Source: Flavobacterium gillisiae
GTDB lineage: Bacteria > Bacteroidota > Bacteroidia > Flavobacteriales > Flavobacteriaceae
DNA length: 64,000 bases
Reading direction: 5' to 3'
NCBI RefSeq assembly: GCF_900107635.1
Contig: NZ_FNRD01000003.1
Span: forward strand, 248,001 to 312,000
A program made the position numbers and the translations under genes. The notes under the pieces were generated by a model, which was given only the letters and a program-made list of their open reading frames with translations, searched no databases and was not told the DNA's origin. Below, one piece after another: positions 1 through 64,000 of this stretch (position 1 is the stretch's first letter; each line of letters starts with the position of its first letter).

Positions 1-3000
1 CTCCTTGGCGGTCAAAAAATGAACAAAAGAATTATCACTAACACTTTCGGCATAATTTATCGGGATTTTGACTTCAGTACCCTTCTCTGATTTTGCCTCT
101 ACTTTAATAAATAAACCATTCGTTGGCCCTTTTATGGTAGCATTACCATCTATAAATGCTGTCCCATAATATGCTGCATCTTCTTTATCCACAGTATTTA
201 ACACTAGTAATCTTTTAGTACTTACCGCCAAATCCAGTTTCCAATCTCCAAAATTATTATGCTCGATACTCCCATTTAAAATTCCCTTTGTTCCAAATTT
301 TGAATCAGTCAAGGTATTGTTTCTAAACAAAAACTTCTGACCAACAAGATCGATTACCGATCTGTCATTTAATTCATAATCTACATTCAAATAAGGAATT
401 GTCAGACCCGTCTTTTCAACATATAAACGTCCATTAATTGCGGGCTTTTTTAAATTACCCTGAATCGTAGCGTTTCCACTAACTAGTCCTCTTATATTTG
501 AAATTACATCTCCTCCTAATGAACTTAAAACTCCTAAATCAAATTTAGCAAATTTCAATTTCATATCAAGAACTGTTTCTTTATCGATAATTTGGAAATT
601 CCCAAAAGCATTAAACAATTCAAAATTTTCATTTTCTAAAAAGGAATTTATTGTAAATTTCTCTAAATTCTGGTCTCCTTCAATATCAAATTTTAAATCC
701 CCAAGATCCGTTTTATTTATATTCAAATGATCTATAACCAGTGAAGCTGTAGGTTTGTAAATTGCTTTATTCTGTTTAAAACTAATATCTCCGTTTATAT
801 TTCCTTGAAAAACAAATTTATCGTCTTCCGGTGTTATCTTATAGAGATCAACATCTTTAAAACTTAGTTTTAAATCCTTGTTTGTATTGTCTTTTATAGT
901 TCCTTTTAACGATATAGCTTGATCTTCATGAGATAAAATGATATCATCTATCTTGAAGTTTTTAAAAGACTTGTCAAAAACAATTTGATTATTTGGCGTT
1001 TCCTCTTCATTTAAAAACCACAAATAATCCTTAAATTTCATCTCGGACTTACTTAATCCTACAACATTATCGTTGTCCTTATTAATAGTATGGTATAAAT
1101 TCAGATTAAAATAATCTTCTCCTTTTGGTCCACCTTTAAATTCTGACCTAAAGAATAAAGTATCCTTCATCGTTATATTAATAAGACTAAAATCACGGAT
1201 TTTGTAATATTTAGTTTTAATACTATCTAGTTCAACATAAGCATTGTAAAGTGGGTTTTTATTATCAATCGACACTCTGATATTATCGAATGTATTTTTT
1301 GCTGCTACAATTTGCGGTGAATTAAATTTTAGTTTAAATTCTTGAGTATCTGATTTAATGTTCCCTTTTACAACGGTGTTAGAACCAATAGCAATTTCAG
1401 GATACAACAATTCGATAATTTTACTATAAATCGTAAAATCAAACTTTAAAAACTGTCCTTTACTAACTTTGTTGGGCTTGAAATTAGTATATAAACTCCC
1501 CAAAGAATTCTTAACTAAATTCCCGAGTTCGCTAAATTGAAATTTCCCCACAATTTCACCTTCAATAATATCAGGAGAGTTTACGGTAATTGTTCGAACT
1601 CTGTCCGCATCAAAACTGGAGTTGACATTAAAATCATCAAAATTATAAGTGTCTTTTCCATTTTGATAAGAAGTCTCTTTTATATAGACGTTTCCTTGTA
1701 AATTTTCAATTGAATTCCCAGTAACCTGAACAACTACATCTCCTTTAAATATAGAAGTAGAATCGTTAACAAACTTCAACTTGTTTAAGTCGGCATTTTC
1801 TACATTGATATGAAAATCATATTTGTTTTCTTTATTACTTAAATCCAATAAACCGTCAAAGTTCATAATAAGATTAGGGTCGTTTATCGAAATCTGCCCC
1901 TTGTAATTAGGAGCTTTAAAATTACCGTTCACTACTACATTAGTATAGGTATAATCATTAAAATCAATTTTAGAAACATCCCCTTTAAGCGCTGTATTAA
2001 GATATTTCTCTGTAAATCCTTTACCGTCTACATCAATGTTCATGGTAATTTTCCCCAGATCTTTGCGGTCTAACAAAGTTCCCAAATCAAAATCTTCCAA
2101 AACAACATTACCCATATAAGAAGCTTTGTCGATAAAATCAATACTTTTCATACTGAAAAACGATTTTACGCTCCCTAAATCGGAGACCAATGTAAAATCA
2201 GCATCAATGGCAGTAACACTTAACTGAGAATTACCTACTAAAGTAAATCTGCCCAATTTTTTTAGTTCCACCGGTAATTTCTTTCCTAAAATATTAGGAA
2301 GTATGGTTACCAAATTATCATAACTACTTGAAATTCTGCCAAACTCGCCATCCATATAAAACTTCTGATTAGCGTCACCAAATAAGTTTTTGAAAACTAT
2401 TGAACCATCAATACGAGTATTGTTTGAATCAGCTAGATTTAGATTTTTGATGTTCAACTTATTTAATGGCCCTTTAATATCAGCATTTATTTTGAAAAAT
2501 AGGTTTTTACCTAATTCATTATAAAAATGTCTAATGTCATTGGTAGCAATTTGCGAGGGTTTGATTTTAACGTCAAAATTCACCTTGTCCGTGAAATTTG
2601 AAAAATCACCTGCTTTATAATTTAGAATTACATTAGCCTTGAATTTTGATTCTTTAGTAGTCAAATCAAGATTGCCAAATTGAATTTTCTTTTTAGTATA
2701 AGTAAAGTTAGAACTCATATTTACAACATACAAACCACGATGATCAAGAAAAGACATTTTAACTATGTTTGTCTTTAAATCTGGACCATAGAGTAAAAAA
2801 TTACTAAGAGTAGTATTTAAATTTGTGAAATTAATGTCAACTGGATTTGTTTTATTTTCATCTGTGACAGTAAAATGAGCATCAGTAACGTAGGCATTAT
2901 CAACTTTTAATAAAAATTTCCTTGTGGAGGGTGTGTCACTATCGAAGGCATTTATAAACTGATCTAAATTAGTTTGTTTTTCATTCTTATATAAATTAAT

Positions 3001-3303
3001 TTTAAACAACAAGCCATCAAGTCTGACATCTCCAAAAATCAAATCCCCATCTAGAATTTTTTTCCCTTCTAGTATGTTAGTATTTACAATTTTAGAAAAA
3101 ATCAAAGTATCTTTATGATGATCTAATATTAAAACATTTTTAAACTTCACGCCTCCAAAGGCAGACACACGAACTGCTTCAATGGAAATATTTGTTCCAA
3201 AGTCTTTATTAATACTATTTGTAAAATGCTGTGCTATTTTTGTCTGAACAAAAGGTATCGAAAGTGCAATACCGAGTAATAGTATGAGCACAATTAGCCC
3301 CAA
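1..3303 (-). CDS. tamB: TamB-like translocation/assembly module protein (3' part beyond window)
   Basis: A single open minus-strand frame runs from about 3363 to the left edge, roughly 1,100 codons, so the C-terminal end is missing. The N-terminus is a basic stretch (KKFIKIFFRF) followed by a hydrophobic anchor (LGLIVLILLLGIALSIPF). After it comes a long region of short beta-strand-like segments, as expected of TamB/AsmA-like proteins that bridge inner and outer membrane and help assemble or feed the outer membrane. The visible end includes INYAESVSDNSFVHFLTAKE, which resembles the start of the C-terminal TamB domain. No ATG, GTG or TTG precedes the basic stretch. The TTG at 3303 is the first usual start, but it would remove the positive flank of the anchor, so the true start is uncertain. 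The gene is divergent from tsaD, an arrangement I believe is common in Flavobacteria. Confidence 0.8.
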   Translation of the reverse strand, partial: MGLIVLILLLGIALSIPFVQTKIAQHFTNSINKDFGTNISIEAVRVSAFGGVKFKNVLILDHHKDTLIFSKIVNTNILEGKKILDGDLIFGDVRLDGLLFKINLYKNEKQTNLDQFINAFDSDTPSTRKFLLKVDNAYVTDAHFTVTDENKTNPVDINFTNLNTTLSNFLLYGPDLKTNIVKMSFLDHRGLYVVNMSSNFTYTKKKIQFGNLDLTTKESKFKANVILNYKAGDFSNFTDKVNFDVKIKPSQIATNDIRHFYNELGKNLFFKINADIKGPLNKLNIKNLNLADSNNTRIDGSIVFKNLFGDANQKFYMDGEFGRISSSYDNLVTILPNILGKKLPVELKKLGRFTLVGNSQLSVTAIDADFTLVSDLGSVKSFFSMKSIDFIDKASYMGNVVLEDFDLGTLLDRKDLGKITMNIDVDGKGFTEKYLNTALKGDVSKIDFNDYTYTNVVVNGNFKAPNYKGQISINDPNLIMNFDGLLDLSNKENKYDFHINVENADLNKLKFVNDSTSIFKGDVVVQVTGNSIENLQGNVYIKETSYQNGKDTYNFDDFNVNSSFDADRVRTITVNSPDIIEGEIVGKFQFSELGNLVKNSLGSLYTNFKPNKVSKGQFLKFDFTIYSKIIELLYPEIAIGSNTVVKGNIKSDTQEFKLKFNSPQIVAAKNTFDNIRVSIDNKNPLYNAYVELDSIKTKYYKIRDFSLINITMKDTLFFRSEFKGGPKGEDYFNLNLYHTINKDNDNVVGLSKSEMKFKDYLWFLNEEETPNNQIVFDKSFKNFKIDDIILSHEDQAISLKGTIKDNTNKDLKLSFKDVDLYKITPEDDKFVFQGNINGDISFKQNKAIYKPTASLVIDHLNINKTDLGDLKFDIEGDQNLEKFTINSFLENENFELFNAFGNFQIIDKETVLDMKLKFAKFDLGVLSSLGGDVISNIRGLVSGNATIQGNLKKPAINGRLYVEKTGLTIPYLNVDYELNDRSVIDLVGQKFLFRNNTLTDSKFGTKGILNGSIEHNNFGDWKLDLAVSTKRLLVLNTVDKEDAAYYGTAFIDGNATIKGPTNGLFIKVEAKSEKGTEVKIPINYAESVSDNSFVHFLTAKE

Positions 3304-3489
3304 AATGAAACGGAAAAATATTTTAATGAATTTTTTGATACCTATTGTTGTTTTATTTTTATCTTAAAATATTATTTTGCCCAAGGAAAGAGCGGCACCT
3401 TTAATAAAAATTCTTTAATTTTGGCTGCGCCGTAAAATTATAAAAAATAAAATCGGTTTGTAAATATAATTCAAAATTTGTGCCTTTTT

Positions 3490-4512
3490 ATGCAAAATTC
3501 CGAGGTTTTTATTCTTGCTATCGAAAGTTCCTGTGATGACACGGCAGCTGCCGTTTTACATAACGACAAAGTACTGTCTAATGTTGTGGCAAATCAGCTC
3601 ATTCATGCCCAATATGGTGGCGTTGTACCCGAATTAGCGTCACGCGCGCATCAGCAAAATATTGTTCCAGTTATAGATGCGGCACTTCGCAAAGCAAACA
3701 TCAGCAAGGAACAATTGTCAGCAATTGCTTTTACCCAAGGTCCTGGATTAATGGGTTCGCTTCTTGTGGGGAGTTCTTTTGCTAAATCAATGGCTTTAGC
3801 CCTAGAAATTCCTCTTGTTTCAGTCAATCATATGCATGCTCATATATTAGCTCATTTCATAGATGAAGAAGGATTTGAAAAACCTAGTTTTCCATTTCTG
3901 GCTTTAACGATTAGTGGCGGACATACTCAGATTGTGCAAGTCAATGACTTTTTTGACATGACTATCATCGGAGAAACAACGGACGATGCTGTAGGCGAAG
4001 CATTCGATAAAAGTGCAAAAATATTGGGTCTTCCTTATCCTGGTGGTCCTTTAGTTGACAAGCATGCTCAACTAGGAAACCCAAAGACATTTGCATTTAC
4101 CAAACCCAAAGTTCCTGGATTGAACTTTAGTTTTTCAGGTTTGAAAACGGCTATATTATATTTTGTACAAAAGAAAAAATTAGATAATCCCGATTTTATC
4201 GCTGAAAACATAAATGACATTTGTGCTTCTATTCAATATACAATTGTCGAGATCTTAATGGATAAATTAAAATTAGCTGTAAAAGAAACCGGAATTAATC
4301 AAATTGCCATCGGTGGTGGCGTATCTGCTAATTCTGGAATCAGAAAAGCCATAAAAGACGCAGAACAAAAATACGGTTGGAAAACATTTGTTCCAAAATT
4401 TGAATATACTACCGATAATGCCGCAATGATTGGAATTGTGGGTTATCAAAAATTTTTATCAAAACAATTCGAAACTGCTGCTGTAGTTTCTAAAGCACGA
4501 ATACAATTCTAA
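3490..4512 (+). CDS. tsaD: tRNA N6-adenosine threonylcarbamoyltransferase TsaD
   Basis: TsaD transfers the threonylcarbamoyl group to A37 of ANN-decoding tRNAs in the cytoplasm, working with TsaB and TsaE. The 340-residue protein has the family signatures: ESSCDDT at residues 11-17, the metal-binding HMHAH at 114-118, and GGHTQ at 143-147, followed by the GPLVDKHA and GGGVSANS segments of the ASKHA fold. The reading frame also opens at a TTG at 3478, but the ATG at 3490 gives the usual N-terminus with a few residues before the first strand. rsmE starts 3 bp after the stop, so the two are surely co-transcribed. Length is typical for bacterial TsaD. Confidence 0.96.
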   Translation: MQNSEVFILAIESSCDDTAAAVLHNDKVLSNVVANQLIHAQYGGVVPELASRAHQQNIVPVIDAALRKANISKEQLSAIAFTQGPGLMGSLLVGSSFAKSMALALEIPLVSVNHMHAHILAHFIDEEGFEKPSFPFLALTISGGHTQIVQVNDFFDMTIIGETTDDAVGEAFDKSAKILGLPYPGGPLVDKHAQLGNPKTFAFTKPKVPGLNFSFSGLKTAILYFVQKKKLDNPDFIAENINDICASIQYTIVEILMDKLKLAVKETGINQIAIGGGVSANSGIRKAIKDAEQKYGWKTFVPKFEYTTDNAAMIGIVGYQKFLSKQFETAAVVSKARIQF

Positions 4513-4515
4513 ATT

Positions 4516-5223
4516 ATGCAATTATTTTATAACCCCAATATAGACGCAACGACCGAAACCTTTTCTTTTGACAAAGAAGAAAGCAAACACATTATAAAGG
4601 TATTGCGTAAAAAAGATACCGATATATTGTTTGTAACTAATGGCGAAGGAGATTTATTCGAAACTGAAATTACCCTAGCTTCTGACAGTAAGTGTACCGT
4701 AAAAATTATTTCTTTCGAAAAAAAGCCAAAATCAAAATACCAATTGCACCTAGCCGTTGCTCCAACAAAAATGAACGACCGCTACGAATGGTTTCTTGAG
4801 AAAGCAACTGAAATAGGAATTCATGAAATCACACCCATTATATGTGACCGCTCTGAAAGAAAAGTGATTAATAAAGAGAGATTTGACAAAATCATTTTGA
4901 CTGCCATGAAACAGTCTAATGAATTGTATCTTCCTAAATTAAATGAGGCTGTTTCTTTGAAAGATTTTTTAAAGCAAAAAAATGAAGGTCTGCAATTAAT
5001 AGCACATTGTGAAGAAACAGATAAAAAAACGTTGAAATCCGTTTTGCAACCAAATGAAAACATCACTTTACTTATAGGTCCTGAAGGTGACTTCTCCGAA
5101 AAAGAAATAGCGATGGCAATTGACAATCATTATATTCCTGTGTCTTTAGGAAACACCCGATTAAGAACGGAGACTGCAGCAATTGTTGCCTGTCATAGTG
5201 TTGCTTTTTTCAATGAAGAATAG
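4516..5223 (+). CDS. rsmE: 16S rRNA (uracil-1498-N3)-methyltransferase RsmE
   Basis: RsmE methylates N3 of U1498 in 16S rRNA using SAM. It is a SPOUT-class enzyme with the trefoil-knot cofactor site. The 235-residue protein shows an N-terminal PUA-like part (SFDKEESKHIIKVLR), a central segment with KATEIG at residues 96-101, and the knot motifs GPEGDFSEKE (188-197) and LGNTRLRTETAA (211-222). It lies 3 bp after tsaD, so the pair is one translational unit devoted to RNA modification. About 110 bp separate it from the next gene. Confidence 0.95.
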   Translation: MQLFYNPNIDATTETFSFDKEESKHIIKVLRKKDTDILFVTNGEGDLFETEITLASDSKCTVKIISFEKKPKSKYQLHLAVAPTKMNDRYEWFLEKATEIGIHEITPIICDRSERKVINKERFDKIILTAMKQSNELYLPKLNEAVSLKDFLKQKNEGLQLIAHCEETDKKTLKSVLQPNENITLLIGPEGDFSEKEIAMAIDNHYIPVSLGNTRLRTETAAIVACHSVAFFNEE

Positions 5224-5332
5224 CATTTTAAAAAAATTATACTTGTAAAAAGAGGAAGGACTTGTTTGAATAGTATGGGGCAATGCGAACTGAAAATTAC
5301 ATATCACCTATAAGAATAATACGTATTACCAT

Positions 5333-5971
5333 ATGAAAAAGATATATTTTGTTTTACTACTACTCTCCATCTCGTCCTTTTCTCAAGAAATTGCTTTAGT
5401 AAAATATAGTGGTGGTGGTGATTGGTACGCTAATCCCACTTCATTACCCAATCTAATTAAATACTGTAATTCAAATATAAATACTACCATAAATATAAAA
5501 CCCGCAACAGTAGAACCGGGGAGCCCTGATTTATTTTCTTACCCTTTTATTCATATGACGGGACATGGAAATGTTGCTTTTAGTGATGCTGAAATCAGTA
5601 ATCTAAACAAATATATGGCAGCAGGAGGCTTTCTTCATATTGACGATAATTATGGAATGGATCAATATATTAGAAAAGAAATAAAAAAAATATTTCCAAA
5701 TAATCCACTTATTGAAATACCTGCCAACCACCTTATATTCCAGAAACCCTATCTCTTTTCCAGTGGATTACCCAAAATCCATGAACACGAAGGAAAACGT
5801 CCCCAAGCTTACGGTATTTTCATAGAAAACAGACTTGTATTGCTTTATACTTTCGAATGTGATTTAGGCGATGGTTGGGAAGATGCAGAAGTGCACAATG
5901 ACCCGGTAGCGGTCCGTGAAAAAGCATTAAAAATGGGAGCAAACATAATAAGTTACATTTTTAACAATTAA
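5333..5971 (+). CDS. DUF4159 secreted protein
   Basis: A 212-residue protein with a signal peptide (MKKIYFVLLLLSISSFSQ, predicted cut after SFSQ). The mature part begins IALVKYSGGGDWYANP and contains MTGHGN and GGFLHIDDNYG, which match the DUF4159 family, a domain with a glutamine-amidotransferase-like (ThuA-like) fold and no established activity. No catalytic Cys-His-Glu triad is evident. It follows rsmE on the same strand after 109 bp and is likely part of that transcription unit. Function unknown; probably periplasmic. Confidence 0.8.
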   Translation: MKKIYFVLLLLSISSFSQEIALVKYSGGGDWYANPTSLPNLIKYCNSNINTTINIKPATVEPGSPDLFSYPFIHMTGHGNVAFSDAEISNLNKYMAAGGFLHIDDNYGMDQYIRKEIKKIFPNNPLIEIPANHLIFQKPYLFSSGLPKIHEHEGKRPQAYGIFIENRLVLLYTFECDLGDGWEDAEVHNDPVAVREKALKMGANIISYIFNN

Positions 5972-6102
5972 TATTTTTGTTAAATTCTACCGTAAAGAAT
6001 CCATAATTCAATTTTAAAAGAAACCGCTTCTTCTCATAATTTTATTTTTTTTAGCCAAAAGACAACTTTTTCTTTTTGCAAAATTAAAAAAGCATCTCGC
6101 TT

Positions 6103-6138
6103 GATCCATTTAGTGATAAACTAAGATGGATCTTTTGT
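6103..6138 (+). terminator. Terminator-like hairpin after DUF4159 gene
   Basis: Seven-base outer stem GATCCAT/ATGGATC and five-base inner stem TTAGT/ACTAA with a one-base bulge, followed by TTTTGT. The poor T tract makes this moderate evidence. Confidence 0.45.
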
Positions 6139-6344
6139 CATTCCTCATGGCTAAAAACACTTCGATTAACCCATTTATTAAAATTAGCAGCTGTATTTTC
6201 ATCAAACGACAATTAATAAAAAGTAAGATATATCGTTCTTTTTAGCATAATTTTTTATAGCTGAATTTTAAAAAAGCCCGCCAAATAAGCAATCTTAAAT
6301 TTTTGTTAATTTATTTTTTAAATTTATTTTTTTTATTTGTGTTT

Positions 6345-6358
6345 TTGTTATAAAATTG
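6345..6358 (+). promoter_or_regulatory. Probable promoter -7 region of first M43 protease
   Basis: TTGTTATAAAATTG; TAAAATTG differs from TAnnTTTG by one base. The identical 14-mer lies 43 bp before the ATG of the second copy (8021-8034), at nearly the same distance as here (50 bp), so it has been kept with the duplication. Confidence 0.5.
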
Positions 6359-6407
6359 CGGAATGGTTTCCAAAAATCATATTTAATTAACATAACCTAC
6401 AGTTTTT

Positions 6408-7352
6408 ATGAAAAAGATTATTTTATCTGCAGCAGCATTTTTAATGCTATTCTCTTGTCAAAATGACCAGACAGAATCAACTACAACAACAAACGCGATT
6501 GCCCAACGCGGTTGTGCATCACAAGAAGTGCTTGCTGCCCAATTGGCCGCTGACCCCACTTTAGCAATCCGAATGAATCAAATTGAAGCCTTTACGCAAA
6601 ACGCTAAATTAACTGGTCGTTTAGTAAACGGAAAAGTTGAAATTCCTGTCGTAGTAAACGTGCTATACAGAACTGCAGCTGAAAACATTTCTGACGAACA
6701 AATTCAATCTCAAATTGACGTTTTAAACGAAGATTTTAATGGAGCTAACGCTGACTATAATGATGTCCCAGCTTTATTCTCTGGAGTAAAAGCAAATGTG
6801 GGAATAACATTTGTACTACAAAACATAGTAAGAAAATCTACAAGAACAACTTCCTTTTCTACTAATGATGCTATGAAAACTTCAAATAAAGGAATCGCAC
6901 CTACATCACCTACAACGGTACTAAACATGTGGTCATGTAATTTAGGCGGTGGTATTCTTGGTTATGCACAATTCCCTGGAGGATCATCTTCAACTGACGG
7001 TGTTGTAATTGATAATAATGCATTTGGGCGAATTGGTACCGTTTCTGGAGTTTACAACTTAGGAAGAACAGCTACACACGAAGTAGGACACTGGATGAAT
7101 TTACGTCACATATGGGGTGACGCTACTTGCGGAAGCGATTTAGTTGATGACACTCCTTCACACAATACTGCGAACTATGGTGTTCCAGCTTACCCACATT
7201 ATAGCACATGTACTGGTACTCCAGTAGAAATGACAATGAACTATATGGATTATACAGATGACAAAGGTATGTACATGTTTTCTAGCGGACAAAAAAGTAG
7301 AATGGCTGCAATATTTGTCTCTGGTGGAGCAAGAGCTGGTTTCGGAATCTAA
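6408..7352 (+). CDS. M43-family zinc metalloprotease lipoprotein (copy 1)
   Basis: A 314-residue secreted zinc protease of the M43 (cytophagalysin/pappalysin-like) type. The N-terminus is a lipoprotein signal with lipobox LFSC (Cys17), so the mature enzyme is probably membrane-anchored. The zinc site HEVGHWMNLRH at residues 224-234 supplies the three His ligands and the catalytic Glu. The Met-turn is NYMDY at 278-282. Four Cys residues in the catalytic half may form disulfides. The gene is one of two tandem, very similar copies and is followed by a strong terminator. Flanking genes (DUF4159 and AI-2E) are housekeeping-like, so the protease pair looks inserted between them. Substrate unknown; secreted peptide or protein degradation is inferred. 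Confidence 0.9.
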   Translation: MKKIILSAAAFLMLFSCQNDQTESTTTTNAIAQRGCASQEVLAAQLAADPTLAIRMNQIEAFTQNAKLTGRLVNGKVEIPVVVNVLYRTAAENISDEQIQSQIDVLNEDFNGANADYNDVPALFSGVKANVGITFVLQNIVRKSTRTTSFSTNDAMKTSNKGIAPTSPTTVLNMWSCNLGGGILGYAQFPGGSSSTDGVVIDNNAFGRIGTVSGVYNLGRTATHEVGHWMNLRHIWGDATCGSDLVDDTPSHNTANYGVPAYPHYSTCTGTPVEMTMNYMDYTDDKGMYMFSSGQKSRMAAIFVSGGARAGFGI

Positions 7353-7375
7353 TTACAACCAAATATAAAAACACT

Positions 7376-7405
7376 AAAACTCGCTACTTGTTAGCGAGTT
7401 TTTTT
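7376..7405 (+). terminator. Rho-independent terminator after M43 copy 1
   Basis: Stem AAACTCGCTA/TAGCGAGTTT with loop CTTGT, followed by a run of T. The same hairpin, including the loop, follows the second copy. Confidence 0.9.
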
Positions 7406-8020
7406 GTTTACTACCCCTTAATTATAAAATCGACTAAACCGATTGAGTTTAGAATCACGTTCTGTTTTTTTACTTACTCTTATTGTATAATATACTAATA
7501 CTGATTCCTTCCTTGCGAAAAGAAAGGCTCTACAATAATTTTACAGTTGTTCGATTACTGTCCAAAAACAACTTTTGCCAACATTATTTTAAATATCCAC
7601 GAATACTAAAAAAAGCCAATAAATTTTAAATTACCTGAAACATCAGAACAAATCGAGAACACTTTGGTAAAATCAATAAATTTTTTAGAAAAAATATTCA
7701 ACTAATATAAAGTCAATTTAGCTTACCATAAAAAAATGGAACTTTAAATCTAAAAGACATCACAAAAAAGGCAGCTACTAAGAAGCTCGATTTCTTAAAT
7801 AAGAAAAACATAAAAAACTTAACAGCAATATATTAAATAACAAAATAAACCAATTTAAAGGCTTAAAAACAGGATGGAATTGTCGAAATTAAACACAAAT
7901 TTACCTTACAGAAACACAAATATATATTGCAAACATTCCATCAAAAAACTATTTGTTAAAACCATTATTTTTAACAAAAAATTATTATTTTCTTGTCAAT
8001 AATTTTTATTTTTAAATAAA
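7406..8020. other. AT-rich spacer between the two M43 genes
   Basis: About 615 bp with no supported gene on either strand. Short frames lack starts and recognisable sequence. It may be degenerate DNA left by the duplication; apart from the promoter 14-mer at its end I see no clear homology to the other flanks. Confidence 0.4.
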
Positions 8021-8034
8021 TTGTTATAAAATTG
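8021..8034 (+). promoter_or_regulatory. Probable promoter -7 region of second M43 protease
   Basis: Second exact occurrence of TTGTTATAAAATTG, 43 bp before the ATG of copy 2. Confidence 0.5.
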
Positions 8035-8076
8035 TGATATTATTAACCGAAACCAATTTTTTATAACAACTTTATT

Positions 8077-9027
8077 ATGAAGAAAATTATTTTATCCGCC
8101 GCCGCATTCATGATGCTTTTCTCGTGTCAAAATGACCAAACAGAATCAGCAACTACAACAGCAAATGCTATTACCCAGCGTGGTTGTGCATCTCACGAAG
8201 TACTAGCTGCCCAACTAGCCGCTGACCCTACATTGGCAATTCGAATGAATAAAATCGAAGCTTTCACACAAAATGCAAAGTTAACAAGTCGTTTAGTAAA
8301 CGGCAAAGTTGAAATTCCTGTAGTAGTGAACGTATTATACAATACTGCTGCCGAAAACATTTCCGATGCACAGATACAGTCTCAAATCGATGTTTTAAAC
8401 GAAGATTTCAATGCTGGAAATTCTGATTACAATTCAGTACCTACCATATTTTCTGGAGATAAAGCAAATGTTGGAATCACCTTCGTTTTAGAAACTATCA
8501 ACAGAAAATCTACTAAAAAGAAGTCATGGGGAACCAGAGACACAATGAAAAATGGAAAAAGAGGTGGTATTGACGCAACTTCTCCAGATACTAAATTAAA
8601 CATGTGGGTTTGTACAATTGGAGGAGGAATCCTAGGATACGCACAATTTCCTGGTGGAAATGATTCAACAGATGGTGTTGCGATTGATTCTAAATACTTT
8701 GGTTTATCTGGTTCTGCAAATGCACCTTATAACTTAGGTAGAACAGCTACTCATGAAGTTGGACACTGGATGAATTTACGTCATATTTGGGGTGATACAA
8801 CTTGTGGTGATGATTTAGTTTCTGATACACCTACACACAACACAGCAAACTACGGTGTTCCTGCTTATCCTCATTACAGTACTTGTACTGGGACTCCGGT
8901 AGAAATGACAATGAACTACATGGACTATACTGATGATCCAGGTATGTATATGTTTACAAACGGACAAAAATCAAGAATGGCTGCTTTATTTGTTTCTGGC
9001 GGATATAGAGCCGGTTTTGGAATCTAA
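8077..9027 (+). CDS. M43-family zinc metalloprotease lipoprotein (copy 2)
   Basis: A 316-residue tandem paralogue of the preceding gene, identical over long stretches. The lipobox is LFSC (Cys17), the zinc site HEVGHWMNLRH spans residues 226-236, and the Met-turn NYMDY follows. The main divergence is residues 140-175, where this copy has a basic insert (KSTKKKSWGTRDTMKNGKR region) in place of the Ser/Thr-rich stretch of copy 1. This points to changed surface or substrate contacts rather than decay, because all catalytic residues are kept. Promoter 14-mer and terminator hairpin are also shared with copy 1, so the whole transcription unit was duplicated. Confidence 0.9.
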   Translation: MKKIILSAAAFMMLFSCQNDQTESATTTANAITQRGCASHEVLAAQLAADPTLAIRMNKIEAFTQNAKLTSRLVNGKVEIPVVVNVLYNTAAENISDAQIQSQIDVLNEDFNAGNSDYNSVPTIFSGDKANVGITFVLETINRKSTKKKSWGTRDTMKNGKRGGIDATSPDTKLNMWVCTIGGGILGYAQFPGGNDSTDGVAIDSKYFGLSGSANAPYNLGRTATHEVGHWMNLRHIWGDTTCGDDLVSDTPTHNTANYGVPAYPHYSTCTGTPVEMTMNYMDYTDDPGMYMFTNGQKSRMAALFVSGGYRAGFGI

Positions 9028-9049
9028 ATTTTATTAAAATATCAATACT

Positions 9050-9080
9050 AAAACTCGCTACTTGTTAGCGAGTTTTTTTT
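9050..9080 (+). terminator. Rho-independent terminator after M43 copy 2
   Basis: Stem AAACTCGCTA/TAGCGAGTTT, loop CTTGT, then a run of at least six T. Same hairpin as at 7376-7405. It ends 25 bp before the AI-2E gene. Confidence 0.9.
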
Positions 9081-9104
9081 ATCTTTATATCCTAAAAAAA
9101 TTAA

Positions 9105-10196
9105 ATGGTTACGTCAAAAACTATAGCAAACGGAATTTTAAGAGCAATTACCGTTATTGTATTGAGTGCACTTCTTCTTTATTTTCTATACCAAATCCAA
9201 TCCGTATTAATATACCTAATAGTGGCGTTAATACTTACTCTAATTGGGAATCCAGTTTTAGATTTCTTTAGAAAAAGATTAAAATTTAATCACGTTTTTG
9301 CAACCATTGGTACCTTATTTATTTTTATGATCATTATCGCTGGCTTTATAATGATGTTTATTCCTTTAATTTTATCGCAAGGTCAAAATTTGTCACTACT
9401 AAATACTAGCGCCATTGAGCAACAAACAATTCAATTAGTAAGCCAAATAAGTGTATTTTTAGAGAACCATCATATTGATTCATCAAAAGCGTTAAGCGCA
9501 TCAGAAATCAGCTCTAAAATAAATTTCAACATTATCCCCAATTTTTTAAATGCAATTCTGGCAACTATCAGTAGTTTCGGAATGGGATTAGCATCTGTTT
9601 TGTTTATAACATTTTTCTTCCTTAAAGAAAGGAAATCATTTTTTACAGGAGTAAAAAAACTAATTCCAGACAACCATGAAGAACAAGTTCTGAATTCCTT
9701 AGAAAAAATAAACTCCTTGTTGTCCCGTTATTTCATTGGTTTGTTACTGCAATTATTTATTGTTTTTGTTTTATATCTTACCGTCTTACTAATCTTTGGT
9801 GTTCCCAATGCCTTTATCATTGGTTTCTTATGTGCTGTTTTAAATATTATCCCTTACATAGGACCATTAATTGCCTCGGTTTTAGCAGCAATTTTAACGA
9901 TGCTTAGCAACCTAGGAAGTGATTTTCAATCGGAAATTTTACCTACGACAATATATGTTTTACTTGGTTTTTGGATTGTTCAAGTTATTGATAATAATTT
10001 ATCCCAACCTATTATTTTTTCAAAAAGTGTTAGTTCTCATCCATTAGAAATATTTCTTGTGATACTCATTGCAGGTTTCCTTTTCGGCATTTTAGGAATG
10101 ATTGCCGCGGTTCCTCTTTATACCATACTAAAAGTGATAGGCAAAGAATTTTTTCCGGAGAATAAAATAATCCACCTTTTAACTAAAAACATTTAA
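9105..10196 (+). CDS. AI-2E family transporter (PF01594 permease)
   Basis: A 363-residue polytopic membrane protein with hydrophobic segments near both ends and the family's central soluble region (about residues 90-150). Conserved AI-2E-superfamily features are the ATISSFGMGLASVLFITFFFLKERK segment near residue 165 and the C-terminal pattern with YIGPLIA and SHPLEIFLVIL. Members include autoinducer-2 exporters and Na+/H+ antiporters; the substrate here cannot be told. The methyltransferase gene starts 2 bp after its stop, so the two are co-transcribed. Confidence 0.85.
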   Translation: MVTSKTIANGILRAITVIVLSALLLYFLYQIQSVLIYLIVALILTLIGNPVLDFFRKRLKFNHVFATIGTLFIFMIIIAGFIMMFIPLILSQGQNLSLLNTSAIEQQTIQLVSQISVFLENHHIDSSKALSASEISSKINFNIIPNFLNAILATISSFGMGLASVLFITFFFLKERKSFFTGVKKLIPDNHEEQVLNSLEKINSLLSRYFIGLLLQLFIVFVLYLTVLLIFGVPNAFIIGFLCAVLNIIPYIGPLIASVLAAILTMLSNLGSDFQSEILPTTIYVLLGFWIVQVIDNNLSQPIIFSKSVSSHPLEIFLVILIAGFLFGILGMIAAVPLYTILKVIGKEFFPENKIIHLLTKNI

Positions 10197-10198
10197 TT

Positions 10199-11380
10199 TT
10201 GGATTTAAACATACTAAATTCTGAAATTCAAGAATTTATAGATCGTAATATTGGCGTCAGCATTTCAAAATTGGCATTGTTAAAAAACCCATTTCCAGAA
10301 GTACAATGGATTTCTATTTTGAATCAAATTGAAGCAAAAACAAAAGCAAAAGATAAACTACCTAATTGGTTCAACACCAAGAATATTATATACCCCAGTA
10401 AAGTTTCTATAGAACAAACTTCCTCAGAGAAAACAGCGCTATATAAATCTACTGTTGTTTCTGGTAGTTCGCTAATAGATTTAACAGGAGGTTTTGGTGT
10501 AGATGATTATTATTTTTCGAAAAGTGTTACTACTGTTAACCATTGCGAAATTAATCCAGAACTATCTGAAATTGTAGCACATAATTATATACAGCTAAGC
10601 ATTGAGAATATCACTTGCCATGCCGGAGACAGCTTAAATACTTTAGAGTCATTAAACCAAAAATGGGATTGGATCTATATTGATCCTTCTAGACGTAATG
10701 ATGCCAAAGGAAAAGTTTTTATGCTAAAAGACTGTTTGCCAAATGTTCCTGATAATCTCAATAATTATTTTAAAAACTCGGAAGCTATTTTAATAAAAAC
10801 AGCCCCTTTACTTGATATTTCAGCAGGCGTATTAGAGCTAGAAAATGTAAAAACCATTCATATTGTGGCTTTAGAAAATGATGTAAAAGAACTACTGTGG
10901 GAATTGCATAAAGACTACCTGGGAAAAATAATGATTAAAACAGTCAACATACAAAAAGACAAAACAGAAACATTTGATTTTATTTGGAATGATCAATCTC
11001 AGGCATCAAACTACAGTGTACCTCTCAACTACCTATACGAACCGAATAGCGCTATAATGAAATCAGGTGGGTTTGATGAAGTAAGTCATTATTATGCCTT
11101 AAACAAGCTTCAAAAACATTCTCATTTATATACTTCTGCAAATTTAATTTCATTCCCCGGAAGAATTTTTGAAATTAAAAACTGTATTCCCTACAACAAG
11201 CTAGAAATGAAAACTTTTCTACAGGATAAAAAAGCAAATATCACCACTAGAAATTTCCCGGAAACCGTTGAATACATTCGTAAAAAATGGAAAATAAAAG
11301 ACGGAGGAAACTCGTACTGTTTTTTTACTACTGACGAGAATAACAATAAAATTGTCTTAATTTGCAACAAAATACAATAA
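10199..11380 (+). CDS. Class I SAM-dependent methyltransferase (THUMP-like family)
   Basis: A 393-residue cytoplasmic protein with a Rossmann-type SAM site: motif I LIDLTGGFGVDDYYF at about residues 92-106, an acidic motif II (HCEINP at 115-120) and a catalytic-loop-like IDPSRR at 161-166, which recalls RNA/DNA methyltransferases with a DPP-type motif IV. It starts at a TTG 2 bp after the upstream stop; no ATG lies nearby, so a TTG start is the best choice. The C-terminal part resembles the THUMP-like domain of Bacteroidota methyltransferases. A nucleic acid substrate is inferred only. Confidence 0.75.
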   Translation: MDLNILNSEIQEFIDRNIGVSISKLALLKNPFPEVQWISILNQIEAKTKAKDKLPNWFNTKNIIYPSKVSIEQTSSEKTALYKSTVVSGSSLIDLTGGFGVDDYYFSKSVTTVNHCEINPELSEIVAHNYIQLSIENITCHAGDSLNTLESLNQKWDWIYIDPSRRNDAKGKVFMLKDCLPNVPDNLNNYFKNSEAILIKTAPLLDISAGVLELENVKTIHIVALENDVKELLWELHKDYLGKIMIKTVNIQKDKTETFDFIWNDQSQASNYSVPLNYLYEPNSAIMKSGGFDEVSHYYALNKLQKHSHLYTSANLISFPGRIFEIKNCIPYNKLEMKTFLQDKKANITTRNFPETVEYIRKKWKIKDGGNSYCFFTTDENNNKIVLICNKIQ

Positions 11381-11382
11381 AA

Positions 11383-11949
11383 ATGAAACAGCTAGTTATA
11401 ATAGTATTCTTATTCGTAACAGGAAATCTATTTGCCCAAACACCATGTGACTATAGTACGAACGTCAATGATTCTATAGGAACTTACAAATCAACCAGAG
11501 AATATATGATCTCTGAGAAAAACTTTGCAGGAAATTCGAGTTATATTTTTTATTCGTTAGCACTAGCTGACGGCACGCCAATATTAAGTGTTCAAATTAT
11601 TCAAAAAAGTAAAGGCTTTTTAAAAGCAAATTGTTTTGATAAAAATTCGAAACTATTTTTACAGCTACATAATGGAAAAATAGTGACTCTATTACATATC
11701 GATCAAGAAAATTGTGGCACCATGCTGCGGGATGACAAAGATTTCGACAATAGAGTTATGGTAGGACAATTTATGTTTATGAAAGGTAGTATTGAAGATT
11801 TAAAAAGTTCTCCTATTTCCTTGATGAGGATCAAGTATTTAACAGAAACTGAAGATTATGTAATCAAAAAAGAATTCCAATCGGAATTAAATAACGAAGT
11901 ATATCAGCCTGAAAACTATTTCATTACTAACTTGAGATGTATCGAATAA
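11383..11949 (+). CDS. Secreted protein of unknown function
   Basis: A 188-residue protein with a signal peptide (MKQLVIIVFLFVTGNLFAQ, cut after FAQ). The mature part has Cys residues near both ends and a mostly beta-strand pattern. I do not recognise the family. The ATG at 11383 lies 2 bp after the methyltransferase stop. An upstream TTG in frame at 11362 would overlap that gene and disturb the signal peptide, so it was not chosen. Last gene of the AI-2E-methyltransferase unit. Confidence 0.7.
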   Translation: MKQLVIIVFLFVTGNLFAQTPCDYSTNVNDSIGTYKSTREYMISEKNFAGNSSYIFYSLALADGTPILSVQIIQKSKGFLKANCFDKNSKLFLQLHNGKIVTLLHIDQENCGTMLRDDKDFDNRVMVGQFMFMKGSIEDLKSSPISLMRIKYLTETEDYVIKKEFQSELNNEVYQPENYFITNLRCIE

Positions 11950-12012
11950 CATATCCGCAATCCCATTTCACATTAGAAACTTTATCTTTTATTCCTTATT
12001 TAAAGCTATAAC
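11950..12012 (-). pseudogene. Remnant of a VanX-like dipeptidase 3' end
   Basis: Minus-strand translation reads YSFK, a stop, then GIKDKVSNVKWDCG, against YNLKSGLKDKVSNVKWDCE at the C-terminus of the intact gene at 13190-13846. At DNA level 11956-11991 is identical to 13195-13230 (36 bp); similarity fades on the distal side. An in-frame stop and loss of the terminal codon mark it as a broken copy. Confidence 0.75.
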
Positions 12013-12168
12013 ACACTTATTTACAGTGTTTTAACCAGTTTTTGAGTAAAAAAGCAAAATACCATCTGAATAAAAAACGACTCAAGTTTATTTCTATTCT
12101 CTTGATATGATTACAAATTGTAGCATCAGATGAATACTATTTTCGTCTTTAACCTCTAAATTAATACT

Positions 12169-13125
12169 ATGAAATATAATAGATGTGGAAAAAGTGGCTT
12201 GTTACTACCACAAATATCGTTGGGATTGTGGCATAATTTCGGATCTGTAGATTCGTTTGAAAACGCAGAGAGTATTGCCAAAGAAGCTTTTGATAAAGGA
12301 ATTACTCATTTTGATTTAGCTAATAATTACGGACCAGTACCAGGTTCGGCCGAAACTAATTTTGGCAAAATACTTAAAAACAACTTTCAAGGAAACTTGC
12401 GTGATCAAATGGTTATTTCAACTAAGGCAGGATATACTATGTGGGAAGGACCTTATGGCGATTGGGGTTCCAGAAAATATTTATTATCTAGCTTAGACCA
12501 AAGTTTGAAACGAATGAATATTGACTATGTTGATATTTTTTATTCACATCGTTTTGATCCAGAAACACCTTTGGAAGAAACAATGATGGCTTTAGACCAT
12601 GCTGTGCGTAGCGGAAAAGCATTATATGCCGGAATTTCTAATTATAATACTGAGCAAACTCGCGAAGCAACTACTATATTAAAACAATTAGGAACACCTT
12701 GCCTGATACATCAAGAAAAATACTCCATGTTTGTGCGTAAAGCAGAAGAGGGACTATTGGATCTTCTGGAAGAAAAAGGGGTAGGTTGTATCGCATTTTC
12801 ACCATTGGCGCAAGGACTGTTAACAGACAAATATTTAAATGGCATTCCTGAGAATTCTAGAGCTTCTAATCCCAACGGACATTTAAAAACTGATGAAGTT
12901 ACTGAAGGGAGAATACAGAAAATTATCGCGCTAAATGCAATAGCGCAAGAGAGACGTCAGTCTCTAGCTCAAATGGCACTGGCTTGGTTGTTAAAGGACA
13001 ATAGAGTTAGTTCTGTTTTAATTGGAGCCAGCTCTGTAGGACAGTTGAATAATAATATTGATAGTCTGAAAAACTTAGTTTTTTCTGAAGATGAATTATT
13101 AGCAATAGAAACTATTTTAGAATAA
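12169..13125 (+). CDS. Aldo/keto reductase
   Basis: A 318-residue TIM-barrel NADPH-dependent oxidoreductase of the AKR superfamily. The catalytic tetrad is visible as Asp49, Tyr54 (FDLANNYGP), Lys86 (STKAGY) and His127 (YSHRFD). The cofactor-binding end carries GASSVGQLNNN. The N-terminus (MKYNRCGKSGLLLPQISLGL) and GYTMWEGPYGDWGS resemble the YghZ/AKR14 group, which reduces L-glyceraldehyde 3-phosphate and other aldehydes; the precise substrate is not certain. It is a single-gene unit lying between a remnant of the dipeptidase 3' end and the intact dipeptidase. Confidence 0.88.
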   Translation: MKYNRCGKSGLLLPQISLGLWHNFGSVDSFENAESIAKEAFDKGITHFDLANNYGPVPGSAETNFGKILKNNFQGNLRDQMVISTKAGYTMWEGPYGDWGSRKYLLSSLDQSLKRMNIDYVDIFYSHRFDPETPLEETMMALDHAVRSGKALYAGISNYNTEQTREATTILKQLGTPCLIHQEKYSMFVRKAEEGLLDLLEEKGVGCIAFSPLAQGLLTDKYLNGIPENSRASNPNGHLKTDEVTEGRIQKIIALNAIAQERRQSLAQMALAWLLKDNRVSSVLIGASSVGQLNNNIDSLKNLVFSEDELLAIETILE

Positions 13126-13189
13126 AAGGTTTTAGTTTGCTAAAAAAAAACGTAAAACTCAAAATATAAATTTCGCCTTTCTGAATAAC

Positions 13190-13846
13190 TTATTCGCAAT
13201 CCCATTTCACATTAGAAACTTTATCTTTTAAGCCCGATTTTAAATTATAATGCCACCATTCTGAATCGAAGGAATTGAAATTAACAGCTGTCATTACACT
13301 TTTCAACAACATTCTATTGTCTTTTACTTTTTGAGATAAATTATCATATCCATGACTGGCTTCAACACCAAAAAAATCAAAGGGAGTTCCCATATCCAGT
13401 TCATTGCCATCAGTGTCAACTAAAGTGATATCTACGGCTCCTCCTCGATTGTGGATAGATCCTTTGGCTGGATCAGCAACATATTGCGGGTTCGAAACAA
13501 TTTTCCACATTCTTTTTTGAATATCCAAAGGGCGATAGCAATCAAAAAGTTTAATTCTATACCCCTTTTTGATAAATTCCTTATTGGCTTCAACCAAAGC
13601 TACAACTGTTTTCAGACGCAAATAGCACTCCGCACAGTCATATACCTTTGCCTTCAAAAAATTATCTTCAGCCGCATATTTCATATCATATACGAAATCG
13701 CTACTATAATCTTTCAGATTGACAAAGGTTGTGTCATTAACTAGAGATAGGTTGTCATTATTTATAGGAATTTGTACTTGTGATTTACAAGAAACTATGG
13801 TAAAAAATAAAACAAATAGAAAGAAGGATTTATTTTCAAAGGTCAT
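13190..13846 (-). CDS. D-alanyl-D-alanine dipeptidase (VanX/DdpX family) lipoprotein
   Basis: A 218-residue zinc dipeptidase of family M15D that cleaves D-Ala-D-Ala. The SxHxxGxAxD-type zinc motif appears as SIHNRGGAVD (His132, Asp139). The second part is EWWHY, with catalytic Glu196 and ligand His199. The conserved Arg lies in CYRP at about residue 105. A lipoprotein signal with lipobox IVSC (Cys20) places it in the periplasm, where recycling or catabolism of peptidoglycan dipeptides is the likely role; no van-type resistance genes are nearby. The 3' end matches the remnant at 11950-12012. Confidence 0.9.
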   Translation of the reverse strand: MTFENKSFFLFVLFFTIVSCKSQVQIPINNDNLSLVNDTTFVNLKDYSSDFVYDMKYAAEDNFLKAKVYDCAECYLRLKTVVALVEANKEFIKKGYRIKLFDCYRPLDIQKRMWKIVSNPQYVADPAKGSIHNRGGAVDITLVDTDGNELDMGTPFDFFGVEASHGYDNLSQKVKDNRMLLKSVMTAVNFNSFDSEWWHYNLKSGLKDKVSNVKWDCE

Positions 13847-13893
13847 GTGGGGTTATTTTTTTTTATAAAAATAAAACATTTGAAACTATTATA

Positions 13894-13928
13894 TACAAAA
13901 AAACGACACTATTACTAGTGTCGTTTTT
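13894..13928 (-). terminator. Terminator of the tRNA cluster
   Basis: Stem AAACGACACT/AGTGTCGTTT; on the minus strand the hairpin is followed by a T run. It lies directly downstream of tRNA-Arg and separates the tRNA unit from the dipeptidase gene. Confidence 0.8.
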
Positions 13929-13929
13929 G

Positions 13930-14003
<74 letters not shown>

Positions 14004-14042
14004 ATTTTTCTTTTAAAACTTAAATGGAAAAAGTTTTTATTG

Positions 14043-14117
14043 TCGGGGTGGCAGGATTCGAACCTGCGGCCTCCTGCTCCCAAAGCAGGCGCGATAACCG
14101 AGCTACGCTACACCCCG
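14043..14117 (-). tRNA. tRNA-Pro (TGG)
   Basis: 75 nt; acceptor CGGGGTG with CACCCCG; anticodon loop TTTGGGA gives TGG; T arm GCAGGTTCGAATCCTGC. The C1-G72 pair is typical of bacterial tRNA-Pro. Confidence 0.97.
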
Positions 14118-14167
14118 TAACAATCTTTCAATAAACAAACTTCAAAATCAACGACTTTAAAATTATG

Positions 14168-14251
14168 CGGAGGGACAGGGACTCGAACCCTGGCACCGAT
14201 TGCTCGGTGACAGTTTAGCAAACTGCTCCATTACCACTCTGGCACCCCTCC
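14168..14251 (-). tRNA. tRNA-Ser (GCT)
   Basis: 84 nt with the long variable arm of class II tRNAs (CACCGAGCAATCGGTG hairpin); anticodon GCT in TTTGCTAAA; acceptor GGAGGGG with TCCCTCC. First of the three co-transcribed tRNAs. Confidence 0.97.
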
Positions 14252-14284
14252 AAGCTCAAAGAAAACATGTCCTTTTTGCGGTTG

Positions 14285-14292
14285 CAAATGTA
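14285..14292 (-). promoter_or_regulatory. Promoter -7 box of the tRNA cluster
   Basis: Minus strand TACATTTG, a perfect TAnnTTTG, about 33 bp before the 5' end of tRNA-Ser. Confidence 0.7.
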
Positions 14293-14457
14293 ACACTTCA
14301 TTGCATTACTCACAACTATTTTGCGGCTTTTTTTTAATGTTTTTTTACATTTTTATAAAACGAGTTCACTATCAAACATATAGCTTTAAATAAAAACAAT
14401 ATTTATTTTGCAAAAATATAATAATCAAATCAAAATCAGATTTAGTTTTAAAATGAT

Positions 14458-14465
14458 TAAATTTG
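14458..14465 (+). promoter_or_regulatory. Promoter -7 box of the thiolase gene
   Basis: TAAATTTG, a perfect TAnnTTTG, 26 bp before the ATG. Confidence 0.65.
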
Positions 14466-14491
14466 CTACATAAACCAACATTATAAAAATC

Positions 14492-15670
14492 ATGAACAAA
14501 AGAGTTGTTATCGTTTCTGCCGTTAGGACACCTATCGGAAGTTTTATGGGTGGATTATCTACAGTACCCGCTCCAAGATTAGGCGCAATAGCCATTAAAG
14601 GAGCATTAGATAAAATAAAGTTAGATCCAAACTTAGTTGATGAAGTTTATATGGGTAACGTTGTTCAGGCTGGCGTAGGACAAGCTCCCGCACGTCAAGC
14701 AGCAATTTTTGCAGGTTTACCTAATACTGTTGCTTGTACAACAATAAATAAAGTATGTGCATCCGGTATGAAATCTGTTATGCTCGCAGCCCAAGCTATC
14801 CAATGTGGTGACGCCGAAATCGTAGTTGCAGGTGGTATGGAAAACATGAGTTTAATTCCTCACTACATGAATTTGAGAAATGCAACAAAATTTGGTCCTT
14901 CTAGTATGGTTGACGGAATGCAAAAGGACGGTCTTGTTGACGCCTACGACAATAATGCTATGGGCGTTTGTGCAGACTTATGTGCTTCTGAATATGATTT
15001 TACTAGAGAAGACCAAGATAATTACGCAATTCAATCGTATGAGCGTTCTGCAAAAGCTTGGCAAGATGGTAAATTTGATAACGAAGTTGTTCCTGTTTCA
15101 GTTCCTCAACGAAAAGGAGATCCAATTATAGTATCCAAAGACGAAGAATTTACAAATGTTAAAATAGATAGAATTCCAACGTTAAACGCTGTTTTTTCAA
15201 AAGATGGAACTGTAACCGCTGCAAATGCATCAACTATAAATGATGGAGCAGCAGCTATGATTTTAATGAGCGAAGAAAAAGCAATTTCTTTAGGTTTAAA
15301 ACCTTTAGCCTTTATCAAAAGTTATGCTGATGCGGCACAAGAACCAAAGTGGTTCACAACAAGTCCGTCGAAAGCAATTCCTAAAGCCTTAGACAAAGCA
15401 GGTATAAGCATCAGCGATGTTGATTATTTTGAATTTAACGAGGCATTTGCAGTTGTAGGATTGGCAAACGCTAAAATTTTAGGTCTAGACAACGATAAAG
15501 TAAATGTAAATGGTGGAGCAGTTTCACTTGGACACCCACTAGGTTGTTCTGGAGCCCGTATTATCATTACATTATTGAATGTTTTAGAACAAAATAATGC
15601 TAAAATTGGAGCCGCAGCCATATGTAATGGCGGAGGTGGTGCTTCAGCAGTTGTTATAGAAAGAATTTAA
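14492..15670 (+). CDS. Acetyl-CoA C-acetyltransferase (thiolase)
   Basis: A 392-residue thiolase II-type enzyme that condenses two acetyl-CoA to acetoacetyl-CoA or runs in reverse. The nucleophile is Cys89 in NKVCASGMK; the other catalytic residues are His348 in GHPLGCSGAR and Cys378 in CNGGGGAS. Length and motif order are standard for biosynthetic/degradative acetyl-CoA acetyltransferases, including the GGMENMS loop. The start ATG follows a good promoter box. No other beta-oxidation gene is adjacent, so whether it serves fatty acid, ketone body or mevalonate metabolism cannot be told. Confidence 0.94.
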   Translation: MNKRVVIVSAVRTPIGSFMGGLSTVPAPRLGAIAIKGALDKIKLDPNLVDEVYMGNVVQAGVGQAPARQAAIFAGLPNTVACTTINKVCASGMKSVMLAAQAIQCGDAEIVVAGGMENMSLIPHYMNLRNATKFGPSSMVDGMQKDGLVDAYDNNAMGVCADLCASEYDFTREDQDNYAIQSYERSAKAWQDGKFDNEVVPVSVPQRKGDPIIVSKDEEFTNVKIDRIPTLNAVFSKDGTVTAANASTINDGAAAMILMSEEKAISLGLKPLAFIKSYADAAQEPKWFTTSPSKAIPKALDKAGISISDVDYFEFNEAFAVVGLANAKILGLDNDKVNVNGGAVSLGHPLGCSGARIIITLLNVLEQNNAKIGAAAICNGGGGASAVVIERI

Positions 15671-15674
15671 ATAA

Positions 15675-15710
15675 TTATGAGTTATGAGTTTTCATACTCA
15701 TAACTCATAA
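15675..15710. repeat. Perfect 14-bp inverted repeat between thiolase and NlpC/P60 genes
   Basis: TTATGAGTTATGAG, 8-nt loop, CTCATAACTCATAA. Each arm is itself a repeat of TATGAG-like units, and a further TTAACTCATAATTTT follows. No T run directly after the stem, so a terminator role is uncertain. Confidence 0.7.
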
Positions 15711-15734
15711 CTATTAACTCATAATTTTACATAA

Positions 15735-16496
15735 ATGTTCGGAATTTGTAATCTGGCTATAATCCCGCTTCGGTTTGAACCTAGTGATAGAAGCGAAATC
15801 GTTTCTCAAGTTTTATTTGGTGAGCATTTTGAAGTTTTAGAACAACAGAAACAATGGTCTCGTATCAAAATGCATTTCGACAGATATGAAGGCTGGGTAG
15901 ATTCTAAACAATACCAAGTTATTTCTGAATCAAACTTCAATCGGCTATCAGAGGATCCTATCATTTTAAATTCTGATTTAATCGAATACGTTACAGGACC
16001 TTCTAACCTGTTAATGCCAATACCTCTAGGAGCTTCTATTACGTTTATCAGCAATGACAACATAAACACAAGTCATTTTGATTTTGAAGGCACTACAGTC
16101 AATGGCGTCAAAGACAAAAAGCACCTCATCAGTACAGCATTTTTATATTTGAACGCGCCTTACCTTTGGGGAGGAAAAACGCCTTTCGGTATTGATTGTT
16201 CTGGTTTTACCCAAATGGTCTACAAACTTAATGGGTACAAATTATTAAGGGATGCATCACAACAAGCTACTCAAGGAGAAGCTTTAAGTTTTATTGAGGA
16301 AAGCGAACCAGGTGATTTGGCTTTTTTTGACAACGACGAAGGCAACATCATACACGTGGGCATTATCATGGAAAACAATTATATTATTCACGCTAGCGGA
16401 AAAGTACGAATTGACAGATTAGATCATTTAGGAATCTACAATGCCGAAATAAATAAGCATACCCACAAACTCAGAGTTATAAAAAAGATTATATAA
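15735..16496 (+). CDS. NlpC/P60 family peptidoglycan endopeptidase with SH3 domain
   Basis: A 253-residue protein with a bacterial SH3-like N-terminal part (about residues 5-65) and a C-terminal NlpC/P60 cysteine peptidase. The catalytic Cys155 lies in FGIDCSGFTQ, His207 in NIIHVGI, and a third polar residue in YIIHASG (His219). Such enzymes cut gamma-D-Glu-mesoDAP bonds in cell-wall peptides. No signal peptide is evident, so it is either cytoplasmic (muropeptide recycling, like YkfC-type enzymes) or exported unusually; the former fits better. It ends in a convergent terminator shared with the TPR gene. Confidence 0.88.
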   Translation: MFGICNLAIIPLRFEPSDRSEIVSQVLFGEHFEVLEQQKQWSRIKMHFDRYEGWVDSKQYQVISESNFNRLSEDPIILNSDLIEYVTGPSNLLMPIPLGASITFISNDNINTSHFDFEGTTVNGVKDKKHLISTAFLYLNAPYLWGGKTPFGIDCSGFTQMVYKLNGYKLLRDASQQATQGEALSFIEESEPGDLAFFDNDEGNIIHVGIIMENNYIIHASGKVRIDRLDHLGIYNAEINKHTHKLRVIKKII

Positions 16497-16531
16497 AAAA
16501 AGCCTATCTGAATCAGATAGGCTTTTTTTAG
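16494..16531. terminator. Bidirectional terminator
   Basis: Stem AGCCTATCT/AGATAGGCT with A run before and T run after; it serves both the NlpC/P60 gene (plus) and the TPR gene (minus). Confidence 0.9.
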
Positions 16532-16545
16532 TCTTAAAGAATATA

Positions 16546-17817
16546 TTACTTCATTTTTGCTTCTAAAGCTTTTTTCTCAGTAGTCATTTCCAATGCACTA
16601 TACACATTCAAAAGTGTTTTAGCAACATCATCGTTTTTTGAATCTACTTCTAATGCTTTTTCAAGAAAAGGAATAACACTCTTAAATATATTTTGTCTTT
16701 GAGTTTTCAAAACTGCGTAACGCTTCATATCTTTATCTGAAGTCCCTAATTTATTCATCTCCACAATAATAGAAGTCTCTGCGTCTAACTTTAATGCTGC
16801 CATATTGATATAAGCATTAACATATTTAGGATTGATCACAATCGCTCTTGCGTAATATTTTTCAGCATTAACAGCATCTTTAGCATTAGCACTTAACACT
16901 CCTAAGTTAAAAACTAAATCAGCATCGTTAGGGCTTTTTTCTAATACTTCATTAATTAATTTTTTGTAAGTCTCAAAATCCTTAGTTTGCAAATATAAAT
17001 TTGCCTGAGTCAAAATCAATGAAGTATCTTCAGGGTTTGCAGCTCTAGCTTCTGAAATCGCTTTTTTAGCTTCTTCTGTTTTACCAGCATCAACCAATAT
17101 CAAAGCCATGTTTTTGTATATCTCTCCTCTTTTAGAAGGAATAACTTCATTTCTTGGCTTCTCATGAGTACCTAATTTAACCACTTTATCTCTTTCTGCA
17201 GCAGTAGTAAAAAGATCTTCTTCGTCTGATATTTTATTTACTGCTAAATAATTAGTTGCTTTTCCAGAATAATTATTCGCTTTCAACTCTTCATATAACT
17301 TCATTGCTTTATCATACTCCTTTGCGTTCACATAAGTAGAAGCAGCATAATATAAATTCAAAGTATCTTTTTTATCTAACAAATAAGCATCATAAAGTTT
17401 CTTTGCACTTTCGCCATGTTTATCAACTTTAGAGTCAGCAATAGCGCTATTTATCAATTTGTACTTTATCTCAATAATTGATTTAGTAGCCTGAGACGAA
17501 TATTTTGATTTCCCAGATGCTTTCTCCACATCTACTAAACTTAAATAAGCATCTGCAGCCAAAGATAAATTTTTATCTGTATCTACTTTTTTATTTGCTA
17601 AATCTAGGTATGTATTTCCCTTTAAAAAGAAAAACTGCGCTTTCTCATCATCACTTGCGTTAGAAATTAACGATTCAGCTCCTTGTAAAATAGTCGCTGC
17701 TTCTTGTGAGTTTCCTTTTTTAAACGCTTTTTCAGCAGCTTTCATTTCGTCTTTTTGAGCAAAAGATGCTACCGATATCAATAAAGCTGATGCTAGTACT
17801 ACATATTTACTTTTCAT
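16546..17817 (-). CDS. TPR-repeat protein, secreted/periplasmic
   Basis: A 423-residue protein with a signal peptide (KYVVLASALLISVASFAQ, cut after FAQ) followed by helical repeats throughout. TPR-type units are clear at about residues 235-345 (for example AKKAISEARAANPEDTSLILT and ARAIVINPKYVNAYINMA). TPR proteins are protein-binding scaffolds; no catalytic domain is present. It lies 54 bp downstream of gyrA on the same strand and may be read from the same transcript. Function unknown beyond protein interaction in the periplasm. Confidence 0.8.
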   Translation of the reverse strand: MKSKYVVLASALLISVASFAQKDEMKAAEKAFKKGNSQEAATILQGAESLISNASDDEKAQFFFLKGNTYLDLANKKVDTDKNLSLAADAYLSLVDVEKASGKSKYSSQATKSIIEIKYKLINSAIADSKVDKHGESAKKLYDAYLLDKKDTLNLYYAASTYVNAKEYDKAMKLYEELKANNYSGKATNYLAVNKISDEEDLFTTAAERDKVVKLGTHEKPRNEVIPSKRGEIYKNMALILVDAGKTEEAKKAISEARAANPEDTSLILTQANLYLQTKDFETYKKLINEVLEKSPNDADLVFNLGVLSANAKDAVNAEKYYARAIVINPKYVNAYINMAALKLDAETSIIVEMNKLGTSDKDMKRYAVLKTQRQNIFKSVIPFLEKALEVDSKNDDVAKTLLNVYSALEMTTEKKALEAKMK

Positions 17818-17871
17818 AAAATTCTATTTTATATTTAATTAATTTTTCTTGTTTTTGTATATTATTCTTAA

Positions 17872-20520
17872 TTATGATTCATCATCATCGTCCGACTCAT
17901 CTTCAACCTCTTCTTCATCGTTTGAATCTTCATCTTCGTCTTCATCGTCTTCAACAACCCCATCATCTTCTAAAACTTCTAAGACAGGCTTAACTCTTTC
18001 GATTGCTTCGACTTCAACAACATTACCGTCTTCATCAACAACAACTTCTTCAGGATCATCTTTCATTACCTTAGTAACAGCAGCAATCGAATCTTTACCT
18101 TTTAAGTTAATCAGTTTCACACCTTGAGTAGCACGCCCCATAACTCTTAAGTCTTCAACAGCCATTCTAATAGTCAATCCTGATTTGTTAATAATCATTA
18201 AATCATCTGCATCAGTAACCGCATTTATCGATATAAGATTACCAGTTTTCTCAGTAATATTTAAAGTTTTAACTCCCTTACCACCACGATTGGTAATACG
18301 ATAAACATCTTCTCCATCGTCATCAACTAATTTAGTTCGTTTTCCGTATCCATTTTCAGTTACTACTAAAACTTGTGAATCGTTTACAGCATCCTTATCT
18401 ACAGTAACCATGCCAATTACCTCATCAGAATCATCTTTAAGAGAAATTCCACGAACTCCAGAAGCTGTTCTTCCCATTGGACGAGTCTTAGATTCTTCAA
18501 AACGAACTAACTTTCCAGACTTCACAGCAAGGATAATTTGGCTTTCACCATTCGTTAATTTTGCTTCTAGTAACTCATCTCCTTCTTTAATTGTGATTGC
18601 AGCAACACCATTAACTCTAGGTTTAGAATATTTCTCTAAAGACGTTTTCTTAACCTGACCTTTTTTAGTTACCATAATCAAATTATGACTCTTAATATAG
18701 TCTTGATCTTTTAGATCCTGAGTACAGATAAATGCTTTTACCTTATCATCGCTCTCTATATTCACAAGATTTTGAATCGCTCTACCTTTAGCTGTTTTAC
18801 TTCCTTCTGGTATTTCATAAACACGCATCCAGAAACATTTTCCTTTTTGAGTAAAGAACATCATATACTGATGATTCGTCGCCACAAACATGTGCTCTAA
18901 GAAATCTTGATCTCTCGTTCCTGCACTTTTTTGACCAACTCCTCCTCTATTCTGTGTTTTGTATTCCGTTAGGTTTGTACGTTTAATATATCCTGCATGA
19001 GAGATTGTAATAACCACATTCTCATCAGCAATTAAATCTTCAATACTTACATCACCACCTGAATATTCAATTAAAGAACGACGTTCATCTCCGTATTTCT
19101 CACGAATTTCAACAAGCTCTTCTTTAATCAATGCAATTCTTAAATTCACATCTGCTAATAAACCTTTTAAGTAATCAATTAACTTCATGATTTCATCATA
19201 CTCAGCTCTTAACTTATCTTGCTCAAGACCTGTTAATTGACGCAAACGCATTTCAACAATTGCTCTTGCCTGAATATCGGATAATTTGAATCTTTCAATT
19301 AATTTTCCTCTTGCTTCTTCAGTATTTTTCGAAGCCTTGATAAGTGCAATAACTTCGTCAATATTATCTGACGCAATAATTAATCCTTCTAATATATGTG
19401 CTCTTTCCTCTGCTTTACGCAATTCAAATTGAGTTCTACGAGTCACTACATCATGACGATGCTCTACAAAATAGTGAATCATGTCCTTCAAATTCAACAT
19501 CTGAGGACGGCCTTTTACCAATGCAATATTATTAACACTGAAAGAAGACTGTAATTGAGTATATTTATATAGTGTATTCAAAACTACATTAGGCGTTGCA
19601 TCCCGTTTCAAGATATAAACGATACGCATACCATTTCTATCTGATTCATCACGAATATTTGCAATTCCTTCAATTTTCTTATCATTTACCAGATCAGCAG
19701 TACGCTTAATCATGTCCGCTTTATTGACTTGGTAAGGAATTTCAGTAACAATAATACACTCTCTTCCGTCTACTTCTTCAAAACCAACTTTAGCACGCAT
19801 CACCACTCTACCTCTTCCGGTTTTGAATGCTTCACGCACCCCTTCATAACCGTAAATAATACCACCAGTTGGAAAATCTGGTGCTTTAATATAGTTAATC
19901 AGTTCATCGATCTCGATATCGTTATTATCCATGTACGCCAAAGTACCGTTGATTACTTCGGTAAGATTGTGAGGCGGCATATTAGTTGCCATACCTACCG
20001 CAATACCAGTTGCTCCATTGATCAATAACGTAGGAACACGGGTCGGCATTACTTTTGGCTCATATAGAGTATCATCAAAGTTCAATTGAAAATCAACTGT
20101 CTCTTTTTCGATATCTGCCATAATTTCTTCCGAAATTTTACGCATTCTAGCCTCAGTATAACGCATTGCTGCAGGGCTATCACCATCAACAGAACCAAAG
20201 TTACCTTGACCGTCAACTAGTAAATAACGCATGCTCCATTCCTGAGCCATACGAACCATAGCATCATAAACAGACGTATCTCCGTGCGGGTGATACTTAC
20301 CTAAAACTTCTCCGACAATTCTGGCGGATTTTTTATGGGCTTTATTTGAAAAAACTCCTAAATCATACATTCCATAAAGAACTCTTCGATGAACTGGTTT
20401 CAAACCATCTCTAACATCTGGAAGTGCTCTTGATACAATTACTGACATCGAATAATCGATGTAAGCTGATTTCATTTCATCTTCTATGTTAATAGGAATT
20501 ATGTTTTCTCCTTCAGACAT
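17872..20520 (-). CDS. gyrA: DNA gyrase subunit A
   Basis: An 882-residue breakage-reunion subunit of DNA gyrase. The catalytic Tyr121 lies in [10 protein letters not shown]. The quinolone-determining region reads [10 protein letters not shown], with Thr82 at the position of E. coli Ser83 and Asp86 at that of Asp87. The C-terminal half holds the beta-pinwheel domain with a gyrase-box-like NRGGVGQKS near residue 540, which marks GyrA rather than ParC. The last 50 residues are strongly acidic (runs of Glu/Asp, few other residues), an extension that could affect DNA wrapping or autoinhibit the pinwheel. Divergent from clpC. Confidence 0.97.
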
Positions 20521-20775
20521 AAGTTGTTATATTAAAATATTATATTAGTTTCAAAACGTGCCAATATACAGCTTTTTGAAATTTTTTAAAGCATTTTAAC
20601 ATTCTTATTTGAAAGATTTATTAACAAATTATCTCCCCCTTTTGTTTAATAAATTAAATGCCATTTTACGATATTTCCCCATTTTTTTTGTCAATTAGCT
20701 GACACGACATCTTCAGGTATGATTCTTGTTTTTAAAATACTAATTCACTAAATTTACATATACAAAATATACATT

Positions 20776-23325
20776 ATGGATGATAATTTTTCACCAAGAG
20801 TAAAAGATGTTATTACCTACAGCAAGGAAGAAGCCTTGCGACTAGGTCATGATTTCATAGGAACTGAACACTTGATGCTAGGTATCCTTCGAGATGGAAA
20901 TGGTAAAGCAATTCAAATTTTAAATAACCTTTCTATCGACTTGGACCATCTGCGTAGGAAAGTAGAAATACTAAGCCCCGCAACCCCTGGCGTAGAGACT
21001 AATTTAGAAAAGAAAAATCTTCATTTAACTCGGCAAGCAGAACGCGCTTTAAAAACCACTTTTTTAGAAGCAAAAGTGTTTCAAAGTTCCTCTGTTAGTA
21101 CAGCGCATTTATTGCTTTGTATTTTAAGAAATGAAAACGATCCCACAACCAAGTTACTGAATAAACTTAAAATTGATTACGATGTAGCTAAAGAACAATA
21201 TATAAATATGACACCAAACGAAGAAGAATTCTTGGAAAATTTACCAAGAGCTACAGACTCTTATAATGACGACGCAGGACAAGATGACAGTCTTAAAGAA
21301 GGTAATTTTAATAATCCAGCCAATAAATCCAATAAGAAATCTAAAACACCTGTATTAGACAATTTCGGAAGGGATTTAACAGAAATGGCCGAAGAAGGTA
21401 AACTAGATCCCGTTGTAGGACGTGAGAAAGAAATTGAACGTGTTTGCCAAATTTTAAGCCGACGTAAAAAGAACAATCCACTCCTTATTGGTGAGCCTGG
21501 AGTTGGAAAATCAGCTATTGCCGAAGGTTTAGCTTTGCGTATTATACAAAAGAAAGTATCTCGTATCCTTTTCAATAAACGTGTTGTTACCTTAGATTTA
21601 GCTAGCCTTGTTGCAGGAACTAAATACAGAGGGCAGTTTGAAGAGCGCATGAAAGCAGTTATGAATGAATTAGAGAAAAATGATGATATCATTCTTTTTA
21701 TTGATGAAATTCACACTATTGTGGGTGCTGGTGGAGCTACTGGTTCATTGGATGCATCCAATATGTTTAAACCCGCTCTAGCAAGAGGAGAAATCCAATG
21801 TATCGGTGCGACAACACTTGATGAATACAGACAGTATATTGAAAAAGACGGTGCATTAGAGAGACGTTTTCAAAAGATAATTGTAGAGCCAACTTCTGTT
21901 GAAGAAACAATTACAATTCTAAACAACATCAAGAACAAATACGAAGACCATCATAATGTTATTTACTCACAAGAAGCAATTGAAGCTTGTGTTAAATTAA
22001 CAGATAGATACATGTCAGAACGCTTCTTACCGGACAAGGCTATTGATGCTTTAGACGAAGCAGGTTCTCGTGTGCATATAACCAACATTGAAGTTCCGAA
22101 AAAAATTCTTGATTTAGAACGTCAACTGGAAGAGATTCGCGAACTAAAAACCGCTGTTGTCAAAAAACAAAAATATGAAGAGGCTGCAAAACTTAGAGAT
22201 GACGAGAAACGCATCGAAAAAGAATTAGCAATCGCTCAAGAACAATGGGAAGAGGACGCAAAAAACAATCGGATTGAGGTTACGGAGGACAATGTTGCCG
22301 ATGTAGTGTCAATGATGACTGGAATTCCCGTGAACCGTATTGCACAAACAGAAAGCAACAAACTAGCTATATTACCACAACTTATCGAAAGTAAAGTTAT
22401 TGGACAAAAAGAAGCTGTTTTAAAAATCGCGAGGTCTATTCAAAGAAATCGTGCTGGATTGAAAGATCCAAACCGACCAATCGGCTCCTTTATTTTTCTA
22501 GGGCAAACAGGAGTTGGAAAAACACAATTAGCCAAAGTTCTTGCTAAAGAATTATTTGATTCTGAAGATGCATTGGTTCGTATTGACATGAGTGAATACA
22601 TGGAAAAATTTGCAATCTCTCGTTTAGTTGGTGCACCTCCGGGATACGTAGGTTATGAAGAAGGTGGTCAATTAACAGAGAAAGTACGTAGAAAACCATA
22701 TTGTGTTGTATTATTGGATGAGATTGAAAAAGCACATCCAGACGTTTTCAATATGTTACTACAAGTCTTAGACGATGGTTATTTAACTGATAGTTTAGGT
22801 CGAAAAATTGATTTTAAAAACACCATAATTATCATGACTTCAAATGTTGGAGCAAGACAATTAAAGGATTTTGGTCAAGGCGTAGGATTTGGAACAGCTG
22901 CAAGAGCCGCAAGTGTAGATGACAATTCTAAGAGTATCATCGAAAATGCGTTAAAAAAAACCTTTGCTCCTGAATTCTTAAACAGAATTGATGATGTAAT
23001 TGTATTCAACACATTAGAGAAACATGATATCGATTTAATTATCGAAATCGAATTGAAAAAATTATATGCTCGCCTTACTGAACTAGGATATAAACTGACT
23101 CTTTCTGACAAAGCAAAAGCTTTTATTGCAGACAAAGGTTTCGACAAACAATTTGGTGCAAGACCATTAAAAAGAGCCATTCAAAAATATGTTGAAGACT
23201 CACTTGCCGAAGAGATTATTACTTCTAAAATTTCTTCAGGAGATGAGATATTCATGGATATTGAAGAAGGAGCTCAGGAATTAAGCGTAAAAGTTAATAA
23301 AGCCGAAGAGCCTACAAAACAATAG
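20776..23325 (+). CDS. clpC: ATP-dependent Clp protease ATP-binding subunit ClpC
   Basis: An 849-residue Hsp100 unfoldase. It has two Clp-N repeats (residues 1-150), AAA+ module 1 with Walker A GEPGVGKS at 239-246, a middle domain with the UVR motif ([17 protein letters not shown], about 460-476), and AAA+ module 2 with GQTGVGKT at 576-583. The GVGFG loop near residue 705 is of the kind that docks onto ClpP, so it should act with ClpP in protein degradation. UVR plus short middle domain makes it ClpC rather than ClpB or ClpA. It is transcribed alone and ends in a terminator. Confidence 0.96.
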
Positions 23326-23349
23326 AAAATCGTATTTTAGATAACAAAA

Positions 23350-23390
23350 TAAACCCGTTACGTTTTTATAACATAGCGGGTTTATTCTTT
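23350..23390 (+). terminator. Terminator after clpC
   Basis: Stem AAACCCG/CGGGTTT, extended by imperfect pairing, followed by ATTCTTT. Moderate T tract. Confidence 0.65.
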
Positions 23391-23424
23391 ATGTAAATTT
23401 ATCCTGTTATTAAAAACAAATATT

Positions 23425-23432
23425 TACATTTG
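23425..23432 (+). promoter_or_regulatory. Promoter -7 box of the rimK-like gene
   Basis: TACATTTG, a perfect TAnnTTTG, 34 bp before the ATG. Confidence 0.65.
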
Positions 23433-23466
23433 ACTTTTATAATTAGACATTAAAAAAATAAATATT

Positions 23467-24840
23467 ATGCTTCAAGAAAAAGTTATTCTAGGTAGTGAAG
23501 AATGGTGCTCCTTTCCTGAACTGGGAATTCCCACAATAAAAGCCCGTGTAGATTCTGGTGCAAAAACATCTGCTTTACATGCTATTAACATAGCTCCTTT
23601 TATTAAAAATGAAACAAACTGGGTACGATTTGACATCAACCCTATTCAGAATAATTTAAAAACAGTCATCCATTGTGAGGCCCCACTAATCGATAAGCGT
23701 ATCGTAAAAAGCTCCAGCGGTTTTAGAGAGCAACGCTATGTGATTCAAACAAATTTAAAAATTGGAGACTCTATTTGGCCTATTGAAATGACTTTGACTA
23801 ATAGGGATTCCATGGGATTCAGAATGCTTCTAGGAAGAGAAGCCATGAGCGGAAGAGTTCTTGTTGATCCAGAACAACAATACCTATTGGGTCAACCTAC
23901 CACTGACAATCTAAAAGAATTATATAAAAATTCAGAGAAAGCAGCTACCGGTTTGCGCATCGGAGTTTTAGCCAGTAATCCAGAATTATACAGTAACAAA
24001 CGTATTATGGAAGCTGGAGAAATGCGTGGTCACGAAATGCACTTCTTAAACATTAAAGAATGCTATATGAAGCTGGATGCACAAACTCCAGAAATTCATT
24101 ATAGAGGCGGAATAATCTTGAATCAATTTGATGCCATTATTCCTAGAATAAGACCAAGTATTACTTTTTACGGTTGTGCCTTAACTCGTCAATTTGAAGC
24201 TTTAAAAGTTTATAGTTTAAACTCGGCGAACGCCATTACACAATCAAGAGATAAATTATTCTCTTTACAGTTGTTATTAAATAGCGGAATTGGGATACCT
24301 ACTACTGGTTTTGCCAATTCTCCATTGGATACTAATGACTTGATTAAAATGGTTGGTGGTTCACCATTAATTGTAAAATTATTAGAAGGAACTCAAGGAA
24401 AGGGTGTTGTACTTGCTGAAACTAAAAAAGCAGCAGAAAGTGTCATTAATGCTTTCAAAAGTGTAAATGCTAATATACTTGTTCAAGAATTCATCAAAGA
24501 AGCTGATGGTAAAGATTTACGATTATTTGTAATTGACGGAAAAGTAGTCGCAACGATTCAGCGTGAAGCGATGCCAGGCGAATTTAGAGCTAATATTCAC
24601 CTTGGCGGAACTGCTTCTATCATAAAACCAACTGCTGAAGAAAAAAGAATAGCCATAAAAGCAGCTAAGGCAATGGACTTAAAAGTAGCAGGAGTAGACA
24701 TTATTCGTTCTTCTAAAGGTCCTTTGTTACTAGAAGTAAACTCTTCTCCAGGATTAGAGGGAATTGAAGGTGCTACTAATAAAGATATCGCTGGTGAAAT
24801 GATCAAAGCTATTGAGAAAAATTTTAAACATAGAATGTAA
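23467..24840 (+). CDS. rimK: Fusion of retropepsin-like zinc protease domain and RimK ATP-grasp ligase
   Basis: A 457-residue two-domain protein. Residues 1-140 match the RimB-like ATP-dependent zinc protease family (PF05618), with the aspartic-protease-type motif [13 protein letters not shown] (Asp29) and the partner loop [15 protein letters not shown]. Residues 160-457 are a RimK-type ATP-grasp enzyme: [21 protein letters not shown] supplies the ATP-binding Lys and loop, and [14 protein letters not shown] the Mg ligands. RimK adds glutamate to the C-terminus of ribosomal protein S6. The fusion suggests a ligase and a trimming protease acting on the same poly-glutamate tail. The YetF-like gene follows after 10 bp. 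Confidence 0.88.
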
Positions 24841-24850
24841 ATAGCCGCTA

Positions 24851-25360
24851 ATGAATCTCTACCTCGATATCATATTTAGGACTACCGCCGTCTATTTCTT
24901 TATGATTATCGCTTTGCGTGTTTTTGGTAAAAAAGAATTATCTCAACTCAATTCAAGTGATATTATCTTAATTTTATTAATCAGCAACTCGGTTCAAAAT
25001 GCCATGGTTGGTAGTAACAATAGTCTAAGCGGAGGTTTAATAGCAGCTACAGTACTTTTTTTGATTAACTACATTTTAAAAAAAGCAATGTTCAAATTTA
25101 AATTTTTAAAGGATTTAATTCAAGAAAAACCAGAAATACTGATCCATGATGGCAAAATTGATTTTAAAATTTTAAGTAAATTGAATATCACTTCTGATGA
25201 ATTAAGAGAAGCTATGAGAGAGCATGGAATTGATCATTTCTCTGACGTAAAACTATCAATGCTTGAAGTAGATGGAAATATAAGTATGATTTCAGGAAAT
25301 GGTAATCTAAAACAAACGCATTATAAAAGATTGAAAAAATTAAAAAAAATAGTCGAATAA
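24851..25360 (+). CDS. DUF421 (YetF-like) membrane protein
   Basis: A 169-residue protein with three N-terminal membrane segments (about residues 5-75) and a C-terminal soluble YetF domain, with KPEILIHDGKIDFKIL and the ELREAMREHGI segment typical of the family. Function in this family is not settled. It starts 10 bp after the RimK fusion and is probably in its operon. The ATG was preferred because it gives a complete first membrane segment. Confidence 0.8.
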   Translation: MNLYLDIIFRTTAVYFFMIIALRVFGKKELSQLNSSDIILILLISNSVQNAMVGSNNSLSGGLIAATVLFLINYILKKAMFKFKFLKDLIQEKPEILIHDGKIDFKILSKLNITSDELREAMREHGIDHFSDVKLSMLEVDGNISMISGNGNLKQTHYKRLKKLKKIVE

Positions 25361-25402
25361 ATTCAAAATAGCCATTTCAGGAAAAGACATTCATTAAACT
25401 AC

Positions 25403-25440
25403 AAAAACCATCCTAACTTTACAATTAGGATGGTTTTTTA
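25403..25440. terminator. Bidirectional terminator
   Basis: Stem AAACCATCCTAA/TTAGGATGGTTT, loop CTTTACAA, with A run before and T run after; placed between convergent genes. Confidence 0.9.
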
Positions 25441-25464
25441 TTTATTTCGAAAAATAAAATACTC

Positions 25465-26802
25465 TTATAAAAACAAGCTAAGGAAATAGTAAACTAATCC
25501 TGCCAATAACGCCGAAATAGGAATCGTTAACACCCAAGCCCATAAAAGACTCACTGTAACTCCCCATCGCACCGCAGATACACGTTTCGTCAGACCAACT
25601 CCGATGATAGAACCAGTTATAGTATGAGTGGTACTCACCGGAATTTTTAAATGTTCGGTGAAATACAAGGTTAAAGCTCCAGCTGTTTCAGCAGCAACAC
25701 CTTCAAACGAAGTTACTTTTGTAATTTTAGAACCCATTGTTTTTACAATTTTCCAACCACCACTTAATGTCCCTAATGCAATTGCTGTATAACAAGCTAA
25801 TGGAATCCAGGCAGGCATCACACCCGCTACATCATCTTTTGGTAAAACAACATTTAACCAGTCAGGCATACTATCTTGAGCTGATCCTGTAGTATGAATA
25901 TATACCGCAACTGCCGCTGCAATTATACCCATTACTTTTTGTGAATCGTTTCCACCATGACCTAAACTAAACGCAGCAGAAGACAATAACTGCATTTTTT
26001 TCAACCATGCAGTAGCTTGATTCAAGTTCAAACTACTAAAAATTAAACAAAATGAGCTAATGGCTAAAATGATAAACGCTACCAAAAACCATTTAAGATT
26101 ATGCGACTCAAAAGCCACACTCCAAAAATGAGAATCAAATCTTGGTTTTTCTATTGCATCATAATATTTCATTTGACTCTCCACAAACCAGATCGTAATA
26201 CCCATTATAGCTAGGGTAACCAGTTTTGGGGTAATCGTTTTTTTAGACGCATTTAAAAGCCAAATTGAAATTAAATATGACATCAGAGCTCCCAATAAAG
26301 GGGCTAATACTATAAAAAGAATAATGATAGAAACACCTGAGGGCACTCCGCCGTCTTTCCCTGCTTTATACCAACTGACAATATCGTACCAGTAAGCAGT
26401 AGTTCCATCCTCTAGTAAATAACCTGAAAAACCATGAACAGCAATCGCATGAGCAACTGCAGCTCCCGCAAAACCTCCTATTAAGGTATGCGATGAACTT
26501 GAAGGTATCCCCAACCACCAGGTCAACAAATTCCAACAAATCGCAGCAATAACACCGGCAAGTATAACCACAAGATTAATCTCCATCGTATGCGCCGTTT
26601 TAGCTACGGTATCAGCCACTCCAAATCCAAAAACCCAATAGGCCAAGAAATTAAAGAAAGCAGCCCAAAGAACCGCCTGAAAAGGAGACAAAACTTTTGT
26701 GGCAACAACGGTAGCAATAGCATTGGCCGCATCATGAAAACCATTGATGTAGTCAAAGATTAAAGCCAATACAATGATAACTATAAGTAAAGTAAATTCC
26801 AT
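25465..26802 (-). CDS. Inorganic phosphate transporter, PiT family
   Basis: A 445-residue membrane protein with about ten hydrophobic segments and the two PiT signature regions: FDYINGFHDAANAIATVVAT near the N-terminus (GFHDAANAIAT core) and a second repeat, AFSLGHGGNDSQKVMG. The IPVSTTHTITGSIIGVG segment near the C-terminus is also conserved. It is a low-affinity, cation-coupled phosphate carrier in the inner membrane. The DUF47 gene lies 30 bp upstream, the usual partner arrangement for Pit systems. Confidence 0.93.
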   Translation of the reverse strand: MEFTLLIVIIVLALIFDYINGFHDAANAIATVVATKVLSPFQAVLWAAFFNFLAYWVFGFGVADTVAKTAHTMEINLVVILAGVIAAICWNLLTWWLGIPSSSSHTLIGGFAGAAVAHAIAVHGFSGYLLEDGTTAYWYDIVSWYKAGKDGGVPSGVSIIILFIVLAPLLGALMSYLISIWLLNASKKTITPKLVTLAIMGITIWFVESQMKYYDAIEKPRFDSHFWSVAFESHNLKWFLVAFIILAISSFCLIFSSLNLNQATAWLKKMQLLSSAAFSLGHGGNDSQKVMGIIAAAVAVYIHTTGSAQDSMPDWLNVVLPKDDVAGVMPAWIPLACYTAIALGTLSGGWKIVKTMGSKITKVTSFEGVAAETAGALTLYFTEHLKIPVSTTHTITGSIIGVGLTKRVSAVRWGVTVSLLWAWVLTIPISALLAGLVYYFLSLFL

Positions 26803-26832
26803 AAATGTAATTTCAAAAAGTAACCGATTAAA

Positions 26833-27477
26833 TTAAGAATGCTTGACAGCAATTGATTCTAAAACTCCGGCTACACTTTTACACTTGTCCGTTGCAGTTT
26901 CTAATACCGATAAAACTTCTTTGTATTTTATTATGGTGATTGCATCAGTTTCATTTTCGAATATTTCAAAAATCGCTTTGTTATAAACGGTATCTGACTT
27001 ATTCTCTAATTTATTAATTCTGGCGCAAGCCTCAGTAATATTCTTGATGTTCTTAAAATTTTTCAATTCTTTAACTGCGACATCAATACTCTGACAAGCT
27101 TCAAGATTAATTTCAGTCAATTTTCTAATCGACTTTGTAATTTTATCAACTTGATACAATCTCATTCTGCTTGCTGCACCCTGAAGATTATCAGCAACAT
27201 TGTCAATAGATGTTATTAAGGAATGTATATCTTCTCTGTCAAATGGAGTAATAAAATTTCTACTCAATTCAAGATTTGTTTGACGGGTAATATGTTCTCC
27301 TTTTTGCTCTAATTTATCAATTTTCTGAAAAAGTGCTTCTCTTTCTTTTAAAGGAAGATTTACCGCTTCATGCAAGTTTGAAGCTAATTCAATTAAGTTG
27401 CTTGATGCTTCTTCGAATAAGGGGAAAAACTTTTTATCCTTTGGGACTAAAAACTGGAAAATACTATTTATTGACAT
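26833..27477 (-). CDS. DUF47 (PhoU-like) family protein
   Basis: A 214-residue all-helical cytoplasmic protein with PhoU-like repeats, including SLITSIDNVADNLQGAASRM in the middle and the conserved ATDKCKSVAGVLESIAVKH at the C-terminus. DUF47 proteins are encoded next to Pit transporters and are thought to regulate them. Here it is the first gene of a two-gene unit, 30 bp before the Pit gene, with a perfect promoter box just upstream. Confidence 0.9.
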   Translation of the reverse strand: MSINSIFQFLVPKDKKFFPLFEEASSNLIELASNLHEAVNLPLKEREALFQKIDKLEQKGEHITRQTNLELSRNFITPFDREDIHSLITSIDNVADNLQGAASRMRLYQVDKITKSIRKLTEINLEACQSIDVAVKELKNFKNIKNITEACARINKLENKSDTVYNKAIFEIFENETDAITIIKYKEVLSVLETATDKCKSVAGVLESIAVKHS

Positions 27478-27496
27478 CTTATTATTTTTTAGGGCG

Positions 27497-27504
27497 CAAA
27501 TTTA
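27497..27504 (-). promoter_or_regulatory. Promoter -7 box of DUF47-pit
   Basis: Minus strand TAAATTTG, a perfect TAnnTTTG, 19 bp before the start codon, implying a very short 5' untranslated region. Confidence 0.65.
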
Positions 27505-27530
27505 CTATAATTATATATTGGATTGACTAA

Positions 27531-29039
27531 TTAGTCTAACAATTCCTCTTCAATTTGAAAACTATTCAAAAAAGAAACGGTTTTCTCTATGTCATAATGT
27601 AAAATACGATCTTCTTTTACAAACGGAACTTCTTCTCTGTACGAGCTCAAAAACATTTCGATAAACTCACTTGACTCAAGCGGTCTTCTAAATTCAATCG
27701 CTTGAGAAGCATTCATTAATTCGATTGCTAAGATACGCTCTAGATTGTCCATCACACGTAACGCTTTTGTAGCACCATTCGCTCCCATACTCACATGATC
27801 TTCTTGCCCATTACTAGAAACAATGCTGTCTACACTAGAAGGTGTCGCTAATTGCTTGTTCTGGCTAGCAATACTAGCAGCAGTATATTGCGGAATCATA
27901 AATCCGGAATTCAATCCTGGATTATCCACTAAAAATGCAGGAAGGTTACGCAATCCCGAAATCAATTGATAAGTTCTTCTTTCAGAAATACTACCTAGTT
28001 CAGCTAAAGCAATTGCCATAAAGTCTAAGGCTAATGCCAATGGTTGTCCGTGAAAATTACCTCCTGAGATGATTTGGTCACTTTCGATAAATATATTTGG
28101 ATTGTCTGTAACCGAGTTAATCTCCGTTTTAAAGACTTTCTTAACGTAATCAATAGCATCTTTTGAAGCTCCGTGAACTTGCGGAATACAACGGAAAGAA
28201 TATGGATCTTGTACATGTACTTTCTCCTGTTCGATAATTTGACTTCCTTCCAGAAATTCTTTTACACGACTTGCCGTTGTAATTTGGCCTTTATGAGGAC
28301 GTATAAAATGGATCAACTCATTAAATGGTTCGATACGACCATCAAATCCTTCCAAAGATATTGTACCAATCAAATCCGCTAAATAGGAAAATTTATTGGC
28401 TTTCATTAAAATATGAGCACCATAAGCACTCATAAATTGCGTTCCATTTAGCAAGGCCAATCCTTCTTTGGACTGCAATACGATTGGCTCCCAATTAAAG
28501 TGCTCCATTATTACACTTGAATGAACTTTTTTACCTTCAAAATACACTTCTCCTTCTCCTAATAATGGTAAAGACAAATGCGCTAAAGGAGCTAAATCAC
28601 CAGATGCACCAAGAGAACCTTGGGTATAAATAATAGGTAAAATATCATTGTTGTAAAAAGCAATCAAGCGATCCACTGTCTGTAATTGTATTCCTGAATG
28701 TCCGTAGCTCAAAGACTGAATTTTCAGCAACAACATTAGTTTTACTATTTCATTTGGAACTTCTTCTCCCGTACCACAAGCATGTGATTTTACTAGGTTT
28801 TCCTGAAGTTTTGATAAGTTTTCATTAGAGATTTTAACATTACAAAGTGAACCAAAGCCAGTATTTATTCCGTAGATAGGTTCAGAGTGCGTTGCCATTT
28901 TTTTATCTAAAAAATCCCTGCATTTCTGAATGTTAATTTTGGCCTCATCAGACAGTTCTAACAACATCTGATTTGCAATAATTTCGTTTACCGTCTCTAG
29001 GGAAAGTAGTGCGGTACTTATATAATGTGTATTGTCCAT
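27531..29039 (-). CDS. hutH: Histidine ammonia-lyase
   Basis: A 502-residue cytoplasmic enzyme that removes ammonia from L-histidine to give urocanate. The MIO electrophile forms from Ala145-Ser146-Gly147 in GSLGASGDLAPLAHL. The catalytic loop Tyr lies in YGINTGFGSL (Tyr57). Downstream conserved parts include DPYSFRCIPQVHGA and the QEDHVSMGA segment near residue 405. The last two support HAL over phenylalanine or tyrosine ammonia-lyases, but substrate choice cannot be proved by eye. No other hut gene is adjacent, so histidine degradation would have to be completed by genes elsewhere. Confidence 0.9.
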   Translation of the reverse strand: MDNTHYISTALLSLETVNEIIANQMLLELSDEAKINIQKCRDFLDKKMATHSEPIYGINTGFGSLCNVKISNENLSKLQENLVKSHACGTGEEVPNEIVKLMLLLKIQSLSYGHSGIQLQTVDRLIAFYNNDILPIIYTQGSLGASGDLAPLAHLSLPLLGEGEVYFEGKKVHSSVIMEHFNWEPIVLQSKEGLALLNGTQFMSAYGAHILMKANKFSYLADLIGTISLEGFDGRIEPFNELIHFIRPHKGQITTASRVKEFLEGSQIIEQEKVHVQDPYSFRCIPQVHGASKDAIDYVKKVFKTEINSVTDNPNIFIESDQIISGGNFHGQPLALALDFMAIALAELGSISERRTYQLISGLRNLPAFLVDNPGLNSGFMIPQYTAASIASQNKQLATPSSVDSIVSSNGQEDHVSMGANGATKALRVMDNLERILAIELMNASQAIEFRRPLESSEFIEMFLSSYREEVPFVKEDRILHYDIEKTVSFLNSFQIEEELLD

Positions 29040-29470
29040 TTAATCTTAAATTTTAAAAGCCAAAATTGGAGAAATCAATATTAAAAAGCAACATATAATA
29101 GCAATAATTTAAAACTTAGATTAAAAAGCATCACTTTACTAAATTTGATGCATTTTACCACAGAATAATCCTGCTTTACAAAGAGACTATTTTAACTACT
29201 GCGGCGTCGTTAATAATAAGGTTACTACCACAGTTTTTAAAAGTCGACTAACGTCCCGAAAAGTAAAAAGGATTACTCACACCCCATAAATGAGAATAAA
29301 TTAGCAATTGAAATTAAAAAAAGGAGCTCAAATACACCTAATTATATCTTCTTGCATCCAAATTAAATAACAATAGCCTCCACAATCTGCTCATAAAATA
29401 AGAAATATTCAACAGAAGCTGATTTCTCTCCTTTTTATTAAAATATTCGCAAAAAACCATATAAAGGAGG
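29040..29470. other. Intergenic spacer between hutH and the thr leader
   Basis: About 430 bp with no convincing gene. A 71-codon minus-strand frame at 29338-29553 overlaps the thr promoter and leader and has no recognisable features. A perfect -7 box for hutH was not found. Confidence 0.4.
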
Positions 29471-29498
29471 TTGATTTTTATAAAAAGCTGTATTTTTG
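29471..29498 (+). promoter_or_regulatory. Promoter of the threonine operon leader
   Basis: TTG at 29471-29473, 17-bp spacer, then TATTTTTG at 29491-29498. This is a full match to the flavobacterial TTG-N17-23-TAnnTTTG promoter. Transcription should begin near 29504, only a few bases before the leader ATG. Confidence 0.75.
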
Positions 29499-29508
29499 GA
29501 AAATAATA

Positions 29509-29613
29509 ATGACAAATAACAGAACAACATATCAATCTTCGATAACAACTCAAATTTGGGTTGCAACTTCTGTTACTTCTACATTTACAGCTACAACAAC
29601 TACTACCCCTTAG
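29509..29613 (+). CDS. thrL: Threonine operon leader peptide
   Basis: A 34-codon reading frame (ATG 29509, TAG 29611-29613) that starts right after a perfect promoter. Fourteen of 34 residues are Thr, ending ATTTTTP before the stop, with two Ile and two Val. The five consecutive Thr codons (29593-29607) lie against an inverted repeat TACCCC/GGGGTA that spans the stop codon. This is the design of a ribosome-stalling attenuator: when charged tRNA-Thr is scarce, the ribosome stops in the Thr run and alters folding of the RNA before thrA, 108 bp downstream. Thr-rich leaders are known for enterobacterial thr operons, but the sequence here is unrelated to E. coli thrL, so the symbol is by analogy. 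Confidence 0.85.
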   Translation: MTNNRTTYQSSITTQIWVATSVTSTFTATTTTTP

Positions 29614-29662
29614 GGGTATACATTTTACATATAATCCTATTTTATATTTTTCTTTTTTTAAG
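29602..29662 (+). promoter_or_regulatory. Attenuator structure of the thr operon
   Basis: Two mutually exclusive pairings share AGGGGTA. Pairing one is TACCCC (29604-29609) with GGGGTA (29613-29618), which uses the Thr/Pro codons and stop. Pairing two is AGGGGTATA (from 29612) with TATAATCCT (29630-29638), which is followed by the T-rich stretch 29640-29659. The second resembles a weak terminator. Which state terminates needs a folding calculation. Confidence 0.55.
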
Positions 29663-29721
29663 AAGGAAAGATTTTAGGTGGGTAAATAGCATTGCCATTT
29701 TTCTAAAATAAAACAAACACA

Positions 29722-32169
29722 ATGAAAGTATTAAAATTTGGCGGAACTTCGGTAGCCAATGCACAAAATATAAAACTAGTCCTTGAGATAGTTCAAAACC
29801 AAGCAAAACAAGACCAATTAATCGTAGTTGTATCTGCCCTTAGTAAAGTAACTGATCTACTTCAGTTGGCTTCATTAAGAGCCGCTTCTAATGATGAAAG
29901 CTACAAGGAAATTGTGGCTGATATTGAGAAAAAACATTTAGATGCTGTAAAAGAATTGATTCCTGTAAGCGAGCAAAGTAGCTTACTAAGTCATATCAAA
30001 CGCATCATCAATCATCTAGAAACTTTATTAGACGGTTGTTACCTTCTAGGAGAACTATCAAATAGAACTGCTGACACTATTTTGAGTTTTGGAGAATTGC
30101 TTTCTTCTTATATCATCGCTGAGGCACTTAAACAAGATTTTAAAAGCAGTAATTATAAAGACAGCCGTGAGTTAATTAAAACCAACAATAATTTTGGAAA
30201 AGCTGCCGTAAATTTCAAAGTTACTGATGAATTAATTGTTGCTTTTTTTGCCTCGAATGAAAGTCAGGTGGTTGTAATGCCTGGTTTTATTTCGTCTTCT
30301 ATTGATGGAATCAACACTACTTTAGGACGTGGTGGATCAGATTATACCGCTGCAATACTAGCTGGAGCATTAGACGCGACTGATTTAGAAATCTGGACTG
30401 ATGTCAACGGTATGTTTACGGCTAACCCGAAAATCGTAAAACAAGCCCAACCAATTGCTTCTATATCGTATCAAGAAGCGATGGAGTTGTCTCATTTTGG
30501 TGCCAAAGTGTTGTTTCCACCCACTATTCAGCCAGTTCTAAGAAAAAATATTCCTATTCATATCAAGAATACTTTCGAACCAAAAGCAGAGGGAACTTAT
30601 ATTTCTAATCAATCTATTTCTAATGGTCAGCCTGTAAAAGGAATCAGCCATATTGAAAACATCACATTGATCACACTTGAAGGTCCAGGAATGATTGGAG
30701 TATCTGGTTCGTCAAAAAGACTTTTTGAAGTTTTATCTCTTGAAGAAATCAATGTTATCTTTATTACTCAAGCTTCTTCCGAACACTCTATTTGCATTGG
30801 AATTCTAAATGAAGATGCCGAAGCCGCCGAAGCTGCAATCAACAAAGCCTTTGAAATCGAGATTTTGCAACACAAAGTAGATCCTTGTATCGTAGAAAAA
30901 AATCTATGTATTATTGCTTTAGTTGGCGAAAACATGAAAAACCACCAAGGATTGAGCGGTAAAATGTTCAGTACTTTAGGAAAAAACAATGTCAACATTC
31001 GTGCGATTGCCCAAGGTGCTTCTGAAAGAAACATATCAGCAGTAATCAATCAAAGAGATGTAAAAAAAGCATTGAATACACTTCACGAACGTTTCTTTGA
31101 AGACAATACAAAACAGTTGAATTTGTTTGTTATGGGTGTTGGTAATGTAGGTGAGAAATTCATCGATCAGATCAACCAACAAAAGAAGTTCCTAAAAGAA
31201 AACTTAAAAATAAATCTTCGTGTAATCGCTTTGTCTAATTCACGCAAAATGATTTTTGATGAAGATGGAATTGACTTAAAAGCATGGCAACCTCTTATCG
31301 AAAAAGGAGATGCTGCGGACCAACAATTGTTTATTAACAAAGTAAAAGAGCTGAATTTACGTAATAGTATTTTTGTGGATATCACGGCAAACGAAGGTGT
31401 TTCTAAAACATACGAGCATTTCTTAAGACAAAGTGTAGCCGTTGTAACTTGTAATAAAATCGCCTGCTCTTCTGCTTTTGAAAATTATAAAAATCTTAAA
31501 ACTTTATCCCGAAGATACAATGCCCCTTTCTTGTTTGAAACAAATGTTGGAGCAGGATTACCTATCATTGACACAGTTAAAAATCTAGTCGCATCAGGAG
31601 ATAAAGTCAACAAAATTCAAGCTGTTTTATCTGGTAGTTTAAACTTTATCTTTAATAATTTTGATGAAAATAACGCTTTCAATGAAGTAGTAAAAGAAGC
31701 TGGTGTTCAAGGATTTACAGAGCCTGACCCAAAGATAGATTTGAGCGGAATTGATGTCGCCAGAAAGATTCTAATTTTGATTCGCGAGAGTGGTTACGAA
31801 ATGGAAATTGAAGAAATTGAAAATCAATCTTTCCTTCCTGCTGCTTGTATGGAAACTACAAATAATGAAGATTTCTTTAAATCTCTTGTAGAACATGCTG
31901 CTCATTTTGAAGGTATTTTGGCGGAAGCTAACGCCAAAGAAAGTCGCCTAAAATTTGTTGCTCAATTTGAAAATGGTAATGCTAGTGTCGGTTTGCAATT
32001 CATCCCAAAAGACCATCCTTTTTACAACTTAGAAGGAAAAGACAATATTGTATTATTCTATACAGATCGTTATGTTGACCAACCTTTATTGATAAAAGGT
32101 GCAGGTGCCGGAGCTGCAGTTACTGCTTCAGGAATTTTTGCCGATGTGATTCGAATTGGAAACGTATAG
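29722..32169 (+). CDS. thrA: Bifunctional aspartokinase / homoserine dehydrogenase
   Basis: An 815-residue fusion catalysing the first and third steps from aspartate to threonine. The aspartokinase part (about 1-290) starts with MKVLKFGGTSVAN and carries the TTLGRGGSDYTA site. Two ACT domains follow (about 305-460, ITLEGPGMIGVSG and IALVGENMKNHQGLSG), the usual place for Thr feedback binding. The homoserine dehydrogenase part (about 465-815) has the NAD(P)-binding FVMGVGNVGEKFI, and ETNVGAGLPIIDTV and GFTEPDPKIDLSGIDVARK. First gene of thrA-thrB-thrC, under a Thr-rich leader. Confidence 0.96.
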   Translation: MKVLKFGGTSVANAQNIKLVLEIVQNQAKQDQLIVVVSALSKVTDLLQLASLRAASNDESYKEIVADIEKKHLDAVKELIPVSEQSSLLSHIKRIINHLETLLDGCYLLGELSNRTADTILSFGELLSSYIIAEALKQDFKSSNYKDSRELIKTNNNFGKAAVNFKVTDELIVAFFASNESQVVVMPGFISSSIDGINTTLGRGGSDYTAAILAGALDATDLEIWTDVNGMFTANPKIVKQAQPIASISYQEAMELSHFGAKVLFPPTIQPVLRKNIPIHIKNTFEPKAEGTYISNQSISNGQPVKGISHIENITLITLEGPGMIGVSGSSKRLFEVLSLEEINVIFITQASSEHSICIGILNEDAEAAEAAINKAFEIEILQHKVDPCIVEKNLCIIALVGENMKNHQGLSGKMFSTLGKNNVNIRAIAQGASERNISAVINQRDVKKALNTLHERFFEDNTKQLNLFVMGVGNVGEKFIDQINQQKKFLKENLKINLRVIALSNSRKMIFDEDGIDLKAWQPLIEKGDAADQQLFINKVKELNLRNSIFVDITANEGVSKTYEHFLRQSVAVVTCNKIACSSAFENYKNLKTLSRRYNAPFLFETNVGAGLPIIDTVKNLVASGDKVNKIQAVLSGSLNFIFNNFDENNAFNEVVKEAGVQGFTEPDPKIDLSGIDVARKILILIRESGYEMEIEEIENQSFLPAACMETTNNEDFFKSLVEHAAHFEGILAEANAKESRLKFVAQFENGNASVGLQFIPKDHPFYNLEGKDNIVLFYTDRYVDQPLLIKGAGAGAAVTASGIFADVIRIGNV

Positions 32170-32188
32170 CCCCTAACCCCTAAAGGGG
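32169..32188. repeat. CCCCTAAAGGGG inverted repeat between thrA and thrB
   Basis: GCCCCTAACCCCTAAAGGGG, directly after the thrA stop. A C-rich direct repeat plus palindrome, unusual in this AT-rich DNA; it looks like a short dispersed repeat fragment. No T run, so probably not a terminator within the operon. Confidence 0.5.
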
Positions 32189-32207
32189 AACAAAAACTAT
32201 AAAGAAA

Positions 32208-33128
32208 ATGAACGAAATAAAAATATTCTGTCCCGCTACAATTGCTAATCTATCCTGTGGATTTGATGTACTCGGTCTTTGCTTAGACAATGTGGGGGAC
32301 GAAATGATTATTAGAAAATCAGATCAAAAGGGGATTCGCATCACTAAATTAGTCGGTGCCGATTTACCCTTAGAAACGGAGAAAAATGTGGCTGGAGTTG
32401 CTGCTTTGGCAATGCTCGAAGCTTTGAAATCAGACGCGGGATTCGAAATCGAAATATACAAAAACATCAAAGCCGGTAGCGGAATCGGAAGCAGTGCTGC
32501 CAGCTCTGCAGGAGCGGTTTTTGGAATCAATGAATTGCTTGGTCGCCCTTTTGAAATAAAAGACTTGGTGCAATTTGCTATGCAAGGCGAAAAACTAGCT
32601 TGCGGAAACGCTCATGCCGACAACGTTGCTCCTGCCCTATTGGGTGGATTTACATTAGTGCGAAGCTACAGTCCTTTAGATATTATAAAAATAGAAAGTC
32701 CATCAGAATTGTATGCGACGGTAGTTCATCCTCAGATTGAACTTAAAACATCCGATGCTCGTTCCGTATTAAAGCAAACGGTTTCCCTAAAAAGCGCAAT
32801 TATGCAATGGGGAAATGTGGGCGGATTAATTGCCGGTTTATATACTAAGGATTATGACTTGATAGGCCGCTCGCTACATGACGAAATCGTGGAGCCGTTG
32901 CGTTCTGTATTAATTCCTGGTTTTGACTTAATCAAACAAACCGCATTAGAAAACGGTGCTCTAGGATCTGGAATATCAGGTTCTGGCCCTTCTATTTTTG
33001 CTTTAAGCAAAGGAAGAGACGCCGCCGACAAAATCGCCAAAGCCATGAGCGCAGTCTATGACGAAATGAAATTACCGTATGAAATTCACGTTTCAAAAGT
33101 GAATCCTGATGGAGTACGTATATTATAA
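32208..33128 (+). CDS. thrB: Homoserine kinase
   Basis: A 306-residue GHMP-family kinase that phosphorylates L-homoserine. The ATP-binding loop is GSGIGSSAASSAGAV at about residues 90-104. The N-terminal signature (CPATIANLSCGFDVLGLCLD) and the C-terminal GSGISGSGPSIFAL glycine-rich motif are as in ThrB. It lies between thrA and thrC, with a 38-bp gap from thrA that holds a short palindrome. Confidence 0.96.
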   Translation: MNEIKIFCPATIANLSCGFDVLGLCLDNVGDEMIIRKSDQKGIRITKLVGADLPLETEKNVAGVAALAMLEALKSDAGFEIEIYKNIKAGSGIGSSAASSAGAVFGINELLGRPFEIKDLVQFAMQGEKLACGNAHADNVAPALLGGFTLVRSYSPLDIIKIESPSELYATVVHPQIELKTSDARSVLKQTVSLKSAIMQWGNVGGLIAGLYTKDYDLIGRSLHDEIVEPLRSVLIPGFDLIKQTALENGALGSGISGSGPSIFALSKGRDAADKIAKAMSAVYDEMKLPYEIHVSKVNPDGVRIL

Positions 33129-33148
33129 CACAATTTAAAAATATTTAA

Positions 33149-33239
33149 GATTTTTGATTAACGATTTTTGATTTCAGATGTAACTTACGTTGCTAGAAAA
33201 AATCAAAAATCAAAAATCGTTAATCTTCAATCAAAAATC
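33149..33239. repeat. Large inverted repeat between thrB and thrC
   Basis: The left arm is at 33149-33173. Its inner 18 bases (33156-33173, GATTAACGATTTTTGATT) are perfectly complementary to 33208-33225; the outer part pairs with 33229-33239 after a small insertion. Loop about 34 nt. It ends 3 bp before the thrC ATG, so a folded RNA would lie next to the ribosome binding site. It could lower thrC translation or mark an inserted dispersed palindrome. Confidence 0.75.
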
Positions 33240-33242
33240 ACA

Positions 33243-34532
33243 ATGAAATACTACAGTTTAAACCATAACGCCCCAAACGTTTCCTTTCAGGAAGCAGTAA
33301 TACAAGGATTAGCTTCTGATAAAGGATTGTATTTTCCAGAAAACATAACACCACTGCCTCAGGCCTTTTTCGATACTATCGAAAATTTAAGCAATGAAGA
33401 AATTGCTTTTGAAGCTATTAAACAATTTGTAGGAGATGAAATTCCCGCTGATGTACTTAAAGAAATCATTGCTGACACCCTGTGTTTTGATTTTCCGGTG
33501 GTCGAAGTAGAGAAAGGAATTTACTCCCTTGAATTATTCCATGGCCCAACAATGGCGTTTAAGGACGTAGGAGCGCGTTTCATGTCACGATGTTTGGCCT
33601 ACTTCAATAAAGACAAAAAAGACAGTAAGAACACCGTTCTTGTTGCTACTTCCGGAGATACCGGTGGTGCAGTTGCAAGCGGGTTTCTAGGTGTTGCTGG
33701 CGTAGAAGTGATCATTTTATATCCTTCTGGAAAAGTGAGCGACATTCAGGAAAAACAGCTTACGACTTTAGGTCAAAACATTAAAGCACTCGAAGTAGAT
33801 GGTGTTTTTGATGATTGTCAAGACATGGTTAAAAAAGCTTTCTTAGACGATAGTTTAAAGCATCATAATCTAACTTCGGCAAATTCGATTAATATCGCAC
33901 GGTGGTTGCCGCAAATGTTTTACTTTTTCTTTGCTTACAAGGAATTGAAGAAGCAAAATAAGGAATTGGTATTCTCTTGCCCGAGTGGGAATTTCGGAAA
34001 TATCTGCGCCGGAATCATGGCAAAAAAGTTAGGCTTGCCCCTACTTCATTTTGTGGCTTCCACCAATGTAAATGATACAGTGCCCCGATTTTTAGCAAGT
34101 GGATTTTATGATCCTAAACCATCCAAAGCAACGATTTCTAATGCGATGGATGTTGGGAATCCAAGTAATTTCATTCGAATTCAGGAAATGTACCACAACG
34201 ATTTGGCCCAATTCAAGAAAGACTTCTCTTCTTATACTTTTACAGATGAAGAAACAACTGAGGCGATGAAAACTATTTATAACACAAACGGCTATATCGC
34301 TGAACCGCATGGTGCCGTGGGTTATTTAGGATTGAAAAAAGAATTGCATAACTATCCAAATGCTATTGGTATTTTCCTTGAAACTGCACATCCTATTAAA
34401 TTTTTGGACGTTGTGGAACCAGCTTTAAATGTAAAATTACCGATTCCTGCACAAATAGAAAGTGTGATGGATAAAGAAAAAGTAAGCACTAAAATTAAAA
34501 CATACGAAGAGTTGAAAGCTTTTTTAGGATAA
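33243..34532 (+). CDS. thrC: Threonine synthase
   Basis: A PLP enzyme of 429 residues from the chosen ATG that turns O-phosphohomoserine into threonine. The PLP lysine lies in GPTMAFKDVGARFMSR, the phosphate-binding part in VATSGDTGGAVASGF, and CPSGNFGNICAG is also typical. The frame opens upstream at 33168, but that extension is translated from the inverted repeat and has no protein-like character; the MKYYSLNHNAPNVSFQEAV start matches the family N-terminus. Last gene of the thr operon, followed by a strong terminator. Confidence 0.95.
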   Translation: MKYYSLNHNAPNVSFQEAVIQGLASDKGLYFPENITPLPQAFFDTIENLSNEEIAFEAIKQFVGDEIPADVLKEIIADTLCFDFPVVEVEKGIYSLELFHGPTMAFKDVGARFMSRCLAYFNKDKKDSKNTVLVATSGDTGGAVASGFLGVAGVEVIILYPSGKVSDIQEKQLTTLGQNIKALEVDGVFDDCQDMVKKAFLDDSLKHHNLTSANSINIARWLPQMFYFFFAYKELKKQNKELVFSCPSGNFGNICAGIMAKKLGLPLLHFVASTNVNDTVPRFLASGFYDPKPSKATISNAMDVGNPSNFIRIQEMYHNDLAQFKKDFSSYTFTDEETTEAMKTIYNTNGYIAEPHGAVGYLGLKKELHNYPNAIGIFLETAHPIKFLDVVEPALNVKLPIPAQIESVMDKEKVSTKIKTYEELKAFLG

Positions 34533-34551
34533 ACTTTCAACATCAAATATA

Positions 34552-34590
34552 ACAACCGACTGAGAAGTGATTTTCAGTCGGTTTTTTTTA
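34552..34590 (+). terminator. Terminator of the thr operon
   Basis: Stem AACCGACTGA/TCAGTCGGTT followed by eight T. Confidence 0.92.
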
Positions 34591-35060
34591 TGTAACTAAT
34601 TCTCCGTTTTTATAATTAGTTTTCTGTAAGTAAAATCACTAGTTTTGATTTAAATAGTAGAAAAATAGGGATAAGATAAATAACCCTTTGATTTTAGATC
34701 TCTATTCGACTTTGTAGTACTAGCATGAACTAATTGCTTCTCCTATTGAAAAAGACAATGTTACTACTAATGCTTTTATTTGGAATGCTATCTTGTTCGT
34801 CAAAACAAAACCAGAAGAATAAAAGGACTTTTTTTGTTATAAAAATTTTAGAATTAAAATTATATGAACATCATTCTTTAGATTCCAAACTCATCAAAAA
34901 ATAAAAATGGGAGAAATTTATAACTTATATACTTTTTAAAAACAGAACAATCAAAAGAAGATGGCAACACAAAATTAGCATAATCGATATTTATTACTAA
35001 ATCAAAGGTCATTGCAACTATTCTTATACAAACCTTTATCTATACAATAAAACAACACTT
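34591..35060. other. Spacer with a decayed lipoprotein-like frame
   Basis: This stretch holds only the short frame at 34758-34904 and frame-shifted protein-like fragments after it (for example NLYTF, then FLKTEQSKEDGNTK in another frame). It reads like the debris of one small gene. Confidence 0.35.
34758..34904 (+). pseudogene. Small lipoprotein-like frame, probably a gene remnant
   Basis: 48 codons from ATG (an in-frame TTG lies at 34746). It begins with a lipoprotein signal, MLLLMLLFGMLSCSSKQNQ, lipobox MLSC. The remainder is short and basic, and protein-like sequence resumes downstream in other frames. It may be a tiny real lipoprotein, but a truncated, frameshifted gene is more likely. 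Confidence 0.35.
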
Positions 35061-35774
35061 ATGAAAAACATTCAACATATCATTTTAATTATCACATTGT
35101 TCTGTGCAAATACGATTCAGAGTCAGGAAGAAACTATCGGCGTAAACTGGTCAAAGACTTTTGTCGAAAAGGATTTTAATAATACCAAGCTCTATAATAA
35201 AAAAACAGGAATCGAAATCTCAAAGAAAGAGTTTGGAATACTCGTTCAAGAAAATCCGAATTTGTCTTTGGAGAAGGAGATCGATGAGGCTGGAAATGTT
35301 ACTAGGTATATGTATGATCCGAATAATCTAAATAGTTATGAAAAACGAGCACTTAACGCTACAGCATCTGCTAAAGGTAACTTTCCAAATTTCAAGCTAA
35401 CAACAATTGACGGAACACAAATAGAACTTTCTAAACTAAATGGGAAAATTGTTATTCTGAGATTTGAACTTTTTGCTACCGATTTCCATTTTAAAAAACA
35501 AGAAATTCAGGAACTTGACGAAAAAATCAATGCACTAGAAAATAAAAATGCCGTTAAAGCTATTATCGTCTTTCAATGCTCTGAAAGTGATGTGCGAAAA
35601 GGTTTTGACCTCGAGAATTCGAATTTTGAATTAGTCGCCAATGGACAAAATTTTATTGAAAAATATGGCATATCACGATTCCCATCAACACTACTAATTG
35701 ACCAAGATGGAAATCTCATTGAGAAATATGTTTATTCGGAAGATATTACTTTAAAAGATCATATTAAAAAATAG
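35061..35774 (+). CDS. Secreted thioredoxin-fold (redoxin-like) protein lacking CxxC
   Basis: A 237-residue protein with a signal peptide (IQHIILIITLFCANTIQSQ). The C-terminal half (from about residue 108) has the TlpA/AhpC-TSA pattern: FPNFKLTTIDGTQIELSKLNGKIVILRFE, then GISRFPSTLLIDQDGNLIEKY with the cis-Pro of thioredoxins. Where TlpA-type proteins have WCxxC, this one reads LFATDFHFKK, so both redox cysteines are missing. It is therefore unlikely to be a disulfide reductase; binding or a structural role is more plausible. Single gene with no operon partner. Confidence 0.7.
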   Translation: MKNIQHIILIITLFCANTIQSQEETIGVNWSKTFVEKDFNNTKLYNKKTGIEISKKEFGILVQENPNLSLEKEIDEAGNVTRYMYDPNNLNSYEKRALNATASAKGNFPNFKLTTIDGTQIELSKLNGKIVILRFELFATDFHFKKQEIQELDEKINALENKNAVKAIIVFQCSESDVRKGFDLENSNFELVANGQNFIEKYGISRFPSTLLIDQDGNLIEKYVYSEDITLKDHIKK

Positions 35775-36064
35775 TACTACAGTATCATGTCTTGAATTAA
35801 TTTATCTGATTTACACTTAATATAGTAAGTGCTAATATTGTTCATACAACACTTTTTTGTCTGAAATAGATTTAACAAGTAAGTCTTATTGAGCAAACCA
35901 ACTATATGGCTTTTTATAGTCTAAAAAATTCTTGTTTTTAACATCTCTTAACATACTGTTTTGTACGATTTAACATTAAATAACTTGTACTCTTTACACT
36001 ATAAGGGATGTCGTCTATCTTATTATGCCTAATTTTACATCAAACTTTAAAAAAGGATAATACA

Positions 36065-36703
36065 ATGAAAAACTTAAAACTGATTGCTCTGGCAATGATT
36101 CTGATTACTGCCGTTAGCTGTAAAGATTCTAAGAAAGAGACGGAAGGAACTACTACAGAAATTCAAACGACAGATGGAACGTACAGTGTAGTAAATGATT
36201 CTACCAAAGTGAGTTTTACTGCTTATAAAACAACAGACAAAGCAGCTGTTGGCGGTACATTTAAAGAAATAACATTAACGAATTCAGGACAAGGAGAAAC
36301 AGCATTAGAAGCTTTGAACGGTACTAAATTTAGTATTCCAGTAAGTAGTTTATTTACTAATGACGCTACGGGAACCAGAGATCCTAAGATTTTAAAATTC
36401 TTTTTTGGAGTGATGAAAAACACAGAACTTATCTCGGGTGAGTTTAAAGTTGCTGCAGATAATACTTGCTCTATAGATATGCTATTAAACGGAAAAATAG
36501 CAAATATTCCTTTACAATATACCACGAATAGTGATACTAGCTTGTCTTTTGATGGAGTGATGAATTTAGAAAACTGGGATGCTTTAGCAGCAGTAGCGTC
36601 AATCAATAAAGCATGTGAGGCATTGCATACAGGTAAAGATGGTGTAAGTAAAACATGGAGCGAAGTAGCAGTACATGCTGATGTTTTATTAAACAAAAAC
36701 TAG
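36065..36703 (+). CDS. YceI-family lipoprotein
   Basis: A 212-residue protein with lipobox AVSC (MKNLKLIALAMILITAVSCKDS), hence a periplasm- or outer membrane-attached lipoprotein. The mature part has the YceI lipocalin-like beta-barrel pattern (DGTYSVVNDSTKVSFTAYKTT, then GKIANIPLQY). YceI proteins bind polyisoprenoid or other lipids. An ATG 57 bp upstream in the same frame would bury the signal peptide, so the start at 36065 is preferred. It ends in a terminator. Confidence 0.82.
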   Translation: MKNLKLIALAMILITAVSCKDSKKETEGTTTEIQTTDGTYSVVNDSTKVSFTAYKTTDKAAVGGTFKEITLTNSGQGETALEALNGTKFSIPVSSLFTNDATGTRDPKILKFFFGVMKNTELISGEFKVAADNTCSIDMLLNGKIANIPLQYTTNSDTSLSFDGVMNLENWDALAAVASINKACEALHTGKDGVSKTWSEVAVHADVLLNKN

Positions 36704-36764
36704 ACTGACTAGTATTCAGTTCTACTGAATTCTTTCGTTTGGAAAGCAAATACCTATTTAGTTA

Positions 36765-36804
36765 TAAAGCTACTGACAATGTAAAGTTAGTAGCTTTTTT
36801 TTTA
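36765..36804 (+). terminator. Terminator after the YceI gene
   Basis: Stem AAAGCTACTGAC/GTTAGTAGCTTT followed by a long T run. Confidence 0.88.
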
Positions 36805-36940
36805 TGAGAGTAATTATCGATATCCCTTCTTATTTACATTAATATTCCGCACGTTAAATCTACTTCATCAACTCAATAACAGGACAAACATGGTCTTATA
36901 AACTTGTTCTAGAAGAAGACAGAGAATAGACTAATTACAC

Positions 36941-39391
36941 TTAGTCTTTGAAGTATTTAAAAATCAAAAGTTTCAATTCTTCCACTTTTAAAGGCTTTGA
37001 AATATAATCATTACAATTTGCATCAATTGCTCTTTCCATATCTCCAACTAAAGCGTATGCGGTTTGTGCAATTATAATTACCTCTTTATTGAATTTTCGT
37101 ATCTCTCTGGCCGCTTCATGACCATCCATTATTGGCATCTGAATATCCATAAATACCAAATCTATATCCGGATTATTACGACACGCTTCTACTGCTTCTA
37201 ATCCGTTTCTTGTATTGATAATTTCACTCCCGTATTCTTTAATGACTTTCGAAATAAGCTTTTCTGATATTGCATCATCTTCGGCAATAACTATTTTTAG
37301 CTTTTTACTAAAGCCTGTTCTAACTGGTGATACAATTTCGCTACTAATTGTTTTCTCAATACTCAGGTCCTGTATAAACGGAAGCGTAAAATAAAATACC
37401 GTTCCTTCTCCTTCCTCAGACTTAAGCCTTATTGATCCTCCCAAAATTTCTACATAGGCTTTAGAAATAGACAATCCTAAACCAGCGCCTTGCAACGCCA
37501 TCTTATTGGCAATATCAGCCTGAATAAATCGTTCAAAAATTGCTTCTTGTCGGTCTTTTGGCACCCCAATTCCGGTGTCTTTTACATAAAATTCAAGAAA
37601 GTCATCCTTTATCGTATAACCAAATTCTACACTTCCTTTTTCGGTATGATTGATCGCATTTTTCACCAAATTTGTCAATATTGCAAATACTTTTTCACGG
37701 TCAGTTGTTATGAAGGCTTCATTAGAAGGCAAAGTATGTTTATAGGATAGCTGAACACCTTTTTTTTCTGCCTCTGGAATGAAGAAAGTATAGATGTATT
37801 CTAATTGTTCATTAATATTCGATTTCTGAAGATGAACTTCCATTTGTCCGGACTCAATTTTCGAAATATTAATAATATCATTGATAATATTGAGCATTCT
37901 TAACCCACTTTTTTCAATAATCTTAATGTACTTTCGCTGCTTTTTCCCTTTAAGATTGGGCTCTTTTAACAATTCTGCAAAACCTAAAATACCGTTCATA
38001 GGCGTACGTATTTCGTGACTCATATTAGCAAGAAAAGCTGATTTTAAACGATCTGATTCTTCTGCCTTTTCTTTAGCAATATTAAGGTCTATCTCTAATT
38101 GTTTCCTTTCGCTAATATCAAATTCTATCCCATCCCAGCAAACCAATCCACCAATGATTCTAGGCTTTGCTATAGAATAAGCCCATCTAATACTTCCGTC
38201 TGGATTTATTACTCGGACTTCTACGACATAATTAGACATATTGTGTATTGCCTTTAATTCTGCGACTCTCATGATTTCTATGTCGTCAGGATGAATCCTT
38301 CTGTAAATTAAGCTAGCATCCTCAATTACTTCAGCTGCCGTGCATCCGTAAAGTTTAACAACGCCATCACTCACATAATTAAATTTTCTTCTGTTATCAT
38401 CGAGCGTAACTATCTGGTAAATCATACCGTTTACTAGATTATCCGCAATTAATTTTAATTGGTTTTCGTTTTCTCCGGCTTTTTCTTTTGCTTTAAAGAG
38501 CTCTTCAGTTCTTACTTTTACCCTTTGTCTTAGTAATAATACAAAAACTAATGAAAGAATTAAAACTATAAAAACGACAAGAACAAACCACTTTATATAA
38601 CTAGGGACTAGCAATTTAGCATCCTTCTCTAACCAGTGAAATAATGACTTATAATATTTAGAACTAGCATCATTTTTTAATTCAGAGATATTTCTATCGA
38701 ATAATTCAACCATCGCAGCATTTTTATTTTTTGTAAATGCAAAATGCAATCCTAATGGTCTAATTAAGATTCCCGTTGGTTTTATAGTCTTGTCAAATAA
38801 GTTTGAAAAAGTAAAAAAGCGATCGGCTATGATTACATCAATTTTACTGCTTTTAAGATCATTAACACATTGTTTATAACTATCATACGTATAAAGCTTA
38901 TAAGTAATATCAAACTCCTTAGAAACAAAATCTGTCATGTATCTCTCTTCGATAGAACCTTTTAAAACACCTACTTTCAGGTTTTTTAAATCCAATATTG
39001 AATGTAAATTCAATTCCTTTCTAGAAAACAATTCTGCCCACGAACTTAGTACAGGTAATTTACTTAAGGTAAAAATAGAATCTCGCTCTGCTGAAAATAC
39101 TACATCGGGTAACATATCAATTTCACCAGTTTGCAACTTTTTATAAAGATTGTCCCAAGTGTTAAACTCGTATTCAAATTTCAAGTTTTCCCTTTCCCCA
39201 ATTTCTTTAATAATATCAATAAAAAAACCATCGGGTTGTCCGTTCTTATTCAGAAATATTTTTGGAGGATTATCATACACTCCTACTTTTATAACCTTAC
39301 CGCTATTATTTTGTGAAAAAATCGTTCCAGAAACCCCAGAACAAATTAGAATCAAGAGAAACGTATAATAACTATATGTGTAATTTTTCAT
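36941..39391 (-). CDS. Hybrid sensor histidine kinase with periplasmic solute-binding domain
   Basis: An 816-residue membrane kinase. Order: signal peptide, SBP_bac_3-like solute-binding domain (about 33-250, VIKVGVYDNPPKIFLNKNG), transmembrane segment (about 263-288), PAS domain with PAC (about 305-430), HisKA with His459 in SHEIRTPMNGILGF, HATPase_c (VKDTGIGVPKDRQEAIFERF and GAGLGLSISK), and a C-terminal receiver with Asp749 in VFMDIQMPIMDG. A periplasmic ligand is probably sensed, as in EvgS/BvgS-type kinases. No DNA-binding output domain and no adjacent response regulator are seen, so the phosphate must leave via a distant partner. Confidence 0.92.
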   Translation of the reverse strand: MKNYTYSYYTFLLILICSGVSGTIFSQNNSGKVIKVGVYDNPPKIFLNKNGQPDGFFIDIIKEIGERENLKFEYEFNTWDNLYKKLQTGEIDMLPDVVFSAERDSIFTLSKLPVLSSWAELFSRKELNLHSILDLKNLKVGVLKGSIEERYMTDFVSKEFDITYKLYTYDSYKQCVNDLKSSKIDVIIADRFFTFSNLFDKTIKPTGILIRPLGLHFAFTKNKNAAMVELFDRNISELKNDASSKYYKSLFHWLEKDAKLLVPSYIKWFVLVVFIVLILSLVFVLLLRQRVKVRTEELFKAKEKAGENENQLKLIADNLVNGMIYQIVTLDDNRRKFNYVSDGVVKLYGCTAAEVIEDASLIYRRIHPDDIEIMRVAELKAIHNMSNYVVEVRVINPDGSIRWAYSIAKPRIIGGLVCWDGIEFDISERKQLEIDLNIAKEKAEESDRLKSAFLANMSHEIRTPMNGILGFAELLKEPNLKGKKQRKYIKIIEKSGLRMLNIINDIINISKIESGQMEVHLQKSNINEQLEYIYTFFIPEAEKKGVQLSYKHTLPSNEAFITTDREKVFAILTNLVKNAINHTEKGSVEFGYTIKDDFLEFYVKDTGIGVPKDRQEAIFERFIQADIANKMALQGAGLGLSISKAYVEILGGSIRLKSEEGEGTVFYFTLPFIQDLSIEKTISSEIVSPVRTGFSKKLKIVIAEDDAISEKLISKVIKEYGSEIINTRNGLEAVEACRNNPDIDLVFMDIQMPIMDGHEAAREIRKFNKEVIIIAQTAYALVGDMERAIDANCNDYISKPLKVEELKLLIFKYFKD

Positions 39392-39562
39392 CTCTATCTA
39401 TTCAATAATTTGGTAAACACGAATATATAAATTTTATCTGAATAAATACATTTGCAAATTTCCAATTACAGAAATCAATTGAGTCACTTCATGCCATGGA
39501 TTTCAACCTAATTAACACTGTATAAGAACTCCAATAAAATCTCATTTTGTTCCCTTTTTATT

Positions 39563-39570
39563 TATATTTG
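39563..39570 (+). promoter_or_regulatory. Promoter -7 box of the GNAT gene
   Basis: TATATTTG, a perfect TAnnTTTG, 31 bp before the ATG. Confidence 0.65.
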
Positions 39571-39601
39571 TAACTATAAAACACAATTCAGTATTTCCAA
39601 A

Positions 39602-40111
39602 ATGATTACAATAGCAACACTAGAAGACGTTTCAGAATTAAGTAGATTAATCAACTCGGGGTATCGCGGGGAATTTTCTAAAAAAGGATGGACCACCGAA
39701 GCCAACATATTAGAAGGTAGCCGAACGAACGAAGCCGAACTGAAGGAAATCATTGGTACCACTGAAAATACGTTGCTAAAATTCACGGAGGACAACCAGA
39801 TTATTGGATGTGTTTTGTTGGTCGAAAAAGAACAACAATTGTATTTAGGCATGTTGACAGTATCACCGGAATTACAAAATAGCGGAATTGGAAAAAAATT
39901 ATTGCAACAAGCCGAAGTCCATGCTCAGACATTGGGTTTACCTACAATTGTAATGACAGTTATCTCAATTAGAACGGAGTTAATTGACTGGTACAAACGC
40001 CACGGTTATGTGGATACAGGAGCTAGAGAAGCTTTTCCAGAAAGCGACATTCATATTTCAATCGTAGAACAGCCTTTGGAGTTTATCGTTTTAGAAAAAA
40101 AGATAGATTAA
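39602..40111 (+). CDS. GNAT-family N-acetyltransferase
   Basis: A 169-residue acetyl-CoA-dependent acetyltransferase. Motif A with the pyrophosphate loop is visible as LTVSPELQNSGIGKKLLQQAE (QNSGIG), and the C-terminal GNAT part is RTELIDWYKRHGYVDTGARE. The substrate is unknown. It is a single gene, convergent with the DUF3037 gene across a palindromic spacer. Confidence 0.87.
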   Translation: MITIATLEDVSELSRLINSGYRGEFSKKGWTTEANILEGSRTNEAELKEIIGTTENTLLKFTEDNQIIGCVLLVEKEQQLYLGMLTVSPELQNSGIGKKLLQQAEVHAQTLGLPTIVMTVISIRTELIDWYKRHGYVDTGAREAFPESDIHISIVEQPLEFIVLEKKID

Positions 40112-40186
40112 ATCTACTACTATAAAAATTGTTACCCCTCTAGGAAGTAGCGAATACAAACAAAGTGGAATCAAATTTTTCTTTCA

Positions 40187-40250
40187 CCATATAAGTAATC
40201 GAAGTTCATTTAAGTTCGTTAAGAAGAACTTCCTCTTCATACTTATATGG
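40187..40250. repeat. 64-bp near-palindrome between convergent genes
   Basis: Outer arms CCATATAAGTA/TACTTATATGG (11 bp perfect), inner arms GAAGTTC/GAACTTC, with TTAA-containing centre. No A/T tails as in a typical terminator. It looks like a dispersed palindromic repeat or a bidirectional terminator. Confidence 0.6.
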
Positions 40251-40269
40251 CTATGTCTTTAATTATAAT

Positions 40270-40653
40270 TTATAAAACCATATCTTTAAACAACCTTTGT
40301 ACGGTGCGTTCTAAATCATCACACAATCCCGGATGTGGTCGTGATGTTTGAATTGCCGAGCTACGCAAAGCCGTTAACCAACGAAAACGCGATGGAATAT
40401 CAAATTGTGCAATGGGTCCGCCCTGCTTTGTTCCGTGCGCTATTTTCTGGAAGGACTCCAGATTTAACTGCAGTTGTTCCAAATCTAAATCACCAGAAAA
40501 CAGCTCCATCTTTGCCAAATCAATAGTATAAAGCATCTTTATGAACTTCGCTTTTTTGCAAAAAACAATAATCCCTACATTGAGGAACTCTTCACGCTCT
40601 ACCCTTGGTACAACGCGGATTACCGAGTACTCATATAAGTGCTTCTCTTGCAT
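40270..40653 (-). CDS. DUF3037 protein
   Basis: A 127-residue protein matching the DUF3037 pattern: YEYSVIRVVPRVEREEFLNVGIIVF at the start and RFRWLTALRSSAIQTSRPHPGL near the end. Function unknown. It overlaps the 3' end of the HipA-like gene by 23 bp, so the pair is translationally coupled, a pairing I recall from other genomes. No toxin-antitoxin evidence beyond the kinase fold of its partner. Confidence 0.82.
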   Translation of the reverse strand: MQEKHLYEYSVIRVVPRVEREEFLNVGIIVFCKKAKFIKMLYTIDLAKMELFSGDLDLEQLQLNLESFQKIAHGTKQGGPIAQFDIPSRFRWLTALRSSAIQTSRPHPGLCDDLERTVQRLFKDMVL

Positions 40654-41425
40654 TTTGGGCTTCTTTAATAAAAATTTGAGAATGGTTCAGGCGCATTGAT
40701 AAAAACTGAAAATAAACTTCACGTACTGCTTCAGGGCTTTCATCCGTATCTTGCCAGTCCAGCCATTCCAGAGGAATAAGATCTACTATCGATTGCAAGG
40801 TTTCTGGCGTTAAAATGGTTTTGAATAAAGCATCTGCTTCTTGTATCAATGAAGCTTGCGGCAACAATACATGGTCTTTAATAAGTGCAAACGGGCTTTG
40901 GGCGTGTTTCTCCCAATTAGTCCACGAATGATGAAAGTAAAAACTTGCGCCATGATCAATAAGCCATAACTCTTTGTGCCAGATCAGCATATTGGTATTC
41001 CTGAAAGTTCGATCGACATTAGTGATAAAAGCATCTAACCAAACAATCTGCGAAGCCAGTTTAGCATCTACTACCGTGACTACAGGATCAAAATTGATAG
41101 CTCCCGAAAGAAAATGTAACGCTAAATTGAGTCCTTGACTTCCTTGCAATAAATCCTGGATTTCCTCATCGGCTTCCGTGCGACCAAAGGCTTCATCGAG
41201 ATTTGCATATACTAGCACGGGAATTTGTAACTTTAAAACACGAGCAATCTCCCCTCCTATCAATTCGGCGATTAAGGCTTTCACCCCATGACCCGCTCCC
41301 TTGAATTTTAAAACATATTTAAAATCATCGTCGGCTTCCGCCAAAGCTGGTAACGAACCACCTTCGCGCAAAGGCGTAATGTATCGGGTAACATTTACAG
41401 TTCTAAGATTGAAGTCTCTTTTCAT
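40631..41425 (-). CDS. HipA-like kinase-fold protein
   Basis: A 264-residue protein resembling the HipA-like kinase domain family. The first half has YVLKFKGAGHGVKALIAELIGGEIAR, which fits a nucleotide-binding Lys and helix. The second half has VWLDAFITNVDRTFRNTNMLIWHKELWLIDHGASFYFHH, in which NVDRT.NxNM and IDHG correspond to the catalytic and metal-binding loops of HipA/PI3K-like kinases. It lacks the N-terminal HipA domain and has no HipB-type antitoxin next to it. It precedes and overlaps the DUF3037 gene. Confidence 0.78.
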   Translation of the reverse strand: MKRDFNLRTVNVTRYITPLREGGSLPALAEADDDFKYVLKFKGAGHGVKALIAELIGGEIARVLKLQIPVLVYANLDEAFGRTEADEEIQDLLQGSQGLNLALHFLSGAINFDPVVTVVDAKLASQIVWLDAFITNVDRTFRNTNMLIWHKELWLIDHGASFYFHHSWTNWEKHAQSPFALIKDHVLLPQASLIQEADALFKTILTPETLQSIVDLIPLEWLDWQDTDESPEAVREVYFQFLSMRLNHSQIFIKEAQNAREALI

Positions 41426-41445
41426 ATTCGGAATTTACTGAGGTA

Positions 41446-41453
41446 CAAACTTA
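41446..41453 (-). promoter_or_regulatory. Promoter -7 box of the HipA-like/DUF3037 unit
   Basis: Minus strand TAAGTTTG, a perfect TAnnTTTG, 20 bp before the start codon. Confidence 0.6.
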
Positions 41454-41529
41454 CAAATAACTAGGGTGAAATTAAAACCTCTTTTATATAATGATTTTCT
41501 TCTATGTCCCAATTACTCTTACTATGTAA

Positions 41530-41560
41530 AATGAGATTCCTCCCTTGTCGGAATGACAAT
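41530..41560. repeat. Fragment of a dispersed intergenic repeat
   Basis: The minus strand reads GTCATTCCGACAAGGGAGG then AATCTCAT. Sequences of the form GTCATTCCGA...GAGGAATCTC recur between genes in many Bacteroidota, to my recollection. Here one partial copy is seen. Confidence 0.4.
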
Positions 41561-41579
41561 TTTGCGTTTAAAACAATAA

Positions 41580-42431
41580 TTACTCCAAATTTTCTAAACT
41601 CAAATACGCTTTTCCTATATTAGAAATAATATCCGAAGCGATAAAGGCTTGATGTCCAGTTTCTGGGAGTGCGATATCGGCCGTTAAACCATGTAAATAA
41701 ACTCCCAAAATAGCTGCATCAATAGGTTCATAGGATTGTGCCAGTAAACTCGTGATTATTCCGGTTAAGACATCTCCGCTTCCGGCTGTGGCCAAAGCGG
41801 CATTTCCCGTGCTGTTCCTGTACACCGTTTCGGCATCAATAATGTACGTTGGCGCTCCTTTCATTACTACAATTACATCGTAGTGCAGCGAAAAGTCAAT
41901 TGTTTTCTGAAACTTTTCTTCCTCTGAATCCCATTCACCTATTAATCGTTCCAATTCTTTAGGGTGCGGTGTCAGAATCGTTTTGGAAGGTAATAACGTA
42001 AGCCAAGATCTATTTTTTGATAAAATATTCAATGCATCAGCATCTACTACTAATGGAATGTTGTTCGCTATCAAGAATTCGTGAAGTGCTTTTTGCGTTG
42101 GTTCCTCCTGCCCTATTCCTGGACCAATTCCTATCGCTTGCGGTTTAATGTCGAATACAATCGCGGAAATGTGTTTTTTCTCAACATCAGTTAAAACCAT
42201 GGCTTCGGGAATAGCTATTTGCACAATTTGGTAGCCGCATTTAGGAACAAAAGCCGTTACTAAGCCACAACCCGTTCTCAAACATCCTTTTACAGCCAGT
42301 ACTGCTGCGCCTATTTTACCATAACTTCCCGCAATAATTAGCGCATGTCCTTGAATGCCTTTGTGCGTATGTGCATCTATGGGTTTGTAGCGTTTTAGTA
42401 TTTCGTTTTGGTCAATGTAAATCGGATTCAT
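41580..42431 (-). CDS. nnrD: ADP-dependent NAD(P)H-hydrate dehydratase
   Basis: A 283-residue ribokinase-fold repair enzyme that dehydrates S-NAD(P)HX, using ADP, back to NAD(P)H. Signatures are [21 protein letters not shown] near the N-terminus, [21 protein letters not shown], and the nucleotide site [17 protein letters not shown]. Only the dehydratase domain is present; the epimerase (YjeF N-terminal) half is missing and must be elsewhere. The frame opens at 42491, but the ATG at 42431 ([15 protein letters not shown]) gives the family N-terminus, so it is preferred. Confidence 0.9.
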
Positions 42432-42523
42432 CTGATAATTTGTTTGTTTAAAATTACGTTTTTTATCTGAAACAGAATCGTTCTCAATCACGAAATTACC
42501 TAGCCCAGATAGAAATGGAAATC

Positions 42524-42552
42524 CTTTTACTTTTATATTTAAAAAGTAAAAG
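42524..42552. repeat. Hairpin in the nnrD-gcvT divergent region
   Basis: CTTTTACTTTT/AAAAGTAAAAG perfect 11-bp arms with a 7-nt loop. It lies between divergent genes, so a terminator is not expected; it may be a regulatory or chance AT-rich hairpin. Confidence 0.4.
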
Positions 42553-42667
42553 ATTGCAATGGATAGCTGGAAATAGCTCCTAAAAACTATTGAATTTACA
42601 TAAATAATGCCTTAAATATGATAATTTTTGAATAAATTAGCCACTTCAAATTTTATATACACACACA

Positions 42668-43750
42668 ATGAAAAATACTGCGCTTACGCACATACACGAG
42701 AGTTTGGGAGCAAAAATGCTTCCGTTTGCTGGATACAATATGCCCATTTTATATGAAGGGGTGAATGCTGAACATGAAACGGTTAGAAATGCTGTGGGTG
42801 TCTTTGATGTTTCACACATGGGAGAATTCTTGCTTTCAGGCCCAAATGCCTTGGCTTTGATCCAAAAAGTGACTTCAAATGATGCATCAGTTTTGACTGT
42901 TGGAAGAGCGCAATATTCTTGTTTACCAAATAGTGACGGAGGAGTTGTAGATGATTTGATTATCTATAAAATGAAAGAAGAGCAGTATTTATTAGTCGTA
43001 AATGCTTCGAATATTGAAAAAGACTGGAATTGGATTTCGGCTCTAAATGATTTGGATGTCGACATGAAAAACATTTCTGAAGACTATTCATTATTAGCAA
43101 TCCAAGGACCAAAAGCGGTTGAAGCGATGCAAGCCTTGTCTTCCATTGATTTAGCAGCTATCAAATACTATCATTTTGAAGTAGCTGATTTTGCCGGAAT
43201 TGATAATGTGATTATCTCTGCAACAGGTTACACTGGTTCAGGAGGTTTTGAAATTTATTGTAAAAACACCGAAGTAGAACAAATCTGGAATAAAGTATTT
43301 GAAGCTGGAGCAGCTTACGGAATCAAACCAATTGGTTTAGCGGCACGTGATACTTTGCGTCTTGAAATGGGTTTCTGTTTGTACGGAAATGACATTAGCG
43401 ACACCACTTCACCACTTGAGGCTGGATTGGGTTGGATCACAAAATTCACAAAAGAGTTCACCAACTCAGAGAATTTGAAAAAACAAAAAGAAGAAGGAGT
43501 TATTAGAAAACTAGTTGCTTTTGAAATGCAAGAGCGTGCTGTACCTAGACATGACTACGAAATCGTGGACGGAACGGGAGCCGTAATAGGTATTGTAACT
43601 TCAGGAACAATGTCTCCATCAATGAACAAAGGAATTGGATTGGGTTATGTAACTGTAGCAAATAGCGCCGTGGATAACGACATCTATATTCGCATCAGAA
43701 AAAATGATGTTCCTGCTAAAGTGGTAAAATTACCATTCTACAAGAAATAA
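42668..43750 (+). CDS. gcvT: Glycine cleavage system aminomethyltransferase (T-protein)
   Basis: A 360-residue folate-binding protein that takes the aminomethyl group from H-protein and forms methylene-THF and ammonia. Diagnostic parts are [15 protein letters not shown] near the N-terminus, [10 protein letters not shown] (catalytic Asp region), and [20 protein letters not shown]. The C-terminal barrel ends with [16 protein letters not shown]. It stands alone, with no gcvH or gcvP nearby, the usual dispersed state in Bacteroidota. No glycine riboswitch was seen upstream. Confidence 0.96.
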
Positions 43751-43770
43751 ATTAGAATTTATTCTATAAC

Positions 43771-43845
43771 CGCCGCTCATTCGCTAATTTTTTACAACAT
43801 CACTTAGTATGTTTTAAGAATCAGCGAATTAGCGGCTTTTTTTTA
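43771..43845 (+). terminator. Terminator after gcvT
   Basis: Long stem GCCGCTCATTCGCT/AGCGAATTAGCGGC (one mismatch) with a 37-nt loop, then eight or more T. Confidence 0.8.
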
Positions 43846-43982
43846 AGTATTCTTCAATTTTAGTAGTCAAATATTAGGTTTAATTAGTCGTAAAAAATTA
43901 GCTGAAATCCAGCACTTTACGTAACTTTATAATTCAGCAAAATTGCTTTTTTTTAGCTTTTTTCGAAATTAATAAAGTGGAG

Positions 43983-46019
43983 ATGAAAATAATTTCACTG
44001 GTCTTCTTGCTTACTTCCTTTTCGCTTTTCGCCCAAAGTGATACTAAAACATGCATTTTACTTTCTAAAATAAATAAGCTTATTCAAAGCGAGCATTTTC
44101 AACCAAAACCGATTGACGATAGTTTATCTGTTTTTATATTTGATAACTTTATTGATGGACTCGATCCTTCTAGAAATATTTTACTAAAGTCAGAATACGA
44201 AGCACTTTCCTTTAAATTCCGTTTGAACCTTGATGACTTAATCCTTACTAACGATTGCTCATTCCTGCCTGAAATTGTTGCGGTTTATAAAAATGGTCTA
44301 TCGAGAAATAAAGCCATTTTAGAAAAAATGAAGACTGATACCATCGGTTATAAAGTAAAAGATACGATTCGGTTTTATAAAAAAATATTTCCATTCTATC
44401 TGGAACAAAATCAACTGGAAACAGCCTGGAGAAAAAGCATAAAATATAAAATCCTTGATGATATTGTTTCTCAAAACAATAATCTAGACTCCATAGCAAC
44501 TACGTTCACAGCCTTAGAACCCATCTCTAAAAGATTAATTATAGCAAACGAAATCTGTAAAATAAATGCGATTTTGGAAAAAGAATCGGGTTTTAAAGAA
44601 AATTTATTCGATAATTTTTGCAGTTATTTCGACCCACACTCTGCCTACTTCAACGTCGAAACCAAATCCAGTTTTGTGGCTTCCTTATCAAAAGAGCATC
44701 TGTCAATGGGCATGAACGTAAGTTTGAATGATCGCAATGAAATTATAGTCATAAAAATAGATCCCAACGGCCCCGCCTTTCAAACTGGAGGAATAAAAAA
44801 AGGAGATCAAATCATTGCAGTTTCCAACCTAAAAGAAACATTACAGGTTTCCTGTGCCACTCTGGAATCTATTTCAAACATGATTCTTTCCGATGCAAAT
44901 AAAAAAATAATGTTGACATTGAGAAGAAGTTCTGGTAAAAACTTTGATGTACTAGTGGAAAAAAAACTGATAAAAGACGAAGGCAATGCTGTCTATAGTT
45001 TTATTATTGCTAATAAAAAACGCAGATATGGCTATGTGAAAATCCCGAGTTTTTACACTGACTTTGAAGGTAATAGTGGCAAAGGATGTGCCGAAGACGC
45101 AGCGCTAGAAGTACTAAAACTGCAGAAAGACAGTATTCAGGGTGTTATAATTGATTTGATAGACAACGGAGGAGGCTCCATGGACGAAGCTATAAAACTC
45201 GCGGGAATGTTTATCGATATTGGACCTATCTCTATTATACTGGATAATAAAAAAGTGCAAACCATTATAAGCGACCCTTATCCTGGGATGATATACAAAG
45301 ACCCTATAGTGATACTGGTTAACGGGAATTCAGCTTCGGCAAGTGAGTTTTTTGCTTCCGCATTACAAGATTACAATAGGGCGCTGTTGATGGGAAGCGC
45401 TACTGTGGGCAAAGCAACCATGCAGTCGATAATGCCATTAGAACCTACTGATACAGAAAACTTTGTAAAACTCAGTATTAACAAATTTTATAGGATCGAC
45501 GGGAAAAGCAATCAGGCTACAGGAATTATTCCCAATGTGTTAGTTCCCGAAATCTATGAAGTCCTATACACTAAGGAGTGCAACAATCCTACTGCTTTTA
45601 AAAACGACAGTATTGCAATTTCTCTTGTTTATAACCAATTCATTAAAAATACCGCGATGGCAAAAATCGCAAAGAAAAGTACCGCTAGAATCGCTACGAA
45701 CTCCTATTTCAATGAAACAAAAAAACTGAATAAAAAAATTGAATATTTAGTAAACACACCAAAATTACCACGGCCGGTAACCATAGATACGGTTATTAAA
45801 GACCAATCTGAAATCAATGCGATGTGGGAGGAAATTAATGCATTCGATACAAAAAGTAACAATTTGATCATTCATAATTCAAACCTCAATAATTATCTGC
45901 TGACCATCAACCCTTCGGAAAAAGCAAATAATGAATTCCAACTGGAAACATTGAAAAGAAACCACTATTTAAGTGAGGCTATTGCGATAATTAATGATTT
46001 GAATTCCGTGAAAAAATAA
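43983..46019 (+). CDS. S41-family C-terminal processing peptidase (Tsp/Prc-like)
   Basis: A 678-residue periplasmic serine protease with a signal peptide (IISLVFLLTSFSLFAQ). An N-terminal helical part like the tail-specific protease N domain is followed by a PDZ domain (about 240-325), then the S41 catalytic domain. The Ser/Lys dyad fits Ser452 in NGNSASASEFFAS and Lys477 in SATVGKATMQ. FDPHSAYFNVETK near residue 220 is a conserved Tsp feature. A GTG 6 bp upstream is an alternative start. It probably trims or degrades envelope proteins. Confidence 0.9.
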   Translation: MKIISLVFLLTSFSLFAQSDTKTCILLSKINKLIQSEHFQPKPIDDSLSVFIFDNFIDGLDPSRNILLKSEYEALSFKFRLNLDDLILTNDCSFLPEIVAVYKNGLSRNKAILEKMKTDTIGYKVKDTIRFYKKIFPFYLEQNQLETAWRKSIKYKILDDIVSQNNNLDSIATTFTALEPISKRLIIANEICKINAILEKESGFKENLFDNFCSYFDPHSAYFNVETKSSFVASLSKEHLSMGMNVSLNDRNEIIVIKIDPNGPAFQTGGIKKGDQIIAVSNLKETLQVSCATLESISNMILSDANKKIMLTLRRSSGKNFDVLVEKKLIKDEGNAVYSFIIANKKRRYGYVKIPSFYTDFEGNSGKGCAEDAALEVLKLQKDSIQGVIIDLIDNGGGSMDEAIKLAGMFIDIGPISIILDNKKVQTIISDPYPGMIYKDPIVILVNGNSASASEFFASALQDYNRALLMGSATVGKATMQSIMPLEPTDTENFVKLSINKFYRIDGKSNQATGIIPNVLVPEIYEVLYTKECNNPTAFKNDSIAISLVYNQFIKNTAMAKIAKKSTARIATNSYFNETKKLNKKIEYLVNTPKLPRPVTIDTVIKDQSEINAMWEEINAFDTKSNNLIIHNSNLNNYLLTINPSEKANNEFQLETLKRNHYLSEAIAIINDLNSVKK

Positions 46020-46066
46020 CGAAAACACAATATTACCCAAATTTCATAAAAAGAACGGAAGAGGGT

Positions 46067-46098
46067 TTTGGTATAAATAAGGAATAACTGTATTTTTG
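46067..46098 (+). promoter_or_regulatory. Promoter of the yebC gene
   Basis: TTTG at 46067-46070, 20-bp spacer, TATTTTTG at 46091-46098; 23 bp before the ATG. Both elements match the Bacteroidota consensus. Confidence 0.7.
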
Positions 46099-46121
46099 CA
46101 GTTCAATATAATAAATAAGAA

Positions 46122-46835
46122 ATGGGAAGAGCGTTTGAATTCAGAAAAGGGAGAAAAATGAAACGTTGGTCAGCAATGGCTAAAGCATTTACTAGAATTG
46201 GAAAAGACATTGTAATGGCCGTTAAGGAAGGCGGACCAAATCCTGAAGCTAATTCAAGATTAAGAGCCGTTATCCAGAACTCTAAGGCAGCAAATATGCC
46301 TAAAGAAAATGTAGAACGTGCCATTAAAAAAGCAACTGATAAAGATACTGCAAATTATAAAGAAGTTTTGTTTGAAGGCTACGCTCCTCATGGGATTGCG
46401 CTTTTAATTGAAACGGCTACTGACAATAATAATAGAACTGTTGCTAATGTGAGAAGTTATTTCAACAAATGTAATGGGACTATGGGAACACAGGGTTCTG
46501 TTGAATTTATGTTTGACCATACTTGTAACTTTAGGATTCCAGCAGACGGACTTGATCCTGAAGAATTAGAATTGGAATTAATCGATTTTGGAGCTGAAGA
46601 AGTTTTTGAAGATGAAGATGGAATTTTAATTTATGCGCCTTTTACAAGTTTTGGAACGATCCAAAAAGAGCTTGAAAACCGTAATCTAGAAATCCTTTCT
46701 TCTGGTTTTGAAAGAATTCCTCAAAACACTACCAAACTAACAGAAGCTGAAATGGCTGATGTAGAAAAATTGATCGAAAAAATGGAAGAAGATGATGACG
46801 TGATGAACGTATATCACACTATGGAAGAAGCATAA
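46122..46835 (+). CDS. YebC/PmpR-family protein (TACO1-like)
   Basis: A 237-residue protein of the YebC family with the strongly conserved N-terminus (MGRAFEFRKGRKMKRWSAMAKAF), NSRLRAVIQNSKAANMPKENVERAIKKA, and EGYAPHGIALLIE. Members were first described as transcription factors; more recent work links the family to translation, including relief of ribosome stalling. It is a single-gene unit with its own promoter and terminator. Confidence 0.94.
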   Translation: MGRAFEFRKGRKMKRWSAMAKAFTRIGKDIVMAVKEGGPNPEANSRLRAVIQNSKAANMPKENVERAIKKATDKDTANYKEVLFEGYAPHGIALLIETATDNNNRTVANVRSYFNKCNGTMGTQGSVEFMFDHTCNFRIPADGLDPEELELELIDFGAEEVFEDEDGILIYAPFTSFGTIQKELENRNLEILSSGFERIPQNTTKLTEAEMADVEKLIEKMEEDDDVMNVYHTMEEA

Positions 46836-46856
46836 AACTAAATCCTGACTATATTT

Positions 46857-46886
46857 AAAACTCTAGCTTCGGCTGGAGTTTTTTTG
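46857..46886 (+). terminator. Terminator after yebC
   Basis: Stem AAACTCTAGC/GCTGGAGTTT (one G-T pair) closed by a TTCG tetraloop, then a T run. Confidence 0.92.
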
Positions 46887-46917
46887 TTTCAAATTGTATA
46901 ATATAAAATTACCACTC

Positions 46918-47775
46918 ATGTTATTTCTTATTTTAAGTATTTTATGCAGCGTTACTGTAGGTGTGATTTTTAAATTGTCGCGCAACTATAACATCAGCGT
47001 TATTCAAATTGTCAGCTGGAATTACCTTTTTGCTTTAGTATTGTGTTTCTTTACTTTTAGCCCAGATTTCAATGCCATAGATCACACAGCACCATGGTCC
47101 ATCTATATCACATTAGGAATTTTGCTGCCATCGATATTTATCTTTTTAGCCGTCTCCATAAAACATATGGGAATCGTAAAAACAGATGCTGCCCAAAGGC
47201 TTTCGCTATTCATACCGCTACTTGCCGCCTGGCTAATTTTTAAAGAAGATTTCAATCTACTAAAGATTACGGCTTTTTTGATAGGCTTTCCTGCCCTATT
47301 ACTTATCCTTTCTAAACCGGCAGCCAATACCAGCAATAAATGGATGTATCCTGCTGCAGTACTCATTGGATTTGGACTCATCGACATCCTTTTCAAGCAA
47401 ATTGCTCTATATACCAGCCTTCCATTTACGAGTTCGTTATTTGTGATTTTCGCAATTTCCCTAACACTCATGATTGCAGCAATCTTGTACGATGTTATCG
47501 CACGAAAAACACCATTAACAGCCATCAATATTCTTTTTGGTGCATTGGTAGGTGCTTTTAACTTTGGTAATATCCTTTTCTATCTAGAAGCGCATCAAGC
47601 TTTTGCCGACAATCCCTCAACTGTTTTCGCGGCAATGAATATGGGTGTTATTATTCTGGGGAGTCTTTTGGGTATTCTCGTTTTTAAAGAAAAAATGAGT
47701 AAACGAAACTATGTGGGACTTGCATTGGCATTAGTTTCTATTGTATTAATTGCGCTTTCGCAAATGGATGTTTAG
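46918..47775 (+). CDS. EamA/DMT-family transporter
   Basis: A 285-residue membrane protein with about ten hydrophobic segments arranged as two EamA halves (roughly 1-140 and 145-285). The ends of the halves read QRLSLFIPLLAAWLIFKEDF and NMGVIILGSLLGILVFKEKMS, the typical EamA signature with a final Lys-Glu. The substrate is unknown. The frame begins at a TTG at 46894; the ATG at 46918 (MLFLILSILCSVTVGVIFKL) matches the usual start at the first helix, so it is preferred. It follows the yebC terminator. Confidence 0.82.
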   Translation: MLFLILSILCSVTVGVIFKLSRNYNISVIQIVSWNYLFALVLCFFTFSPDFNAIDHTAPWSIYITLGILLPSIFIFLAVSIKHMGIVKTDAAQRLSLFIPLLAAWLIFKEDFNLLKITAFLIGFPALLLILSKPAANTSNKWMYPAAVLIGFGLIDILFKQIALYTSLPFTSSLFVIFAISLTLMIAAILYDVIARKTPLTAINILFGALVGAFNFGNILFYLEAHQAFADNPSTVFAAMNMGVIILGSLLGILVFKEKMSKRNYVGLALALVSIVLIALSQMDV

Positions 47776-47787
47776 AATGCTATTTTT

Positions 47788-48084
47788 TATGGCTGTGGCC
47801 AAAATAGATTGAAAAGCCTTATTTTCAATTTTAACTACTCTAGGAATTATGCAACATTAAAAGTTGGTAAACGGATGAAACGAATTTTAACGCATAATCA
47901 CTGATTAGAATTACGAATAACCCGTTTATATCAGTGTTATTCGTGTTATTCGTGGTTTTTATTTTTGAGTATGTCTTAGCTGACACATAGATTTATTACT
48001 ATCAAGCGCGGCTTCGTTGTTCATCTTTAATGATGCAACGCACATCTAATTTTTTTGATTTAGTTTACGGGCACGGAATGCAAT
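47788..48084. repeat. Long direct repeat, copy A
   Basis: A 297-bp stretch, starting TATGGCTGTGGCC and ending CACGGAATGCAAT, that recurs in the same orientation at 48754-49030. The distal third (from about CTATCAAGCGCGG) is identical in both copies; the rest has scattered changes and small indels. Inside lie interleaved inverted repeats (47899-47944) and a 28-codon minus-strand frame at 47959-48045. It fills the spacer downstream of the lipoprotein gene. Confidence 0.9.
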
Positions 48085-48131
48085 TCCGCGCTATCACAGG
48101 ATAATTGTCGAGATTTATCCGAGCGATCGGG

Positions 48132-48560
48132 TTAGTTTCCAGCACTTAATGAATAACTTCCGTCTCCTTTGAATGAGGTCAGCGTAATAGTAACAGTCCA
48201 CTTTCCAGGTTTTCCAACGCTTGTCACACCATCTATACTGTCAGGATCCGTATTGCCATTAAGGCTTCTATTAAGCACGACAGTCCCATTAGCGTCTGCA
48301 ACTACAATCTGGAATATTCCAGATGCTGTGGCAGTAATATCAGCATTATAGTCAGCTGTTGTCAAATTATTTGTCCAAGTAATTGTTCTTGATCCATTTC
48401 CGCCTTTTCCAGTAAAATCTCCACCAATGTCTCCTGAAGGCCCTTCGTTAACAGTAATATTTACATTCGACTCATCATCATTAGAACAAGATGTAAATGT
48501 TCCAATGAATAGTGTCATTGCAATTAAAATTGTAAGTAGCTTAAAATTTGAGGTTTTCAT
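48132..48560 (-). CDS. Secreted lipoprotein of unknown function
   Basis: A 142-residue protein with a lipoprotein signal (MKTSNFKLLTILIAMTLFIG, lipobox FTSC) and an acidic SNDDES stretch after the Cys, a common outer membrane or surface export cue in Bacteroidota. The rest is a Gly/Thr-rich beta-sandwich-like domain (SRTITWTNNLTTADYNADI, then GKPGKWTVTITLTSFKGDG). No family recognised. It lies alone between two long direct repeats, so recombination between them could delete it. Confidence 0.75.
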   Translation of the reverse strand: MKTSNFKLLTILIAMTLFIGTFTSCSNDDESNVNITVNEGPSGDIGGDFTGKGGNGSRTITWTNNLTTADYNADITATASGIFQIVVADANGTVVLNRSLNGNTDPDSIDGVTSVGKPGKWTVTITLTSFKGDGSYSLSAGN

Positions 48561-48753
48561 ATTTTTTTAATTTTTGTAAATTATTTATGTATAATACGAT
48601 TAAGTCGATCAAATTCCTAATTATAGATAACGAAATTATTTTGATTTAATTTTAATATAAAGGTTTAAAGTAAAAAAAACTTTTTTATCCGTTAGATCAG
48701 TGACATCCATGGTCAATTTTTGACTCAATTTAAGTGGATTCATAGATTTATTA
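48561..48753. other. AT-rich spacer upstream of the lipoprotein gene
   Basis: No gene or exact promoter box found. It leads into direct repeat copy B. Confidence 0.4.
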
Positions 48754-49030
48754 TATAGCTGTCGCCAAAGTCGATTGAAAAGTTTTTTTTTTCAATTTTA
48801 ACGATTCTAGGAGTTATGCAACTTTAAAAGTTGGCCAACGGATGAAACGAATTTTAACGCATTATCACTGATTAGAATTACGAATAACCCTTTTATATCA
48901 GTGTTATTCGTGGTTTTTATTTTTGATTATGTATTAGCTTATTACTATCAAGCGCGGCTTCGTTGTTCATCTTTAATGATGCAACGCACATCTAATTTTT
49001 TTGATTTAGTTTACGGGCACGGAATGCAAT
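48754..49030. repeat. Long direct repeat, copy B
   Basis: 277 bp, same orientation as copy A (47788-48084). It lacks about 20 bp present in A around the second GTTATTCG and the GACACATAGAT segment. The minus strand carries a matching 24-codon frame at 48917-48991 with the same start MCVASLKMNNEAALDSNK. Confidence 0.9.
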
Positions 49031-49064
49031 CTATTTAGGAAAGGCTGTTAGCCAGTAGCTTTTT

Positions 49065-49364
49065 TTACTCCGCTAATCTATTTTCAATATCCATTCTTTC
49101 GTATAAAACTCTAACGACTTCAATTTCATTTTTCTTATCTTTTTTGAAGAAAATTAAATGTGATTTTACTTTTGAATATTTATATGATTTTCTAATGTTT
49201 GCGGAGTCACGAGCCATCTCAAAATTAACTACGATATATTCAATTTCGTCAATAATTAAGTTATAATATCTATCTGCTTGTTCAGCAGACCAATTTTCTG
49301 CCGTATAAATCCAAATGTTGTTAATATCTTCTAATGCCTTTTCACTAATTATATACGCTGACAT
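49065..49364 (-). CDS. ParE/RelE-superfamily toxin
   Basis: A 99-residue protein of the ParE type: SEKALEDINNIWIYTAENWSAEQADRYY at the start, SYKYSKVKSHLIFFKKDKK in the middle, and EVVRVLYERMDIENRL at the end, matching the ParE fold's C-terminal strand with the VRVLHxRMD signature. ParE toxins poison DNA gyrase; RelE relatives cut mRNA. The ParE pattern is closer. Its start codon overlaps the antitoxin stop by one base (TAATG), so translation is coupled. Confidence 0.92.
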   Translation of the reverse strand: MSAYIISEKALEDINNIWIYTAENWSAEQADRYYNLIIDEIEYIVVNFEMARDSANIRKSYKYSKVKSHLIFFKKDKKNEIEVVRVLYERMDIENRLAE

Positions 49365-49609
49365 TATTTTTGAAAATTAGCTTTTAGCGTTTCTAGATTT
49401 ATATCGCGGTCAAAATTTCTAATTTTACTACTCTTTTCTCCCATTTTTAATTCATTGATAAGAGATTTTGCTTTATTTTCTTCTTGCTCAAAAACTCTTA
49501 AAGCAGTTCTAACAACTTCACTTACTGAACTATACTTTCCTGTAGAAATTTGTTCATTAATAAAATTTTCAAAATAGTCTCCTAATAATATCGATGTATT
49601 ACGTGCCAT
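49364..49609 (-). CDS. ParD-family antitoxin
   Basis: An 81-residue antitoxin with the ribbon-helix-helix start (RNTSILLGDYFENFINEQI) and the helix SGKYSSVSEVVRTALRVFEQ (with TGKYSS in place), followed by a charged C-terminal tail that would wrap the toxin. It precedes the toxin gene. A palindrome next to its promoter box is a good candidate operator for self-repression. Confidence 0.93.
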   Translation of the reverse strand: MARNTSILLGDYFENFINEQISTGKYSSVSEVVRTALRVFEQEENKAKSLINELKMGEKSSKIRNFDRDINLETLKANFQK

Positions 49610-49620
49610 AATTTTTTTTT

Positions 49621-49641
49621 CAAAGATACCAAAAATTGGTA
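49621..49641 (-). promoter_or_regulatory. Promoter -7 box and operator palindrome of parDE
   Basis: Minus strand TATCTTTG (49621-49628) is a perfect TAnnTTTG, 12 bp before the parD start. The palindrome TACCAAAAATTGGTA (49627-49641) abuts and partly overlaps it, well placed for repression by ParD. Confidence 0.7.
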
Positions 49642-49714
49642 TTAGTTCAAAAGAGTCATCCTTTTTTTTGATTTTTTTAGACTGATACTTATTTATTCAC
49701 TGTAGATTCGCTCA

Positions 49715-50896
49715 TTATTTCGGTAGTTTTTTATTTATTATAATTTCAAATATCTCTCCTTTTTGTGGTTTTACTTTCAATTTTATATCCCCTTCATTTT
49801 CTGAAATTAAATCTTGGGTTACTAAATCACATATTTCGATTTCCTTCCCATTAATTTCGAGGATTTCGTCGCCATAGCTTATTTTCTTGTTTAGTTCGGT
49901 ATCCCATACAAACCCAATTATTAATTTCTCGTTTTTTAGTGTTCTAGTAAAATTAAATTCAGACTTCTCTATATTTACCTTTTTAGATTTAGGATTTAAG
50001 TAAAATCGTTTATTTACATAGTCAATTGTTATAACGGCGTATTCCAATAATTGAGTACCAATTCTTGAATTATTATCATTAATTGTATTTGTAATACAGT
50101 TCTCAATTTCAAGTTCATTAATTTTTAATAAAGGTAAATGAAGTCGGATATGCTTTTCAACGGGCACGTCACCAAATAAGCCAAGCGAAGAAGCCCCAAC
50201 ACTTTCTCCTATTTCAGTAAAGATCTTTTCTTTTTTAAAAACGTCATAATGTTTATGAGAAATATCATAAAGTCCTCCCATCCCTGTATCAATTAAAACT
50301 TGTTCTTTTCCGCTCTTTTTCCCTTGGAGATTAATCCATAAATACGGACTACTTTGAGCTCCAATAAGTTCAATTTTATTAGACTCTTTTTTACTAAGAG
50401 ATAAGTTTTTTATATTGTCAGTAAGTCTTATTTTCTTTAATCCGGCATCAATTTGTATAATTGAATTTCTTAACATATTGCTACCAATAAAACCATCAAT
50501 TCCAAAACATTTAAAAACAAAATTAGCACGTAAATCATAAACTAAAGTTGCCGTATTTTCGAATATTATGTTTCCAAAATTTAGCTTTTCTATAGATACC
50601 ACCTTTAGCTTAGCTTTTATTCCACTTGCATCCGTTATTGGTATCGTTTTTAAGAGTTGAGGCTTTATTAAATCATTAATCTCTTTTGAAATGATATTTG
50701 GAGCACCCGTATCAAGCATAAATTTATATGTCACTCCCTGAATCTCAACAGGAACAATAATTTTATCTCTGATAAATTCAAAGTCAAATTCTTCGAAGTA
50801 GTTTTTTGATTTCGTTTCTCCAATATTTAAGTCAATATCTTGAGCAAAAACAGTAGCTGTCACAAATATAAATAAGTAAATAAATTTCTTTTTCAT
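49715..50896 (-). CDS. Retropepsin-like aspartyl protease with C-terminal PDZ domain
   Basis: A 393-residue secreted protein with a signal peptide (KKFIYLFIFVTATVFAQ). Two aspartic protease half-domains are visible: FMLDTGAPNIIS (Asp62) with GFIGSNMLRNSIIQID downstream, and VLIDTGMGGLYDIS (Asp203) with RIGTQLLEYAVITID. The two-DTG layout lets one chain form a complete active site. The C-terminus (about 310-393) is PDZ-like (ISYGDEILEINGKEIEICDL). Substrate unknown. It is a solo gene between the ParDE pair and a palindromic spacer. Confidence 0.83.
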   Translation of the reverse strand: MKKKFIYLFIFVTATVFAQDIDLNIGETKSKNYFEEFDFEFIRDKIIVPVEIQGVTYKFMLDTGAPNIISKEINDLIKPQLLKTIPITDASGIKAKLKVVSIEKLNFGNIIFENTATLVYDLRANFVFKCFGIDGFIGSNMLRNSIIQIDAGLKKIRLTDNIKNLSLSKKESNKIELIGAQSSPYLWINLQGKKSGKEQVLIDTGMGGLYDISHKHYDVFKKEKIFTEIGESVGASSLGLFGDVPVEKHIRLHLPLLKINELEIENCITNTINDNNSRIGTQLLEYAVITIDYVNKRFYLNPKSKKVNIEKSEFNFTRTLKNEKLIIGFVWDTELNKKISYGDEILEINGKEIEICDLVTQDLISENEGDIKLKVKPQKGEIFEIIINKKLPK

Positions 50897-50962
50897 TTTT
50901 TAATTTTAAAATCATAATTGATATTTGTCTGTCTCCAAATCGTTCGTGAGATCGTAACCACT

Positions 50963-51031
50963 CCATTTTCAGCTTAACTAAAACGCGATGCGAAACGGTA
51001 ATTCCACTAAATTCCAGCTAGCTCAAAATGG
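50963..51031. repeat. Imperfect palindrome (cassette-spacer type 1)
   Basis: The plus strand runs CCATTTTCAGCTTAACT ... CCAGCTAGCTCAAAATGG, outer arms nearly complementary, enclosing AAAACGCGATGCGAAACGGT. It directly abuts the stop codon of the next gene at 51032, filling much of the spacer. Confidence 0.65.
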
Positions 51032-51784
51032 CTAATAGTGTGTGTTATTTCTTTCCATTTCGGTGATTTCTATTTCAATTGGCTTTTCATATTTGGCAGT
51101 CGTAATTTCTCCTAAACTTGTTTTCTTATGAGTAAAAATTATTTTTCCGTTTTTAACTTCAATTTTGTCAACTAAATAAAATATGTCTTCATAAAAATAT
51201 AAATTTCTAGTTGTTATATTTTGAATATCGTTTTTTTTATCAAAGTATTTCACTACAATTTTTGACAAAGTTTTTTTCGGATTAATCATATAACCAATTT
51301 CAATTTTATATGAATGTGTTTCTTTGGTTTTATATGCGATTTCAATTTCCGTTTCAAATTTATTCAGCAAATTTTGCACTTCAATTATTTTTTCAATTTT
51401 TTTGTTATCTTTTTCGAAAAGTAAAGTTAAAGATTTAAATGTAACGTCTTTGACTAATTGATTTTTTTCAAATTCTGTTAGCGAATTAAATGTTTTTGGT
51501 TCAATTCCATAATCAACATATTTTATCCGTTTGTCTAGAAATTTTTCGCTTTCAACTAAATTTCCCGATTTTAGATTTTCGGTAAAATTTATATAAATAT
51601 GATCAAATTCTCCAGATATAAATTCACACTCATTTAGTTTTCTTGCAATTCGTTGACCGATTGAATTTGTATCGTCAGTAATCTGGTAAACATTACCAAT
51701 AAGTCCGTTAAAATCTCCAGTGAAATCTTTCGGTTTTATTTCGTAATAGCGAATATCTTTTAAAATTCTGTCGGTTAATCTCAT
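51032..51784 (-). CDS. Hypothetical protein
   Basis: A 250-residue cytoplasmic-type protein, Lys/Glu/Ile-rich, with alternating strands and helices and no signal peptide or membrane segment. I recognise no family. It starts MRLTDRILKDIRYYE. It stands alone, bounded on both sides by imperfect palindromic spacers, which makes it look like a single-gene mobile cassette. Base composition is more AT-rich than its neighbours. Confidence 0.6.
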   Translation of the reverse strand: MRLTDRILKDIRYYEIKPKDFTGDFNGLIGNVYQITDDTNSIGQRIARKLNECEFISGEFDHIYINFTENLKSGNLVESEKFLDKRIKYVDYGIEPKTFNSLTEFEKNQLVKDVTFKSLTLLFEKDNKKIEKIIEVQNLLNKFETEIEIAYKTKETHSYKIEIGYMINPKKTLSKIVVKYFDKKNDIQNITTRNLYFYEDIFYLVDKIEVKNGKIIFTHKKTSLGEITTAKYEKPIEIEITEMERNNTHY

Positions 51785-51938
51785 TCGGTTTTTCAGTGAT
51801 ATACACTAACGTTTAGTATAAGAATATGTAGCTGAAAGCGTGGCACTTTCCTGTCAAACTAGGAGAAAACTGAAGCGGGCTAAAACCCTCGAGTTTACTT
51901 CTATTTCGGCTATTATTTTTATACATTGTTGACGGTAG
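51785..51938. repeat. Long imperfect inverted repeat (cassette-spacer type 2)
   Basis: The whole spacer folds on itself: CACTAACGTTTAGTATAAGA (then ATATGTAGC) at the left corresponds to the reverse complement of GCTATTATTTTTATACATTG (then TTGACGGT) at the right. Smaller hairpins lie inside, such as GGGCTAAAACCC. It resembles the attC-like bulged palindromes of gene cassettes in layout, though canonical integron core sites are not exact. Confidence 0.65.
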
Positions 51939-52442
51939 TTATTTTTTCAAGTCTGGGTCAGCTGCAACCTTCCCAACAAATGCTTTTTCTCTGTCTTTAT
52001 CAAAATCATCAGAACCAAATTCTAATTCTCCTCTAACTGAATTTCTCAAATCCACTATTATGTCTGTAGATACTGATTCAGATATTATTTTTTTTAAGGT
52101 TTCAATTACCTCAGTTTTATCACAAGAACAAGCTAATTCGTTAAAACAAGTCCTTACCTCTTCAGTCGTTATTTTTCCGGGTTTAATATCTCCTTTTTTA
52201 GCATTTGGGTATTCATAATTACTCAATAATGCATCTGCAATATTCAAGGCATTTAAGCACGCAGCTCTCTTAATTTGCCATCTATTTTCTCTTAATGATT
52301 CCTCTTTTTTAAGTAGGTTTTCAAATGATTTTAAATCCTTATTGATTTTAGGTAAAATCCAGTTGTTATATAGTATTCCATTTATTAATGTTGCACCAGT
52401 TAAAGTGAGTCCAACTACTGCAAATATTTCTGTTATATTCAT
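51939..52442 (-). CDS. Hypothetical membrane-anchored protein
   Basis: A 167-residue protein from the chosen ATG. One N-terminal membrane segment (MNITEIFAVVGLTLTGATLI) is followed by a charged helical cytoplasmic part with Cys residues (ELACSCDK). I recognise no family. The frame opens at 52508, but a perfect promoter box at 52487-52494 puts transcription start near 52480, downstream of that codon, and the ATG at 52442 places the membrane helix at the start. It is a solo gene beside a palindromic spacer. Confidence 0.6.
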   Translation of the reverse strand: MNITEIFAVVGLTLTGATLINGILYNNWILPKINKDLKSFENLLKKEESLRENRWQIKRAACLNALNIADALLSNYEYPNAKKGDIKPGKITTEEVRTCFNELACSCDKTEVIETLKKIISESVSTDIIVDLRNSVRGELEFGSDDFDKDREKAFVGKVAADPDLKK

Positions 52443-52486
52443 AATGCAATTCCTTTTGTTAATTACCATCAACTTGTACATTACAT

Positions 52487-52494
52487 CAAATATA
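52487..52494 (-). promoter_or_regulatory. Promoter -7 box of the membrane-anchored protein gene
   Basis: Minus strand TATATTTG, a perfect TAnnTTTG, 45 bp before the chosen start. Confidence 0.6.
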
Positions 52495-52571
52495 CACTTC
52501 TTTCTCACATGCTTTCATACAATAATACTATTTTTCTTATTTAAATTTTACGAATCAAAACAACTCGACAT

Positions 52572-52604
52572 AAAAAAACCGCCTTGAACTGAATCAAGAC
52601 GGCA
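52572..52604 (-). terminator. Terminator after the APC permease
   Basis: On the minus strand GCCGTCTTGA/TCAAGGCGG-type stem (one G-T pair) followed by seven T. Confidence 0.88.
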
Positions 52605-52625
52605 TTGCTATAGATTTTGTATTTC

Positions 52626-54557
52626 TTAGGCTTCTTTCAAATTCAGCTTACTGTTTTTTCGGCTAAAGCCAAAGTAAATCATTAGGCCTATCAGCAACCA
52701 AGCCGTGAAATAAATCCAGTTCCACACACTTAGTTCTGCCATCATGTACAAACAACTCACCAGACCTAATAATGGAATCAAAGATAAATTTTCAGCAAAA
52801 GACCAGAACGTAAGTCCTACCAAAACAATAAGGAAAATCCACATTGGGATTTTGTGTTTAAACAGGCTAAGACCACTTTCATATTTCAGCGAATTGTCTA
52901 TTGGTAATCCTGCCACAACAGCGGCATATTTAGCATCCTCTTTTTGGTACTGACTCAGTAAATTTTCTAAATCCAGAGTCGCATCAGTCGTTTTTTGCGC
53001 TCCAACACTTACTAGGTAATCATATACTTTTGTAGATTCTTCTTTATTTAATGAAGTGATAATTGTAGTAGCATTGTTTACTTGGGTTTCATTAGTAAGG
53101 AAATCCATTGTCGCTTTATTATTATAATTAAAAGCATAATACAAGCCCGCGGCCAACATGAAAGGAATCACGTATTTTGAGTTTACGTAAGGCGTTTTAA
53201 ATTTTCCTCTTGGTATATCAGTTCTATTCTGCAATACCAAAACTCCGGCACAAACCAATACAAAGGCAAATAAGGTTCCAATGCTACACAAATCAGTAAC
53301 CATTGTCAAGTTTAAAAACAAGGCCGGAACCGACACTACAAAACCTGTTACTATAGTTGCATAAGATGGTGTTTTATACTTGGGATGTACTCGTGAGAAA
53401 CGTTTTGGCAACAGCCCATCACGACTCATACTCATCCAAATACGAGGTTGTCCCATTTGGAAAACTAATAAAACACTCGCCATGGCTATCACGGCACTTA
53501 CCGCAACAATACCAGACATCCATTTTAAATCTAATTTATGAAATACAAATGCTAAAGGATCACCCACATTTAACTCGCTGTAATTGACCATTCCGGTTAA
53601 CACTAAAGCAACAACAATATATAAAATAGTACATATTATAATCGCCCACATCATACCACGTGGTAAATCCCGTTGCGGATCTTTACATTCCTCTGCAGTA
53701 GTTGAGATAGCATCAAAACCAATGTAGGCAAAGAAAACTGCTGATACTCCTTTCAAAACTCCGCTCACGCCATTAGGAGCAAATGGAGTCCAATTATCAG
53801 TATCAACATAAAACACCCCTACTGAGATTACCAGAAGAATAATACACAGCTTTACCACAACCATCATGTTACTGGCATTACGTGATTCTTTCATTCCACG
53901 ATAAACTAAGGCCGTAATCAATATGATAATAAACAAGGCAGGTAAATCGGCCACAAAATGAAACGAACCTATTGTTGGCGAAGTTGTCCAAGCAGTATAA
54001 GATGCTTTTAAACCTTCTCCTAAATTCTCGTATGATTTTCCGCTTTGCATTAGTGCCGTAGCGTCTTTATATCCATTTGATGCGGTTAGATAATCCATCT
54101 GAATCCATTGAGGCAAATGAATGCCACCACTCTCTAGTAGTCCTGTAAAATAATCACTCCAGGAAATGGCGACCGTAATATTCCCAATGGCATATTCCAT
54201 GATTAATGCCCAACCAATAATCCAGGCAATTAGTTCCCCAAAGGCAACATAGGAATAGGTATATGCACTTCCAGAAACGGGAACCATAGACGCAAACTCT
54301 GCATAAGCAAAGGCAGCAAAACTACAGGCAAGAGCCGTAAATAAAAAAAGGAAAATTACAGCTGGGCCTCCATCGGAGCTAGCCTTACCAATTGTACTAA
54401 AAATACCGGCACCAACGATGGCAGCAATACCAAAAGCCGTCAAATCTCTTGCCGTTAAATGTCGACCTAGCGCTTCGTGGCCGTCGGCTTCATTTTTTTC
54501 AATCTGTTTTAAGATATCCTGAACGGTCTTCTTACGAAATAAACTAGAAAATGCCAT
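52626..54557 (-). CDS. APC-family amino acid permease
   Basis: A 643-residue transporter with about 12 or more membrane helices, of the cationic amino acid transporter group. Diagnostic parts are LTARDLTAFGIAAIVGAGIFSTIG (unwound helix 1 with GAGIF), FFAYIGFDAISTTAEECKDPQRDLPRGM (helix 6), and a C-terminal extension of extra helices. A soluble insert of about 80 residues (about 490-575, with TKVYDYLVSVGAQKTTD) sits between the late helices and is unusual in length. Promoter box upstream and terminator downstream mark a single-gene unit. Confidence 0.92.
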   Translation of the reverse strand: MAFSSLFRKKTVQDILKQIEKNEADGHEALGRHLTARDLTAFGIAAIVGAGIFSTIGKASSDGGPAVIFLFLFTALACSFAAFAYAEFASMVPVSGSAYTYSYVAFGELIAWIIGWALIMEYAIGNITVAISWSDYFTGLLESGGIHLPQWIQMDYLTASNGYKDATALMQSGKSYENLGEGLKASYTAWTTSPTIGSFHFVADLPALFIIILITALVYRGMKESRNASNMMVVVKLCIILLVISVGVFYVDTDNWTPFAPNGVSGVLKGVSAVFFAYIGFDAISTTAEECKDPQRDLPRGMMWAIIICTILYIVVALVLTGMVNYSELNVGDPLAFVFHKLDLKWMSGIVAVSAVIAMASVLLVFQMGQPRIWMSMSRDGLLPKRFSRVHPKYKTPSYATIVTGFVVSVPALFLNLTMVTDLCSIGTLFAFVLVCAGVLVLQNRTDIPRGKFKTPYVNSKYVIPFMLAAGLYYAFNYNNKATMDFLTNETQVNNATTIITSLNKEESTKVYDYLVSVGAQKTTDATLDLENLLSQYQKEDAKYAAVVAGLPIDNSLKYESGLSLFKHKIPMWIFLIVLVGLTFWSFAENLSLIPLLGLVSCLYMMAELSVWNWIYFTAWLLIGLMIYFGFSRKNSKLNLKEA

Positions 54558-54857
54558 GCGTTAAATTTTTACATTAAAAATTATTATCCTGTAAATAACA
54601 TCCCATTATTTTAGCAATAACGTAAGTTTTATTTAAAAACCAAATGTATAAAACAATTTCAAATTCCAATGATACGACCCTTATTATTTATTAAAATACA
54701 ATAAAAAGTCAAATTTCAAATTACAACCTGATTTAAAAGTCAATCCGTTAATTAAGAATGCCGTTAAAAATTAAAAAGATTGCAATGGCAATTCCGCTGT
54801 AAAAACGAGCTTTCAAAAAAGAGCAATTCCTCCCTTCTAAAAGTCAAAAAACGCTAA
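54558..54857. other. Spacer upstream of the permease
   Basis: Exactly 300 bp without a gene. It holds the permease promoter box at 54641-54648; the rest, downstream of the oxidoreductase, shows no clear terminator. Confidence 0.5.
54641..54648 (-). promoter_or_regulatory. Promoter -7 box of the APC permease
   Basis: Minus strand TACATTTG, a perfect TAnnTTTG, 83 bp before the start codon. Confidence 0.55.
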
Positions 54858-57773
54858 TTATTTCAGAAAAGTATTCAAAATACTTACCGGATGTTGTGCT
54901 TTTCTATTGGTTCCATCAAAAATTTGATGGCGGCAACTTGTACCTGCTGCGGCAATAGAAGTTGTTGCAGCGGTGGACCTTATTTTTGGAAATAAAGTAT
55001 CCTCTCCCATCTGCATACTAATCTCATAATGCTCTTCTTCATAACCAAAAGAACCTGCCATCCCACAGCAACCCGAATTATAAATCGTAACTGTACTGTT
55101 TTTTGGCACGTTCAACATAGCAAAAGTCGCCTCTATTGAACTTAAGGATTTTTGGTGGCAATGACCGTGAATTTTTATATCTCTTACTTCATCAGAAAAC
55201 TGCTCCGAATTAATTTTACCCAATGCGATTTCCTTTTTGAAAAACTCTTCAATTGTCAAGCAGTTTTCGGCTAATTTTTCGGCGGAAGTCTTGTCATCAG
55301 CCAGACGAATGTATTCATCTCTAAAAGTCAATATAGCTGATGGTTCGATACCAATCAACGGAGTTTCAGCCGATATAATTCCTTTAAAAGTATTCACGTT
55401 TTTAGTAGCAATAGCTTTCGCTTCTTCCAGAAAACCTTTGGATATATAGGCTCTTCCACTTTCTTCATGATCTACAACAACAACTTCGTAGCCCAATTTA
55501 GAGAGTAATTCAAAAGCATCAATTCCTACTGAAACATCATAATAATTCGTGAATTCATCACAAAAAAGATAGAGTTTTCCATTGACATAGGAAGCAGCTT
55601 TTGTTTTTGATTTATTACTTTCGATCCATTTTCTGAATGTTTTAGGAGCTAATAATGGTACTTCCCTTTTTGAAGCCACACCCATTCCTTTTTTTACCAA
55701 AGGTTGATTGACCATAAAATTAGTCAATGCCGGAAAAACACTTCCTAGTTTATTCAGTTTGGCGTTATTAGCAAAAATCTTATTTCGAAGAGAAAAACCA
55801 TTTGCCTTTTGGTATTGGTATAAAAATTCAGCTTTAAGCGCACCCACATCCACATTAGAAGGACATTCACTGGCGCAAGCTTTACAACTTATACAAAGTT
55901 CAAAAACTTCGTATAATTCTTTGTGATCGAATTTATTATCTTTTTCTGAATGTGTCAAATATTCTCGCAAAGTATTAGCACGGGCACGAGTAGTATCTTT
56001 CTCGTTACGGGTAGCACGATAACTAGGACACATAGTTCCTCCTGCCGATGGTAATTTCCGACAATCACCAGAACCATTGCATTTTTCGGCAGCTCTTAGA
56101 ACGCCCATGCTATCTGAAAAATCTTGAATCGTTTTGATATTAGGTTCCTCTCTCCCAGTTTCGAAACGAAGATTTTCGTCCATTTTTAACGCATTAACAA
56201 TTTTTCCCATATTCAAAACTGAATTCGGGTCGAAAGCCAATTTGATGCGTTTTAATAACTCGTAGTTTTTTTCGCCAATCATAAATGGCAAAAATTCACC
56301 ACGTACAATTCCGTCTCCATGTTCTCCACTCAAGGATCCGCGGTATTTTTTTACTAACTGCGCTACTTCGGTAGCAATATTTCTAAACTGATAAACGCCT
56401 TCTTTTGTTTTTAAATTCAAAACCGGACGCAAATGCAATTCTCCTGCACCAGCATGAGCATAATAAATCGCCTCTTGTCCGTGGCGTTTCATCATCGCCG
56501 AAAAGTCAGCAATATAATTGGGTAAATCACTCAATTCAACAGCAGTATCTTCAATAGAATCGGCTGCTTTTTCATCACCTACAATACTTCCTAAAAGTCC
56601 GAGACCTGCTTTTCTAAGTTCGTTTACTTTCTCGATATCAGCACCGTATAATTTTGGCGAAGCATAACCAAAATTATTCTCTTCTAAATCTTTAATTAAA
56701 GCATTAGCTTGCATTTCGGCATCTTCCATACTCGTATGCGAAGCTACTTCAAACATCATTATTGCTTTGGGTTCACCCTGAATAAAAAACCTATTTTTAC
56801 TCTGCTCTTTGTTTGTTTTAGTACAATTAAGAATCGTATCATCAATCATTTCACAGGTGTACAAATGGTGTTTCATGGCAATCATGACCGCCTCTAAACT
56901 CTCTTGAACACTGGTAAAATGCGTTACTACCATCACATTATTAGTAGGTGGTAAATCATCAACTTTTAAAGTGACCTCAGTCGTAAAAGCTAAAGTTCCC
57001 TCAGAGCCACAAAGCAATTTACCAACATTTATTGTAGGTTGGCTTCCGCCAAAAAGATCAGAATACAATAGAATATCTACTGCATATCCTGTATTTCGTC
57101 TATGGATTTCTGGTTTCGGGAATTCTTTTATAATTTCCTTCTGTGTAGCTTCATTCGATAATTCCTCGTAAAGGATTCTGTAGATTTTATTTTCGAGAGA
57201 ATCGCCTTTTGTTTTTTCGATAAATTCAGCAGAAGTTAATTCGCCAAAAACAACTTGAGAGCCATCACTTAAAATAGCTTTTATCTCCACAATTTTATCT
57301 CTGGTCACTCCGTAGCGTATCGACGTGGTCCCAGATGAATTATTCCCTACCATTCCTCCTATCATACAACGATTAGAAGTAGAAGTATTAGGTCCAAAAA
57401 ATAATCCGTGGGGTTTTAAATATAAATTCAGTTCATCCCTGATCACACCGGGCTGAACGGTAATCGTTTTATTTGCTGCATCGAAAGAGACAATCTTAGT
57501 AAAATGTTTAGACACATCTACAATAATACCGCTACCAACTGTTTGTCCCGCTAAGGAAGTTCCCGCAGTTCTAGGTGTTAGAGCAAGCTTATTTATATTG
57601 GCAAAACGGACCAACTTTATAATATCGGCCTCATTTTTAGGTAAGGCTGCCGCCAAAGGCATTATTCTATAAGCAGAAGCATCTGTCGCATAGAGTGTTT
57701 TATGAAGATCATCAAATAGAAGAGTTCCTTCTAAGGATGTAGCTAATTCTTTTAATTGAGGCAAGTTGGGCAT
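54858..57773 (-). CDS. FAD-linked oxidase / 4Fe-4S ferredoxin fusion (YdiJ/D-2-hydroxyacid dehydrogenase-like)
   Basis: A 971-residue fusion enzyme. The N-terminal FAD_binding_4 domain (about 40-270) has TPRTAGTSLAGQTVGSG and NNSSGTTSIRYGV. The FAD-oxidase C domain follows (about 280-530, HAGAGELHLRPVL and SGEHGDGIVRGEFL). Cys-rich motifs CNGSGDC (Cys565) and CISCKACASECP (Cys627) would hold Fe-S clusters. The C-terminal part has HGHCHQKSL and NSGCCGMAGSFGYE, as in the CCG domain of GlpC/LldE-like proteins. The layout matches YdiJ-type D-2-hydroxyglutarate or D-lactate dehydrogenases that pass electrons to the quinone pool. The exact substrate is open. Confidence 0.9.
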   Translation of the reverse strand: MPNLPQLKELATSLEGTLLFDDLHKTLYATDASAYRIMPLAAALPKNEADIIKLVRFANINKLALTPRTAGTSLAGQTVGSGIIVDVSKHFTKIVSFDAANKTITVQPGVIRDELNLYLKPHGLFFGPNTSTSNRCMIGGMVGNNSSGTTSIRYGVTRDKIVEIKAILSDGSQVVFGELTSAEFIEKTKGDSLENKIYRILYEELSNEATQKEIIKEFPKPEIHRRNTGYAVDILLYSDLFGGSQPTINVGKLLCGSEGTLAFTTEVTLKVDDLPPTNNVMVVTHFTSVQESLEAVMIAMKHHLYTCEMIDDTILNCTKTNKEQSKNRFFIQGEPKAIMMFEVASHTSMEDAEMQANALIKDLEENNFGYASPKLYGADIEKVNELRKAGLGLLGSIVGDEKAADSIEDTAVELSDLPNYIADFSAMMKRHGQEAIYYAHAGAGELHLRPVLNLKTKEGVYQFRNIATEVAQLVKKYRGSLSGEHGDGIVRGEFLPFMIGEKNYELLKRIKLAFDPNSVLNMGKIVNALKMDENLRFETGREEPNIKTIQDFSDSMGVLRAAEKCNGSGDCRKLPSAGGTMCPSYRATRNEKDTTRARANTLREYLTHSEKDNKFDHKELYEVFELCISCKACASECPSNVDVGALKAEFLYQYQKANGFSLRNKIFANNAKLNKLGSVFPALTNFMVNQPLVKKGMGVASKREVPLLAPKTFRKWIESNKSKTKAASYVNGKLYLFCDEFTNYYDVSVGIDAFELLSKLGYEVVVVDHEESGRAYISKGFLEEAKAIATKNVNTFKGIISAETPLIGIEPSAILTFRDEYIRLADDKTSAEKLAENCLTIEEFFKKEIALGKINSEQFSDEVRDIKIHGHCHQKSLSSIEATFAMLNVPKNSTVTIYNSGCCGMAGSFGYEEEHYEISMQMGEDTLFPKIRSTAATTSIAAAGTSCRHQIFDGTNRKAQHPVSILNTFLK

Positions 57774-57800
57774 TAGTAAAATGTATTGCTTTTGTTTTCA

Positions 57801-57808
57801 CAAATATA
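57801..57808 (-). promoter_or_regulatory. Promoter -7 box of the FAD oxidase gene
   Basis: Minus strand TATATTTG, a perfect TAnnTTTG, 27 bp before the start codon. Confidence 0.65.
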
Positions 57809-57898
57809 AATGATAGCGCTTTATAATGGAACATTAATAGCTACTAAAACAAAACACCTAATCGCGATTTTGTTATAGCAGCCATATTGTATCATTTT

Positions 57899-59824
57899 TT
57901 AGTAGTCAAAACGCTTGAAAGCTTCTATAGCCTCATATTCAGCCAAGCCTAAGTTATCATAGCTTTTTGCCGTACTTTTATTGCGCTCCTCTGCTCTTAC
58001 CCAAAATTCTCTAGAATCATTCCCTTGAAACATTACACGATCCTTTTGAGACTGATGGAATAAAATAGCATGTCTTTTTAATAATACTTCATCCGGACTA
58101 AGCGGTACTGCCATATCAATTTCATCAATAGCCCACTCATGCCAAGCACCTCTATACAACCACAGCCAACAATCATCCATAAACGACTTGCTTTTTAGCG
58201 TAGCCATAGCTGCAAAAATGGCATTCAAACAAACCTCATGTGTTCCATGCGGATCTGCTAAATCTCCAGCTGCAAATACTTGATGCGGTCTTATTTTTTC
58301 AATAATATCCATAACAATGGTAATATCAACTGCAGCTAAAGGATTTTTCTTGATTTGACCTGTTTCATAAAATGGCAAGTCCAAAAAGTGAATGTTAGTA
58401 TCGTTCAAACCAATATATCTGGTTGCTGCATACGACTCCCTTCTTCTGATAAGCCCTTTTAATTTTCGAACTTCAACGGAATCCATTTCATCTTCTTTTT
58501 TATTATTTAAAAAATGAATTACCTCTTTAAAATCTATCTTAGTTCGGTCTTCGCCAATAAGATCATTGCATACCTCAGCAAATTTCAAAGCTTCATCATC
58601 CGTGACGGCAATATTTCCAGATGTTTGATACACCACATGCACATCATGCCCTTGCTTAATTAGCTTTGAGAAAGTACCTCCCATTGAAATCACATCATCA
58701 TCTGGATGAGGGCTAAAAAGAATAACTCTTTTTTTAGACGGGTTAGCTCTTTCCGGTCTGTTAGAGTCATCCGTGTCGGGTTTACCTCCTGGCCATCCAG
58801 TAATCGTATGTTGTAACTGATTAAACATATTAATATTCAAATCATAAGCTGATCCTTCTTGTGCTAATAAATCAGACATTCCATTGTTATTGTAATCTCT
58901 GTCCGTTAGTTTTAAGATGGACTGATTTGTTTTTTGGCAAAGCCACACTATTGCCTTACTTTTTAATGCCGGAGTCCAAACACATTCCTCTACTAACCAA
59001 GGTGTTTTTAATCGGGTTAATTCAGAAGCCGCTGATTGATCTAACACAAAGGTTGTATTATCATGATTTTGTAAAAAAGTAGCAGGGATTTCTGGGCTAA
59101 TTTCTCCTTGAATCGTTCTTTCTATTACATCTGCCTTGTTTTGCCCCCAAGCTAATAAAACAACTCTTTTAGATCTAAGAATAGTAGAAACTCCCATGGT
59201 TATGGCTCTAGTAGGAACATTGTTAATTCCATTAAAATCTGAGGAGGCATCTACCTTTGTAATATGATCTAGCGTTATTAGTCGGGTTCCAGAATTGATA
59301 TGTGATCCTGGTTCATTAAAACCAACGTGCCCGGTACGTCCTATTCCTAATAACTGAAAGTCAAGCCCACCAGCATTTTTAATTTTCGATTCATAATCAG
59401 CACAGTATTGATGTAGCTCTTCAATAGCAACTGCGCCATTAGGCACATTTACATTTTCAGGCTTGATATCAATATGATTGAAAAGATGGGCGTGCATGAA
59501 GTAGTGATAGCTTTGCTTATTTTCTTTTTTCATTGGATAATATTCGTCCAAATTAAAAGTAATCACATTGCTAAAGCTAAGACCTTCTTCTTTATGCAAA
59601 CGCACTAACTCATCATACACTCTTATAGGTGAAGAGCCCGTAGCCAATCCTAGTATGCATTTTTTATTTTCGGCTTGCTTTAATTTAATTAGTGTCGCTA
59701 TTTCTTGCGCAACAGCTTTTGAAGCGTCTACTGAATTTATAAAAATTTCATTATGAATTTTCTCAAAACGAGTTGTTTCATATTTTCCTGGTGCTACATA
59801 GCTTAGGTTACGAATGGCATCCAT
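57899..59824 (-). CDS. nagB: Glucosamine-6-phosphate deaminase fused to a PIG-L/LmbE-like deacetylase domain
   Basis: A 641-residue two-domain protein. Residues about 1-290 are NagB (LGLATGSSPIRVYDELV, NLDEYYPM, LGIGRTGHVGFNEPGS), which turns GlcN6P into fructose 6-phosphate and ammonia. Residues about 360-600 form a PIG-L-type zinc deacetylase domain, with FSPHPDDDVISMGG (SPHPDDD at 371-377) and the later DLADPHGTHEVC His ligand. The second domain might deacetylate GlcNAc or its phosphate and hand the product to NagB; this is inference. It lies downstream of the DeoR-family gene, with a promoter box and palindromic elements of its own. Confidence 0.93.
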   Translation of the reverse strand: MDAIRNLSYVAPGKYETTRFEKIHNEIFINSVDASKAVAQEIATLIKLKQAENKKCILGLATGSSPIRVYDELVRLHKEEGLSFSNVITFNLDEYYPMKKENKQSYHYFMHAHLFNHIDIKPENVNVPNGAVAIEELHQYCADYESKIKNAGGLDFQLLGIGRTGHVGFNEPGSHINSGTRLITLDHITKVDASSDFNGINNVPTRAITMGVSTILRSKRVVLLAWGQNKADVIERTIQGEISPEIPATFLQNHDNTTFVLDQSAASELTRLKTPWLVEECVWTPALKSKAIVWLCQKTNQSILKLTDRDYNNNGMSDLLAQEGSAYDLNINMFNQLQHTITGWPGGKPDTDDSNRPERANPSKKRVILFSPHPDDDVISMGGTFSKLIKQGHDVHVVYQTSGNIAVTDDEALKFAEVCNDLIGEDRTKIDFKEVIHFLNNKKEDEMDSVEVRKLKGLIRRRESYAATRYIGLNDTNIHFLDLPFYETGQIKKNPLAAVDITIVMDIIEKIRPHQVFAAGDLADPHGTHEVCLNAIFAAMATLKSKSFMDDCWLWLYRGAWHEWAIDEIDMAVPLSPDEVLLKRHAILFHQSQKDRVMFQGNDSREFWVRAEERNKSTAKSYDNLGLAEYEAIEAFKRFDY

Positions 59825-59857
59825 AATTTAGTTGTATTTTTAAGAAGGTTAATACAA

Positions 59858-59865
59858 CAAATGTA
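59858..59865 (-). promoter_or_regulatory. Promoter -7 box of nagB
   Basis: Minus strand TACATTTG, a perfect TAnnTTTG, 34 bp before the nagB start. Confidence 0.7.
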
Positions 59866-59883
59866 GAAAATAAAAATCTAATA

Positions 59884-59942
59884 GCGCATTTAAACGCGTT
59901 ATTTTAACGCTAAATTATCAAATAACGCAAAATACCGCATTA
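59884..59942. promoter_or_regulatory. Candidate DeoR operator sites upstream of nagB
   Basis: Three related elements precede the nagB promoter box: GCGCATTTAAACGCG (59884-59898), GCGTTATTTTAACGC (59896-59910, perfect palindrome with a 3-nt centre), and TAACGCAAAATACCGCATTA (59923-59942), the last ending in the deoR stop codon. Related elements lie upstream of susC. Confidence 0.55.
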
Positions 59943-60689
59943 AAGTATCATAACCCCAGCTCTGCGGTATTCTTCTAACACCTCATCCTCTGGATCTAAG
60001 TCGGTTACCATCGTGTTTAGTCTACTAATATTACAAACTACATGGGGCATTTTGCTATTTAATTTATCAGCAGTAAACATTAAAACTACTTTATCAGAAG
60101 CTTCCAGCATTGCTTTTTTAACAATCGAAACTTCATAACCCATTTCCGTCAGGCCCTGTTTAGCACTTATACTACTTACTCCCATAAAACAAATATCTGC
60201 TTTGATTTTAGATAAGACCTGCAGCACATCCATTCCAATTGTTACCATAGCATTTTTTTGCATCTTCCCACCTATGAAAATTAGGTCAATATTCGGGTAT
60301 TGAGATAATTGCATAGCAATAGGCAAACTATATGTATATATTGTTGCTTTTAATAATGGCGGCATTAACTTCGAAAAAACCAAGTTTGTAGTACCACCAC
60401 TCATAATTATCACCTGACCATCATGAAGTAAAGAAAGTGCCTTATGTCCTATTTCTTTTTTCTTATTCTCGTTAGATATTACAATATTAAATACATTTCT
60501 AGGTTTATCAGCAACGGGTATCGCGCCTCCATAAACTTTTTCAAGAAGCCCTCTTTCATCCAACTTATTTAAGTCTCTTCTTATAGTATCTTCAGAGACA
60601 GCCAAAAGCTCAGCCAACTCAATGGTACTAATTCGCTGTTCTTCAGCAAGTTTATTCAGTATATAATTGCGTCTTTCTGCTTTTAACAT
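59940..60689 (-). CDS. DeoR-family transcriptional regulator
   Basis: A 249-residue repressor-type protein. The N-terminal winged HTH (MLKAERRNYILNKLAEEQRI; then TIELAELLAVSEDTIRRDLNKL at about 21-42) is followed by a DeoR C-terminal sugar-phosphate isomerase-like sensor domain (MSGGTTNLVFSKL, LIFIGGKMQKNAMVTIG). The frame opens at 60716, but a perfect promoter box at 60714-60721 overlaps that codon, so the ATG at 60689 must be the start. It is upstream of nagB on the same strand and divergent from susC; a phosphorylated amino sugar such as GlcN6P or GlcNAc6P is the likely effector (inferred). Confidence 0.9.
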   Translation of the reverse strand: MLKAERRNYILNKLAEEQRISTIELAELLAVSEDTIRRDLNKLDERGLLEKVYGGAIPVADKPRNVFNIVISNENKKKEIGHKALSLLHDGQVIIMSGGTTNLVFSKLMPPLLKATIYTYSLPIAMQLSQYPNIDLIFIGGKMQKNAMVTIGMDVLQVLSKIKADICFMGVSSISAKQGLTEMGYEVSIVKKAMLEASDKVVLMFTADKLNSKMPHVVCNISRLNTMVTDLDPEDEVLEEYRRAGVMIL

Positions 60690-60713
60690 AGTCGTAATGT
60701 AAATGATGGAATG

Positions 60714-60721
60714 CAAATGTA
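60714..60721 (-). promoter_or_regulatory. Promoter -7 box of the deoR gene
   Basis: Minus strand TACATTTG, a perfect TAnnTTTG; start codon 25 bp downstream at 60689. Confidence 0.7.
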
Positions 60722-60769
60722 TTAAAATAAATCATTAATACGGAGACAATTAGCGAAGCCACGAGATTA

Positions 60770-60861
60770 AATGCGATTTTAAACCAACAAAACATGCGTT
60801 ATATTGCATTATTAAAGCTGAAAATGAAAATAAATCGAAAGATATCGCATTTATATGCATA
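60770..60861. promoter_or_regulatory. Candidate DeoR operator sites upstream of susC
   Basis: ATGCGATTTTAAA (60771-60783), TGCGTTATATTGCATTA (60795-60811) and CGCATTTATATGCATA (60846-60861), each resembling the elements before nagB. The last lies just upstream of the susC -7 box, where binding would hinder RNA polymerase. Confidence 0.55.
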
Positions 60862-60868
60862 TTATAAA

Positions 60869-60876
60869 TATATTTG
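60869..60876 (+). promoter_or_regulatory. Promoter -7 box of susC
   Basis: TATATTTG, a perfect TAnnTTTG, 30 bp before the susC ATG. It implies transcription start near 60884, which excludes the upstream TTG at 60874 as start codon. Confidence 0.7.
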
Positions 60877-60906
60877 TGTACTAACCATAACATAAACCAA
60901 ATAATT

Positions 60907-63900
60907 ATGAAAAAATTATTCCTGATTTCATTATTGTTTTTGTTTGTTCAAACCACATTTGCACAAACAAAAACAATTACTGGAACTGTAAAAAACAAAG
61001 CTGATGGGATTCCTATTCCAGGAGTTACAGTTCTTATTAAAGGTACTACTAAAAGTAGTGTTACTGATTTAGATGGTAACTATACGATTAATGCATCGTC
61101 TACTGACGCGCTTGTCTTTAGTTATATTGGTTTTGAAACAAAAGAATTTAAAGTAACGGAAAAAACAACTAATTACAGTATCAATTTATCTGAAGAACTT
61201 AACACTTTAAACGAAGTTGTCGTTCTTGGATCTACAGTGCGAGTTACTAGGAAAGAACTTGGAAATGCTGTTACAAGTTTGAAAGCCGAAGGACTCAATC
61301 AAGCCAAACCTGTAGACCTTTCATCTGCTTTACAAGGAAAAATTGCTGGCGCCCAAGTTTCTCAAAACTCTGGAGATCCTGCTGGAGGATTTAGTATCAA
61401 ACTTAGAGGTACTTCCTCTATTCTAGGTTCATCAGACCCTTTATATGTTATAGATGGAGTTGTACTGAATAATGCAACGACAAATCTAACAAACCTTAAT
61501 GTAAGTAAAGGAAATTCGAATCTACAAATTGGACAAAATAGATCCTCTGATATAAACCCAAATGATATTGAAAGTATTGAAATATTAAACGGAGGTGCCG
61601 CTGCAGCAATATATGGCTCACGTGCTGCTAATGGAGTTATTTTGATCTCAACAAAAAAAGGAAAATCAGGAGACACTAAATATACGTTTTCAACAAGCAT
61701 GACTTCAAATAGCCTCCGTAAAAAAGTTTATGTTAATATGTCTGACAAACAATTCGTCAATTCTTCTCCTGCATTATTTCCGATACAAGGGCAGCCAGCA
61801 AGTGCAACTACTGTATTAGTAGCTGGTAGAAATCTAGAAACTCGAACTATTTCTGGAATAAAAAGATATGATTATCAAGATGATGTTTTCACTACTGGAA
61901 TAGGAAATGACACCTATTTTTCTTTACGAGGAGGCGATGACAAAACAAAATATTTTTCCTCTATTGGTTATTTGAAAAATGAGGGAATTGTTAAGAATAC
62001 TGATTTTGAAAGATTAGGAGCCAAATTAAGGTTACAGCATGATTTTAGTGATAAACTAACAGCATCAATTGGTCTAAATTATATTACTTCTAGCTCTAAC
62101 GAGAAGCCAGATGGAAATGTTTTTTGGAGCCCAATTAATTCTATAACAATAACAAATAACATTTATGATATCAATCAAAGAAGCTCAAATGGTGATCTAT
62201 TGGCAGTAGACCCTAATAGAGTAAATCCTTTATCTGTAATTGAAAATTTCAAAATCACACAAAAGACAGATCGTATGGTTTCTGATATTCAATTGAATTT
62301 CAAACCATTCGAAAACTTCAATGCAGACTTTATTTTTGGATTAGATAATTACAACCAAAAAGGAAAAGTTTTTATACCTAGATATCCATACGCTCCTGTT
62401 AATGGAACTTACTTTAATGATGGTTATGTTTCCGAAGCATCAAATAGGGTCGTACAATTCAACAATGATTTGAACTTGAGATACCTTTGGAATATTACTA
62501 AAAATATAAAATTAACATCCTTTGCCGGTTATAATATTCAGACTTACAGAGACGAACTCTTTGCTATTGAAGGAAGAAACTTAAAACCATTTGTTGAAAC
62601 AATTAATGCTTTTAACACATTACTTCCAGGATCGCCTAACGCTGGCGAATCAAAATACAATTTATGGGGATACTACTTACAGGAAACTATAGGGTTCAAA
62701 GACAAACTTTTCATAACTATTGCTGGAAGACAAGATGCGTCAACTGTTTTTTCAAAAGAAAATCGTTCTCAGTTTTATCCAAAAGTAAGTGCTAGTTACG
62801 TAATATCTGATGAAAAATTCATGCAAAATTCTCCTATAACCTCTGCAAGATTGCGTGGTTCGTGGGGAGAATCTGGAAGTTTAACAGCAATAACTCCATA
62901 TGCAAGGTTCACAAATTATGCTACAGGAAATCTTATAGGAAATACTTCCTTTACCCTCGAAGGTTTCAAAAAAGGAAATTTAGACTTACGACCTGAGAAA
63001 AGCTCAACATACGAGGTCGGTGCAGACATAGGTCTTCTAAAAGACCGGGTAAATCTATCTTTTAGTTATTACAATGCAGATATAAAAGATTTGCTTTTAC
63101 CTGTACAACTAGCAAGTTCAACAGGCTCTACCAATACCATCCAAAATATTGGAGAAATGAACAATAAAGGTATAGAAATTGGGTTACGTTACGATGTCAT
63201 CAAGAAAGAAGATCTTAATCTTGATTTATACGTAAATTATAGCCGCAATAGAAATAAAGTGACTGGTTTACCGCAACAAAGATTCAAATTAGACAGTAAT
63301 CCTTCCGGAGCCCCCGTATTTGTGGAGAAAGGGCAACCTATTGGTATATATTATGGGACTTACTACGCTAGAAATGCCGACGGTAGTTTATTACTAACTA
63401 CTGCTGGTTACCCTCAAGTCGAGAAAGGTGATACTTCAACAGGAACTGCTATAAGAGATGCTTCTGGACAGCCCACAGGAACGATATTAAACAAACAAAT
63501 AGGAAACCCTAATCCAGAATATATTATTTCTTTTGGCGCCAATTTAAATTACAAAAAATTTGGAATGTCTATTTTATTTGATGGTGTTCAAGGTGTTGAT
63601 GTATTTGACGCTGATTATAGAACAAGACAAGGAGTTGGAAGTGGTGAATTAGTTGAAAAAGAACTTAACGGTGAATTACCAAGAGGATATATTTGGTCCA
63701 TATATGGAATTGAAGAATTTAGAGTTGTCGATGGTAGTTATATTAAATTGAGAGAAGTTTCCCTAAGCTATTCTTTCGGGAAATTGAATAACTTTTTTGA
63801 TGACTTAACCATCAATGCAAGTGGTAGAAACTTATTTTCATGGGATAAATTCACGAGTTTTGACCCCGAAACTAATTCTGGAGGGCAGTCATCTGTAGCC

Positions 63901-63966
63901 AAATATAATTTTGGTACAGTGCCTATTCCTAAATCATATTCATTAGCATTAAAATTTCAATTTTAA
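60907..63966 (+). CDS. SusC/RagA-family TonB-linked outer membrane receptor
   Basis: A 1,019-residue outer membrane transporter. Order: signal peptide (MKKLFLISLLFLFVQTTFAQ), carboxypeptidase-regulatory-like domain (ITGTVKNKADGIPIPGVTV, about 22-100), TonB-box-like LNEVVVLGS, plug domain (SSALQGKIAGAQVSQNS; then YVIDGVVLNNA, and GGAAAAIYGSRAANGVILI), and a 22-strand barrel ending in a C-terminal Phe (SLALKFQF). With SusD it imports glycans by TonB-driven transport. Its position next to DeoR and NagB suggests an amino-sugar glycan such as chitin oligosaccharide (inferred). Confidence 0.94.
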   Translation: MKKLFLISLLFLFVQTTFAQTKTITGTVKNKADGIPIPGVTVLIKGTTKSSVTDLDGNYTINASSTDALVFSYIGFETKEFKVTEKTTNYSINLSEELNTLNEVVVLGSTVRVTRKELGNAVTSLKAEGLNQAKPVDLSSALQGKIAGAQVSQNSGDPAGGFSIKLRGTSSILGSSDPLYVIDGVVLNNATTNLTNLNVSKGNSNLQIGQNRSSDINPNDIESIEILNGGAAAAIYGSRAANGVILISTKKGKSGDTKYTFSTSMTSNSLRKKVYVNMSDKQFVNSSPALFPIQGQPASATTVLVAGRNLETRTISGIKRYDYQDDVFTTGIGNDTYFSLRGGDDKTKYFSSIGYLKNEGIVKNTDFERLGAKLRLQHDFSDKLTASIGLNYITSSSNEKPDGNVFWSPINSITITNNIYDINQRSSNGDLLAVDPNRVNPLSVIENFKITQKTDRMVSDIQLNFKPFENFNADFIFGLDNYNQKGKVFIPRYPYAPVNGTYFNDGYVSEASNRVVQFNNDLNLRYLWNITKNIKLTSFAGYNIQTYRDELFAIEGRNLKPFVETINAFNTLLPGSPNAGESKYNLWGYYLQETIGFKDKLFITIAGRQDASTVFSKENRSQFYPKVSASYVISDEKFMQNSPITSARLRGSWGESGSLTAITPYARFTNYATGNLIGNTSFTLEGFKKGNLDLRPEKSSTYEVGADIGLLKDRVNLSFSYYNADIKDLLLPVQLASSTGSTNTIQNIGEMNNKGIEIGLRYDVIKKEDLNLDLYVNYSRNRNKVTGLPQQRFKLDSNPSGAPVFVEKGQPIGIYYGTYYARNADGSLLLTTAGYPQVEKGDTSTGTAIRDASGQPTGTILNKQIGNPNPEYIISFGANLNYKKFGMSILFDGVQGVDVFDADYRTRQGVGSGELVEKELNGELPRGYIWSIYGIEEFRVVDGSYIKLREVSLSYSFGKLNNFFDDLTINASGRNLFSWDKFTSFDPETNSGGQSSVAKYNFGTVPIPKSYSLALKFQF

Positions 63967-63985
63967 TAAAAAAAAAGAAAAAAAA

Positions 63986-64000
63986 ATGAAGAAAATATTT
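63986..64000 (+). CDS. Start of the next gene, probably susD-like (cut by window edge)
   Basis: Only five codons (MKKIF) are visible, 19 bp after susC and behind an A-rich run that can serve as ribosome binding site. SusD lipoproteins nearly always follow SusC, so that is the likely product; the sequence itself shows just a signal-peptide-like start. Confidence 0.5.

Follow-up and report, generated by a model that had tools for sequence, protein, structure and literature searches.

Our results indicate that the threonine operon thrABC of Flavobacterium gillisiae is probably preceded by a cis-acting leader-peptide sensor of charged threonyl-tRNA that would control the operon, a reading to which we give a probability of about 0.8. 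The presence of a Thr-sensing leader element upstream of thrABC is well supported by sequence comparison, and from it we infer that the leader is translated, that ribosomes stall on it and in which direction control is exerted. This reading builds on a Thr-rich frame conserved throughout the genus set, on a 3' element absent upstream of paralogs, on a stop codon that lies on a hairpin (hp1), on swap tests and blind scans that favour the helices P0, hp0, hp2 and, more weakly, hp1, and on canonical terminators in the his leader of the same genome and in four Thr leaders elsewhere. Counted against it were a window that yielded no canonical terminator, blind scans that yielded no alternative pairing, a nonsignificant swap test for hp1 in the genus, the many P0 pairs that show no excess of pairing and the absence of the element from part of the family.

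In the window, the whole stretch of 64,000 nt that was analysed, a frame of 34 codons on the plus strand (29509-29613; MTNNRTTYQSSITTQIWVATSVTSTFTATTTTTP followed by the stop codon) carries 14 Thr codons and is flanked by hutH (minus strand) and by thrA-thrB-thrC (plus strand), with gene families assigned by NCBIfam. thrA (29722-32169, plus strand) codes for the bifunctional aspartate kinase/homoserine dehydrogenase I (NF006959, 1044 bits against a cut-off of 726) and is followed on the same strand by thrB, coding for homoserine kinase (32208-33128; TIGR00191, NF002288), and thrC, coding for threonine synthase (33168-34532; TIGR00260). The nearest named thrA, 98% identical, is that of F. frigoris DSM 15719. 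The genome also holds a second fused aspartate kinase/homoserine dehydrogenase gene (G000:C8:68150-70549, upstream stretch L193), which is 36% identical and has no Thr leader, and the strict pattern for the leader element matched this genome once, at the thr leader itself. No leader was seen by eye upstream of ilvD, where another gene ends shortly upstream.

The frame was already reported in a preliminary description of this DNA and can be read directly in the sequence. That it is a Thr-rich frame produced by chance can practically be dismissed: it is conserved at 81 of 81 loci, an ORF with 14 Thr codons appeared in none of 1000 dinucleotide shuffles of the intergenic region (maximum 9), and the runner-up among the 625 window ORFs of 20-60 aa has 8 Thr in 42 residues compared with 14 in 34 for the leader. 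The five Thr codons in a row, presumed to be the sensing codons, were also described correctly (ACA ACA ACT ACT ACC, 29593-29607, plus strand), but they do not directly precede the stop codon, since one Pro codon lies between.

The leader promoter, as read from the sequence (29471-29498, plus strand), consists of TTG at 29471-29473, a spacer of 17 nt and the box TATTTTTG at 29491-29498, with the leader ATG 10 nt past the box. The TTG-N17-TAnnTTTG promoter claimed earlier is therefore present, and so is the short distance between promoter and frame: the -7 box TAnnTTTG was found at all 81 genus-set loci, 6-11 nt ahead of the leader ATG, with TTG placed 16-20 nt from it at only 33 of the 81. Transcription would start a few bases ahead of this ATG. 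Promoter-like boxes, sought with a loose pattern, also occur between hp2 and thrA in 13 of 28 loci with a long spacer and 13 of 53 with a short one. An additional segment of some 80 nt, in which AACCTTTG/AATCTTTG boxes recur, lies between hp2 and thrA at L087, L089, L090, L092, L095 and L096, and likewise at L098, L102, L103, L110, L112 and L118; to judge from their sequence, these boxes look like a second promoter 3' of the leader, which would bypass it.

Conservation was followed in a genus set made of the window and the best 80 of 330 relatives by thrA, which leans to near relatives and whose loci are nearly all labelled Flavobacterium or Flavobacteriaceae. The enrichment of Thr codons that the preliminary description proposed to look for in relatives was found, as a Thr-rich frame lies upstream of thrA at 81 of 81 loci. 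The 3' element, defined as CCC, a short loop, GGG, a spacer and [CT]ATAT, was likewise present at 81 of 81, and among hand-picked loci it was found at 17 of 20 divergent ones of the genus and at none of 15 upstream of the paralog, which is 36-38% identical. Reversed sequences, used as a control, gave 1 match in 231; four further loci of the genus (L231-L234) do not enter these counts. Elsewhere in the family the element was found in 47 of 74 genera, with 27 of 74 lacking it by the pattern used; some of the loci missed carry variants of the element and others have no visible leader. The search of the order gave 6 of 19, that is, 5 of 17 outside the family (the match L235 and the miss L236 belong to the family), and 7 of the 12 misses come from a single genus with genomes of about 0.6 Mb. 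The phylum search gave 6 of 22, these being the best 22 outside the order among 74 genomes with a match. Of 100 family genomes, 13 gave matches to a looser pattern, at thrA in 12 and at other places in 3 (G206, G157, G121), as assigned by comparison of coordinates; its reversed form, again as a control, gave 3 matches, equal to the number away from thrA. Two loci labelled as Klebsiella pneumoniae (L081) and Lentimicrobium (L077) are contigs with thrA and leader of Flavobacterium type, probably metagenome contigs that were wrongly binned.

Leaders of the genus set have a mean of 11.1 Thr, or 34% of residues, and among 79 unique leaders several columns are more than 90% Thr with varying third positions (column 23 has ACA in 33, ACT in 16, ACC in 14 and ACG in 9). 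In the last 16 codons ahead of the stop, mean Thr is 7.8 and Thr+Ile 9.1 in the genus set, compared with 5.4 and 7.4 in the other sequences. It could be argued that the ORF encodes a functional small protein and is not a sensor, as the genus set shows recognisable conservation in the peptide's first half, but that conservation coincides with the helices P0 and hp0, the peptide matches no Pfam or NCBIfam family at E 0.001, and codon differences over all columns are nonsynonymous to synonymous at 37,491:12,262, about 3 to 1 and about as for unconstrained codons. A small protein is thus highly improbable. The conservation of Thr together with the pattern of codon differences fits sensing of Thr, and perhaps also of Ile, over a functional peptide.

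The whole leader folds better than shuffles (z -3.5), and its helices were examined by swap tests, which trade one arm for its counterpart in another species and compare cognate with swapped pairing, and by blind scans of pairs of 12-nt windows (511 pairs, then 681 over a longer stretch that reaches the 5' arm of P0); both ignore the shared ancestry of the sequences. Swap tests outside the genus leave out loci with odd spacing (L120, L157, L158, L168, L169 and L185), single tests also dropped loci with short upstream sequence, duplicate arms or hairpins of fewer than 4 pairs, and a test labelled H5:H3 was set aside as circular because its arms had been picked for pairing. Two of the helices lie inside the ORF. 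P0 (29517-29524 with 29568-29575, spanning 29517-29575, plus strand), a helix of the MFE fold, encloses hp0, and its swap test on 79 unique leaders favoured cognate arms (z -5.4, p 2e-4); in the genus blind scan of 681 pairs its windows take second and third place, next to the adjoining first pair (c-96:c-48). This support comes mainly from the pair 29523:29569, which joins a third codon position with a first one, reads CG in 37 of the 79 leaders and AT in 24, and is paired in 64 compared with 39 expected; several other P0 pairs are no commoner than independent columns would give. The hairpin hp0 (CAACTCA-AATT-TGGGTTG, 29546-29563, plus strand) gave z -6.6 and p 2e-4 in 64 unique genus sequences, and its windows rank second in both blind scans outside the genus (511 and 681 pairs) and are weak within it. 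Single folds of the outsiders L119, L122, L133, L136 and L141 show a nested helix pair like P0/hp0 made of other sequences.

Around the stop codon, the TACCCC (29604-29609) and GGGGTA (29613-29618) repeats that had been noted earlier are present and form hp1 (TACCCC-TTA-GGGGTA, 29604-29618, plus strand; -6.4 kcal/mol), with the stop codon TAG beginning in its loop. The overlap of the Thr run with one arm, here the 5' arm of this conserved stem, was also described correctly. Five pairs of hp1 are kept in 80 of 80 aligned sequences, and hp1 is the only helix that RNAalifold returned from this alignment of 80 rows, from which L115, a duplicate, was left out. Cognate arms beat swapped ones outside the genus (p 0.002, 13-nt arms), while the genus result was not significant (p 0.06) and a 22-nt arm gave z -1.5 and -1.7. 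The stop codon begins -4 to +8 nt from the first G of hp1 at 80 of 81 genus-set loci and 70 of 76 others (150 of 157), and therefore a ribosome at the stop codon would nearly always be on hp1.

Downstream of hp1 the motif CATATAATCC, of CATAT type and conserved as a pattern (29628-29637, plus strand), begins 11 nt past GGGG. The spacing between GGGG and the motif is 10-13 nt at all 81 genus-set loci, 10-12 nt in 17 of 17 divergent genus matches and 9-13 nt in the 12 order and phylum matches; in the family it is scattered, with 8 nt the commonest (19 of 47). Hairpin-stabilised pauses of RNA polymerase have their hairpin about 11 nt ahead of the RNA end, and since the near-fixed distance between hp1 and CATAT in the genus recalls such pauses, the motif is a possible pause site by analogy. 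After it comes hp2 (CCTATTT...AGGTGGG, 29636-29682, plus strand), a folded hairpin with an inner 12-bp stem (29646-29657 with 29661-29672), an energy of -14.2 kcal/mol in the window and no U-tract. Its mean fold z is -1.65 in both the genus and outside sets, its windows rank first in both blind scans outside the genus, with a t of only -2.2 within it, and it is conserved more in structure than in sequence. The preliminary description had the hp1 repeats but missed P0 and hp0 inside the ORF and hp2 after the motif. Stray signals without explanation were the genus pairing O:G (z -3.6), H5:Z outside the genus (z -4.2) and c-48:m40 in the genus (t -3.7 and -4.1 in the two blind scans).

A scan for a hairpin with a U-tract found no canonical terminator in the window, where the best candidate reached only -2.6 kcal/mol; run as a positive control on the his leader of this genome, the same scan recovered its terminator of -17.4 kcal/mol. 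Its 10 matches among the 81 genus-set loci are 9 cases of hp1 with a poor U-tract and one of hp2 (L059), and at least 6 U in the 8 nt after hp2 were found in 0 of 81 genus-set loci and 4 of 62 other sequences. Matches among element loci outside the genus set are again hp1 (L123, L178, L181, L195 and L235). Loci without the element gave matches in the family (L180, L186, the hp1-like L187 and L192) and farther out (L265, L270, L272 and L275), and the paralog locus L216 gave one as well. Frames rich in Thr/Ile accompany canonical terminators at L180 and L186, of the same family, and at L265 and L272, of the same class and other orders, so that the phylum seems to have two or more kinds of thr leader.

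The preliminary description recognised a Thr leader peptide of the attenuation type, which stands, but the switch it drew, with GGGGTA pairing alternatively with TATAATCCT ahead of a T-rich stretch, was not borne out. It amounts to a classical intrinsic-terminator attenuator in which the T-rich stretch would end transcription. The pairing can be drawn and the T-rich stretch does follow it, but it folds at only -2.1 to -2.6 kcal/mol, its swap test gave z -0.2 in the genus and z +4.5 outside it, where cognate arms were worse than swapped ones, and the T-rich stretch coincides with the 5' arm of hp2. The GGGG:UCC pairing, at -2.6 kcal/mol, is far weaker than hp2 at -14.2 and by itself would scarcely keep hp2 from forming. 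For a biosynthetic operon the switch would moreover run backwards, since a ribosome stalled on the Thr run frees GGGGTA and would favour the supposed terminator in starvation. We rejected this pairing as a terminator because it is weak, lacks covariation and has no intrinsic terminator behind it, and a classical attenuator of this kind is very unlikely here. Blind scans recovered no clear alternative pairing for a two-state switch, with GGGG nearly invariant and so beyond covariation.

Two further explanations concern the way in which the leader would act on thrA. One is transcription attenuation with hp2 as a weak or factor-assisted (Rho, NusG) terminator that needs no U-tract and with hp1 and CATAT as a pause site, for which we see roughly even chances. 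The conservation of hp2 as a structure more than as a sequence and the near-fixed distance of CATAT from hp1 in the genus speak for it, while the scattered spacing in the family speaks against it. An excess of C over G is typical of Rho sites, but the excess after hp2 is slight across the genus set (C 0.128, G 0.102) and larger in other genera (C 0.171, G 0.047). The other is translational or mRNA-stability control, in which transcription is not cut short and translation of the leader alters how accessible thrA is or how long the mRNA lasts. That the scan found no canonical terminator agrees with it, but the last 45 nt ahead of the ATG show no more folding than shuffled sequence (mean z -0.08 and +0.34), so that sequestration of the thrA start was not seen, and the distance from motif to thrA exceeds 110 nt at 28 of 81 loci (shorter at 53), which is easier to reconcile with transcriptional than with translational control. 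We regard this second explanation as rather unlikely.

For the sensor itself we favour the following sequence of events. Within the ORF the RNA would fold into P0 and hp0, at the stop codon into hp1 and ahead of thrA into hp2. When Thr-tRNA is plentiful, the ribosome would reach the stop codon, cover or open hp1 and be released, and hp2 would form and keep thrABC expression low. When Thr is scarce, the ribosome would stall in the Thr run and block the CCCC arm of hp1, leaving GGGG free, and expression would be high. The off-state we prefer is premature termination of transcription without a standard U-tract, possibly assisted by Rho and with a pause at the CATAT motif; termination is favoured because loci vary greatly in how far the motif lies from thrA and because no conserved fold takes in the thrA start. 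More tentatively, and at less than even odds, we propose a type of thr leader in the Bacteroidota, common to the family and perhaps to the phylum, that would couple translation of the leader to thrABC with no intrinsic terminator. In it, hp1, some 10-12 nt ahead of a conserved CATAT-type motif, would make RNA polymerase pause in a programmed way, and hp2, together with the unstructured RNA behind it, would end transcription by a route that needs no U-tract or is assisted by Rho, except where a stalled ribosome prevents this.

Attenuation by amino-acid leaders, now a textbook mechanism, was established in enterobacteria, where the thrL attenuator (Rfam Thr_leader) has a leader peptide rich in Thr/Ile codons ahead of thrABC and a Thr run that overlaps a stem. 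The Flavobacterium leader resembles thrL in its Thr-rich leader peptide directly upstream of thrABC, but it has no hairpin with a U-tract ahead of thrA and it has extra helices inside the ORF. The Rfam Thr leader gave no match in the window at the gathering threshold, above which only three tRNAs and a Flavo-1 RNA (RF01705, 42498-42577, plus strand, 79.2 bits) were found. Vitreschak and colleagues reportedly placed Bacteroidetes/Chlorobi among the taxa with candidate attenuators in 2004. Another motif, Bacteroid-trp RNA, which we take to be a Trp leader, belongs to an operon other than thr and has no match in the window; it is listed for Bacteroidetes as RF01692 (Weinberg et al. 2010, PMC2864571). 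In the same family, a study of F. psychrophilum found strong signs of attenuation by leader peptides ahead of operons for amino-acid biosynthesis, with hisG and pheA listed among its examples of structured 5' elements (Guerin et al. 2021, PMC9723704). The idea is the same, a short peptide upstream of amino-acid operons, and neither thrA nor threonine occurs in the main text of that paper, though its supplementary tables may overlap with the present finding. The his leader of the F. gillisiae genome (L229, contig C9, upstream of hisG) fits the hisG element named in that paper. Like the thr leader, it has an amino-acid run in a short frame 3' of a TAnnTTTG box, here a His-rich frame (MFTIQLHHHHFHYCSQAMC followed by the stop codon), but its canonical terminator of -17.4 kcal/mol with a U-tract has no counterpart in the thr leader. 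In the parts consulted, a map of B. thetaiotaomicron mentions short ORFs reminiscent of leader peptides (PMC7366714), and PMC4833913 and PMC6429828 name no Bacteroidetes thr leader. Our literature search, whose coverage leaves out most subscription journals, found no description of this thr leader, and the leader looks like a known kind, amino-acid leader attenuation, in an apparently undescribed variant.

Examination of this leader suggests that, in a phylum other than that of the enterobacteria, a conserved thr leader has retained its sensing portion and its stop-codon stem but apparently lacks the textbook terminator. Set beside the his leader of this genome and a few distant thr leaders, which do have such a terminator, it offers a natural comparison for control without an intrinsic terminator, set in bacteria whose leader begins a few bases behind the promoter, and it indicates a small Thr-rich ORF in many Flavobacterium genomes.
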